Source: Methanolacinia paynteri (GTDB lineage: Archaea > Halobacteriota > Methanomicrobia > Methanomicrobiales > Methanomicrobiaceae). From it: 41,073 nt of DNA. A program made the position numbers and the translations under genes. This document shows positions 1 to 41,073 of this stretch, piece by piece. How positions within the stretch are numbered: the stretch's first letter is position 1; every line of letters starts with the position of its first letter. The stretch spans positions 1 to 41,073 of the forward strand of contig NZ_AXDV01000012.1 of assembly GCF_000784355.1 (NCBI RefSeq), read 5' to 3'. Below the pieces are notes generated by a model that worked only from the letters and a program-made list of their open reading frames with translations, ran no database searches and had not been told where the DNA came from.

Positions 1-90
1 GCACGAGTAAAAGACTCGTTTGATAGACTTGGGATGTACGCACGAAGGCAACGACGTGTTCAGTCCACAAGCACTAACGCCCGATAATTC
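1..90 (+). rRNA. 23S rRNA, 3' end (partial)
   Basis: The first ~80 bases match the conserved 3' end of archaeal 23S rRNA: a GAGTAAAAGACTCGTTTGATAG-like helix and loop region, then GGGATGTACGC and GTTCAGTCC followed by a CACTAAC tail. The gene begins upstream of the window. The exact mature 3' end cannot be read; it probably lies between about 78 and 105. The 5S gene follows 130 bases later, so this is the distal part of an rRNA operon. Confidence 0.9.
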
Positions 91-190
91 AGCAATTGGC
101 TAATACCGCTGAAATCCAGACGAAATCCTTATGTGCACACACTATACAGTCAGATATTTATGATGAGGGTCAATTTGATCTTTATCAGGT

Positions 191-227
191 GCAAACGCCC
201 GGTTCATGACCGGAGTCTGACGTTTGC
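191..227 (+). other. Stem-loop in 23S-5S spacer (likely processing helix)
   Basis: GCAAACG (191-197) pairs with CGTTTGC (221-227), and inside it CCGGT (199-203 region) pairs with ACCGG near 209-213. The outer stem overlaps the first bases of the 5S gene, so folding here would compete with the 5S acceptor-like stem. A role in pre-rRNA processing is inferred from position only. Confidence 0.5.
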
Positions 228-340
228 GGCCATAGCGGTGGTGTCACACCCGGACCCGTTTCGAACCCGGAAGTTAAGACCACCCACGCAGGATGCTGTA
301 CTGAGATACGCGAGTTCTCGGGAACCATCCCCCGCTGCAA
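224..340 (+). rRNA. 5S rRNA, copy 1
   Basis: This is a 117-nt archaeal 5S rRNA with the conserved GCGGCCATAGCGGTGG start and the core CACCCGGACCCGTTTCGAAC / CCGGAAGTTAAG. The terminal helix is formed by UUGCGGC (224-230) and GCUGCAA (334-340). It follows the 23S 3' end as expected in an rRNA operon. It differs from copy 2 at 4202-4318 at only a few positions (GCAGG versus GTAGG, and CCCCC versus TCTC before the 3' stem). Confidence 0.95.
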
Positions 341-383
341 TCCCGGTGATGGATTGTGAACTGTTCTTACGTGAAATTTTGGA

Positions 384-461
384 GAATACCAGTAGGTATG
401 ATTGTTTTATTGTGACTTTTGATTGAATACCAACAGGTATGGTTCTTTTGTTGTGACTTTT
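384..461 (+). repeat. Imperfect tandem repeat in the 5S 3' flank
   Basis: The unit starting GAATACCAGTAGGTATG at 384 recurs as GAATACCAACAGGTATG at 425, and each unit ends in TTGTGACTTTT. The period is 41 bases with two units. The equivalent flank of 5S copy 2 has only one, degenerated unit, so copy 1 seems to have expanded locally. Each unit carries a small palindrome (ATACC...GGTAT) and a T-rich end. Confidence 0.75.
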
Positions 462-488
462 TTTCTGTGAGCGTGAGCTTTGTTTTTT
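457..488 (+). terminator. Oligo-T terminators after rRNA operon
   Basis: A run of T residues from 458 to 464 and a second near 483-488 follow the 5S gene. Archaeal RNA polymerase stops on such oligo-T tracts. The matching flank of 5S copy 2 keeps both T tracts (near 4385-4391 and 4405-4412), which supports a terminator role. Confidence 0.6.
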
Positions 489-575
489 AATAATAGAGAA
501 GGGAAGGGGCACATCCCCCTCCCTTCAACCTTCCCCCTGATCGCGATAGGTCGCCGTCGGAAAAGTTAAATTCTC

Positions 576-673
576 CCCGGCCGAGGCTACCCGAACGGGT
601 AACGTCCAGGCCGGGTTATCATCATTGCGAAAGTTCGCGAAGCGAACTGAGCATGGGGTTGCCCCGAAGGGGC
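576..673. other. Cluster of three GC-rich hairpins
   Basis: Hairpin 1: CCCGGCC (576-582) pairs with GGCCGGG (609-615), with an inner TACCC (588-592) to GGGTA (597-601) stem. Hairpin 2: GTTCGC-GAA-GCGAAC (633-647). Hairpin 3: GCCCC-GAA-GGGGC (661-673). Hairpins 2 and 3 share a GAA triloop. This could be part of a transcribed structured RNA or a bidirectional end signal between convergent transcripts; the sequence alone does not decide. Confidence 0.5.
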
Positions 674-1195
674 TTAGACCTTCCCGACTAAATGAAAATA
701 ATAGACAATCAAACCCGATTCTTCTTCGGATCCTGATCTGGAAAATCCGTTTCTCTCTAAGACTTTTATTGAAGGATAATTCTCAGGTTCTGTTTTGGCA
801 ACAACAGCCTCCTTAAAACCAGATTCTTTGTACCATTTAAGGAGTGCTTCTACTGCTTCCGTAGTATAACCCTGATTTTCGTATTGTTTTAGAACTGAAT
901 AACCCAGTTCAAAATCCCCGTTCTCATGGACGATAAACCCCCCGCTTCCTATTAATATCCGGTTTTCTTTATCTGAATTGCTAACCCAGTAAAAGCTATA
1001 TAATTTTTTTTCTTTAAGGAGGGCCTGGAAAGTCAGGTTCACATCGGTTGTAACAGATTCATGCGGCCAGTTTTCAGGTATAAAAATACCTGACAGGGCA
1101 TCTGGGAGTTTCCCATCATTTATTTCGTAATTTATTATATCTTCAGTAACAGGAATCAGGATTAATCTTTTAGTTTGTATTATCTTGAGTATCAT
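674..1195 (-). CDS. GNAT-family N-acetyltransferase (RimJ/RimL-like)
   Basis: A 173-residue protein of the GNAT acetyltransferase fold, which transfers an acetyl group from acetyl-CoA to an amine. The N terminus TKRLILIPV is typical of the RimJ/RimL branch. The acetyl-CoA pyrophosphate loop is seen as QYENQGYTTEAVEAL (about residues 105-119), and the late ASN-like segment NYPSIKVLERNGF (about 139-151) is the usual GNAT C-terminal motif. The substrate cannot be told; self-protection against small molecules or protein N-terminal acetylation are both possible. The start ATG has a TATA-like box about 24 bases upstream, so the transcript may be nearly leaderless. The gene is AT-rich compared with the rest of the window and sits in a block flanked by two 5S genes, which suggests acquisition. 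Confidence 0.85.
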   Translation of the reverse strand: MILKIIQTKRLILIPVTEDIINYEINDGKLPDALSGIFIPENWPHESVTTDVNLTFQALLKEKKLYSFYWVSNSDKENRILIGSGGFIVHENGDFELGYSVLKQYENQGYTTEAVEALLKWYKESGFKEAVVAKTEPENYPSIKVLERNGFSRSGSEEESGLIVYYFHLVGKV

Positions 1196-1214
1196 AATTC
1201 TGGAAAATTGTTTG

Positions 1215-1223
1215 TTTTTATAG
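1215..1223 (-). promoter_or_regulatory. TATA box for the GNAT gene
   Basis: On the minus strand CTATAAAAA lies about 24 bases before the ATG at 1195. This spacing puts the transcription start at or next to the start codon, a common archaeal arrangement. Confidence 0.5.
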
Positions 1224-1315
1224 ATATTAGACGATGCTTATTCCGTAATTAGTTTCATGATTCATATTCGGTCCAGTAAGATAATTAAAAATTATTTTCA
1301 TATCTTTGGATAAAA

Positions 1316-1324
1316 TTTATATTG
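1316..1324 (+). promoter_or_regulatory. TATA box for the 84-residue gene
   Basis: AATTTATAT centred about 27 bases before the ATG at 1347; consistent with a leaderless transcript. Confidence 0.45.
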
Positions 1325-1346
1325 TTATATTGAGCATTGCATTGCT

Positions 1347-1601
1347 ATGACTGTTAGAATTCATGAGCAGAAAAAATTAAAAGAATCTGCCATTGAATTA
1401 TTCAGCCACTACACCGATATCGAGATTTTAAAAAGCGAACTTGAATCTCTCGGTTTTCTGGAAAGAGTTGAAAAACCAACACTTGTTGTAATGGAAAATC
1501 CTGATCTTGAATTATATGTCCAGATTGAACTAATCCCGGAAAATAATGTTAAAGGATATGATATATTAACTTTTGAAGAAATCGAGGAGGCTCTCAGGTA
1601 A
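1347..1601 (+). CDS. Small acidic protein of unknown function
   Basis: An 84-residue protein that I do not recognise. It has no signal peptide, membrane segment or cysteine motif. The first ~30 residues are predicted helical and charged (EQKKLKESAIELF), followed by a probable beta-strand region (TLVVMENPDLELYVQIELIP) and an acidic helix at the C terminus (TFEEIEEAL). Support for a real gene comes from the TATA box at leaderless distance and from codon use like its AT-rich neighbours. Its last 8 bases overlap the convergent MFS gene, so it is transcribed independently of both neighbours. Confidence 0.5.
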   Translation: MTVRIHEQKKLKESAIELFSHYTDIEILKSELESLGFLERVEKPTLVVMENPDLELYVQIELIPENNVKGYDILTFEEIEEALR

Positions 1602-3009
1602 ATCCTGATTCCTGTTTGATCTTTCCTCGTATGAGAATTATTGCAATATTTACAAGACAAATAAATGCAAGAATTAAAAAGATTAGATCTGTACTTTTTA
1701 GCAGGAGATCGGGAGTATAACTGCCTGATGTCGATTCTCCTGTAATTCCGGTCATTATGGCTGCTGCAATACCTATACTGACAAGATTTCCGGTCTGCTC
1801 AAAAGTGTTAGCTATTCCTGAAGCATTTCCGTGATCTTCCTGTTTAACGGAACTCATAATTGCGTTTTTATTAGGGGCTGAGAACATAGCGAAACCTGCT
1901 CCTGTTATGGCCGCCGCAACTGAGATCACCAAAATTGATGTGTCCTGATCTATATGTGAATACAATAAGAGGATTATAAAAATTAAAGAGACTCCGGCCG
2001 AGGATATATATTTTGGATCGATTTTATCCGATAATTTTCCGGTAACCGGAGACATCACACCCTGGATAATTGATATCGGCAGGATCACCAGTGCAGCATC
2101 GAATGATCCCAGACCTCTTCCTGCCTCCAGGTATGTACTTAGTAAGTAACTGATTGCACCGATGCCTGAATAATACAAAATATCGGATAATATTGCAAGT
2201 GAGAAGATCTTGTTGTTTCTGAATAAGGAAATCTTAAATAATGGATATTTGCTCCTTTTTTCATGAATAACGAGAAAGATGGAGAGTAATATGCCTGTGA
2301 TAATCAGGTATGTGGAGTTCGTTGAAGGAATTAGTGAAAGGCCGGCTGTGAGCATGACAATCCCAGGGGCGAAGAGAGCAATCCCTTTCAGGTCAAACTT
2401 CTGTTTATCACCGGAAGTTGTTCCTGTTCCGGATTTTGAGAGGATATAACCGCAGATTCCTGTAATAATGGTCATTGGAACTGTAAACAGAAACGGGGCT
2501 CTCCAGCTGAAGAGATCAATCAGCACTCCTCCTCCCAGAAGACCTGCAATATATCCCATATATCCTGAAAAAAGAAAAAGGCCGAAGGATTCTCCTCTCT
2601 TTTCAGGACTCCATCTGCGGGAGAGCAGAACGAGTGATGAAGCCATTATCATACCGTCGCCGATTCCCTGGGTGAATCTGAAGAATATCAGTCCCGTTCC
2701 TCCCAGGTCGGACGGAAATACTGCGCACAGGAAGGACGATAAGGCAAAGAAGAATCCCCCGATGCACAGGATCTTTTCATGTCCGATTAAATCGCCTAAT
2801 TTCGCAGCAGGGAGAAGGAATATCACCGTTCCGATAAGATGTGCCTGTATTATGAATCCTGATACATAAGGCTGAAAATTATACAGGACTGTAATCACCG
2901 GGATGGCAAGGGTCATGGAGGATATCATGAAATATATTGCAAATATTCCTGTCCCTGTAGCAAACGATGTAAATCCTGCTCCTGAGATGAATTGCCGTCT
3001 GTCAGTCAC
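1594..3009 (-). CDS. MFS multidrug-type exporter (DHA2, 14-helix family)
   Basis: A 471-residue, highly hydrophobic protein with about 14 predicted membrane helices, the size and pattern of the EmrB/QacA (DHA2) branch of the major facilitator superfamily. This branch exports drugs or other small molecules using the proton gradient. Helix 2-3 carries the family loop as AAKLGDLIGHEKIL (about 69-82). RFTQGIGDGMIMASSLVLLS near 112-131 is motif B-like, and GYMGYIAGLLGGGVLIDLFSWRAPFLF near 149-175 corresponds to the motif C region. It ends in a short basic cytoplasmic tail. The next gene upstream, on the other strand, encodes a CARF-winged-helix regulator, which could control it. The real substrate is unknown. 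Confidence 0.88.
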   Translation of the reverse strand: MTDRRQFISGAGFTSFATGTGIFAIYFMISSMTLAIPVITVLYNFQPYVSGFIIQAHLIGTVIFLLPAAKLGDLIGHEKILCIGGFFFALSSFLCAVFPSDLGGTGLIFFRFTQGIGDGMIMASSLVLLSRRWSPEKRGESFGLFLFSGYMGYIAGLLGGGVLIDLFSWRAPFLFTVPMTIITGICGYILSKSGTGTTSGDKQKFDLKGIALFAPGIVMLTAGLSLIPSTNSTYLIITGILLSIFLVIHEKRSKYPLFKISLFRNNKIFSLAILSDILYYSGIGAISYLLSTYLEAGRGLGSFDAALVILPISIIQGVMSPVTGKLSDKIDPKYISSAGVSLIFIILLLYSHIDQDTSILVISVAAAITGAGFAMFSAPNKNAIMSSVKQEDHGNASGIANTFEQTGNLVSIGIAAAIMTGITGESTSGSYTPDLLLKSTDLIFLILAFICLVNIAIILIRGKIKQESGFT

Positions 3010-3229
3010 TGAATAATCTATGATTATCCTGAATGTATTATTTTCTAATCATATCTTAGGTAATCAGGGATTGAGTGCCATTTAAAGAATTAACCGGAGT
3101 GCCAGATTAAAATCAAAATTGCAAAACCGGAAGGGATCTGTTATATTGTTGAAATATAATTTCCTCACTTGCATGAGATATGAAATAAATTTTATCGAAA
3201 CTCTTAATTTTTCAAACATTTATCACTAT

Positions 3230-3240
3230 TTTTATATGTT
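3230..3240 (+). promoter_or_regulatory. TATA box for the CARF regulator
   Basis: TTTTTATATG lies about 28 bases before the ATG at 3265 within a strongly AT-rich stretch; AGGTGG at 3246-3251 is too far from the start to act as a good ribosome site, so initiation is probably leaderless or near-leaderless. Confidence 0.45.
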
Positions 3241-3264
3241 TTTCAGGTGGATATATAGACCGGT

Positions 3265-3960
3265 ATGAATACTTCTCATATTGTTTTTGTTGGACACCAC
3301 AAGGAGCGGTTGATGGATTCCATCAAGATGCTTTCAAATTATCCTGTGGGGAGGATAATTCTGGTGGTGGGGGAACAGTTATCCTCCGGTGAAAGGAGGT
3401 CGAGAGCTCTTGCAGAAGAGATGATGGATGAACTTGGACAGATCTTCGAAGTTGAAATTGTTGCAATTGACAAAAAAGACATAACAAGAAGTTCCGTCCA
3501 GATTGTCAATTTAATTCGCTCCGAAATGGACTGTGGAAATGATGTTATAGTCAATATCAGCGGTTCACTGAGGACATTTGCTGTCTCTGGCTATATAGCC
3601 GGATCGATAACCGGATGCAAAGTTATAACCTCAATACCTCAGTACGATGAATCAGGAGAGGAAACCGGCGTAGAGGAGATCGTCGAAATTCCTACCCTGC
3701 CCGTATGTTTCCTGCGGGATGAGCAGATGAAGATCGTTGCAGCAGTCGAGGGTGGTGTTAACTCCCTTGATGAACTGATTATAAGACTGAATCCGTCAAT
3801 TATCAAATATTCTGATGATTTTTATAAAGAAAGAAGCAGGGTCAGCCACCACCTTAAAGTCCTTGAAGACAACGGGTTCATCGTTAAGAAAAGAAACGGC
3901 AGGCAGATCAATGTGACATTGTCGGAATTGGGAAATATAATGTGCAATATCTGTTCCTGA
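3265..3960 (+). CDS. CARF-domain winged-helix transcriptional regulator (Csa3/HFX_2341-like)
   Basis: A 231-residue protein in two parts. Residues 1-150 look like a CARF (CRISPR-associated Rossmann fold) domain: a first beta strand IVFVGHHKERL (6-16), and the ligand-loop motif NISGSLRT (97-104), equivalent to the N-[TS]-G-G-x-[KR] signature of CARF proteins. Residues about 155-228 form a winged helix with a recognition segment KERSRVSHHLKVLEDNGF (188-205). Such proteins bind cyclic oligoadenylate or a related nucleotide and regulate transcription. In CRISPR loci they are called Csa3, but no cas gene or array is present here, so this is an orphan. It is divergent from the MFS exporter, whose start is 255 bases away, and may regulate it. 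CARF assignment rests on motif and architecture. Confidence 0.8.
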   Translation: MNTSHIVFVGHHKERLMDSIKMLSNYPVGRIILVVGEQLSSGERRSRALAEEMMDELGQIFEVEIVAIDKKDITRSSVQIVNLIRSEMDCGNDVIVNISGSLRTFAVSGYIAGSITGCKVITSIPQYDESGEETGVEEIVEIPTLPVCFLRDEQMKIVAAVEGGVNSLDELIIRLNPSIIKYSDDFYKERSRVSHHLKVLEDNGFIVKKRNGRQINVTLSELGNIMCNICS

Positions 3961-3997
3961 CTCAGGCGGAGTCCATCATGGAAATATAAACCGATAT

Positions 3998-4007
3998 CTT
4001 TTATTTA
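3998..4007 (+). promoter_or_regulatory. TATA box for tRNA-Cys / 5S copy 2
   Basis: CTTTTATTTA centred about 33 bases before the mature tRNA start. This gives a short pre-tRNA leader and probably drives a tRNA-Cys plus 5S transcript. Confidence 0.4.
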
Positions 4008-4035
4008 GATAGTGATCAATAATTATAGGCGATTT

Positions 4036-4107
4036 GCCAAGGTGGCGGAGTGGCCACGCGGCTGACTGCAGATCAGCTACACCCCAGTTCAAGTCTGGGC
4101 CTTGGCT
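4036..4107 (+). tRNA. tRNA-Cys (GCA)
   Basis: A 72-base cloverleaf. The acceptor stem is GCCAAGG (4036-4042) with CCTTGGC (4100-4106); the anticodon stem is GCTGA/TCAGC with loop CTGCAGA, giving anticodon GCA at 4068-4070; the T arm is CCCAG-TTCAAGT-CTGGG. The discriminator at 4107 is U, the known identity base for cysteine tRNA. CCA is not encoded. It lies 94 bases before 5S copy 2. In related archaea tRNA-Cys often sits at the end of the rRNA operon. Confidence 0.95.
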
Positions 4108-4115
4108 TAGCGAAG

Positions 4116-4189
4116 AACCTTCACAGAAGGTTTGAGCTTGCAGGAAATTTTCACAGAAAATTTCCGATGCGAAATTTCACGCAAGTGAA
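4116..4189 (+). other. Three short hairpins between tRNA-Cys and 5S copy 2
   Basis: AACCTT-CACAG-AAGGTT (4116-4132) and GGAAATTTT-CACAG-AAAATTTCC (4143-4165) have different stems but the same five-base loop CACAG. A third hairpin, TTCAC-GCAA-GTGAA (4176-4189), has a GNRA tetraloop. They lie in the spacer that would be cut out during maturation of a tRNA-5S precursor. Confidence 0.6.
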
Positions 4190-4201
4190 TGAGCAATAAA
4201 T

Positions 4202-4318
4202 TTGCGGCCATAGCGGTGGTGTCACACCCGGACCCGTTTCGAACCCGGAAGTTAAGACCACCCACGTAGGATGCTGTACTGAGATACGCGAGTTCTCGGG
4301 AACCATCTCTCGCTGCAA
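4202..4318 (+). rRNA. 5S rRNA, copy 2
   Basis: A second 117-nt 5S gene with the same terminal helix UUGCGGC (4202-4208) and GCUGCAA (4312-4318). All core 5S sequences are intact, so it should be functional. The differences from copy 1 are few and mostly in the 3' half. It follows tRNA-Cys, not a 23S gene. Confidence 0.95.
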
Positions 4319-4662
4319 TTCCCGGTGACGGGAGCCTGTTTTGAAAAAATTTGATTGAATAGCGTGAAGTATTGTCTATTATGACTTTTTTCTTTGGGCG
4401 TGAGCTTTTTTTATTTAATATCAGAGAAGGGATGGGGAGAAGAGCAAAGTTCCGCGCTGACATGTCATGAAAGCGCATGCCATTGTGCCAGATCATGCTC
4501 GCGGAGTGAACGCGCAAGAGTTGTCATTAAGTGTTATTGGATGTCCGGAGACCCTGACGATCTGCTGAATTGAGAAATTATATTTAGGAAATTCGTATTT
4601 CGTCCGTTTTTGTGCAGAAAGCTCCAAATATTTTAATATCTGGTGATTGATATCATGAGTAA
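4319..4662. other. Gene-free region after 5S copy 2, with flank shared with copy 1
   Basis: About 4319-4438 is similar to the flank of copy 1: CCCGGTGA, TTTGATTGAATA, ATGACTTTTTTCT, GCGTGAGCTTT and AGAGAAGGGA occur in the same order in both. The T-runs near 4385-4391 and 4405-4412 are probable terminators. From 4440 to about 4600 I see no gene. A TATA-like stretch AAATATTTTAATAT near 4624-4637 lies about 30 bases before the DUF432 start and is its likely promoter. Confidence 0.7.
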
Positions 4663-5370
4663 ATGTATGGGACATACCGTTATCCCTGCGCAATAGAAGA
4701 GGAATCCGTTTCAGTAGAGGTTACCGAAGAGAACGGATTATTCATATACCGCAGAATATGCGGTGACGATACCCGGGAACTCGTTATTTCCCCCAGGGAC
4801 GGGGAATTGATAATCAACCCTGTTGAGCCTGTAAATCTCCCCAAGAATATTACACGTTTTCTTGAGATAGAGTTCGATAAGATCGTAATGTCCCCCGAGT
4901 CAGAGGATACTTATTACCTAACTTTTCCGGTAGAGATCGGTGTCTTCCTGAAGTCAGGAAAAAGTGTCTCCCTGCTTGATGTATTCTCCCAGGCTGCGAG
5001 TAAATATTCTCTGTACGGGTCTCCGAAGGAGGGCGTCGTTGTAAGATGGCATAAAAGTGTGGTCCACAGGAAGATGCCGGAGATCGACAACCTCAGGGAA
5101 GGCGTCATGTCCCTTAAGATAGTAAATCCCGAAAAGGAGATTGTCGAACTGTCAATAGGCATATTCGACAGTTACGGGATGAAGATCTTCTACAACGACT
5201 GGTATGTCACCATGTCGGCCGAGATCAAGGTTTTACCGAAAGACGAAGCGGAGACAAAATTCTTCAACGCTCCTATCGTTGCAGGCACAGACAAGACGAT
5301 AGAACTCTATTACGGCAGGGAAATTCCCGTTGTCGGCAAATTCTATAAGATGAACTGGGGGTACCAGTAG
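4663..5370 (+). CDS. DUF432-family protein
   Basis: A 235-residue soluble protein of the archaeal DUF432 type, without signal peptide, membrane helix or enzyme motif. It is rich in predicted beta strands, with conserved-looking patches ITRFLEIEFDKIVMSP (about 63-78), YYLTFPVEIGVF (about 84-95) and KYSLYGSPKEGVVVRW (about 113-128). The function is unknown. Its stop codon TAG shares one base with the GTG start of the MscS channel gene, so the two are translationally coupled. That coupling suggests it acts with the channel, for example as an accessory or gating protein. The family name is recalled from sequence style and context and was not checked. Confidence 0.7.
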   Translation: MYGTYRYPCAIEEESVSVEVTEENGLFIYRRICGDDTRELVISPRDGELIINPVEPVNLPKNITRFLEIEFDKIVMSPESEDTYYLTFPVEIGVFLKSGKSVSLLDVFSQAASKYSLYGSPKEGVVVRWHKSVVHRKMPEIDNLREGVMSLKIVNPEKEIVELSIGIFDSYGMKIFYNDWYVTMSAEIKVLPKDEAETKFFNAPIVAGTDKTIELYYGREIPVVGKFYKMNWGYQ

Positions 5371-6218
5371 TGGTGGATATCGTAAATGTATTCCTGAACA
5401 CGCCTGTCGGCACTGATAACCTCTATGTCATTGATGTCATCTATTTTGTCATAATAATAATTGCAACCTTTATTCTGGCTGCTTTTATCTCCAAGAAGAT
5501 CAAGAAGGGCCTCTCGGGATGGATGCCGGTCAATGACCGCGAGATGACCTCGAAAATCGTATACTTCTCGATTGTGGCCATCGGAATTCTCGTTGCACTC
5601 CCGCACCTGCACGTCGAACTCTCAGGACTCCTGATTGCCGGAGGATTCTTAAGTATAATCATAGGTCTTGCGGGGCAGACGGTTATCGCGAATTTCTTCT
5701 CCGGCCTCATTCTCTTCTTCGAACAGCCCATTAAGATCGGCGACAATATCGGTGTGGGTGATACTCTCGGAACAGTTGAGGATATCAGGATTCTCTCCAC
5801 CATTATCAAAACCTATGACGGAATTTATACAAGAATACCTAACCAGACACTCTTCACCTCGAATATCACGAATTATGTCGCACACGTTGCAAGAAGATTT
5901 GAATATTCAGTCGGGATCAGGTATTCTGACGATGCAGACAGGGCAATCGAGGTCATATGGGAAGTAATAAACAAGCACCCGTTCGCACTGAAAAATCCCT
6001 CTCCTTCCATATACGTCGATGAACTCGGGGACAACGCAGTTGTCCTGATCGTCAGGATCTGGGCACCTTCCTCCGAATGGTGGGATGTCAGGACCGAACT
6101 ACTGTGGAAGATTAAAATTGCTCTTGAAGAAAACGGAATCCAGATCCCGTTCCCGCAGAGGACGCTATGGTTCCCTGAGGGAACCGGCCATGAAGAATCT
6201 GCTGACAGCATTAACTAG
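5370..6218 (+). CDS. MscS-family mechanosensitive ion channel
   Basis: A 282-residue small-conductance mechanosensitive channel protein, which opens under membrane tension to release solutes during osmotic downshock. Three membrane helices are visible at about 20-40, 62-80 and 84-116. The third carries the pore-lining pattern GLAGQTVIANFFSGLILFF (99-117), followed by the beta domain start EQPIKIGDNIGVG (118-130) and the conserved RIPNQTLFTSNITNY segment. The C-terminal alpha/beta domain ends near PFPQRTLWF. The length matches MscS (286 in E. coli). GTG is chosen as start because it overlaps the DUF432 stop and the first helix is then complete. Confidence 0.92.
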   Translation: MVDIVNVFLNTPVGTDNLYVIDVIYFVIIIIATFILAAFISKKIKKGLSGWMPVNDREMTSKIVYFSIVAIGILVALPHLHVELSGLLIAGGFLSIIIGLAGQTVIANFFSGLILFFEQPIKIGDNIGVGDTLGTVEDIRILSTIIKTYDGIYTRIPNQTLFTSNITNYVAHVARRFEYSVGIRYSDDADRAIEVIWEVINKHPFALKNPSPSIYVDELGDNAVVLIVRIWAPSSEWWDVRTELLWKIKIALEENGIQIPFPQRTLWFPEGTGHEESADSIN

Positions 6219-6338
6219 GCAATCCTTCATTTTTCATTATTTTTGCCTGAAAAGATGCAAATTTTTAGTGCCGCAAGAAGCACCTTTATTTATTTTTGCG
6301 CATATGTGTAATATATACAATTCAACAGGTGACAAAGA

Positions 6339-6638
6339 ATGCCAGGTTTTAACGGAGCCGGACCCTGTGGAACGGGTTCTATGACAGGATGGAGACGCGG
6401 AAACTGTGTTCCTGCGGATTCCCAAATGTCTGAAGATGAAAAGAAAGTACTAAACGAAGGAGATTTGAATTCGGCAGGCAATTCTGAAAATCTTTCTGCA
6501 GGATTCTCTGGTGTCGGCAGAGGCGGAGTGCCCTGCGGATGCGGAGCTGGCTTTTGCGGCGGATACGGCCGGGGAAGAAGTCAGGCGCAGGGAAGAAGAA
6601 CATTCGGCGGACGCAGAAACGGGCGCCGCGGATTTTAA
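6339..6638 (+). CDS. DUF5320-type Gly/Cys/Arg-rich small protein
   Basis: A 99-residue protein that starts MPGFNGAGPCGTGSMTG, the typical N terminus of DUF5320 proteins (MP.FNGTGP.G.GP.TG.). The middle is acidic and polar; the end is a run of Gly, Arg and Cys with VPCGCGAGFCGGYGRGR (about 64-80). Such proteins occur next to NifX-like and MinD-like iron-sulfur proteins in anaerobes and may carry or shield a metal or cluster; no function is proven. It is the first gene of the cluster, 16 bases before the NifX-like gene. The acidic middle segment is longer than in the shortest family members. Confidence 0.75.
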   Translation: MPGFNGAGPCGTGSMTGWRRGNCVPADSQMSEDEKKVLNEGDLNSAGNSENLSAGFSGVGRGGVPCGCGAGFCGGYGRGRSQAQGRRTFGGRRNGRRGF

Positions 6639-6654
6639 TTTAAGGAGTTTTAAT

Positions 6655-7020
6655 ATGAAAGTAGCAGTTGCAATGGAAGGAGACAATGTTTCCGCACATT
6701 TCGGGCATTGTGTATCGTATGCAATATTCAATGTCAACGGTAAGGATATAGCAAGGGAAGAGGATCTAATGAGTCCGGGTCACGAACCGGGACGCCTCCC
6801 GGCATTTTTGAGCGAACACAATGTCGATTTCGTGATCGCCGGCGGGATGGGCCCCCGTGCAGTGGATCTCTTCTGCAGTTACGGGATCGAGGTAATCCTC
6901 GGTGTTTCCGGAAGTATCGATTCGGCCGTATCCGAGTTTGCAAACGGCAACCTCGTTTCAGGCCAGAGCATGTGTCATCATGACGGCAGTGAATGCGACG
7001 GCTCGCATGGAGAACATTAA
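6655..7020 (+). CDS. NifX/NifB-C-like iron-molybdenum cofactor-binding family protein (1)
   Basis: A 121-residue protein of the dinitrogenase iron-molybdenum cofactor biosynthesis superfamily (NifX, NafY, C-terminal NifB). The family signature is clear: MKVAVAMEGDNVSAHFGHC (1-19) with the buried metal-site-like HFGHC, then VIAGGMGPRAVDLF near 57-70. In nitrogenase systems these domains hold cofactor precursors. No nif structural gene is nearby, so another iron-sulfur or heterometal cluster is more likely here. The C-terminal tail is rich in His, Cys and Asp (CHHDGSECDGSHGEH), a plausible metal-binding extension. The start at 6655 is preceded by the ribosome site AAGGAG (6642-6647). Confidence 0.85.
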   Translation: MKVAVAMEGDNVSAHFGHCVSYAIFNVNGKDIAREEDLMSPGHEPGRLPAFLSEHNVDFVIAGGMGPRAVDLFCSYGIEVILGVSGSIDSAVSEFANGNLVSGQSMCHHDGSECDGSHGEH

Positions 7021-7047
7021 TTTTTGATCTTTCGGTGTTGATGAGCC

Positions 7048-7383
7048 ATGAAGATTTGTGTAACATCTAAGGGAGCAGGAACAGACTCACTCGTTGAAGA
7101 AAGATTTGGGAGAGCTCCGTATTTCGTATTCGTCGATTCCGGGTCCGGAAAGTCCGACACGATCGAAAATCCCCTGCTGAATGAGAGCGGAGGTGTCGGA
7201 CCGAGGATCGTCCAGCTGATCATCAAAGAGGGTGCAGATGTGGTGATCACCGGACAGCTTGGCGGAAATGCAACCACCACTCTTCAGGCTTCGGGTGTGA
7301 AGGTATTTTCATACGGCGATAACGGAACAGTGGCCGATGCGGTCGCAAAGTTCGAGGAAGGCAAACTCAGGCAGATGATCTGA
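7048..7383 (+). CDS. NifX/NifB-C-like iron-molybdenum cofactor-binding family protein (2)
   Basis: A 111-residue paralogue of the preceding protein. It starts MKICVTSKGAGTDSLVEERFGRAPYF, where the metal-site His of copy 1 (HFGHC) is replaced by RFGRA. It has the second family motif VVITGQLGGNATTTLQ (about 65-80). The two proteins therefore probably differ in ligand: copy 1 has His and Cys at the pocket, copy 2 does not. The gene is 27 bases after copy 1 and 24 bases before the first MinD-like ATPase, in one operon. Confidence 0.85.
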   Translation: MKICVTSKGAGTDSLVEERFGRAPYFVFVDSGSGKSDTIENPLLNESGGVGPRIVQLIIKEGADVVITGQLGGNATTTLQASGVKVFSYGDNGTVADAVAKFEEGKLRQMI

Positions 7384-7407
7384 ATCCTGTCCTGAAGGGA
7401 TGAAGAG

Positions 7408-8259
7408 ATGAAGATCGTTGTTGCGAGCGGAAAAGGCGGAACCGGGAAGAGTACGGTTGCAGCCAATCTTGCATATTCCCTTCTTGATCGGCATCCGGTG
7501 ACACTTGTCGACTGTGACGTTGAGGTGCCAAACCTTCACCTCTTCTTCGATTCGGAACCTGAAACAAGAGATGTCTTTACCACAATTCCGAAAGTTGATA
7601 CGGATCTATGCACTCTCTGCGGGGACTGCGGGAATTTCTGTCGTTACGGTGCAATTGCAGTACTAAAGGATCGGGTGCTTATCTTCGAGAAGATGTGTCA
7701 TGCATGCGGCGGGTGCATGATCGTCTGTCCGGAAAAAGCCATATCAGAGACTCCTTATCCGATAGGCCTGGTGGAAGACTCAAATCCACTTTCGGGCTTA
7801 AGGCTTATCAGCGGATTTTTGAAAGAGGGAGAGGTTCTTGCACCCCGGATAATCAGGAGTGCAAAAGAGATGGCGGAAGATGACGAAATTGTCATAATCG
7901 ATTCGTCTCCGGGAATTGCATGTCCTGTAATCGAAGCGATGGAAGATACGGACTTCTGCATACTCGTAACCGAATCGACTCCGTTCGGCCTCCACGATCT
8001 CGATCTTGCCGTGGGCGTGACAAAGAACCTGGGCCTGAATACCGGGGTAGTGATAAACCGCAGCGACGGTTCCGATGAGGAGGTTCGCGATTACTGCGCG
8101 GAGGCTGACATTCCTGTTCTAATGACGATCCCGTTCGATAAAGAGATCGCATCCGTGCAGAACAAAGGCGGACTGATCAGCGAAAGGATGCCCGGCTGGA
8201 AGGAACAGTTTGCCTGCATGTACGACGAATGCCTCAGGATCGGCGGGGTAGGAATATGA
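7408..8259 (+). CDS. MinD-superfamily ATPase with inserted 2[4Fe-4S] ferredoxin domain (1)
   Basis: A 283-residue P-loop ATPase of the MinD/ParA/Mrp superfamily. The deviant Walker A is SGKGGTGKST (7-16), and the D-x-D switch is DCDVEVPN (35-42). A ferredoxin domain is inserted at about 64-112 with two full cysteine sets: C68-C71-C74-C78 and C97-C100-C103-C107, each able to bind one [4Fe-4S] cluster. A switch-II-like segment IIDSSPGIACPVIEAM follows near 155-170. Related Nbp35/Mrp ATPases transfer iron-sulfur clusters. This variant probably couples ATP hydrolysis to electron transfer or cluster delivery to the neighbouring NifX-like proteins, which is an inference. Its stop overlaps the start of the second ATPase (ATGA). 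Confidence 0.9.
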   Translation: MKIVVASGKGGTGKSTVAANLAYSLLDRHPVTLVDCDVEVPNLHLFFDSEPETRDVFTTIPKVDTDLCTLCGDCGNFCRYGAIAVLKDRVLIFEKMCHACGGCMIVCPEKAISETPYPIGLVEDSNPLSGLRLISGFLKEGEVLAPRIIRSAKEMAEDDEIVIIDSSPGIACPVIEAMEDTDFCILVTESTPFGLHDLDLAVGVTKNLGLNTGVVINRSDGSDEEVRDYCAEADIPVLMTIPFDKEIASVQNKGGLISERMPGWKEQFACMYDECLRIGGVGI

Positions 8260-9125
8260 AGAAAATTGCAGTAGTAAGCGGAAAGGGTGGGACCGGCAAG
8301 ACGATGGTTACTGCCGGCCTTGCAGAAATCGTCAAATCGGATCTCTCTCTTGCCGACTGCGATGTCGAGGCCTCGAATTTCAAACTCCTTTATCCCGGAG
8401 AGCTTCTGTCCGCAGAGGATTTCCACGGGCTGGATGTTTCTGTTATCGACACCGAAAAATGCGTCCAGTGCGGCGCATGTCTTGAAAACTGCCGCTTTGA
8501 TGCAGTGGAGATAACAGACGGCCTGTATTCGGTAAGGACTCTTCGCTGCGAAGGGTGCGGGGTCTGTGATTATCTCTGCCCTTCCGGGGCGATCTCCATG
8601 AAGAAGCGTCTGTCAGGTGAGATCTTCTGCTCGGCTACAGAGGCAGGCCCACTCGCGCATGCACGTCTGGACCCGGGTTCGGGAAACTCCGGGCTCCTGG
8701 TAAATGAGGTGAAGAAACGTGCTGCCAGGTGGGCGAACATCAGCGAATTGCTTTTGATCGACGGCCCCCCGGGGACTGGCTGCCCTTTGATTTCAACAGT
8801 CAGCGGTATGGATGCGGTTCTTGCAGTAACCGAACCAAGTATCTCTGGATTATCCGATCTCTCAAGGCTGGTCGGAGTATGCAAAGGATTCAGGCTCAGG
8901 ATATTCGTTGTCATCAACAGGTATGATCTTGAAGAGTCGGTTACCCGTGAGATCGAGGAATTCTGTCGTTCGGAAGGCCTCACCGTTGTCGGGAAGATCC
9001 CGTTCGACCCTTCCGTTATTGCCGCTGTCAGGAGAAATATGCCTGTTACCCGAATAGACTGCCCCGCATCCGAAGCCATAAAAAAGATCCGTGATAACCT
9101 TTCTAAGGAGCTCGATGTGGCATGA
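8256..9125 (+). CDS. MinD-superfamily ATPase with inserted 2[4Fe-4S] ferredoxin domain (2)
   Basis: A 289-residue paralogue of the previous ATPase. Walker A is SGKGGTGKTM (8-17), and the DCDVEASN switch lies at 34-41. The ferredoxin insert has C69-C72-C75-C79 and C98-C101-C104-C108. LLIDGPPGTGCPLIS near 166-180 is the Walker B/switch II region. The start is placed at the ATG of the ATGA overlap with the upstream gene, because an earlier in-frame ATG would extend the protein only with a basic stretch copied from the other frame. Adjacent paralogues of this type probably form a heterodimer. Its own end overlaps the DUF134 start by four bases. Confidence 0.9.
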   Translation: MKKIAVVSGKGGTGKTMVTAGLAEIVKSDLSLADCDVEASNFKLLYPGELLSAEDFHGLDVSVIDTEKCVQCGACLENCRFDAVEITDGLYSVRTLRCEGCGVCDYLCPSGAISMKKRLSGEIFCSATEAGPLAHARLDPGSGNSGLLVNEVKKRAARWANISELLLIDGPPGTGCPLISTVSGMDAVLAVTEPSISGLSDLSRLVGVCKGFRLRIFVVINRYDLEESVTREIEEFCRSEGLTVVGKIPFDPSVIAAVRRNMPVTRIDCPASEAIKKIRDNLSKELDVA

Positions 9126-9529
9126 ACGATGAGGAACAAACCCCGAATTCAAACGGAGCCGGATGCCGGCGCAGAGGGCGCGGGCGGCCGAGAGTTCCGA
9201 GAACTATCTGCGGAGATACGGGCAATTTTCACTGCTACGGTCCGCTCTGCCGGAGATGCGAGGGGGAGGAGATGGTAGTAACTCTTTACCCGGAGGAGAT
9301 CGGGATCATCAGGCTGATTGATCTCATGGGCTACGACCAGGAGTCCGCCGCAAAGGAGATCGGGGTCTCAAGAAAGACTCTGTGGCGCGACCTGCATGAA
9401 ACAAGAAGAAAGATCGCGGATGCGCTGGTTAACGGCAAGATGATCCGTGTCGTGGGATGCCGGAGAGAGATGGAGGGCGAATGCCCTGAAAATAATATCC
9501 CGCAGGATGAGGAGAAAGATCTCTCCTAA
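9122..9529 (+). CDS. DUF134-family helix-turn-helix protein
   Basis: A 135-residue protein of the DUF134 family. It has a basic N terminus GCRRRGRGRPRVPRTI (14-29), a Cys/His patch FHCYGPLCRRC (36-46) and a sigma-70 region-4-like helix-turn-helix DQESAAKEIGVSRKTLWRDLHETRRKIADAL (about 72-102). It should bind DNA, and the Cys/His patch could bind a metal or cluster and make it responsive to iron-sulfur status. It is the last gene of the cluster and overlaps the second ATPase gene by four bases (ATGA), so it may be the cluster's own regulator. Both family and role are by recognition and context. Confidence 0.82.
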   Translation: MNDEEQTPNSNGAGCRRRGRGRPRVPRTICGDTGNFHCYGPLCRRCEGEEMVVTLYPEEIGIIRLIDLMGYDQESAAKEIGVSRKTLWRDLHETRRKIADALVNGKMIRVVGCRREMEGECPENNIPQDEEKDLS

Positions 9530-9567
9530 TCCTCATCAGCTGCAACCAGAACAATATTCTTTTCAAA

Positions 9568-9840
9568 CTATCCCGCAATCTTCGACTTTTCTTTCCTGAT
9601 CTCATCCAGCTTTTCCATGCTGATACCTTCGATCTCTGCAATCCTGGAAATTGTTTCAAGAAGGTCTGCAAGCTCCTCCGCATCTTCCGATTCTATATAC
9701 TCGTTTGACTCTTCGAGGAGTTTCATCTGGAGAAACGGAAGAAATTCATCGTCGGGAAGACTCTCGTAGTTGCATACTTCACCTCTCGAGGTTATTATCT
9801 CCGGTATTCTGTCCCTGACGGCCTTGTTGTAGATCTTCAT
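9568..9840 (-). CDS. MazG-like nucleotide pyrophosphohydrolase
   Basis: A 90-residue all-alpha protein of the MazG/phosphoribosyl-ATP pyrophosphohydrolase-like group. It starts MKIYNKAVRDRIPEII, the usual beginning of this subfamily. Two acidic motifs typical of all-alpha NTP pyrophosphatases are seen: EESNEY (about 42-47) and EELADLLE (about 54-61), corresponding to EExxE and ExxD and likely binding Mg. It probably hydrolyses non-standard or excess NTPs to NMP and pyrophosphate. It stands alone, convergent with the DUF134 gene and 38 bases from it. Confidence 0.8.
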   Translation of the reverse strand: MKIYNKAVRDRIPEIITSRGEVCNYESLPDDEFLPFLQMKLLEESNEYIESEDAEELADLLETISRIAEIEGISMEKLDEIRKEKSKIAG

Positions 9841-10005
9841 AAATACTGCCTTAAGGTGTGATAATCAGGAAGCCTGTTTAAAAGTTTCCTTCCGTACTGG
9901 AAGAGAACAGCAGTTGTTTCCTGAGCCGGTGCCGGAGAAATGAAAAAGGACGGATCTTGTTTAATCTCCTTTCGTTATAATAGATCCGGGGTGAGAATAA
10001 ATGAT

Positions 10006-12669
10006 TTATTCTGGAAAACGGAACAGTCCCTTAGGGATATGTATCACGAATCTCGCCCCTTCGCCGTAGCGGCCGTTCTCTTCGATCGACATGCCTGTAA
10101 TCGAGAGAATCTCTCCTGACAGGAACAGGCCGAGTCCCGTGTTCTGGTAATGTTCCCTCCTGAATATTTTCTCCTTGAATTCACCGGGCACCCCGACACC
10201 GTCATCTTCGCACACGAGGTCGAGACCATCCTCCGATCTCGTGAAATAAAATTTAATTGTCGTTATCTTTTCCCCGTGCTTAACCGCATTATCAAAGAGA
10301 TTGTAGATCACCTTCCCGAACAGCGGATCGGCATATACCTCCAGGTTGTCGGTCTCGTTGACAAGTTGTATCGACCGGAATCCTGAATTCCTGTAGTTAC
10401 TATCTATTATCCTGCCGACATTGTACCATTCCGGCGACTGCTCGCCGAGATCCTTGTAGTCCTTCGTGAAAAGAATAAGTCTCTTTATCGTCTCTATTGC
10501 ACCCGCGACCCTTTCGCACTTGTCGCCAACTTCCGTTTCTTTTGCAATCTGCCCGTCCATCTCCAGGATATCCATATACCCCTGTGCAACTGTAATCTGG
10601 TTCAGGATGTCGTGCCGCGTTATGCTCCCGAGCAGGTTGAGTTTTTTATTCACCTCTCTTAATGCAGCCTTGGCTTTCTTCTTGTCCGTAATATCCAGCG
10701 ACATATTCGCAATATGTACAGGTTCACCCGTTTCAGGATCATTGATGGTGAACACCATTGCATGGACATCGATCAGATCACCCGTTCTTCTGTTAAGGTA
10801 CTGGAGTTCACCTTCCCATAGTCCTTTTTCGGTCAATGCCGGCATAATTTCTGGATCCAGTTTATCTTTCAGGGAATCTGGAATGAAGTCTGTCCAAAGA
10901 TATCCGTCGATCTCGTCTACACCGACTCCCAGCATCTTTGCTCCGGCCTCGTTGATGAAGTTAATAACCCCTTTCGGGTCTGCCAGGGCTATCATCTCTC
11001 CCGAGTGCCTGACGACAGACGCGAGTTTCCTAATCTCTTCGTCTTTCTCTTTCGCCTTTGTGATGTCGAGCCCCATCCCAAGGATATACGGGGTTCCGTC
11101 GATTATTTCCCTGTTTGCCGAGAAGAAGAAGGGAATTCTCCTTCCGTCTTTGGTGACTATGACCGCCTCTACATCCGAGTACCCCTTTGAAAAAGCCGTT
11201 TCTATGGATTCGGACGACTGGTCCTTATAATCGTCCCCTATAAACTCGAGCGGTTTCATCTTCCGGACCTCTTCTGCCGAGTAACCGGTTATTGTTTCAA
11301 GGTTTTTGTTCCACCTGACGAATCTGCCGTTTTCATCGAACATATAGAACATATAAAACATTCCCGGAAGGCTGTCGATTATATATTCCACATTGGCTTT
11401 TTCCCTGGCGAGGGCTTCTTCTACCTCTTTTATGTGGGTAAAATCTGAAGCACATTCTACAGCACCAATGATTTTGCTGTTTTTATCGTATATCGGAGAA
11501 GCGCTTACCCTGTAATAGAGTGTTTTCTCCCTGATTTTAAACGGGGCAACATCGGCTGCTATCACATTGCCGGTCTTTATAATTTCCTCGTATTCCCATT
11601 TTTTCATCAGTTCATCAGATTCTGTTATCAGGTCGATGAGCATAGGGCGGCGCTTTCCGTAGAACGGTATTGCATACTCGTGATCTCCTTTTCCAAGTAT
11701 GTCCTGTGCAGGAATGCCGGTCAGCTCCTCCATCGCCAGATTCCAGGCGATCACCCTGCCGTCGAGATCAATTGCAAAGGTCGGCTCAGGTATATTGGAA
11801 ATAATTCCCGAAGACTGGATCTTGTATAATCTGAACTCCTCTTCGAGTTCCTTTCTTCCGGTGATGTCGTAGAACATCCCGAAACTCCCCCAAATGTTCC
11901 CGGAAGCGTCTTTTATCCGGGTCATTGTGAGATCTACAACAATCAGGCTGCCATCCTTTTTTTTGTAGGTCCACTCGCGTCTTTCAGGTTTCCCGCCCGC
12001 TATTATCTCATCGAAGAGATCAAGACCTTCAATCTTTTTTCCTGTTTTTTCAAACAGTTCATCTGCTCTTTCGGAGATCTCCTCTTCAACATGGAATATC
12101 ATAGGAGTCGCCTTCCCTACTACCTCTTCATGGCTGTAACCGAGCAGTTTTTCCGCACCCCTGCTGAAAAAAGTTATAATTTTGTTGACATCTGTCGTGA
12201 TGATCCCGATATTGTCTGTCGAATCTAAAATCGCTCTTATAACCTGCTTTGATTTTTCGATCTCTTCCTGTGGATTTTTTTGATACTTTACGTCCTGTAT
12301 TATATTTTTTATTCGCGTGAGGATTTGATCGTCATCCCCGGAGAATATAAGTCCGAACTCGTAGCCCTTATGAAGGTCCTTGAGGACCATTTTTTTATCT
12401 GCCGGATCGGCGACTATTAAAAGACGGGCAACTCTGTTTTTTTCCCTTATTTTCCTGATCAGTCCGGTCCCGCTTAGATCCTCGTTTTTGTAACCTGCAA
12501 CAATCAGATCGTAATCTCCGCTTTCCATACCTGAAAGCGCCTCTTCTGCCGATCTCAAAAATGTGGCCTTTATTTTAAGTTCTGGATCGTTTAGCCGGTT
12601 AAGTCCCGCCTTTATCTTCTCCGCCATGGATTCGTCGCCGATAAAGATCAGTGAGAATGCAGACCCCAT
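10006..12669 (-). CDS. Multi-PAS sensor histidine kinase with degenerate receiver domain
   Basis: An 887-residue soluble sensor kinase. Residues 1-125 look like a response-regulator receiver, but the position of the phosphoacceptor Asp is Gly59 in DLIVAGYKNEDLSG (54-67), and the conserved late Lys is absent, so it is a pseudo-receiver. Four PAS domains follow (about 145-275, 280-410, 420-540, 545-665; for example DSTDNIGIITTDVNKIITFF and DSLPGMFYMFYMFDENGRFV). The H box is RHDILNQ with His686. The ATP-binding domain has the N box FDNAVKHG (Asn794), DDGVGVPG (822-829) and GLGL (845-848). No membrane segment is present, so it senses a cytoplasmic signal. No partner response regulator is encoded next to it. 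A TATA box lies about 28 bases before the start. Confidence 0.93.
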   Translation of the reverse strand: MGSAFSLIFIGDESMAEKIKAGLNRLNDPELKIKATFLRSAEEALSGMESGDYDLIVAGYKNEDLSGTGLIRKIREKNRVARLLIVADPADKKMVLKDLHKGYEFGLIFSGDDDQILTRIKNIIQDVKYQKNPQEEIEKSKQVIRAILDSTDNIGIITTDVNKIITFFSRGAEKLLGYSHEEVVGKATPMIFHVEEEISERADELFEKTGKKIEGLDLFDEIIAGGKPERREWTYKKKDGSLIVVDLTMTRIKDASGNIWGSFGMFYDITGRKELEEEFRLYKIQSSGIISNIPEPTFAIDLDGRVIAWNLAMEELTGIPAQDILGKGDHEYAIPFYGKRRPMLIDLITESDELMKKWEYEEIIKTGNVIAADVAPFKIREKTLYYRVSASPIYDKNSKIIGAVECASDFTHIKEVEEALAREKANVEYIIDSLPGMFYMFYMFDENGRFVRWNKNLETITGYSAEEVRKMKPLEFIGDDYKDQSSESIETAFSKGYSDVEAVIVTKDGRRIPFFFSANREIIDGTPYILGMGLDITKAKEKDEEIRKLASVVRHSGEMIALADPKGVINFINEAGAKMLGVGVDEIDGYLWTDFIPDSLKDKLDPEIMPALTEKGLWEGELQYLNRRTGDLIDVHAMVFTINDPETGEPVHIANMSLDITDKKKAKAALREVNKKLNLLGSITRHDILNQITVAQGYMDILEMDGQIAKETEVGDKCERVAGAIETIKRLILFTKDYKDLGEQSPEWYNVGRIIDSNYRNSGFRSIQLVNETDNLEVYADPLFGKVIYNLFDNAVKHGEKITTIKFYFTRSEDGLDLVCEDDGVGVPGEFKEKIFRREHYQNTGLGLFLSGEILSITGMSIEENGRYGEGARFVIHIPKGLFRFPE

Positions 12670-12693
12670 AGATTAATTGAGAGATATGGTGGG

Positions 12694-12702
12694 TTATATA
12701 GT
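12694..12702 (-). promoter_or_regulatory. TATA box for the histidine kinase gene
   Basis: CTATATAAC on the minus strand, about 28 bases before the ATG at 12669, in the 70-base gap after the helicase gene. The kinase therefore has its own promoter and is not merely read through from the helicase gene. Confidence 0.55.
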
Positions 12703-12739
12703 TTTTGGGGTGTTTATACCGCAGGGATGCCCGGTTTCA

Positions 12740-15700
12740 TCATTCTCCGCAGAGAATTCTGTAGTCGCAGTTCGAACAGTTATGCGAGTCATTCGGTTCG
12801 AAATCGCCTGCAAATATCCTGTCGATAATCGATTCGGCGTTCTCGAGGAAGGCGGAGATCGATTCGTAATCGGGAACGTAGTCGACCATCTTTCCGCTGC
12901 CGAGATAGAAGAGCGAAACCTTCTCCGGGAGAATGCCAGTCTTATCCTTTACGCACAATGCGTAGAGATTCAGCTGGATATCCTTCTTAGCGTCGTTCTT
13001 CGACATTGGGGTTTTGGATGTTTTGTAATCGACGACCGCATAACCGCCCGATTCCGTCCTTTCGAGCCTGTCGATATATCCTTTAAATGGGGTCCCGCAG
13101 ACAGGGATCTCGAACTCAAACTCGGTTTCAAGAGGCGTATTGGGATTGTTCGCCTCCCATTCAAGATAGTTTGCAAGGTGGCAGATTAGACGTTTTTTAT
13201 CCTCTTCCTCGTGCTTTCTCGATGAATAAGCATCAGGTGACCAGGATCTCTCAAGAAGATCTTCGGCTTTCTCCATCGTGGGGCAGGTTCCCTCCATCTT
13301 CATCTTTGTGAGCCGCTCGATTATCGAATGAGCGGTGGTCCCGAGGCTGAGGTAGGTCTTCGGCTCGGTCGGGATCTTTAAGATATTTTTGAATTTGAAC
13401 CTGAGCGGGCAGTCTTCGTATAGTTTCAGGGCGGAGGCGGACAGTATGGTTCCGTCGCCCGGTATGATAAGCGGTTCAGGCTTTCTCCTGGATCCTTCCG
13501 GCACTTCGAACGGGATATCGAGGAACGCCCTGTTGTCGAACTCTTTTCCGTCGTCAAGATTTCTGATGTATTCCAGTGCCAGTATCTTCTGAACTGCTGA
13601 TCTGTATCTTTTGTCCGCGATTGCCGCGACGGCCTCCTTCATGAGTTTATTCTCTTCGGAGAACGGGTCGCCTTCCTCTGTTGCAATCACGACACCCCTC
13701 TCCTGGTTCCCGCCTTCTATGGAAACGACCATGATGTCGGGGTTGTTCAGGTAGTCGATCTCATTCAGGAATTCCGACGGTTTCGAATCCCTTTTATTCT
13801 CCCCGTACCTTATTGCACGGGTCAGGTAGAGCTTCTCCTTCGCCCTCGTCATCGCCACATATAGAAGCCGGCGTTCTTCCTGCCTGTAAAGTTCCTTCTC
13901 GTCTTCGCCGGCCTTAATACTCTTTGAGAGGTCGGTCGGAACATGGAACGGCTTGCTTCTGTAGTTCAGCGGGAACCGGCGTTCCGAGAGATCGGTTACG
14001 AATACCGCCGAAAACTCCTTTCCCTTGCTCTGGTGGACTGTCATTATCCTGACACCCGCTCCCCCCCCTTCGCTCAACTCGAAATCTCCCGATATATCTC
14101 TCAGCAATGAGAGATGATCCAGCAGGTCGTCGATCTCTCCCGCCGGGTTTATCCGGGAGAATTCGAGTGCGATCTCGTAAAGGCTGTTTAATGCCGCGAC
14201 ACCCTCCCTGTCTTTACTGTAGAGTCTGCCGGTTCTGAGGATGATCTCGCGGACAAGGGCCGGAAGGGTCTTTTTGTGTCTCGCGGATGAGAGCTGTTCG
14301 ACATTTTCCGCGATCTCTCGAATTACAATCGTATCTGGATCGTTTTCCGGGCCGCATTTCTTCATTGCCTCAAGAACGCAGTCTCCTTTTCCGCCTTCCC
14401 TCCGGATCTGTTTTGCTCCGGTATTGATCTCTAATATCGCCGTCTCCGATACGCCCGCCTGTCTCATCATCCTGTTGAGGGGGATGCCGGATTCGCCCGG
14501 ATTTGCGATCGCTTTCAGGTAAGAGACCGCGTCTTTGATCACAGGGATTGTGAAGAATGCGGCATCGCCCGTGAAGTCGCACGGGATGTTTCTGCCGGCA
14601 AGGACCTCACGGTATTTTCCACCTTCGGATCTCTTCCTGCACAGGATTGCGATCTCCCCCGGGAGGAACCCTTCGCCCATCAGGGATTCGATCTCGTCCG
14701 CCACATATCCTGCTTCTGTATTTTCGGTGCTGCATTCGGCGACGATTACCTGGTCTCCTTCACCGCTCTTTGCTTTCAGGTTCTTTGTGCATGATCCGTC
14801 AGCACATTCCATGAGCCGCCGTGCGACTCTCAGGATCTTCCCCGGGTTCCTGTAATTCTCCTCGAGTACGACCTTCTTATGATCTTCGAAATGCCCGGAG
14901 AACTCATCGACGTTTCCATCGCAGGCCCCCCTGAACCTGTATATGGACTGGTCGTCGTCGCCGACTATGCATAAATTGTCTGATGCGAGGAGCTTGACAA
15001 GTTCGAGCTGGGCGTAGTTCGTGTCCTGGAATTCGTCGACAAGGATGTACCTGAAGCGATTCCCATATTGTCTCCTGATGTCTGGTTTGCTCCTGAACAG
15101 GCGGACTGTTTCGTGGATCATGTCGTCGAAATCGAGAAGTCCCTCTCTTCTTTTGTAATTCTCATACTCCCTGTAGACTTTAAGGAGGTCGGAAAGTTTT
15201 GCGAGATAGATCTCTTCGTCGGCGGATAATTCCTGCTCCTTCTTACCTTCGAGGTATTCTTCAATATCTTCCGCCGATATCAGTTCGTCCCTGAACCTGC
15301 TGATCCCGTCGATAATCGATTCGATCACCGAAGGTCCGTTGTTTCCGATCTCAACGGCTCCGAAACCGAAGTTGTCGATGTTCTTCATCCCCCATACGAG
15401 CTGGCTTGTCCGGCTGATCAGGCCCGAGTTGAATGAAATTCCTGTATCGAGCACGTTGTCCTCGAGGACTTCGAGACAGAAGGAATGGAATGTTGCGATG
15501 GTCAGCCGGCTTATATCCGTCTCTTTTTCGAGCCGTTCCGCCATCTCGGCTGCTGCTTTGTCGGAGAAGGTGAGTGCGAGGATCTCTTCGGGCTTTGCAC
15601 CGTCGTCCCGGATCATGTGAAGGATCTTCTCGGTGATAACCCGCGTCTTTCCCGAGCCGGGGCCCGCAAGGACGAGCTGTATTCCGCATCCGTTTATTGC

Positions 15701-15745
15701 CTCTGCCTGTGCCGGGTTGGGTTCAAATCTGTTTCCGTTCGTCAT
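12740..15745 (-). CDS. UvrD/Rep-type helicase fused to Fe-S PD-(D/E)XK nuclease
   Basis: A 1001-residue helicase-nuclease. The helicase part (1-~690) has all superfamily 1A motifs: Walker A AGPGSGKT (27-34), DEFQD (~237-241), GDDDQSIYRFRGA (~263-275), EENYRNP, the MTVHQSKGKEF motif V and LLYVAMTRAKEKL motif VI. The C-terminal part (~763-1001) is a RecB/Cas4-like nuclease with GYIDRL (Asp892), VVDYKTSK (Asp906, Lys908) and QLNLY (924-928). Four cysteines, C779 and C990-C993-C999, match the iron-sulfur staple of AddB-type nucleases. It likely unwinds and cuts DNA ends during double-strand break processing, doing in one chain what AddAB does in two. No RecB/AddB partner gene is near. Confidence 0.93.
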   Translation of the reverse strand: MTNGNRFEPNPAQAEAINGCGIQLVLAGPGSGKTRVITEKILHMIRDDGAKPEEILALTFSDKAAAEMAERLEKETDISRLTIATFHSFCLEVLEDNVLDTGISFNSGLISRTSQLVWGMKNIDNFGFGAVEIGNNGPSVIESIIDGISRFRDELISAEDIEEYLEGKKEQELSADEEIYLAKLSDLLKVYREYENYKRREGLLDFDDMIHETVRLFRSKPDIRRQYGNRFRYILVDEFQDTNYAQLELVKLLASDNLCIVGDDDQSIYRFRGACDGNVDEFSGHFEDHKKVVLEENYRNPGKILRVARRLMECADGSCTKNLKAKSGEGDQVIVAECSTENTEAGYVADEIESLMGEGFLPGEIAILCRKRSEGGKYREVLAGRNIPCDFTGDAAFFTIPVIKDAVSYLKAIANPGESGIPLNRMMRQAGVSETAILEINTGAKQIRREGGKGDCVLEAMKKCGPENDPDTIVIREIAENVEQLSSARHKKTLPALVREIILRTGRLYSKDREGVAALNSLYEIALEFSRINPAGEIDDLLDHLSLLRDISGDFELSEGGGAGVRIMTVHQSKGKEFSAVFVTDLSERRFPLNYRSKPFHVPTDLSKSIKAGEDEKELYRQEERRLLYVAMTRAKEKLYLTRAIRYGENKRDSKPSEFLNEIDYLNNPDIMVVSIEGGNQERGVVIATEEGDPFSEENKLMKEAVAAIADKRYRSAVQKILALEYIRNLDDGKEFDNRAFLDIPFEVPEGSRRKPEPLIIPGDGTILSASALKLYEDCPLRFKFKNILKIPTEPKTYLSLGTTAHSIIERLTKMKMEGTCPTMEKAEDLLERSWSPDAYSSRKHEEEDKKRLICHLANYLEWEANNPNTPLETEFEFEIPVCGTPFKGYIDRLERTESGGYAVVDYKTSKTPMSKNDAKKDIQLNLYALCVKDKTGILPEKVSLFYLGSGKMVDYVPDYESISAFLENAESIIDRIFAGDFEPNDSHNCSNCDYRILCGE

Positions 15746-15898
15746 GCAATGCGCCGGTCCGGTTTGATATCGTAGATTATGCGGCAGAAGGAATTATCAT
15801 TTGCCTTCCGGAGATCCAGTACGTTCGCAGCGGCTATATTATCTAAATAGATTATTGCGGGTGGTTTTATCCGCCTGGTCTGTGCAGTATCTCCGCAG

Positions 15899-16591
15899 AT
15901 GAGAATACATTCCCTTCTTCACGAACCTTTCGAGGATACGGGTTATATCCGTATCTGGGCGGAGGAGAAAGGCCACCCGTTCTCCGAGACCCTGCTTTAT
16001 GCCGGAGAACCCTTTCCAGATACCGACGATTTCGATCTTCTCGTGATAATGGGAGGAACGATGAACATATACGAGGAGGATAAGTTCCCGTGGCTTTCAG
16101 GTGAGAAAGAGTTCATCAGAGCTGCAATCGATTCAGGAAAGAAGGTGCTCGGGATCTGCCTCGGCGGCCAGCTCATTGCCGATGTTCTCGGTGCTCCTGT
16201 CAGGAAGAACAAATATCCCGAGGTTGGATGGTTTTCCGTTGAAAAAACCGCCGATGCGGAAATGATTCCACTCTGCCGGGGAATCCCTTACAGCTTTACA
16301 GTCTTCCAGTGGCACGGGGATACGTTCGGTATCCCGGATGATGCCGTAAACCTCTTCAGAAGCACCGCCTGCGAGAACCAGGGATTTTTGTACAGGGGGC
16401 GTGTTATCGGGCTCCAGTTCCATCCCGAGATGACGGAGGAGAACCTGAAGAGCCTGACGCAAAACTGTTATGACGAACTGAAAGGCGACAGGCGTTTCAT
16501 TCAGCCTCTTGCGGAGATTCTTAAAGGATCGAATATTCGTTCTGCCAACGTGGTGATGGTTTTGATTCTTAAGTATTTTGAGGATCTTTGA
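15899..16591 (+). CDS. Class I glutamine amidotransferase (GMP synthase-like)
   Basis: A 230-residue class I glutamine amidotransferase domain protein, which releases ammonia from glutamine. The catalytic triad is visible: nucleophile Cys87 in GICLGGQ (85-91), and His175 with Glu177 in LQFHPEM (172-178). The oxyanion region is VIMGGTMNIYEE (49-60). It has no synthetase domain, so it belongs to the stand-alone GMP synthase-like group (YfeJ-type), some of which cleave gamma-glutamyl compounds. The substrate is not known. The gene is divergent from the helicase gene, with a TATA-like ATTATCTAAATAGATT stretch at 15838-15853, about 50 bases upstream. Confidence 0.88.
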   Translation: MRIHSLLHEPFEDTGYIRIWAEEKGHPFSETLLYAGEPFPDTDDFDLLVIMGGTMNIYEEDKFPWLSGEKEFIRAAIDSGKKVLGICLGGQLIADVLGAPVRKNKYPEVGWFSVEKTADAEMIPLCRGIPYSFTVFQWHGDTFGIPDDAVNLFRSTACENQGFLYRGRVIGLQFHPEMTEENLKSLTQNCYDELKGDRRFIQPLAEILKGSNIRSANVVMVLILKYFEDL

Positions 16592-16736
16592 CTGAACAAA
16601 TTCTGAATATGGGTTTGATGAAATATAACACAATCCCTTTATTTTATTCTGCAAACCCTGTCTAATCAGCTAAGTTTAACTGAATCCTCATTTCTGCCGC
16701 AAAAAGAATAAATAGAATGCTTTATTAAAACGCCAT

Positions 16737-16777
16737 CGGGAGAATCAGATTAATTATTTGGGTGTTCGGTTCTCCCG
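16737..16777 (+). other. Stem-loop in the leader of the APC transporter gene
   Basis: CGGGAGAA (16737-16744) pairs perfectly with TTCTCCCG (16770-16777) around a 25-base AT-rich loop. It lies between a TATA-like AATAAATAG (16706-16714) and the ATG at 16814, so it may be in the 5' untranslated region. The ribosome site GAGGTGAT (16803-16810) is outside the stem. A regulatory role is possible but unproven. Confidence 0.4.
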
Positions 16778-16813
16778 TGTGGTATCAGAGGTAATTATAT
16801 TTGAGGTGATGAT

Positions 16814-18244
16814 ATGACTGAATCGAAAAAATCAGAGCGGCAGGTACTGGGTCTGTTTACCCTGTCCATGATCGGAGTTGCCGCAGTATTGTCTCTTAGA
16901 AATATTCCTTCCGTTGCCGAGGAGGGTTTTGGGTCGGTCTTCTATTGGATTCTCGGTGCAATTATTGTCTTTCTTCCAGTGGCGTTCGTGTCGGCCGAGC
17001 TTGCGACGGGATGGCCGCAGGCCGGTGGTTTGTATATATGGGTGAAGGAAGCCTTCGGGGATCGCTGGGGATTTGTAACGAGCTGGTTCTACTGGATTGC
17101 CAATGTCGTATGGTTCCCGACGATCCTTGCGTTTACCGCCGCGACGATCGCGTATATCTTCAATCCCGCCCTTGCCAGCAACGGTTTTTATACGATGTCC
17201 GTAATCCTGGTTGTATTCTGGGCATTTACCATCGTCAACTTCTTCGGCATGAAGATCTCAGGATGGGTCAGTACGATCGGTGTGATCCTCGGAACCCTGA
17301 TCCCCGGCGCCATACTGATAATCATGGGCCTGTGGTGGGTGGCGTCAGGGAATCCTTTGGAGATTGCCCTTACCGGAAAGTCTGCAATTCCCGATTTCTC
17401 CAGCATTAACAACGTGGTCTTTCTGGTCGGGGTTTCCCTGTCATATGTGGGGCTTGAACTCTCATCGATCCACGCCCGGGAGGTGAAAGATCCCAACAGA
17501 AATTACCCGAAGTCTATCTTCATTGCAGTGATCCTGATCCTGCTTATCTACATTATCGCCACGATTGCAGTCGCTGTCGTGGTCCCACAGAGCGAGATAA
17601 GCCTGGTTGCCGGTCTCATGCAGGCGTTTGAGGCGTTCTTTAAGCCGTTCAATATGTCGTGGATTGTTCCGCTCATCGCAACTCTTACTGCTATCGGTGC
17701 ATTTGCCCTGATCAACACCTGGGTCATCGGTCCTGCGAAGGCGTTCATGGTGACCGCACGGAACGGGGATCTCCCTCCGGTACTTCAGAAGGTAAACGGG
17801 AATTATGCCCCTGTTTCGATACTGATTCTTCAGGCGATAGTGGGATCTCTTCTTGCGTTTCTCTTCGTGCTTATGCCGAACGTGAATGCGTCTTACTGGA
17901 TCATTACGGCCCTTACGTCGCAATTGTATACGATTATCTATATCCTGATGTTCGCGGCGGCGATCCGCCTCCGGTACTCCCGTCCCGACGTGGAGCGCCC
18001 TTACAGGGTTCCGGGCGGAATTGCCGGAATGTGGATTGTCGCGGGGATCGGCCTTGTAGGGTCTCTGTTGATCCTGATCGTCGGGTTTTTCCCGCCATCG
18101 CAGATCACGACAGGAAGCCTGATGTTTTACGAAGCGTTCCTTTTCGGCGGTATTATTCTCTTTACGCTGATCCCCTTCGTCATATATCATTTCAGGAAAC
18201 CTGAATGGAAGCCTGAGAAGGATATCTTCCTGGACGAAGACTAA
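16814..18244 (+). CDS. APC-superfamily transporter, glutamate:GABA antiporter-like
   Basis: A 476-residue amino acid transporter with 12 predicted membrane helices. The N terminus LGLFTLSMIGVAAVLSLRNI (13-32) and the segment ELATGWPQAGGLYIWVKEAFG (62-82) are typical of the glutamate:GABA antiporter (GadC/YjeM) branch of the APC superfamily. SLSYVGLELSSIHAREVKDPNRNYPKS near 208-234 is the helix 6 region. The ribosome site is GAGGTGAT 6 bases before ATG. The amino acid carried is unknown. A run of eight T follows the stop directly, so transcription should end before the next transporter gene. Confidence 0.9.
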   Translation: MTESKKSERQVLGLFTLSMIGVAAVLSLRNIPSVAEEGFGSVFYWILGAIIVFLPVAFVSAELATGWPQAGGLYIWVKEAFGDRWGFVTSWFYWIANVVWFPTILAFTAATIAYIFNPALASNGFYTMSVILVVFWAFTIVNFFGMKISGWVSTIGVILGTLIPGAILIIMGLWWVASGNPLEIALTGKSAIPDFSSINNVVFLVGVSLSYVGLELSSIHAREVKDPNRNYPKSIFIAVILILLIYIIATIAVAVVVPQSEISLVAGLMQAFEAFFKPFNMSWIVPLIATLTAIGAFALINTWVIGPAKAFMVTARNGDLPPVLQKVNGNYAPVSILILQAIVGSLLAFLFVLMPNVNASYWIITALTSQLYTIIYILMFAAAIRLRYSRPDVERPYRVPGGIAGMWIVAGIGLVGSLLILIVGFFPPSQITTGSLMFYEAFLFGGIILFTLIPFVIYHFRKPEWKPEKDIFLDED

Positions 18245-18248
18245 ACTC

Positions 18249-18256
18249 TTTTTTTT
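18249..18256 (+). terminator. Oligo-T terminator after APC transporter 1
   Basis: Eight T residues begin five bases after the stop codon, consistent with archaeal intrinsic termination and separate transcription of the two transporter genes. Confidence 0.6.
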
Positions 18257-18375
18257 CCGGGGCGGGTTCTAAACCCGGACAGGTTTATCCTGAGTTGATC
18301 CCGACAGGAAATCCTGATTATCGCGGTTGAAACTATTGAATCTGTCTCATTATGGGATATTCTTAAGAGCGTTCC

Positions 18376-19710
18376 ATGCATCTATCTGGTATGGACGAAG
18401 GGACGACGAGAAGCGGGGGGCTCGGGTTGTTCACCGCAATCGCATTCGCGGTCGGCAATATGGTCGGTGCGGGTGTCTTCGTCCTCAGTGGTCTTGTGGT
18501 GGATGTTGCCGGGCCTTCCGCAGTGGTCTCCTATATCCTCTGCGGAATACTGGTGATGTTCTCCGGCCTGTCTTATGCCGCCCTTGCGAGCATCTACCCC
18601 GAGGACGGCGGAGGTTATCTCTTCGCCCGGAGGATGCTTGGCCCGGTACCGGGTTTCATCGCTGGCTGGGCGATGTATATCAGCCTCACGATTGCAAGCG
18701 CCTTTATCCTGCTGGGTTTCGGGATCTACGCGAATTTGCTCCTGGGAACTTCATTCGATCCAAGGTATTTTGCGCTTGCCGCTCTTGTCCTTCTCTCGTT
18801 TTTGAATATCCACGGTCTTTCGGAAGCGGGAAAACTGGAGGTGGCACTTGTTGTTTCGAAGGTTGCGATCCTCCTCGGACTTATTATCGCGGGCCTTTTT
18901 TATATCAGTGCGAGTGATTTCACCCCGTTCTTCGCCTCCGGTACCGGCGGGGTGATTGACGGAATGACGATGGTCTTTTTTGCCTATATCGGCTTCCAGG
19001 TGGTGGCGCTCATGGGCGGGGAGATCAAGGAGTCGTCAAGGAATGTTCCGCTTGCAACTCTTGCAGCCATAGGGATCGTGGCGGTGATCTACACGGGTGT
19101 TATAGTGGCGCTACTCTCCGCGAATCTTCCCTCATACGGGGAGAAGAGCGTCTTCGATGCGGCCGCGGTTCTTTTCGGGAGCCTGGGAGCCACTCTCGTT
19201 GCACTTGGAGCGGTCTTCTCCACGCTTTCGTCGGCTAACGCGAATGTAATCGGTGCATCCCGGATTACGATGGAGATGGCCTTCGAGAAGCAGCTTCCCT
19301 GTCGGTTCTCCCGCCTGTTGCATGAACAGCCGGTGAATTCGATCATTTTAGATGCTGTCCTCTGCTGTGTGCTGGTGATATACGGGAATCTCTATTTCAT
19401 CGTCAGCCTGACGAACGTAACAACGCTTGTCACGATGGCGCTTGTCAACATCAGCGCCTTCATTCTCGTCAGGAAAGAGCACCTCGTCCCCCCGGAAAAG
19501 ACATATTTCAGGATGCCGCTGGGAGTGCTCATCCCTGCTCTTGGCTTTGTCTCCTGCATCTTCATGCTCGCAACTCTGAATCTGCTGATAATCCTTCTCG
19601 GGCTTGCGATCATCCTCCCCGGCCTTGTCTTCTACTTCGTCGAGGACACTCCGGGAGGAGAGAGGATCAGGAGGGAGATCGGGAGGAGGCTGGGGAGGAA
19701 AGTGAAGTGA
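18376..19710 (+). CDS. APC-superfamily amino acid permease
   Basis: A 444-residue permease with about 12 predicted membrane helices. LGLFTAIAFAVGNMVGAGVFVLSG (17-40) is the conserved helix 1 with the G-(S/A)-G substrate-binding break (GAG), and YPEDGGGYLFARRMLG near 74-89 is the helix 2-3 loop of amino acid permeases. GFQVVALMGGEIKESSRNVPLA near 211-232 is the helix 6 region. The C terminus is short and basic. It belongs to a different branch from the transporter before it, so the pair is not a recent duplication. The ATG at 18391 (sixth codon) is an alternative start. Substrate unknown. Confidence 0.9.
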   Translation: MHLSGMDEGTTRSGGLGLFTAIAFAVGNMVGAGVFVLSGLVVDVAGPSAVVSYILCGILVMFSGLSYAALASIYPEDGGGYLFARRMLGPVPGFIAGWAMYISLTIASAFILLGFGIYANLLLGTSFDPRYFALAALVLLSFLNIHGLSEAGKLEVALVVSKVAILLGLIIAGLFYISASDFTPFFASGTGGVIDGMTMVFFAYIGFQVVALMGGEIKESSRNVPLATLAAIGIVAVIYTGVIVALLSANLPSYGEKSVFDAAAVLFGSLGATLVALGAVFSTLSSANANVIGASRITMEMAFEKQLPCRFSRLLHEQPVNSIILDAVLCCVLVIYGNLYFIVSLTNVTTLVTMALVNISAFILVRKEHLVPPEKTYFRMPLGVLIPALGFVSCIFMLATLNLLIILLGLAIILPGLVFYFVEDTPGGERIRREIGRRLGRKVK

Positions 19711-19969
19711 TTTTGTTTCTGGATTGGGAACATTAAATTAAGCCGAGAGAGTAACTTTTACTCAAATTAAAAATTATAAAATTGTTCTTTGTCGCTTTTC
19801 AGCAGACGCCGCAGGACATCGTCATCGACCCGGTAGGGATGTTGAACTCGTATGTATAAACTGTAGTTACTGCTTGTTTATTAGAGATTTATTGGTTAAT
19901 TCTTTGTGCTTTAATATGATTTTGGTTTAAGGATTTAATTGATATTTCTAGGCAGAAAAGTTTTTTCTA
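19711..19969. other. Intergenic region with a short gene-fragment-like stretch
   Basis: Mostly AT-rich sequence. A GC-richer island at 19802-19859 reads in one frame as QQTPQDIVIDPVGMLNSYV followed by a stop, with no start codon or ribosome site ahead of it. It looks like the remaining 3' end of a lost gene, but it is short enough to be chance. Nothing else is recognised here. Confidence 0.35.
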
Positions 19970-19990
19970 TTGGATATAATATGTGCTAAT

Positions 19991-20704
19991 ATGACTGATA
20001 TCACAAACTTTGATTTGGTTTTTACATTCTTGGGAATTATTATCGGAATGATCGGAACTTATTCAATTTTTTATTTTAGATCATATCTTTCTTATCCTGA
20101 GAAAATTGCAAATATTCAGTATTTCTTTTCTGATGAATATCTAAATAGGAAATTTCCCGTTCCTTTGAAAATAGACGATACTGTTGTCTCTAATCTCAAA
20201 GAAGCGAGATCTTTCGCAAAAAAGAAGATTGTTCCCAATGGGACAGAAATAAATGAAGAAGCTTTAAACCAGTTTATTTCTGCAACTCTTCGATCTGAGT
20301 GGGAAAACAAATTCGCTTATGAATTATCTCTTTCTATTCAGCGAGTTGGGGTTATGGTTCTGGCCGGAGCGATTTCCCTGGAATTTGTTCTTGCTGTTAA
20401 TGGTAGACAAATTGTTAATGATTGGTTAATTTGTTCAGAATTAGTGAAGAAGAAAATCCGTGTTCCAACTATTACAAAAAATGGTGATGGGGATGTTGAT
20501 TTTCAGCGAAGACATGGTGAATGGCTTGCATATGCATCTGCAATTTGGCTTATAAATAATTGGGAGGGTAAGGAAATTGATTTGATTAGAAAACGCCTTG
20601 GTGGCCTTGAAGTCATTAAAAAAAGAGAGGAGGATTTAAGGAATGCTGAAAAAGACATGATTCACAGAACAACAAAAAGATCTATTAAAAGATTATTAAA
20701 ATAA
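19991..20704 (+). CDS. Membrane-anchored protein of unknown function
   Basis: A protein of 237 residues from this ATG, or 244 if an in-frame TTG at 19970 is used. One N-terminal membrane helix is clear (LVFTFLGIIIGMIGTYSIFYF). The rest is a cytoplasmic helical domain with QFISATLRSEWENKFAYE, a hydrophobic patch VGVMVLAGAISLEFVLAV that is probably buried, EWLAYASAIWLINNW and a very basic end KRSIKRLLK. I do not recognise the family; it resembles membrane-anchored DUF4760-like proteins only in general layout. The gene is strongly AT-rich and stands alone 0.2 kb from a tRNA-Thr gene, features that fit horizontal acquisition. Confidence 0.65.
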   Translation: MTDITNFDLVFTFLGIIIGMIGTYSIFYFRSYLSYPEKIANIQYFFSDEYLNRKFPVPLKIDDTVVSNLKEARSFAKKKIVPNGTEINEEALNQFISATLRSEWENKFAYELSLSIQRVGVMVLAGAISLEFVLAVNGRQIVNDWLICSELVKKKIRVPTITKNGDGDVDFQRRHGEWLAYASAIWLINNWEGKEIDLIRKRLGGLEVIKKREEDLRNAEKDMIHRTTKRSIKRLLK

Positions 20705-20915
20705 AAATTTGTTTCTCTTCGCGGGACACATTTATTCCGGGAATTGAATTCAAATTATTAAAATAATCTTTCTCATTCAAATTTTTTATCTCGGTCTTAA
20801 ATGAGGCAGAAATCACAAAGTGTGGACAATTTTTTTTATTAGTAATAATTCAATATTTATCCTGTGAAAATATTTTAGATTCCAAGTAATATCGGAAGTA
20901 AGATCTCAAAAAAAA

Positions 20916-20988
20916 AGCCTCAGCCGAGATTTGAACTCGGGACCTGCTGATTACAAGTCAGCCGCTCTGCCAACTGAGCCACTGAGGC
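20916..20988 (-). tRNA. tRNA-Thr (UGU)
   Basis: A 73-base cloverleaf on the minus strand. The acceptor stem is GCCTCAG with CTGAGGC, the anticodon stem GCTGA/TCAGC with loop CTTGTAA gives anticodon TGT, and the T arm is CCGAG-TTCAAAT-CTCGG. The discriminator is U and CCA is not encoded. A run of nine T (minus strand, 20908-20916) follows immediately and should terminate transcription. Confidence 0.95.
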
Positions 20989-21131
20989 GCACTAACAATT
21001 TTAGTTCTCAAAGATTAAAAAAGGTGGCGATTGGTTTCCGGTCTTTCGCCGGTTTCGTCCTTTGGCCCAAACCCAATTCTTAATCAGAGAATAGCCACAA
21101 AACCTGATCACAACAATCCGGATGTTTAAAT

Positions 21132-22367
21132 ATGGGTCGCCTGAACGTGGATATAGGAGGAAGCCCGGGGAGGGACTGCCGCGGATTCTGTAGTTTCTGT
21201 TATTTCAAGCGGCTGAAGAAGGAGGATGACCCAGAGCCGTTCGGGTGCAAATACTGTCTCCCGTTCTCGAAAGGGTGCGAGTACTGCACCAACGGCGTCC
21301 GCGAGAAGTATGAGGGATTCAAGGACCTAAAAGAGGTCGCCGACAGCGTCCTCGCCGATCTCCAGATAATGGACGGCGATCTCACCGGAATTACGATCAG
21401 CGGCGGAGGCGATCCCTCCTGCTACCCCGAGTTCCGGGATCTGATGGAAATCCTCGGAAGCATGGAGGTCCCGATCCACATCGGTTATACCAGTGGGAAG
21501 GGCTTCGACGATCCCGACCTCGCCGAATTCATGATCGAAAACGGCCTCTCCGAGATATCATATACGATATTCGCAAGCGACCCGGCACTCCGGGCGAAGT
21601 ACATGGGCGACCCCACTCCCGAGGTCTCACTTGAAATCTTCAAACGACTCTGCAAAAAGATCGACGTCTACGCGGCGGCCGTAATTCTCAGGGGCGTAAA
21701 CGACGGCGAAGTACTCGAAGAGACCTGCCGGTGGGTCGAAGAGTGCGGTGCGAAGGGAATCATCCTCATGAGATTCGCGAACCGCACCGACCAGGGACTA
21801 ATCCTCGGAAACGCCCCGGTAATCGACGGCCAGATGCTTCATACCGTCCGTGAATTCTCTGATATTGTCTCTGACCTGAACTCGAAGTTCAAAATGAAGA
21901 TCAGCGGAACACCGCTCGGCGACCCCTCCATCGGCTCGCCCTTTGCAATCATAAAAGAACCCGACCTCCTCGAAAAACTCCCGAGAGTAGAGAAGAAGGC
22001 GACAATCATCACCGGCTCAATCGCCGCCCGCCCGATACAGCAGGTGCTCGATGCCTGTGGAAACGAGACCTGGGTCTACGGAACCGAGAAGGAGATCGCC
22101 TGCCTTATTACAATCGACGACCTTAAATCCGTCGATCTCTCGAAGATCGAAGAGACCGTAATCATCCCCGGAAGGTGCTTCGTGCATGAAAAAGAAGCCG
22201 AAGAAGTCCTCTCCGCGGACGGTGTTCAGCGACGGATCGTAAGAGGCCCCGAGATGCTCACAGCCGATGCGGAGACCAGCATGGGAATGGATAAAAACGG
22301 AGTTTTGGAGATGGAGATGGAAGGATTCGCCGACCTAATCCGGCTCATCAATATGTACGGAAAGTAG
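21132..22367 (+). CDS. mmp10: Methanogenesis marker protein 10, radical SAM arginine methyltransferase of McrA
   Basis: A 411-residue radical SAM protein. The cluster-binding motif is C16-x3-C20-x2-C23 in RDCRGFCSFCYFK, the Mmp10 hallmark. Further cysteines in FGCKYCLPFSKGCEYC (about 37-52) are also typical of this family. Mmp10 uses S-adenosylmethionine and a corrinoid to place the 5-C-methyl-arginine in the active-site region of McrA, the methyl-coenzyme M reductase subunit; this is established for the methanogen enzyme. The protein shows ISGGGDPSCYPEF near 93-105 for SAM binding. It is a strong sign that the host is a methanogen. The gene is monocistronic; a seven-T run follows the stop. 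The mcr genes are not in the window. Confidence 0.93.
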   Translation: MGRLNVDIGGSPGRDCRGFCSFCYFKRLKKEDDPEPFGCKYCLPFSKGCEYCTNGVREKYEGFKDLKEVADSVLADLQIMDGDLTGITISGGGDPSCYPEFRDLMEILGSMEVPIHIGYTSGKGFDDPDLAEFMIENGLSEISYTIFASDPALRAKYMGDPTPEVSLEIFKRLCKKIDVYAAAVILRGVNDGEVLEETCRWVEECGAKGIILMRFANRTDQGLILGNAPVIDGQMLHTVREFSDIVSDLNSKFKMKISGTPLGDPSIGSPFAIIKEPDLLEKLPRVEKKATIITGSIAARPIQQVLDACGNETWVYGTEKEIACLITIDDLKSVDLSKIEETVIIPGRCFVHEKEAEEVLSADGVQRRIVRGPEMLTADAETSMGMDKNGVLEMEMEGFADLIRLINMYGK

Positions 22368-22372
22368 ATTGC

Positions 22373-22379
22373 TTTTTTT
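22373..22379 (+). terminator. Oligo-T terminator after mmp10
   Basis: Seven T residues lie six bases after the mmp10 stop in the short gap before the convergent glutamate dehydrogenase gene. Confidence 0.55.
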
Positions 22380-22382
22380 ATC

Positions 22383-23678
22383 TTACACCCAGCCCCTTGC
22401 CGTCATCGCATCAACGACCTCTTCAAGTGCTATAGTGTACGCCGCCTTCCTCATCGTAATCGAATTCTTCTTTGAAAATTCCAGCACCTTATGGTAGGCC
22501 CTCGTCATCTTCTCATCCAGGCGGCGGTATATGTAATCCTCCGCCCAGTGGTCCATATTCATGTTCTGGACCATCTCGAAGTACGAGACGATCACCCCTC
22601 CGCCGTTGCAGAGAAGATCCGGGATGATATGAATCCCCTTTTTGTTCATTATCTCTTCCGCGACAGGCGACGTCGGCCCGTTCGCGAACTCCGCAAGGAT
22701 CTTCGCCCTCACTTCATCCGCGTTTTTTTCGGTAATCGCGTTCTCCAGTGCAGCAGGGATGAGGACATCTACATCCAGTTCGAGAAGCTGTGAGTTAGTG
22801 ATATTCTCAGTCCCCGGAAAACCTTTCACCGACCCTGTCTCCTTCTTGTGCTTCATGACTCCCGCAACATCGAGCCCTTCATCCGAGTAGATCCCGCCGC
22901 TGCTGTCCGAGACCGCAACGATCCTGCATCCTGTAAACTCCTTTCCAATAAGTGCGGCATTATACCCTACATTCCCGAAACCCTGGATCGCAACAGAAGG
23001 TGCAGCCTCACCGGTCTCTGCTTTGGATTCGGGTGAATAAGATGTCTCCTTCATCTCCATTCCGATCCCCGTCTCTTTTGCCGCCTCGCGGATACAATAC
23101 CACCCTCCCCGTGCGGTCGAATCGTGCCGCCCCTCCGATCCGCCGAGTGACAGGGGCTTTCCTGTAATCGCACCGAAATGGACGCATCCCGTCTGCCTGA
23201 TATATTCGTCGATCATCCATCCCATCGTCTGTTCGTTCGTATACACATCAGGTGCGGGAATGTCCCTGTCCGGGCCGATGGAACAGTCCAGCGCCTGGAT
23301 ATACGCCCTCGAAAGCCTCTCCAGTTCGCCATTCGACATGGCTTTCGGGTTGCATACGACTCCCCCCTTTGCACCGCCGAGAGGAAGCTCGTGTAGGGCG
23401 CATTTGAGCGTCATAATCGCTGCAAGGCCGCGTATCGTCTCGATCGTCTCGTCAGGGTGATACCTGATCCCTCCTTTCGCAGGCCCGCGGGCATTGTTGT
23501 ACTGGACCCTGAAGCCCTGGAACGTTCGTATGCTTCCGTCGTCCATCCTCACCGGGAGGGAGACGTGGATCTCCTTCATCGGAATCTTAAGAAGCGATTC
23601 CAGGTTGGGAGTCAGATGCGGACCTGTTTCACAGGTGCAGATGTTCTGCTTGACCGATTCGAAGAGGTTCTGCTCCAT
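22383..23678 (-). CDS. gdhA: Glutamate dehydrogenase
   Basis: A 431-residue Glu/Leu/Phe/Val-type dehydrogenase, converting glutamate to 2-oxoglutarate and ammonium, or the reverse, with NAD(P). The substrate domain shows FRVQYNNARGPAKGGIRYHP (about 53-72) and the catalytic-lysine region LPLGGAKGGV. The cofactor domain follows with AIQGFGNVGYNAA, the Rossmann GxGxxG. The length is normal for hexameric GDH. The start was placed at the ATG of MEQNLFES because AGGA lies 9 bases before it; an ATG two codons earlier is only 3 bases from that site. In this organism it likely serves nitrogen assimilation. It is divergent from the corrinoid adenosyltransferase gene. Confidence 0.93.
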   Translation of the reverse strand: MEQNLFESVKQNICTCETGPHLTPNLESLLKIPMKEIHVSLPVRMDDGSIRTFQGFRVQYNNARGPAKGGIRYHPDETIETIRGLAAIMTLKCALHELPLGGAKGGVVCNPKAMSNGELERLSRAYIQALDCSIGPDRDIPAPDVYTNEQTMGWMIDEYIRQTGCVHFGAITGKPLSLGGSEGRHDSTARGGWYCIREAAKETGIGMEMKETSYSPESKAETGEAAPSVAIQGFGNVGYNAALIGKEFTGCRIVAVSDSSGGIYSDEGLDVAGVMKHKKETGSVKGFPGTENITNSQLLELDVDVLIPAALENAITEKNADEVRAKILAEFANGPTSPVAEEIMNKKGIHIIPDLLCNGGGVIVSYFEMVQNMNMDHWAEDYIYRRLDEKMTRAYHKVLEFSKKNSITMRKAAYTIALEEVVDAMTARGWV

Positions 23679-23793
23679 ATTCATCCGTCCTTTTTGGTAA
23701 CTGAGGAGTCGCGGCATGCGGATAAAAATATTCCGTATCAGGACTACAAAGAAACTTATCCTCCGCGACTAAAACCAGTTACATGAGGAAAGG

Positions 23794-24309
23794 ATGAAGG
23801 AAGGATATCTCCAGGTCTATACCGGCAGCGGGAAGGGAAAGACGACGGCGGCATTCGGCACCGCGATGAGATCTGTTCTGCATGGAGGCAGTGTCTTCTT
23901 CGCGCAGTTCATCAAGATGTCGGAGACGGCGGAGCTTCTTGTGCCTGACCATTTCAGCAATTTTACAATCATGCAGTTCGGCGAGGGATTCTTCCTAGAC
24001 AGGGAGCCTACCGAAGACGACCGGAGGCTTGCCGAAGAAGGATTTTCAAAATGCCTGGCCGTGATGTCTTCGGGAGAATACGATCTCGTTGTAATGGACG
24101 AAGTGAATGTCGCGATTCATTACGGCCTCCTCGACCCGTCAACCGTCGTTGCGGCGATCGAATCGAGGGCTCCCGGCACGGAGGTCATATGCACCGGAAG
24201 AAATGCGCCGCCCGAACTGATCGAGGCCGCGGATCTCGTCACCGAGATGAGAAAGATAAAGCATTATTTTGACAAAGGCGTCCGTGCGAGAGAGGGTATA
24301 GAATACTGA
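23794..24309 (+). CDS. cobO: Cob(I)alamin adenosyltransferase (CobA/CobO/BtuR type)
   Basis: A 171-residue protein of the CobA/CobO/BtuR family, which transfers the adenosyl group of ATP to cob(I)alamin or a corrinoid precursor. It has the family P-loop GSGKGKTT (11-18), the FIKMSETAE segment (about 49-57), and DLVVMDEVNVAIHYGLLD (about 96-113) with the acidic metal-binding region. LVTEMRKIKHYFDKGVRAREGIEY is the usual C terminus. Methanogens need corrinoids for methyl transfer, so the gene fits the host. The downstream M24 peptidase gene begins 75 bases later. Confidence 0.92.
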   Translation: MKEGYLQVYTGSGKGKTTAAFGTAMRSVLHGGSVFFAQFIKMSETAELLVPDHFSNFTIMQFGEGFFLDREPTEDDRRLAEEGFSKCLAVMSSGEYDLVVMDEVNVAIHYGLLDPSTVVAAIESRAPGTEVICTGRNAPPELIEAADLVTEMRKIKHYFDKGVRAREGIEY

Positions 24310-24384
24310 CTCTCCTGTAAAAATCCTTCCTTCCTGCCTTTGTCCGGCACTGGTAATATGTTCTCTTCTCCCCAATAATTAATC

Positions 24385-25578
24385 ATGAATGATAAAGTCC
24401 CGCGGGACGAGCTGAAGTCGAGAATGAACCGCTTCAGGGCGGGAATGAACAAAACCCATCCCGGCTGGGAGATGGCCGCGATATTCGGCAAGGTAAACCT
24501 GTATTATTTCACCGGGACGATGCAGGACGGGGTTCTGCTAATCCCGTCGAATGGTGATGCGGTCTTATGGGTAAGGAGAAGCTGCGAGAGAGCTCTCGCA
24601 GAGTCGCAGTTTCCCGATATCAGGCAGATGAGAAGCTACCGTGATGCCGCAACAGCCACCGACGACCTGCCGCAGACAATATTCGTCGAAACCGAACTGG
24701 TTACGCTGGGCCTGATCGAGAGGTTCAGGAAGCATTTCGGGTTCATCGACGTGAAATCGCTCGACTATGTCCTCGGAATGGTCAGGGCGCAGAAGAGCGA
24801 TTATGAAATATCGCTCATGGAGAAGTCCGGGAAGATCCATCGCCGCGTTTTAGAGGAGCGTGTCCCGGAGATCGTCAGTGAAGGGATGAGCGAACTCGAT
24901 TTCGCCCTGAAACTATATTCGCTCATGATGGAGGAAGGTCATCACGGTGTGGCCCGGTTTGGGATGTTCGACACCGAGATACTCGTCGGTCAGATAGGAT
25001 TCGGCGAGAGCTCGATCTACCCGACCTACTTCAACGGCCCCGGCGGAGCGGCGGGACTCGGACCCGCTGTCCCCCTCCTGGGCAGCCGCGAGAGGAAGCT
25101 TAAACGCGGAGACCTCATATTCGCAGACACGGGCTCGGGATACCACGGATATCATACCGACAAGACGATGACCTATACATTCAAAGAACCCCTCCCCGAA
25201 GAGGCTGTAGAGGCTCACAACGGCTGTCTTGCGGTACAGGAAAGGATCGCCTCCATGCTCCGGCCGGGAATTGTCCCTTCGGAGATATACCAGGATGTGA
25301 TGGAATCCCTCGATAAGGATTTCATGAAGAATTTCATGGGCTACGGGGACCGGACCGTAAACTTCCTCGGTCATGGCGTCGGTCTTCTGGTCGACGAGAT
25401 CCCCGTAATCGCGGCAGGCTTCGACGAGCCCCTCGTCGAAAACATGGTCTTTGCAGTCGAGCCTAAGAAAGGCGTAAAGGGCGTCGGGATGGTCGGGGTT
25501 GAGAATACGTTCGTCGTGACTCCCTCCGGCGGAAGATGCATCACCGGAACACATCCCGGCCTGATGCTCATCGAGTGA
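24385..25578 (+). CDS. M24-family metallopeptidase (Xaa-Pro aminopeptidase/prolidase-like)
   Basis: A 397-residue pita-bread-fold protein. The five metal ligands of the M24 family can be read: Asp248 and Asp259 in IFADTGSGYHGYHTDKT, His330 in FLGHGVG, Glu359 in AVEPK and Glu373 in GVENTF. The N-terminal half is the creatinase-like domain. It probably removes N-terminal residues before proline in cytoplasmic peptides. It lies between the corrinoid adenosyltransferase gene and a radical SAM/SPASM gene, all in the same direction with gaps of 75 and 55 bases, so a functional link to peptide modification is possible but unproven. Confidence 0.9.
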   Translation: MNDKVPRDELKSRMNRFRAGMNKTHPGWEMAAIFGKVNLYYFTGTMQDGVLLIPSNGDAVLWVRRSCERALAESQFPDIRQMRSYRDAATATDDLPQTIFVETELVTLGLIERFRKHFGFIDVKSLDYVLGMVRAQKSDYEISLMEKSGKIHRRVLEERVPEIVSEGMSELDFALKLYSLMMEEGHHGVARFGMFDTEILVGQIGFGESSIYPTYFNGPGGAAGLGPAVPLLGSRERKLKRGDLIFADTGSGYHGYHTDKTMTYTFKEPLPEEAVEAHNGCLAVQERIASMLRPGIVPSEIYQDVMESLDKDFMKNFMGYGDRTVNFLGHGVGLLVDEIPVIAAGFDEPLVENMVFAVEPKKGVKGVGMVGVENTFVVTPSGGRCITGTHPGLMLIE

Positions 25579-25633
25579 ATTCGTTATCACTTTTTAGAAA
25601 AATATACCTTTTTCAAAGACAAAAAAATCCTTA

Positions 25634-26797
25634 ATGAAAACGCCCTTCCACGTAATGCTGATCCCCACTCTCGGGTGCCCGTCGAAATGCCGCTACTGCT
25701 GGAGTTCGGATGTAAACTCGCCGCGGATGAGCATTGATACGATAAAGGACGTAGTCGTTTGGATGAAAGATCTCAGGGACAACCAGGTCACATTCACGTT
25801 CCACGGCGGAGAACCTCTCCTTGCCGGGGCTGATTTCTACCGCGAGGCGCTCCCTCTTCTTGCAGACGGTCTCCAGCATCTCGATCCCGCCTTTGCCATC
25901 CAGACCAATCTCTGGCTGATGACGCCGGAGATCGCCGATGTCCTTGCAAAATACAATGTCCCGGTCGGCTCAAGCATCGACGGGCCGAAGGAGATAAACG
26001 ATCTCCAGCGTGGCGAAGGATACTTCGACAAGACTCTGAACGGCTACAGGACTGCAAGAGAGCACGGGCTCGATGTCAGGTTCATATGCACCTTCACCTC
26101 CGAATCCGTAGAGAGGAAGGAAGAAATATTCGAATTTTTCCTCGAAAACGGCCTGACCCTGAAGCTTCACCCGGCCCTTCCGTCCCTCAAGGGTTCAGAG
26201 CCTGAGAAGTATGCCCTTGCGCCGGAAAATTTCGGTGAGCTTCTCGTATACCTCCTCGATATGGCGCTCGAGCATTTCGGAGAGATCGAGATCATGAACA
26301 TCAACGATCTCTGCAGGTGTGTATTCACGAGGCACGGGAACGTCTGCACTTTTGCTGACTGCATGGGCAGCACCTTCGCGGTCGGTCCGGACGGTAGCAT
26401 ATATCCGTGCTACAGGTTCGTCGGGATGCCTGAATGGGTGATGGGAAATGTGGCGGAAAAGCCATCGATCGAAGAACTGATGTCGTCCGAAGCGGGGAAG
26501 AGGATGCTGGCATTTAAGGATTACGTGGATAAAACCTGTGCCGGATGCGCACACATCAGGTACTGCCGCGGGGGATGCCCGTATAACGCAATCGCGCCTT
26601 CCGGCGGGGAAATCTCCGGTGTCGATCCCCACTGCCCTGCATACAAAAGAATATTCGACGAGATCAACGACCGGCTGAACACCGAGATGTTCGAGGCGCC
26701 GCCTGAGGATATGTATGCCTTCAGTTCGAAGCGGAAGAAGTGGTCCAAACCGGGAGTGATGTCACTCATACAGGACATGGCCTTCAGCAGACTTTAA
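25634..26797 (+). CDS. Radical SAM/SPASM enzyme, probable peptide- or protein-modifying (methanogen family)
   Basis: A 387-residue radical SAM enzyme with the SAM-cluster motif C15-x3-C19-x2-C22 in LGCPSKCRYCWSS and the SAM-binding TFHGGEPLLAG near 54-64. The C-terminal SPASM region has C302, C305, C311, C315 and C334 (CAGCAHIRYCRGGCPYN), so it can hold auxiliary iron-sulfur clusters. This layout is shared by anaerobic sulfatase-maturing enzymes and by enzymes modifying ribosomal peptides; it resembles a methanogen-only peptide-modifying family known from Methanospirillum. No sulfatase is nearby and no convincing precursor peptide gene was found in the 332 bases that follow. The product of the modification is therefore unknown. 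Confidence 0.88.
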   Translation: MKTPFHVMLIPTLGCPSKCRYCWSSDVNSPRMSIDTIKDVVVWMKDLRDNQVTFTFHGGEPLLAGADFYREALPLLADGLQHLDPAFAIQTNLWLMTPEIADVLAKYNVPVGSSIDGPKEINDLQRGEGYFDKTLNGYRTAREHGLDVRFICTFTSESVERKEEIFEFFLENGLTLKLHPALPSLKGSEPEKYALAPENFGELLVYLLDMALEHFGEIEIMNINDLCRCVFTRHGNVCTFADCMGSTFAVGPDGSIYPCYRFVGMPEWVMGNVAEKPSIEELMSSEAGKRMLAFKDYVDKTCAGCAHIRYCRGGCPYNAIAPSGGEISGVDPHCPAYKRIFDEINDRLNTEMFEAPPEDMYAFSSKRKKWSKPGVMSLIQDMAFSRL

Positions 26798-27129
26798 AAT
26801 AAAATTAGAGAATACGAGGAATTGAAAACTCAAAAATGCTTGATCCTGTTTTGATGATTAAGATAACGGTGAATTGAATTATTAGCAGGTGAATGGTGCC
26901 CCCCTTCCAGCCTGATAATTTGGTTTTCCGGTATGTCCGTTTGTTTGCAGGTCTATAGACTCTTTGATAAACAACTGGAGTTCATCCGTCGTTCCTAACG
27001 GAGTGATTCTCCACTTACAACTTCGTCTTATCTATTGACATTTATTATGCCGGCGAAGATTAATCGATCCGATTAATTTGATCAGACCTGTAGGGATAAA
27101 AGAATTTTATGAATGTTAAAAAATGGTGA
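26798..27129. other. Gene-free region between radical SAM and UbiA genes
   Basis: No credible gene. The only short frames (13 and 21 codons, around 26836 and 26891) lack a good ribosome site and cysteine- or glycine-rich precursor character. A perfect palindrome ATTAATCG-ATC-CGATTAAT lies at 27059-27077, and GACATTTATTA (27037-27047) and GAATGTTAA (27111-27119) echo the operator half-sites found upstream of the UbiA gene. Confidence 0.6.
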
Positions 27130-28035
27130 TTAGGCACATATCAAGAGGCACCACAAAGTGGCATATGCTCCCGTAAGAACGATGAATTTGCCGTCAATGA
27201 ATATTTCATAGATCATTTTGGTAATATTCTCCCTGAGTGAATAGATGAGATAACACTGTACATATACCATGCTGAGCGAAAGAAACAGAACCTGATATAA
27301 AGAAAACACTTCTAATCCGAAGTAAACTATTGCCAGCCCCGCCGAAATGTTGAGCGCCGAAAGGAGTACGACCGTTTTTTCTTTACCCAGTATTACCGGA
27401 ATTGTCCTGACTCCTGAAACAATGTCCCCTTTTACATCCCTGATATCAAATACGACGGTACTCGTAAAAACCAGAATGAAAAAGTACAATGCAACGACGT
27501 ATGTCGAAAATCCCGGGAGGGAGGATGAAAGGTATACCGGCAGAAAGGCGGGGGGAATTGCCCATGCTACGGCAACGATCAGACTTTTAAAAACCGGGAC
27601 TTCTTTGATCCTTGAAAAACCTATGCGCTTTGGAAAGATAGGAATACTGTAAAGGACTCCTGCAATAAGGGGCAATAATGTCATGAAAAGCGCTTCGGTT
27701 CCGAAAATTATACCAATCCCTGCGGCAGTGACGTATGCAAGAATCGATGATTTGTAGAGAAATGAGCCGTATTTTTTTGTAAAGTGGTACCTTTCATAAT
27801 GGTTCATCATATCTTCCGCTTCGTCGGTTTTCCTGTTGAGGTTATATACGCCGTATGTTACTAGTACCATGATCAGGGCCGCAACCGGGCTGAATGCGAA
27901 GTTCTGTAGCGAACATGAAATAAAAACCATTGCGCCCCCGGCAATGGAAAGATACAAGGAGCTGTACACAAGAACTTGAATAATCCCTACAAAGTCGGGA
28001 ACAATAATATTCTTTTCCAATGCAATGTTGTGCAT
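27130..28035 (-). CDS. UbiA-family prenyltransferase
   Basis: A 301-residue integral membrane protein with about nine helices and both acidic motifs of the UbiA superfamily: N-x3-D-x3-D in NRKTDEAED (about 67-75) and DIRDVKGD followed by VRTIPVILGKEK (about 197-220). UbiA enzymes attach a prenyl chain to an aromatic ring or lipid head using Mg and prenyl diphosphate. The archaeal lipid enzyme (DGGGP synthase) belongs here, but this gene is AT-rich, sits alone after a FilR1-type regulator and has a divergent first motif, so it is more likely a specialised paralogue, for example for a quinone-like or carotenoid product. The acceptor is unknown. Confidence 0.85.
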   Translation of the reverse strand: MHNIALEKNIIVPDFVGIIQVLVYSSLYLSIAGGAMVFISCSLQNFAFSPVAALIMVLVTYGVYNLNRKTDEAEDMMNHYERYHFTKKYGSFLYKSSILAYVTAAGIGIIFGTEALFMTLLPLIAGVLYSIPIFPKRIGFSRIKEVPVFKSLIVAVAWAIPPAFLPVYLSSSLPGFSTYVVALYFFILVFTSTVVFDIRDVKGDIVSGVRTIPVILGKEKTVVLLSALNISAGLAIVYFGLEVFSLYQVLFLSLSMVYVQCYLIYSLRENITKMIYEIFIDGKFIVLTGAYATLWCLLICA

Positions 28036-28054
28036 GAAAATTGATGAAAATGTA

Positions 28055-28089
28055 TCATTAACATTTATTGTGTCGATGAATGTTAATGA
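28055..28089. promoter_or_regulatory. Perfect 11-bp inverted repeat, probable operator for the UbiA gene
   Basis: TCATTAACATT (28055-28065) and AATGTTAATGA (28079-28089) are perfect inverted copies separated by 13 bases. The repeat lies between the UbiA start (28035) and an AT-rich TATA-like stretch (about 28107-28122, minus strand), where a bound protein would block transcription. The gene just upstream encodes a winged-helix regulator, the obvious candidate to bind it. Confidence 0.65.
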
Positions 28090-28133
28090 GTTGGAATAAT
28101 TATGAAAATAAATTTATAAAATTATGCTGAATA

Positions 28134-28955
28134 TTATGCCCCTTTAATGAAATCTTCCGAACCCGATCTATAATATTCAAAAAGCCTTTGTCCCCATTCA
28201 ACTGCTATTCCGTCAGAATTAATAAGATCGGCAGTGAAATCGTAGAAATCGGGCTCTTTGGAATATAATCCGAGTGAGAGGTAATTATCCGTTATCGTCA
28301 TTCCTATTTTAATCGGTTTGGGATAGATATAGATCATGAAATTGTCAAGATCTATTATTGTTTTTAAAATTTCTTCATATGGTTCTTCCTTCATCTTTTC
28401 TGCAATTTCAGGAGTTACAATCAGATCTACCTGAATCCCTCTCATTACGGATTTTTTTATGATTTCTGCATGTGACGGACTCATAAACGATGAAATTCCT
28501 TTTATGAACGATGCTTCATCCATCAATTTAATGAAATTAAAATGAACTTTTAATATATTATCTTCAGTGTTGTGGATGATTGTCGAATTATGAAGGTCGC
28601 CGATATTTTCAAGAAATTCGGCGGGAATGTCCCTGGTATCATGATTATACCAGAATTCGCGGTTCGAATCGGACAGGCTGATTATCTTTACAAGCTTCTC
28701 AATCTCTTTCTCAAGGATCTTTCCTATGATTGTAAGGCGATAACCCTCCTTCGTCGATTCGATATAACTCAACGCTTCCAGCTGTCTGATCTTTGGAATT
28801 ATTGCCTGTGAGGAGCTTCCTGTAATGTCGCGAAGTCCGGATAGCGATTGTTCTCCTTCGCCCAAAGCAATAAGAATCTGTGTAATGAGTCTGGATCGAA
28901 AAATCCCCCTTATTTCCGCCTGACGCTCATTATATGCATCAATTACGGGATTCAT
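28134..28955 (-). CDS. FilR1-type winged-helix transcriptional regulator
   Basis: A 273-residue regulator. Residues about 15-90 form a winged helix (SRLITQILIALGEGEQSLSG, then SSQAIIPKIRQLEALSYI as recognition helix and wing). Residues about 125-265 match the FilR1/DUF1724 domain of methanogen regulators, with KVHFNFIKLMDEASFIKGISSF and LIVTPEIAEKM. FilR1-type proteins are found mainly in methanogens; the name comes from a filament-formation/methanogenesis regulator. The ligand is not known. It is co-directional with the UbiA gene 98 bases downstream and probably controls it through the inverted repeat in between. Confidence 0.85.
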   Translation of the reverse strand: MNPVIDAYNERQAEIRGIFRSRLITQILIALGEGEQSLSGLRDITGSSSQAIIPKIRQLEALSYIESTKEGYRLTIIGKILEKEIEKLVKIISLSDSNREFWYNHDTRDIPAEFLENIGDLHNSTIIHNTEDNILKVHFNFIKLMDEASFIKGISSFMSPSHAEIIKKSVMRGIQVDLIVTPEIAEKMKEEPYEEILKTIIDLDNFMIYIYPKPIKIGMTITDNYLSLGLYSKEPDFYDFTADLINSDGIAVEWGQRLFEYYRSGSEDFIKGA

Positions 28956-28980
28956 TCATCTAATAATTGAAATTCCTGTA

Positions 28981-28988
28981 GATATATG
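28981..28988 (-). promoter_or_regulatory. TATA box for the FilR1-type regulator
   Basis: CATATATC on the minus strand lies about 29 bases before the ATG at 28955, giving a leaderless or near-leaderless transcript. Confidence 0.5.
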
Positions 28989-29082
28989 TTTGCAGATTTG
29001 AATGCGGATGGAAACAAATTAGTCAAATTAACTGCACCTGACCAAAATTAAATAAAAAATGGTGGATTGCCTGGGAATTCTG

Positions 29083-30915
29083 TTACAGGACTTTCTGGAG
29101 CTCTTTTTTCAGCACTTCGCTGATTACTTTCCCGTCGACCCTGCCACGCATCTCCTTCATGACGACACCCATGAGAGGGCCGAGGGATCTCATGCCCTGC
29201 TCCTTTACGAAGTCGATCCGATCTTCGATGATCCCGGAGATCACGCCGGCAAGCTCTTCTTCCGATACCGAGGGTGCGATCTTCTCCATCGCGGCAGAAA
29301 CGCTGTCGCCCTTCGATACGGCCCGAAGTATATCCGGAATCGCCTCCTTGGCCGCACATCCCTCTTCGACGGCGAGCAGTAGTTCAATGACGTCTTCGTC
29401 CCTGAGACATCCCGTATCCACGCCGTCGCGCCTCAGCTCCCTGATCGTCGAGTAGATTGTCCTTGCCGCAAGGTTCGGTTTAACTCCTTTCGATACGGCT
29501 TCTTCGAATACGCCGGCCTTCGACGAGTAGGCCATCTGCCTTGCAAGCGATTCGTCGAGCCCGAACTCTTCTGCGAAACGCTTCTCCTTCTCAATTATAA
29601 GCTCGGGCAGCTCAAGCGAATCCCAGTATTCGCCGCTGATGTCCACGGGGAGAACGTCGGTCTCCGGGTACATCCTCGCGGCTCCGGGCAGCGGCCTCAT
29701 GTACGACGAGCTTCCTTCTTCGAGCATCTTGCGGGTCTCCTCCGGCACTCCGTCGAATGCCATCGCGGCACGCTTCTTAATCTGTCCGATTGCGCATTCG
29801 GATTTCTTCTTCGTATCCGCGACAAGTATGACGCAGTCCGAATCGTCGGCGGCAAGCCGGTCTTTTAAGATCTTTACCTCTTCGGCTGTCACCCCGTATG
29901 CCGGGAGTTCGTCCGTATGGAACAGACCACCGACGCCGCACTTCTTTGCATAGTCGGACATCTCCGAACCGAGTCTTCTTCCGGGCTGGATCTCCTTTCC
30001 TACAAGCCCGGCGAACCCACAGAGCTTTATTGCGAGTATGCACTTCGCCCGTTTGAGGATCGATGATCCTGTATCTTTGAACAGGTCGGTGACATCGATG
30101 ACCTCCTCTCCGACCGACGCCCCTCTCTTCCTGAGCTCTTCCGCGATCTCTACCAGATTCTGCTGCCTGAGTGCCTCGCGCCGGACGACCTCGTCGATGA
30201 GGCTTAAGTCCTGCACACCTTTTATCTCGACCCTCGCACCGTCCCTGATCGAGATGTTGACATCCTGCCTGATAGTCCCTAGGCCCCTCTTGACCCTGCC
30301 GGTCGAGCGGAGGAGCATTCCGATATATGCGGCGACTTCCTTCACCTGCTCGGGCGTCTTCATATCCGGCCCGGTGGTGATCTCGGCGAGAGGAATTCCC
30401 AGCCTGTCGAGGGAGAACGTATCGCCTTCGACCCTCTGGGCTGCCTCCTCTTCAAGGCAGATCGATTCGATTCTTGCCCCGGCAGGAAGTATTCCGTTGA
30501 GAGCCACGAGTGCAGTCCTCTGGAAACCGCTTGTATTCGAACCGTCGATGACGAGCTTCCTCATGACGTGGACCTGCTGGACCGGAGTCATTCCCATCAT
30601 CTTCGCGAGAGTCAGCGCAAGACCGAGCGCCTCGGGATTCATGGGAGCGGGCGGTTCCTCGTCGTTTTCGACAAGACATGTCGTATCGTATGCGTAGTAG
30701 GTGTAGATGCGGTCTTGTTTCTTCATCTCCTCTTCTGCCGCCCTGTCGATCTCTCCCATCTCGCTCTCCGTCGCCCTGAGGTATCTCTTAAACTCGCCGC
30801 ATCTCTCGTCCACGCCCCTCAGCTTTGTCGGGCAGTGGCAGAAGAGTTTTTCAGCCGTATCCAGCTGCTGGTGGATCTCGATTCCGGCCATAAGCCCGAT
30901 CTTCTCATAGTCCAT
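29083..30915 (-). CDS. gatE: Glutamyl-tRNA(Gln) amidotransferase subunit E
   Basis: A 610-residue archaeal GatE, the tRNA-binding and kinase-like subunit that with GatD turns Glu-tRNA(Gln) into Gln-tRNA(Gln). The GatB/E catalytic domain starts MAGIEIHQQLDTAEKLFCHCPT (9-30) and has the metal-site cysteines near 27-29. The insert resembling bacterial AspRS, which marks GatE against GatB, is visible in the segment VIDVTDLFKDTGSSILKRAK (about 274-293). A YqeY-like tail domain ends the protein (GPLMGVVMKEMRGRVDGKVI). The start overlaps the end of gatD by 11 bases. The pathway is essential in archaea because they lack glutaminyl-tRNA synthetase. Confidence 0.96.
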   Translation of the reverse strand: MDYEKIGLMAGIEIHQQLDTAEKLFCHCPTKLRGVDERCGEFKRYLRATESEMGEIDRAAEEEMKKQDRIYTYYAYDTTCLVENDEEPPAPMNPEALGLALTLAKMMGMTPVQQVHVMRKLVIDGSNTSGFQRTALVALNGILPAGARIESICLEEEAAQRVEGDTFSLDRLGIPLAEITTGPDMKTPEQVKEVAAYIGMLLRSTGRVKRGLGTIRQDVNISIRDGARVEIKGVQDLSLIDEVVRREALRQQNLVEIAEELRKRGASVGEEVIDVTDLFKDTGSSILKRAKCILAIKLCGFAGLVGKEIQPGRRLGSEMSDYAKKCGVGGLFHTDELPAYGVTAEEVKILKDRLAADDSDCVILVADTKKKSECAIGQIKKRAAMAFDGVPEETRKMLEEGSSSYMRPLPGAARMYPETDVLPVDISGEYWDSLELPELIIEKEKRFAEEFGLDESLARQMAYSSKAGVFEEAVSKGVKPNLAARTIYSTIRELRRDGVDTGCLRDEDVIELLLAVEEGCAAKEAIPDILRAVSKGDSVSAAMEKIAPSVSEEELAGVISGIIEDRIDFVKEQGMRSLGPLMGVVMKEMRGRVDGKVISEVLKKELQKVL

Positions 30916-32149
30916 TGGGCGTGCACCTCCCCAGTTCGCCGCGGAGATTAGTCCGCATCAGTTCTGCGACCCTGTCCGGATCGCTTTCGTTCCCGAGAAC
31001 CCACATGAGTTTAACCATCGCCGCTTCGGGCAGCATATCCTCGCCCTCGATTATTCCGGCGTTCAGGAGGTCGCGTCCGGTATCGTAAACCCTGTCACAT
31101 ACCCGGCCGTTCAGGCACTGTGATGTCATGACGACCGAAGTCCCGTCTTTCACCAGCGATTTCAACGCGGGGATACATCCCGACGACGTGTGCCCGAGTC
31201 CGGTCCCCATCACGACGAGACCTTTGTAGCCGCTGAACGCCTCGACGACCTCGGGTGACATTCCAGGATAGAAATACAGGATACCAACCTTCTCTTCGAG
31301 CTTGTCATTCAGGACCGGTTCGGGGCCTTCCTCTTTTCTTCTTGCGGCAGAGCACGAGAGCTTCACCTCCAGAGACGGGTAGTCCACGGTCCCGATGATA
31401 TCCGAGCCCATGGTGGTAAACGCGTCTCTCCTTGAGGTGTGCATCTTCCGGACTCTCGTTCCCCTGTGGATTGCGCAATAGTCGTCGTTGGTCGTTGCAT
31501 GCATGACCACCGCGACCTCGCCGAGGTCCGAGACAGCCGCAGCGGCACTGCACAGGCCGTTCATCACGTTGTCGCTCGAAGGACGGTCGGCCGACCTCTG
31601 CGATCCCACGAAGACTATCGGGACCGGTGTTTCGATCATGAAGCTTAAGGCCGCGGCCGAGTACGCCATCGTATCGGTCCCGTGGGTTACGATCACTCCC
31701 CGCGAGCCTTTTTTGATCTCGTCGCAGACAGTCGATGCAAGCTTCTTCCAGATTGCAGGAGTCATGTTCTCCGAGAGGATTGTCGCCGGGACCTGTGCAC
31801 TGAAATGCGCAATCTTTGCAAGCCCGGGGATCGCTCTCAGGATGTCGTCCGCCTCGAACTGGCTTGTGACGGCTCCTGTCCTGTAATCGATCTTCGATGC
31901 GATCGTTCCGCCGGTCGAGACTATCGACAGCTGCGGGAGGCTCTCGTCCTGTTCGATCTTCTTTGCAGAATGGGGCTTCGGCGCCTGTGTCTCAAGCTTC
32001 TTCAGTATTCCTGCATCGATTCCCAGGTTGTAGCCCGAATCGAGCTTGATCACCGCTTTTCCGTCCCGCTCCGTAATATAAAAGCCTTCGAGCTCTTTTC
32101 CCGCGTAGGTGCAGCCGACCCTGTCTCCCGGTTCTATATCCAAACTCAA
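30905..32149 (-). CDS. gatD: Glutamyl-tRNA(Gln) amidotransferase subunit D
   Basis: A 414-residue archaeal GatD, an asparaginase-like enzyme that frees ammonia from asparagine or glutamine for GatE. An N-terminal beta-barrel (DIEPGDRVGCTYAGKELEGF) precedes the amidohydrolase domain. The catalytic threonines are in VSTGGTIASK and VTHGTDTMAYSA. TTG at 32149 is proposed as the start because it forms a TTGA overlap with the argH stop, and the domain then begins directly. The next in-frame ATG upstream (32224) would add 25 basic residues that lie wholly within argH coding sequence and look like out-of-frame translation. Confidence 0.94.
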   Translation of the reverse strand: MSLDIEPGDRVGCTYAGKELEGFYITERDGKAVIKLDSGYNLGIDAGILKKLETQAPKPHSAKKIEQDESLPQLSIVSTGGTIASKIDYRTGAVTSQFEADDILRAIPGLAKIAHFSAQVPATILSENMTPAIWKKLASTVCDEIKKGSRGVIVTHGTDTMAYSAAALSFMIETPVPIVFVGSQRSADRPSSDNVMNGLCSAAAAVSDLGEVAVVMHATTNDDYCAIHRGTRVRKMHTSRRDAFTTMGSDIIGTVDYPSLEVKLSCSAARRKEEGPEPVLNDKLEEKVGILYFYPGMSPEVVEAFSGYKGLVVMGTGLGHTSSGCIPALKSLVKDGTSVVMTSQCLNGRVCDRVYDTGRDLLNAGIIEGEDMLPEAAMVKLMWVLGNESDPDRVAELMRTNLRGELGRCTPNGL

Positions 32150-33624
32150 CCTCTCAGCTCCTCTGCTGCTTTTATCATCCTCTTCTTCGCCTCTTCGTTC
32201 TGTATTTTTATATCTTCTATCCATTCGGAATCTTCATTCAGTGCGGCGGTCTTCCCGGCGATTGCCGCTTTTACAGCTCCGGGAGCAGGTCCGCCGATCG
32301 CCGACCTCTCGTTAACCGAATATGCAACATCGAGAGCCCTCTTCACGTCGTCTTCGGTCATGCCGAGCTTCTTCAGCGAGAATCCTGCCATTTCGTTCGC
32401 CGCCTCTTCGAGAGTTTCGAGATCGATCTTCTTCATCCTGACGGCCCTGCCAGTTATCCCGTGCGCCGTCCTGAACGGGAGCCCAAACTCCCTGACCATG
32501 ACATCGGCCAGTTCTGTGGCGGTCGAGAAGCCCTTTCCTGCCTCTTCGTTCATCCGTTCGGTATTGAATGATGCCGTATCGATCATTCCTGCGATTATCG
32601 CGAGCGACGCCTTTACGTCCTCCATTGAGCGCCACAGGTGCGGCCAGAGATCCTGCAGATCCCGGTTGTAGCTCATCGGCAGCCCCTTTACTATCGCAAT
32701 CGATGCCGTAAGTGCGCCGAGAACAGATCCGGCTTTTCCCCTCATGATCTCTGCACAGTCCGGATTCTTCTTCTGCGGCATAATCGAACTTGTCGAGCAG
32801 TATTCATCCGCGAGCTCGACAAAGTTCACGAAGGACGAGCTCCACAATATAAACTCCTCGCACATCCTGCTCAGGGTCGTCATCAGTATGGAACAGGCCG
32901 AGATGACCTCTATGAATACGTCTCTTCCGGCAACGCAGTCCATCGAATTTTCGAGAACCCCGGAGAACCCGAGAAGCTCTGCGGTATATTCTCTGTCGAT
33001 CGGGTAGCCTGTCGATGCGAACGCAGCCGTCCCGAGCGGGCAGAGATCGAGCCGGAGGTATGCATCCCCGAACCTCTCGAAGTCTCTTTCGAACGCCTGC
33101 TCGTAGTTCATCATATAATGTGCAAGAGTCGTAGGTTGTGCGTGCTGGAGGTGAGTGAAACCGGGCATGTAGGATTCGGTATTCTGCCCTGCCTTTTCGA
33201 TCAGGACTTCCCTGACTTCATTTATCCCCGACATGATTTCGGCAAGGTCACGTTTCAGCCTGACACGTGCGCAGGTCGCGACCTCGTCGTTTCTGGACCT
33301 TCCCATGTGCAACCTGCCGCCCGTGTCGATCCCTGTCTTCTCTATGACAAGGGCCTCGATTCCTGCATGGACATCTTCGAACTTCTCGTCGAAGACCGGG
33401 TCGGGCAGTCCGTTTTCGTGAAGGTCCAGGAGGACGGCCATGATCCTCCCTGCCGCGTCTCTGCTTATGATCTCCTGTTTTTCGAGCATCAGCAGGTGGG
33501 CGATATCGACAAGGATATCGGCATCCCCGATGAACCGGTCGGCCTCACGGGACGAGAGATAACTCCAGACCTCAGGCGGCCGGCCGTCGCCGAGCCTTCC
33601 TTCCCTCAAAGGGTCTTTGCTCAT
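32146..33624 (-). CDS. argH: Argininosuccinate lyase
   Basis: A 492-residue argininosuccinate lyase, splitting argininosuccinate into arginine and fumarate. The family signature SSIMPQKKNPD is present, as are MGRSRNDEVAT and TGFTHLQHAQPTT (with the catalytic His region) nearer the N terminus. The length is normal for ArgH. The start is at MSKDPLREG because GGAG lies 9 bases before it; an open frame continues upstream to 33834, but the extra 70 residues are not ArgH-like and run into the structured-RNA region. It is the first gene of an argH-gatD-gatE operon. Confidence 0.95.
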   Translation of the reverse strand: MSKDPLREGRLGDGRPPEVWSYLSSREADRFIGDADILVDIAHLLMLEKQEIISRDAAGRIMAVLLDLHENGLPDPVFDEKFEDVHAGIEALVIEKTGIDTGGRLHMGRSRNDEVATCARVRLKRDLAEIMSGINEVREVLIEKAGQNTESYMPGFTHLQHAQPTTLAHYMMNYEQAFERDFERFGDAYLRLDLCPLGTAAFASTGYPIDREYTAELLGFSGVLENSMDCVAGRDVFIEVISACSILMTTLSRMCEEFILWSSSFVNFVELADEYCSTSSIMPQKKNPDCAEIMRGKAGSVLGALTASIAIVKGLPMSYNRDLQDLWPHLWRSMEDVKASLAIIAGMIDTASFNTERMNEEAGKGFSTATELADVMVREFGLPFRTAHGITGRAVRMKKIDLETLEEAANEMAGFSLKKLGMTEDDVKRALDVAYSVNERSAIGGPAPGAVKAAIAGKTAALNEDSEWIEDIKIQNEEAKKRMIKAAEELRG

Positions 33625-33663
33625 GATATTCTCCACTCCTGTCCTAATTGTATGACCCGGAGC

Positions 33664-33671
33664 ATATTTAA
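33664..33671 (-). promoter_or_regulatory. TATA box for the argH-gatDE operon
   Basis: TTAAATAT on the minus strand about 43 bases before the argH ATG. Transcription would start near 33642, leaving a short leader that contains the ribosome site. The operon is thus transcribed separately from the structured region upstream. Confidence 0.5.
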
Positions 33672-33805
33672 GGCGCCGATAAACCGGAGAGAAAGGAAGC
33701 CGGCAGGGATTTACCCCGGCGGTTTTTTTGTGCGGAAAAATAATTACTCGTAATGTTTCGCATTCTCTCGTCCTCACATGCGTCCGGGATTGCATGAAGC
33801 ACTTA

Positions 33806-34086
33806 TGGCAACCCCGGCACCGGCGGCAGGCCACCGGACGGCCCCTGCCCAGGGGCCTTGCCTTAAGATAGTCCTCTCACGGCACGCTCAGGGAACCGGC
33901 AAGGGTCCCCTGAGCTGTTGAATATAGTTTGCTATGGTATGTTCCGTTCCGTACACGCCATGAGTTTACCGCGTCCCACCGCTCAGAGGATACTCGTCTA
34001 TCCCCTGAGCGGTTATCATCACAGAGAGGCCCCGAGGTCGGGGCCGATCCGCGGGCCGCTGTGCGGCTCGCGGCGAGGTGTTGCCA
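33806..34086 (-). ncRNA. Candidate structured non-coding RNA, ~281 nt, unknown family
   Basis: The two ends pair: UGGCAACACC (minus strand, 34086-34077) with GGGGUUGCCA (33815-33806), nine of ten positions. Enclosed hairpins are 33840-33857 (GGCCCCTG/CAGGGGCC), 33886-33915 (GCTCAGGG/CCCTGAGC), 33979-34012 (CCGCTCAG/CTGAGCGG extended by GGATA/TATCC), 34028-34045 (GGCCCCGA/TCGGGGCC) and 34049-34073 (CCGCG, CCGC / GCGG, CGCGG). Size and end pairing are like SRP or RNase P RNA, but the diagnostic SRP GGAAG-AGC asymmetric loop and the RNase P AGGAAAGUCC and its partner are not found on either strand. The minus strand is favoured by a TATA-like box just ahead and T residues downstream. Expression is unproven. 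Confidence 0.5.
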
Positions 34087-34142
34087 AAAGTAGATGGATG
34101 AAATTTATTCTGCTTCCGGTGAAGCAGCAATCAAAAAAAATT

Positions 34143-34571
34143 TCAGAAATTCACCCTGTAAACGGGCTTCTCCATGAAGACGAATCCCCCTCCCGAGGCG
34201 GTGACGTCAACGTGAACATCGATCGCGTCGATCTTCATTTTTTTTGCCGCTGCATAAGCCTTTTTGACGAATTCATATCCTTCCGGCGGGTTTTCTGGAT
34301 CGAGATCCTGCCTGAAGCACATAGGGGAGTACGGGTACGAATGTACCCCGAGATCGTGCACCTGGTTGTATATCGTGAAAATCCCTACCGCAGGATCGGG
34401 AACCTTGATCCTGATCTTCACGTCGACAGGCTCGCGGAATCCGTCCGCCGGGACGATCTCAAACTTCATATCGAGGCTCTCCCCTTTAGAGGCGCAGTAA
34501 CCGTTTTCGGGAGAGTAGCATATTGAAAAAGGAGCCGTTATATTGTGTCCGCCGTGTCCGGGTCTGTTCAT
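34143..34571 (-). CDS. Small protein of unknown function
   Basis: A 142-residue soluble protein that I do not recognise. It has no signal peptide, membrane helix or known motif. The middle is predicted beta-rich (FEIVPADGFREPVDVKIRIKV), the C-terminal half contains a helix (EGYEFVKKAYAAAKKMKIDA) and ends with strands (DAIDVHVDVTASGGGFVFM). An N-terminal HGGHN and three cysteines are present but form no clear metal site. The TATA-like GGTTTATTT about 30 bases before the ATG and the T8 tract after the stop frame a complete transcription unit, which supports a real gene. Confidence 0.65.
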   Translation of the reverse strand: MNRPGHGGHNITAPFSICYSPENGYCASKGESLDMKFEIVPADGFREPVDVKIRIKVPDPAVGIFTIYNQVHDLGVHSYPYSPMCFRQDLDPENPPEGYEFVKKAYAAAKKMKIDAIDVHVDVTASGGGFVFMEKPVYRVNF

Positions 34572-34636
34572 TAATTAATTATCTGCTCTTTAGAAATAAA
34601 CCGTTTTACATAGCGGCTCATCTGGCCTGATGTCTT

Positions 34637-34689
34637 TTAAGTCCAATTAGTTCTCACTGTGTTGGCCATTAAGACCAATTATTTGGTCT
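34637..34689. promoter_or_regulatory. Operator-like repeats upstream of the ABC importer
   Basis: TTAAGTCCAATTA (34637-34649) and TTAAGACCAATTA (34669-34681) are direct repeats with one difference, spaced 32 bases or about three helical turns. The second is also half of a perfect inverted repeat AGACCAA-TTAT-TTGGTCT (34672-34689). A TATA-rich tract (34690-34711) follows directly. This arrangement suggests a regulator, activator or repressor, for the importer. Confidence 0.6.
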
Positions 34690-34711
34690 ATAATATAATA
34701 TATTATATATC
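34690..34711 (+). promoter_or_regulatory. TATA tract for the ABC importer operon
   Basis: A run of TATA-like steps (TATAATATAATATATTATAT), with the ATG at 34756 some 45-65 bases further. A leader of about 30 bases carrying the ribosome site GGTGA (34746-34750) would result. Confidence 0.55.
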
Positions 34712-34755
34712 CGGGGGCCGACTTTTTAATGATCTGAGATAATCTGGTGATCATT

Positions 34756-35781
34756 ATGAGAAAGATATTGGTTATGTTTGTTATGGCAGTCGTCGTTGCG
34801 GCTGCCGTAATCGCTGCCGGCTGTACCGGGACCGGAGATTCCGGCTCGTCCGAAGCGAAGGAACTGAACTTCGGCTACCAGCCGAGTACGCACCAGATCG
34901 CGTATATGACCGCGATGAGCAAAGGCTGGTGGGATGAGACCATCCAGCCCTACGGATATACGACCGACCCCGATAAGAACGAGATACAGTTCCCGACCGG
35001 GGCCCCCGAGATGCAGGCCATGCTTGCAGGCGAGATCGATGTCGCATATGTCGGCTCCGCGCCTGTAATCTCCGCACTTTCTACGGGGCTTAAGGCGAAG
35101 ATTATCGCCGCAGTCCAGACCCAGGGTTCGGCCCTCGTACTGCAGCCCAACATAGAGTACAACAGTCCTGAGGATCTCAAGGGCCTGACCATCGCAACAT
35201 TCCCGTCCGGAACGATCCAGGACACGATCCTTAGAGAGTGGCTCGCCGAGAACAACCTGACTGTCGGTGAGGATACCGATGCGGGCGAGGTAGACGTCCT
35301 CCCGATGGGCCCCGGCGATGCGATCACCGCGATGACGGCGAAGCAGATCGACGGAACGTTCCTCCCGTCGCCTTCCCCCACGACACTCGTTGAGGAAGGA
35401 AATGGCAAGATCGTCGAATGGTCCGGCAGTATGATGCCCGACCACCCGTGCTGTGTTCTCGTAGTGAGCGACAGGCTGATCGAGGAGAACCCCGATCTTG
35501 TCACAGCACTCGTGAAGACGCACATAAAGGCGACCGAGTATAACCTCGCCAACCCCGACGAAGCTGCGCATATCTATGCAAATTACACCAAGAACACATA
35601 TGAGATCGCGAGCGAGTCCATCGCCAACTGGGACGGCACATGGACCGCCGACCCGAACCAGATCGTGGACGGCGTGATGGATTACGTGAGCGTACAGGAG
35701 GAGCTCGGCTATATCGACAATCCGCTCACGCAGGACCAGATATTCGATCTCTCCTTCTATGAAAAGGCGACATCCGCCTGA
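34756..35781 (+). CDS. ABC importer substrate-binding lipoprotein (SsuA/TauA-like)
   Basis: A 341-residue periplasmic-type binding protein. A signal peptide with lipobox IAAGC leads to Cys23, the likely lipid-anchored first residue, followed by a flexible GTGDSGSSE linker. The mature domain has GYQPSTHQIAYMTAMSKGWWDE and GEIDVAYVGSAPVISALS, typical of the nitrate/sulfonate/taurine (SsuA/TauA, NMT1-like) class. It captures a small ligand outside the cell for the permease and ATPase encoded next. The substrate class is not certain. The ATG is chosen over an in-frame GTG nine bases earlier because that GTG is part of the ribosome site GGTGA. Confidence 0.9.
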   Translation: MRKILVMFVMAVVVAAAVIAAGCTGTGDSGSSEAKELNFGYQPSTHQIAYMTAMSKGWWDETIQPYGYTTDPDKNEIQFPTGAPEMQAMLAGEIDVAYVGSAPVISALSTGLKAKIIAAVQTQGSALVLQPNIEYNSPEDLKGLTIATFPSGTIQDTILREWLAENNLTVGEDTDAGEVDVLPMGPGDAITAMTAKQIDGTFLPSPSPTTLVEEGNGKIVEWSGSMMPDHPCCVLVVSDRLIEENPDLVTALVKTHIKATEYNLANPDEAAHIYANYTKNTYEIASESIANWDGTWTADPNQIVDGVMDYVSVQEELGYIDNPLTQDQIFDLSFYEKATSA

Positions 35782-35788
35782 ATAACAC

Positions 35789-35794
35789 TTTTTT
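35789..35794 (+). terminator. Oligo-T between binding-protein and permease genes
   Basis: Six T residues eight bases after the binding-protein stop. They may act as a partial terminator, giving more binding protein than permease, a common need in importer operons. Confidence 0.35.
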
Positions 35795-35858
35795 ATTTTC
35801 AGTTCACACTTGTATAGAGGAATCTCAGAATACCTGTCGAAAGAGTTTCTATTAACCT

Positions 35859-36671
35859 ATGCAGGCACTGACAATGACCGGAATATTCTATAAAAAGTAT
35901 AAAAAATATATTCTCCCGATAGCTGCGATTATCGCCGCAATTATTCTCTGGCAGATTATTGCGGAGTTCTGGGTGAATGATGCATTCATACTTCCGAGTT
36001 TTACGGATGTCCTGGATGCCCTATATAAGGTGACATTCGGGCCGAACGGAACCCTGTTCCCCGATATCTATAAGAGTCTTATACACTTTGCGATGGGGAT
36101 CGGGGCCGCCGTTATCATCGGAATTCCGCTCGGGATTGCGATGGGATGGTTCAGGGATCTCGATACCGCACTCAACCCTATAATAGAGATCATCCGGCCG
36201 ATACCTCCTCTTGCATGGATCCCGTTCGCGATTATATGGTTCGGGCTTACCGATGCATCGGCGGGTTTCATCATCTTCATAGGTGCGGTCTTTCCGATCT
36301 TCATCAATACTTATACGGGTTTTCGGAACGTCCCGAAGATCTTTATCGAAGCCGGAAAGGTGCTCGGGTGCACGGGCAACTTCAGCCTTATCAGGCGGGT
36401 GGCGCTTCCCTCTTCCCTTCCTTCGATCGTATCCGGCATCAGGATCTCGATGGGCATCGGGTGGATGTGTCTTGTAGGTGCGGAGATCTTCGGTGCGGGA
36501 GGCGGAAAGTACGGTCTCGGAAAGAACCTGTGGACTTATTATAATCTCCACCAGATGCCGAGCGTGGTCGTGTACATGATTGTTTTGGGCCTTATCGGGC
36601 TCACGATCGACCTCGTCTTCAGGTATTTCGTAAACAGGCAGGCGCTCGGCTGGTCGGAGGAGGGTATCTGA
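35859..36671 (+). CDS. ABC importer permease (SsuC/TauC-like)
   Basis: A 270-residue permease with six predicted membrane helices, the first at about 18-36. The cytoplasmic EAA loop, which contacts the ATPase, is EAGKVLGCTGNFSLIRRVALP (about 165-185). Length and layout match SsuC/TauC. The ATG five codons later (35874) is an alternative start; no strong ribosome site separates them. Its stop TGA shares one base with the ATG of the ATPase gene, so the two are translationally coupled. It lies 77 bases after the binding-protein gene. Confidence 0.9.
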   Translation: MQALTMTGIFYKKYKKYILPIAAIIAAIILWQIIAEFWVNDAFILPSFTDVLDALYKVTFGPNGTLFPDIYKSLIHFAMGIGAAVIIGIPLGIAMGWFRDLDTALNPIIEIIRPIPPLAWIPFAIIWFGLTDASAGFIIFIGAVFPIFINTYTGFRNVPKIFIEAGKVLGCTGNFSLIRRVALPSSLPSIVSGIRISMGIGWMCLVGAEIFGAGGGKYGLGKNLWTYYNLHQMPSVVVYMIVLGLIGLTIDLVFRYFVNRQALGWSEEGI

Positions 36672-37432
36672 TGGCATCGGTTGACATCGAATCACTTTGC
36701 AGGGTCTTTACAAAAGAGGGCGATGAATCGGCGTCGGTCACGGCCCTCGACAATATCGATCTCCATATCGAGGACAAGGAGTTTGTCTGCCTTGTAGGAC
36801 CTTCGGGCTGCGGCAAGACAACTCTGCTACGGATAATTGCAGGGCTTGACTTTCCCACTTCGGGCACCGTGGCAATCGACGGAAAACCTGTCGAAGGTCC
36901 GGGACCGGAGAGAGGTATGGTCTTTCAGGAGTATTCCCTCTTTCCGTGGCTTAGAATCGCGGACAACATCGGATTCGGCCTGACTATGAAGGGTGTTTCG
37001 AAGGCGGAGAAGCAGGAGAGGGTCGAGAAGTACCTTGATCTCGTCAATCTTGAGACATTCGGCCGGGCCTATCCCCACGAACTTTCCGGCGGAATGCGCC
37101 AGAGGGTTGCGATCGCGAGGGCGCTTGCAAACGACCCCGAGGTTCTGCTGATGGACGAGCCTTTCGGCGCTCTCGATGCGCAGACGAGGAATATGATGCA
37201 GAGGGAGCTTCTTGAGATCTGGGAGAAGACGCAGAAGACGATAGTATTTGTGACCCACAGTGTCGACGAGGCCGTCTTCCTTGCGGACAGGATCATCGTC
37301 CTCTCCCCCAGGCCGGGCAGGATCAGGGAGATAATCGACGTGGATCTGCCGAGAATCCGTGACAGAACGGACCAGAAATTCGCGAATCTCAGGCGTCATG
37401 TCCTCTCGCTTATGGAAGAAGAAAAGATCTGA
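36671..37432 (+). CDS. ABC importer ATPase (SsuB/TauB-like)
   Basis: A 253-residue ABC ATPase with all motifs: Walker A GPSGCGKTT (about 44-52), Q-loop FQEYSLFPW (about 85-93), signature LSGGMRQRVAIARAL (about 138-152), Walker B VLLMDEPFGALD (about 158-169) and the switch His in FVTHSVDEA. It powers uptake through the permease. The segment LFPWLRIADNIGFGL is usual for the nitrate/sulfonate/taurine group, supporting the class given to the binding protein. Confidence 0.93.
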   Translation: MASVDIESLCRVFTKEGDESASVTALDNIDLHIEDKEFVCLVGPSGCGKTTLLRIIAGLDFPTSGTVAIDGKPVEGPGPERGMVFQEYSLFPWLRIADNIGFGLTMKGVSKAEKQERVEKYLDLVNLETFGRAYPHELSGGMRQRVAIARALANDPEVLLMDEPFGALDAQTRNMMQRELLEIWEKTQKTIVFVTHSVDEAVFLADRIIVLSPRPGRIREIIDVDLPRIRDRTDQKFANLRRHVLSLMEEEKI

Positions 37433-37459
37433 TCGAGAGGGGATAGTTAGGTTTATTAG

Positions 37460-37467
37460 TTTATATC
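37460..37467 (+). promoter_or_regulatory. TATA box for the L10e gene
   Basis: TTTATATC about 48 bases before the ATG at 37511; the leader carries the ribosome site GAGGAG (37496-37501). Confidence 0.45.
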
Positions 37468-37510
37468 CCCATTTTTTATAGCACATTCAAATAGCGAGGA
37501 GTTTTTTAAT

Positions 37511-38029
37511 ATGGTACGAAAACCCGCAAAAATGTACAGGGCCATCTCAAAAAGGGCGTATACAAGGCGAGAATATATGGGTGGTGTGCCCGGTTCAAAG
37601 GTCGTTCAGTTCGACATGGGCAACACGAAGGAACAGTTCCCTGTAGAAGTATCTATTCTTGCAGAGGAAGCATGCCAGATTCAGAACAAGGCTCTTGAAG
37701 CCGCACGTATGGGCGTCAACCGTAAGCTCCAGAAGGATATCGGAAGGATGAACTATCATTTCAAGCTCCGCACATTCCCTCACCAGGTTCTCCGCGAGAA
37801 CAAGCAGGCAACCGGTGCAGGTGCGGACCGTGTATCCGAAGGAATGAGGATGGCGTTCGGAAAGGCTGTCGGAACGGCAGCACGCGTTCAGCCCCAGCAG
37901 AAGGTATTCACAATCTACACTTCTGAGGCATATGCAGAAAAGGCAAAGGCCGCACTGCGGAGTGCAGGATACAAGCTTCCGACACCGACCCGTATCGTTG
38001 TCGAGAAGTCAAAGTCAGCACAAATTTAA
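37511..38029 (+). CDS. rpl10e: 50S ribosomal protein L10e (uL16)
   Basis: A 172-residue archaeal L10e, the counterpart of bacterial L16, located near the peptidyl transferase centre and the A-site tRNA. The N terminus [20 protein letters not shown] and the segment [30 protein letters not shown], cited here by its ends at about 84-113, are characteristic. The length is normal. It stands alone with its own promoter, a good ribosome site GAGGAG and a terminator of seven T after the stop, not in a ribosomal protein operon. Confidence 0.96.
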
Positions 38030-38037
38030 ATTAAATA

Positions 38038-38044
38038 TTTTTTT
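38038..38044 (+). terminator. Oligo-T terminator after L10e
   Basis: Seven T residues eight bases after the stop codon; fits archaeal termination of the L10e transcript in the gap before the convergent DUF169 gene. Confidence 0.6.
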
Positions 38045-38151
38045 GGGTTTAATGCCCGTTAAATATTTTTTAGATTCGTTTGGTTTTTTTACCTGTTCCT
38101 ATATTTCCGGCAGCCCGGGTAGGGGGGGCATGGCCGAATTTCACTGGAAGC

Positions 38152-38934
38152 TTATGCTCTTCTTCGCGGGAAAGCCACTCCCGGCCGTTTAATGATAAAC
38201 GAGTCATCGAGATTTGCTGCCATTTCGATTATGACTTTGGCAGGGATTCCGATTGCCATAGTCTCCGGGGGAAAGACCCGGTTCTGGGTCGGGTCCACCG
38301 GACCCATGAATGCGGAATCTCCCGGTGCATTCTCAGTCAGTCCTCCCGGGTACGTTATTACCGTTGAGCAGGCGGGCCCCCACGGGACGATCACGGGTGA
38401 GAAGGGGTCTTCGCGACCGAAGTGAACGAGTGCCGCCATGTTCCGGATCTGCTCGGCGTTTCCGAAAAAGCAGAGTGAGCGAACACCGGGGACCGGGTCG
38501 GGAAGGGTTTCGCAGGGCCGGACGACGAGGTATTTTCCGGGTGGGGTTACCTTCCCGAGCGCTTTGAAAGAATTTCTGGTAATCTCCGGGCTTTTCTTGA
38601 GGTACTCGGCAGCCCCGTTATGGATGTCCGCTCTTCCCGTTGAAACGAAATATTCTACGTCTTCTGATTCGGGGCGGAAACCCGTATGGGATAGTCCCCC
38701 TCCACAGCAGCCTTCACCGGAGTCGGGCCCTATATAGATCCCGGGAATTTTCGGATCGGTTGCCATCCGGTATAAGGATACTGCCAGACAACGGTTTACT
38801 TCAGGCAGGTGGAGAACCTCGCCGGGAACATTCTCTGCACCGTATACCGCAAGAGGCCGTGCGGTCAGGCGGAACGCCGAAGCGAGCCTGCCTGCAATAG
38901 TGCGGAAATCCGCACGGATATCATTGTCAGTCAT
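38152..38934 (-). CDS. DUF169-family protein
   Basis: A 260-residue soluble protein of the DUF169 type, common in methanogens and other anaerobes and of unknown function. Recognisable segments are RPLAVYGAENVP (near residue 25), GEGCCGGGLSHTGF with a Cys pair, RPCETLPD, and VIVPWGPACSTVITYPGG. The Cys residues could bind a metal. The start is at MTDNDIRADF, preceded by GGAGGT seven bases away; a longer open frame to 38994 overlaps the upstream gene and lacks a site. It lies 34 bases after the iron-sulfur flavoprotein gene and is likely in its operon. Confidence 0.82.
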   Translation of the reverse strand: MTDNDIRADFRTIAGRLASAFRLTARPLAVYGAENVPGEVLHLPEVNRCLAVSLYRMATDPKIPGIYIGPDSGEGCCGGGLSHTGFRPESEDVEYFVSTGRADIHNGAAEYLKKSPEITRNSFKALGKVTPPGKYLVVRPCETLPDPVPGVRSLCFFGNAEQIRNMAALVHFGREDPFSPVIVPWGPACSTVITYPGGLTENAPGDSAFMGPVDPTQNRVFPPETMAIGIPAKVIIEMAANLDDSFIIKRPGVAFPRRRA

Positions 38935-38968
38935 GACCGGGACCTCCGGTTTTTCACGGCCGGACTCT

Positions 38969-39664
38969 TCATGGGTCTTCCCTGCTGTTCTCAAGCCAGC
39001 CCATCTTTTCGTACCAGTCGTATTCGTGTGCGAACCGGTCCCTGTTGTTCGTTATCAACTGGCAGAAATACTTCCGTTTCTGCCTGTGGAGTTCGTCCTG
39101 GTCGGGATAGGCGATCTCGCCCCTGACAGCTTTTACAAGTGTTTTTCCTAGGGTTCTGGCCTCAGTTTCGGCTTTTGCGAGGTTAGAGGGGTCACGCCCG
39201 AGTGCAACTCCCACGCTGCCTGCGATATTTGCGCCGAGCGTCGAGAGGGTTTTGTTCATGTATCCCACGACTTCGTTCTCCCCGGAGCCTCCTGCGGTAC
39301 AGACAGAGCAGCCTATTTTACCGGTCAGCATCTGGCAGTGGATTGCATCTGCCATCCTGTCGAAGAGTGCCTTCATCGGGGCTGGTACGCAGTCGATATA
39401 GTTTGGAGCGCCCAGCACTATTCCGTCGGCGTTCATTATGCTGTCGAAGATGTCTGAAAAATCGTCCAAAATGTTGCAGTCCCCTTTGGCATAACAGGTT
39501 CCGCAGGCCGTGCAGTATTCTATATGCTTTGTATAGAGGTCGATCAATTCGGTCTTCGCACCCTCTTCATTCGCCCCGGCGAGCACGGCATTTGTAAGCC
39601 GGAGGGTGTTGCTGTCCTTTCCCCGCGGGCTTGCATTCAAACCAAGCACTTTTATGTTTTTCAT
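38969..39664 (-). CDS. Iron-sulfur flavoprotein (Isf-like, NADPH-dependent FMN reductase fold)
   Basis: A 231-residue flavodoxin-fold protein. The FMN phosphate loop is GLNASPRGKDSNT (8-20), and the compact cysteine motif C51-x2-C54-x2-C57-x5-C63 matches the [4Fe-4S] site of archaeal iron-sulfur flavoproteins. LGAPNYIDCVPAPMKALFDRM is the usual FMN-contact and helix region. Isf proteins pass electrons and help reduce oxygen or peroxide in methanogens. The start is at MKNIKVLG with a weak ribosome site; an upstream ATG would add 11 residues. The gene is divergent from a MarR regulator with two palindromic sites between them. Confidence 0.88.
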   Translation of the reverse strand: MKNIKVLGLNASPRGKDSNTLRLTNAVLAGANEEGAKTELIDLYTKHIEYCTACGTCYAKGDCNILDDFSDIFDSIMNADGIVLGAPNYIDCVPAPMKALFDRMADAIHCQMLTGKIGCSVCTAGGSGENEVVGYMNKTLSTLGANIAGSVGVALGRDPSNLAKAETEARTLGKTLVKAVRGEIAYPDQDELHRQKRKYFCQLITNNRDRFAHEYDWYEKMGWLENSREDP

Positions 39665-39682
39665 AGAGATACTTCCTAAAAA

Positions 39683-39700
39683 TAGTTGACTGTGCAACTA
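39683..39700. promoter_or_regulatory. MarR-type operator 1
   Basis: TAGTTG (39683-39688) and CAACTA (39695-39700) are inverted copies separated by six bases. The site is 19-36 bases before the flavoprotein ATG and so overlaps its core promoter. The same half-site sequence occurs in operator 2. Confidence 0.65.
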
Positions 39701-39727
39701 ATGGATGGTTAGTTTGAACTCATAAAT

Positions 39728-39743
39728 AGTTGACGAGTCAACT
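39728..39743. promoter_or_regulatory. MarR-type operator 2
   Basis: AGTTGAC-GA-GTCAACT is a perfect 7-bp inverted repeat directly after the TATA-like CATAAATAG (39721-39729) of the MarR gene, whose ATG is at 39763. A protein bound here would block the MarR gene's own promoter. It lies about 44 bases, or four helical turns, from operator 1. Confidence 0.7.
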
Positions 39744-39762
39744 TATGTAGGACCTTTAGACC

Positions 39763-40266
39763 ATGACAGCGGACGATGAGAGGGGGCTTTCCTCCTGGGT
39801 AGATAATTGCGATATTCCGGCACCGATGATCTCGTTCCTGTACCGCACGATCCAGATTCGGTTTTCACAGGAACTTGTTCCTTTCAATATCGGGTGGGGC
39901 CATTTTACGATCCTGAAATCGCTGTATTACAGGGAGGGACGCAGCCAGGACGAACTGGCCCGTTCACATGGTTTCGACAAGACTATGATCTCGAAATCCA
40001 TCGTCAGGCTCGAAAGAGAGGGTCTCGTCTACCGCGTGGTCGATCCCGCCGACAAACGGGTGAAGCGCCTGTACCTGACGCAAAAAGGCAGGGGGATCGA
40101 ACCTGACCTGGTGCGAATCGGCAATGAGGTGAATGCAATGCTCGTGGATGGATTGTCCGGGGGGGACCGGGAGGAGTTGATTGGTATGCTCAGGAAAGTT
40201 TCTTCGAATGCAGCGGGTACTTTTGGGGCGAATTCCGTGAAAGAGATGTCTGATAATTTAAAATAA
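39763..40266 (+). CDS. MarR-family transcriptional regulator
   Basis: A 167-residue winged-helix regulator of the MarR family, usually a dimeric repressor released by a ligand or oxidation. RFSQELVPFNIGWGHFTILKSL begins the dimer and DNA-binding region; the helix-turn-helix is SQDELARSHGFDKTMISKSIVRLEREGLVYR (about 61-91), and the wing is VDPADKRVKRLYLTQKG with the family D-x-R. There is a single Cys (Cys16), so oxidation sensing by a disulfide would need an intersubunit bond. Two palindromes in the divergent gap suggest it represses itself and the Isf-DUF169 operon. Confidence 0.93.
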   Translation: MTADDERGLSSWVDNCDIPAPMISFLYRTIQIRFSQELVPFNIGWGHFTILKSLYYREGRSQDELARSHGFDKTMISKSIVRLEREGLVYRVVDPADKRVKRLYLTQKGRGIEPDLVRIGNEVNAMLVDGLSGGDREELIGMLRKVSSNAAGTFGANSVKEMSDNLK

Positions 40267-40383
40267 GTTGTTAGAAGTCATTCGTGATGCACGCCCCCTT
40301 TAGATCACCCATCACCCCGGCATCCTTCAGAAAAATTATCATTCTATTAGCCGGATAATCTGATAACACGCTTGCGGAGAATA

Positions 40384-41073
40384 ATGAAAAATATGCCGGA
40401 GAAAAACCTGAGGGAAAAAGTGGCCGAAGCCGCGGAAGAAGCGATAAGGGGGGCGGAGATCAGGCTGCCGCCCGACTTTCTGCGTGCATTCGAAAAGACA
40501 ATCGCCCGTGAAACGCGGGAGGTCGCGAAGTCCGAGTACGAAAATATCATGGAGAACATCAGGCAGGCGGAGACGCTCGGCCTGCCCCTCTGCCAGGATA
40601 CCGGGCTCCACATATTCTATGTCACGATCCCCCCTGACGTTCCTTTTACAGACGATATATATCTCGGAATCCGTGACGGGGTAGAAAGAGCGACGAAAAG
40701 CGTTCCGTTAAGACCCAACGCCGTCGATCCCCTTACACGCCACAACACCGGCAACAATCTCGGGGACGAAACCCCCGCCATCCATGTCCGCCCCGGCGAC
40801 AAGTTCACCATCACCGCGATGCCGAAAGGCGGAGGGAGCGAGAACATGTCGCGGATGGCCATGCTCCTTCCCTCCGAGACCGCGAAGGTGAAGGAGTTCG
40901 TCGCAGAGACCATGCTCATCGCAGGAGGGAGGCCCTGCCCGCCGGTCGTCCTCGGCGTCGGCATCGGCGGAACCTTCGACAGCGTAACCGCTCTTGCGAA
41001 GGAGGCCCTTCTCCAGCCCGTCGACGAGATGACCGACTTCGAGCAGGAGATTTGCGACGCCGTAAACGCCCTC
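40384..41073 (+). CDS. Class I fumarate hydratase, alpha subunit (N-terminal part; runs off window)
   Basis: The first 230 residues of a two-subunit-type class I fumarate hydratase alpha chain; the gene continues past the window end. It converts fumarate and malate by an oxygen-sensitive [4Fe-4S] cluster. The first cluster Cys is Cys70 in LPLCQDTG. The segments DPLTRHNTGNN, MPKGGGSENMS and GGRPCPPVVLGVGIGGTFD are conserved in the family, the last one with a second likely ligand. The start ATG has GGAG five bases upstream; an ATG three codons later is the alternative. In hydrogenotrophic methanogens this enzyme serves the incomplete reductive citric acid pathway. Confidence 0.93.
   Translation, partial: MKNMPEKNLREKVAEAAEEAIRGAEIRLPPDFLRAFEKTIARETREVAKSEYENIMENIRQAETLGLPLCQDTGLHIFYVTIPPDVPFTDDIYLGIRDGVERATKSVPLRPNAVDPLTRHNTGNNLGDETPAIHVRPGDKFTITAMPKGGGSENMSRMAMLLPSETAKVKEFVAETMLIAGGRPCPPVVLGVGIGGTFDSVTALAKEALLQPVDEMTDFEQEICDAVNAL

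Follow-up and report, generated by a model that had tools for sequence, protein, structure and literature searches.

ERIC, NEMIS/Correia and BOX repeats of bacteria are intergenic, MITE-like and hairpin-forming, and can be co-transcribed with neighboring genes; REP/BIME sequences are short palindromic units without target duplications of the DDE type. Archaeal MITEs, in those sections of the published survey on which we draw, are short, have no recognizable open reading frame and carry inverted-repeat ends, sometimes with direct repeats; they are often present in more than 10 copies, and the partner insertion sequence, scarcely recognizable as such, often shares only its ends with them (Kamoun et al., 2013; PMC3852290). 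A second kind of repeat, the G-quadruplex repeats of the Methanomicrobiaceae, is intergenic as excerpted from its description, with about half of the copies between tail-to-tail genes and with a GC-rich hairpin as the alternative structure (PMC8044849).

The feature analyzed here lies within the window, that is, the whole 41,073-nt stretch of Methanolacinia paynteri DNA. It occupies the gap between argH and the next open reading frame, which measures 518 bases and, as the first-pass annotation had it, contains no protein gene; that reading frame (34143-34571, minus strand), upstream of argH, encodes 142 residues and has no NCBIfam match. We consider it highly probable that what lies here is a MITE-like element in truncated form, whose complete form, spread in trans and hairpin role at the 3' ends of transcripts would be as proposed below. 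The annotation had described a closed stretch of about 281 nt with paired ends and five strong hairpins. The ends, TGGCAACCCC (33806-33815) and GGTGTTGCCA (34077-34086), do pair at nine of ten positions over a span of 281 nt, and strong hairpins are indeed enclosed, although there are six of them, not five, within the terminal helix. The segment 33735-34107 folds with a minimum free energy of -172.8 kcal/mol on the minus strand (z -7.1) and of -163.5 kcal/mol on the plus strand (z -5.3), values equalled by none of 100 dinucleotide shuffles per strand. The features of the site are the following.

33624: ATG of argH (TIGR00838 match, 512.1 bits).
33736-33806, plus strand: 5' spacer remnant of the full element, the outer terminal inverted repeat being absent; many copies have an upstream spacer similar to AAAAATAATTAC..AATG.TTCGCATT.TCTCGTCCTCACATGCGT.CGG, and no GGCTCTTCG end was detected for the window copy.
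33807-34086, plus strand: conserved hairpin core (280 bp); nhmmer match to model positions 1-289 at 33807-34092, aligned with 57 other cores.
33806-33815, plus strand: terminal helix, 5' arm; nine of ten pairs with 34077-34086 (helix 1, 97.3% of cells paired).
33820-33837, plus strand: hairpin 2 (module A); two-sided changes in four of eight pairs (58 copies).
33840-33857, plus strand: hairpin 3 (module A), GGCCCC..GGGGCC; two-sided changes in two of seven pairs.
33886-33915, plus strand: hairpin 4 (module A); two-sided changes in five of 11 pairs, one pair being C-G in 26 copies and U-A in 23.
33922-33977, plus strand: linker joining modules A and B, evolving fast (alignment columns 126-202); at 11 shared sites its divergence is 21.1%, close to the 18.0% of fourfold sites.
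33979-34012, plus strand: hairpin 5 (module B); two-sided changes in four of 15 pairs, one pair being A-U in 21 copies, G-C in 19 and G-U in 15.
34028-34045, plus strand: hairpin 6 (module B), GGCCCC..GGGGCC; 98.3% of cells paired, two-sided changes in no pair.
34049-34073, plus strand: hairpin 7 (module B); two-sided changes in five of nine pairs.
34077-34086, plus strand: terminal helix, 3' arm; nine of ten pairs with 33806-33815 (helix 1, 97.3% of cells paired).
34086-34093, plus strand: 3' tail remnant of eight bases (AAAAGTAG), the remainder, including the 3' terminal inverted repeat, being lost or unrecognizable; the consensus tail AAAAGTAGTGAAACTTGCTTTTATACCCACRCAGATTARCGAAGAGCC was read by eye from other copies.

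The paired ends of the window stretch are internal to a longer element. Outer inverted repeats and a target duplication were sought at the window copy, and neither an end nor a duplication was recognized; beyond about 34093 the copy departs from the family consensus. The site itself is shared with the sister genome, where the copy (L129, 1773-2064, corresponding to 33807-34092 of the window) lies inverted between the same two genes. Elsewhere in the window are two 5S rRNA genes (222-343 and 4200-4321), the second of which directly follows a tRNA-Cys gene (4036-4107).

When 60 genomes, the window's own among them, were searched at the DNA level and mostly ten candidates were scored per genome, strong matches to the element came only from its own genome (G000) and from one sister species (G001). 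The third genome of the genus (G002) matched the argH-side flank of the query (E 2.7e-13) and one short piece (E 3.0e-6), and the best match elsewhere among the candidates scored was in G009 (E 4.7e-5). Two conserved patterns, with at most three mismatches, hit G000 52 and 44 times and G001 49 and 44 times; in G002 they gave no hits, and neither did reversed-pattern controls. Together with two further places the pattern hits merge into 105 clusters, 55 in G000 and 50 in G001. Scanning the window together with 99 fetched loci (100 sequences from the two genomes) with a profile returned 225 raw hits, which reduce, after removal of overlapping and opposite-strand hits, to 134 non-overlapping copies or pieces (68 in G000, 66 in G001): 67 near full length, 38 5'-partial and 29 other pieces. 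The core is a dispersed repeat in the two genomes, and a single-copy new RNA gene finds no support. Three more shortened copies (L130-L132), located via their ends, fall outside the 134; at L130 and L131, in G000, the middle of the core is deleted and the terminal helix kept, and a longer copy occupies the same sites in the sister genome (L098, L095). Cores also occur in tandem arrays (L047, L073, L116, L117). Arrays of full and partial cores stand at the same place in both species with differing copy numbers (L047/L073, L117/L072 and L116/L087), L087 being a single core where L116 has an array. The repeat also has a few distant relatives in another genus. Among 28 genomes of the family searched for such relatives, G009 holds three stretches (L144, L145 and L146) that resemble module B, L144 with an altered hairpin beside AGAGGCCCCGAGGNCGGGGCC, and G014 one fragment, whose match lies mostly beyond the core-like part of the query; G002 gave short, weak matches, L147 consisting only of pieces like hairpin 4 and its surroundings. 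Exact core patterns had no match in genome_contigs or in viral_contigs, two sets that may omit the window's own genome and very near ones.

The family is a non-autonomous, MITE-like transposon: its copies are dispersed, have inverted-repeat ends and target duplications, and are absent from some orthologous sites. Its hairpins covary, and their stems change slowly. In complete copies the core sits within a longer element bounded by terminal inverted repeats, GGCTCTTCG...CGAAGAGCC; the repeats are imperfect, about 25 bp long, and were read by eye as GGCTCTTCGCTGTTTCATGTGGGTA at the 5' end and TACCCACRCAGATTARCGAAGAGCC at the 3' end. A stricter search for the two end sequences returned 30 hits in G000, 14 in G001 and none in G002; the reversed pattern had no hits. 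When up to five mismatches were allowed per end, in a count made without a shuffled control, 108 clusters divided into 21 with both ends, 34 with the left only, 12 with the right only and 41 with neither. Eighteen of the 21 two-ended copies measure 331-490 bp, the others 539, 763 and 815 bp. The target duplication is 8 or 9 bp. The 8-bp flanks match at seven or eight positions in nine of the 21 two-ended copies (seven sites), four of them exactly, against 2.0% matching at seven of eight or better in controls that pair the left flank of one copy with the right flank of another; four other copies (three distinct sites) show an exact 9-bp match (control 0.000), some of these in T or A runs. The 21 copies represent 15 distinct sites, and 12 of them form six pairs at shared sites, so that not all are independent. 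Nine joined flank pairs of G000 were compared with G001, and five of them (L032, L037, L058, L074 and L077) correspond there to one contiguous stretch lacking the element, at 72-92% identity; on closer alignment of these five, the single target copy is clear at L032, and L077 aligned on one side only. The remaining four sites are uninformative, because one flank, pieces or nothing was recovered in G001.

At 38 locus pairs a copy stands at the same place in both species, in the same orientation in 31 and in the opposite orientation in seven, the window's site and six others. Since sites are shared, much of the spread probably predates the split of the two species. No copy cluster lies within a gene called by codon usage, calls in which start codons are uncertain, nor did these calls place a gene inside a copy cluster. 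The complete element would consist of GGCTCTTCG-type ends and, with no visible gene, a 280-bp core of terminal helix and six hairpins arranged in modules A and B.

We infer that the element was spread in trans by a DDE transposase, for which an IS5-type enzyme is a guess. No ISL3 transposase was found in G000-G002, no IS1595 transposase in these genomes or G009, and no IS240-type transposase in G000 or G001; DDE_Tnp_1 (IS5) copies are present in G001, with ends that differ from those of the repeat, and none was found in G000. The end pattern, with at most three mismatches in 25, occurs beside known cores except at three places, which are the shortened copies. Neither the end scan nor the search for these four families (ISL3, IS1595, IS240 and IS5) disclosed an autonomous element with GGCTCTTCG-type ends; partner elements can be lost from a genome. 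The IS5-family element of the sister genome (transposase of 283 aa matching NF033579, L175) is like the repeat in that one L175 end starts with GGCTCT and that an 8-bp target duplication apparently flanks one of its copies (L178), but the rest of its ends differs (GGCTCTGTAGAAAACC). At L113/L178 of G001, an IS5-type element is inserted into the 3' tail of a repeat copy, with an apparent 8-bp duplication, CAAGTTTC.

Covariation is present in the alignment of 58 copies (58 of 64 near-full cores, 255-305 nt; a structure of terminal helix and six hairpins, 66 pairs). Two-sided changes occur in 21 of the 66 pairs, against 7.7 (SD 1.6) in shuffles that ignore the relatedness of the copies, none of 500 reaching 21, and 4-8 in slid structures. 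They are stronger evidence than the percentage of paired cells (95.8% in the 58 cores versus 94.3% in shuffles), which is favored by construction because the structure was drawn from the consensus. The hairpins, moreover, appear constrained after insertion, because at 11 shared same-orientation sites (11 of the 13 pairs listed, a member of the other two being absent from the alignment) the stems differ at 101 of 1411 positions (7.2%), and the linker at 123 of 582 (21.1%), while fourfold coding sites of genes beside the 13 shared same-orientation sites differ at 900 of 5000 (18.0%). The module A loops (59 of 585, 10.1%) and the module B loops (60 of 424, 14.2%) lie between stems and linker. Bootstrapping the loci puts the stem/linker ratio at 0.22-0.56, and at ten of the 11 loci the stems change more slowly than the linker; L090/L125 runs the opposite way, with 11 of 131 stem positions and none of 48 linker positions changed. 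Across all pairs among the 58 copies, stems differ at 9.5% and the linker at 31.9%, and three opposite-orientation pairs, counted apart and possibly separate insertions, differ about as much as the others (8.4% and 23.9%), a point against constraint.

The same MITE-like element might have no host role, its hairpins being maintained through template-directed correction within hairpins, through exchange among copies or through earlier selection for mobility, a reading that competes with the proposed role only and that we regard as a serious possibility, though on balance not the probable one. Against this reading, arm-to-arm copying should make double changes frequent, and 16 shared pairs (of 20 listed, opposite orientation included) yield 16 Watson-Crick double changes beside 77 single changes in 919 stem-pair comparisons, three of the 60 stem pairs not being Watson-Crick in the consensus; if the two sides changed independently, about 3.9 doubles, whatever their kind, would be expected. 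Total stem change is also well below neutral, and the loops of module A are slow as well. What speaks against constraint is that the divergence of the whole core at shared sites is no lower than that of the locally alignable flank (identity 0.899 versus 0.921). Cores at shared sites are 0.893 identical, compared with 0.852 for the average and 0.904 for the best paralogue (21 pairs), and, since they are no closer than the best paralogue, there is room for exchange between copies, which may blur the picture of constraint. The inverted copies at shared sites also fit an element without a host role.

A structure that acts in one strand should tolerate G.U there and not A.C. In raw cells, the six hairpins hold 54 G.U and 66 A.C, about balanced, as is expected of DNA-level processes, which suits an element without a host role. 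Counted as events on a tree, the total over all helices is 75 G.U versus 53 A.C, and it divides by module: 9 versus 28 in module A (hairpins 2-4; p 0.003), 45 versus 21 in module B (hairpins 5-7; p 0.004) and 21 versus 4 in the terminal helix (p 0.0009), two-sided binomial values to be read knowing that cells are not independent and that the module split was chosen after viewing the helices. Hairpin 2 alone has no preference (6 G.U versus 7 A.C), and hairpin 6 opposes its own module (1 versus 5). Helices 3-4 have a wobble polarity opposite to that of helices 1, 5 and 7 in full and partial copies alike; in the partial set, which is separate from the full copies (37 of the 38 5'-partial and 18 of the 29 other partial copies used), module A has 18 G.U versus 44 A.C cells in the 5'-partial copies (37 copies) and module B 30 versus 5 in the 3'-partial copies (18 copies). 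By these counts, module A looks like a minus-strand and module B like a plus-strand structure. Mutation bias is an unlikely source of the module A signal, because C-to-T and G-to-A rates are equal in the linker and the A loops lean opposite to the A stems; it is a possible source for module B, because the B loops share the bias of the B stems, a point that again suits an element without a host role.

Copies strongly favor gaps between convergent genes. The 97 gaps that hold a copy comprise 44 convergent, 40 tandem and 13 divergent ones, whereas among 98 copy-free gaps of at least 50 bp, drawn from the same loci and not genome-wide, 5 are convergent, 63 tandem and 30 divergent. We propose that the element would insert into intergenic gaps, especially those between convergent genes, and that the outer ends would afterwards decay while the hairpins are kept. 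Gene context hints that the most likely role of the kept hairpins would be at the 3' ends of neighboring transcripts, where they might act as a barrier, effective from both sides, to read-through or degradation in the gaps where genes converge. The further reading that the family has been co-opted in place as a two-faced 3'-end element, module A acting in minus-strand and module B in plus-strand transcripts, so that a copy serves both convergent neighbors and its hairpins are preserved by selection wherever, at many sites, copies are fixed, we think unlikely. Because the two modules bear opposite strand signatures, a role at the ends of convergent transcripts can be tested directly.

The first-pass annotation had concluded that the feature is a new, lineage-specific structured RNA. 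Its premise that no known family is involved holds: Rfam models at gathering scores gave no match to the element over the whole window or in ten other loci, and a permissive search (E up to 10) of 33600-34200 gave 11 matches, all far below gathering scores and at chance level. Archaeal RNase P RNA had no RF00373 match in 33600-34200, the true RNase P RNA of the same genome being located elsewhere (L090, 2711-3047; 117.7 bits), and archaeal SRP RNA had no Rfam match at gathering scores or at E up to 10. The feature is likewise structured and lineage-specific, as claimed; it is one copy of a dispersed, transposon-like repeat, and not a single RNA gene. The arms GCTCAG/CTGAGC are common to the hairpins at 33886-33915 and 33979-34012 in the window, as described, and the suggested swapping of partners is not a conserved property, because many relatives have differing arms in hairpins 4 and 5 of the alignment. 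That a discrete, lineage-specific non-coding RNA gene is transcribed on the minus strand from near 34099-34107, the other copies being its paralogues, is in our estimate very improbable. Minus-strand folding is strong, the hairpins covary, their stems are constrained at shared sites and module A takes its wobble on the minus strand, all of which would suit such a gene. In addition, the 3' tail of full copies (L058, L052 and L044, for example) contains CTTTTATACCCAC, a TATA-like box on the other strand about 18-25 nt from the core end, and a CTTTTAT/TTTTATA box lies at most 45 nt outside the 3' core end in 15 of the 86 copies that reach this end, against 2 of 86 reversed tails. The window copy, however, lacks the CTTTTAT/TTTTATA box; the box put forward by the annotation at 34099-34107 lies outside the conserved sequence and finds no comparative support; more than 100 copies with transposon ends and target duplications speak against a gene; and the module B hairpins and the terminal helix take plus-strand, not minus-strand, wobble. 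One transcript from one strand fails to explain the conservation, because the polarity of G.U versus A.C is opposite between the two halves. The remaining alternative, extragenic palindromes of the REP/BIME type that a Y1 (RAYT-type) transposase has spread, would account for palindromic, intergenic units, many of them between convergent genes. It is the least credible: inverted repeats at the ends, together with target duplications of 8 or 9 bp, point to a transposase of the DDE type, and at hundreds of bp the unit greatly exceeds a REP in length. Even an archaeal sequence that folds strongly and covaries can be a transposon copy, and what was probably a false RNA-gene call is corrected here.

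Returning to the MITE-like element and its described counterparts, literature on archaeal MITEs, on repeats of Methanolacinia and Methanoplanus petrolearius and on intergenic or palindromic repeats of Methanomicrobiales, covered in part, did not describe this family. The bacterial ERIC, NEMIS/Correia and BOX repeats belong to hosts unrelated to Methanolacinia, and their likeness to the repeat lies in their general properties. The G-quadruplex repeats, in the excerpted account (PMC8044849), share with it the archaeal family and an intergenic location; a pattern for their motif is absent from the window and from every core and present only in the flanks of 5 of the 99 fetched loci. Archaeal MITEs, so far as the sections of the survey used here describe them (Kamoun et al., 2013; PMC3852290), are like the Methanolacinia repeat in being short units with inverted-repeat ends and many copies; the repeat differs in that no partner was found for it and in that its interior is a long, covarying array of hairpins, apparently under constraint once inserted. 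In this archaeal family the constraint on inserted hairpins can be measured between two species, the internal linker and the fourfold coding sites serving as yardsticks. As far as these searches go, the family is new and belongs to a known kind of element, with an unusual and well-kept internal structure.
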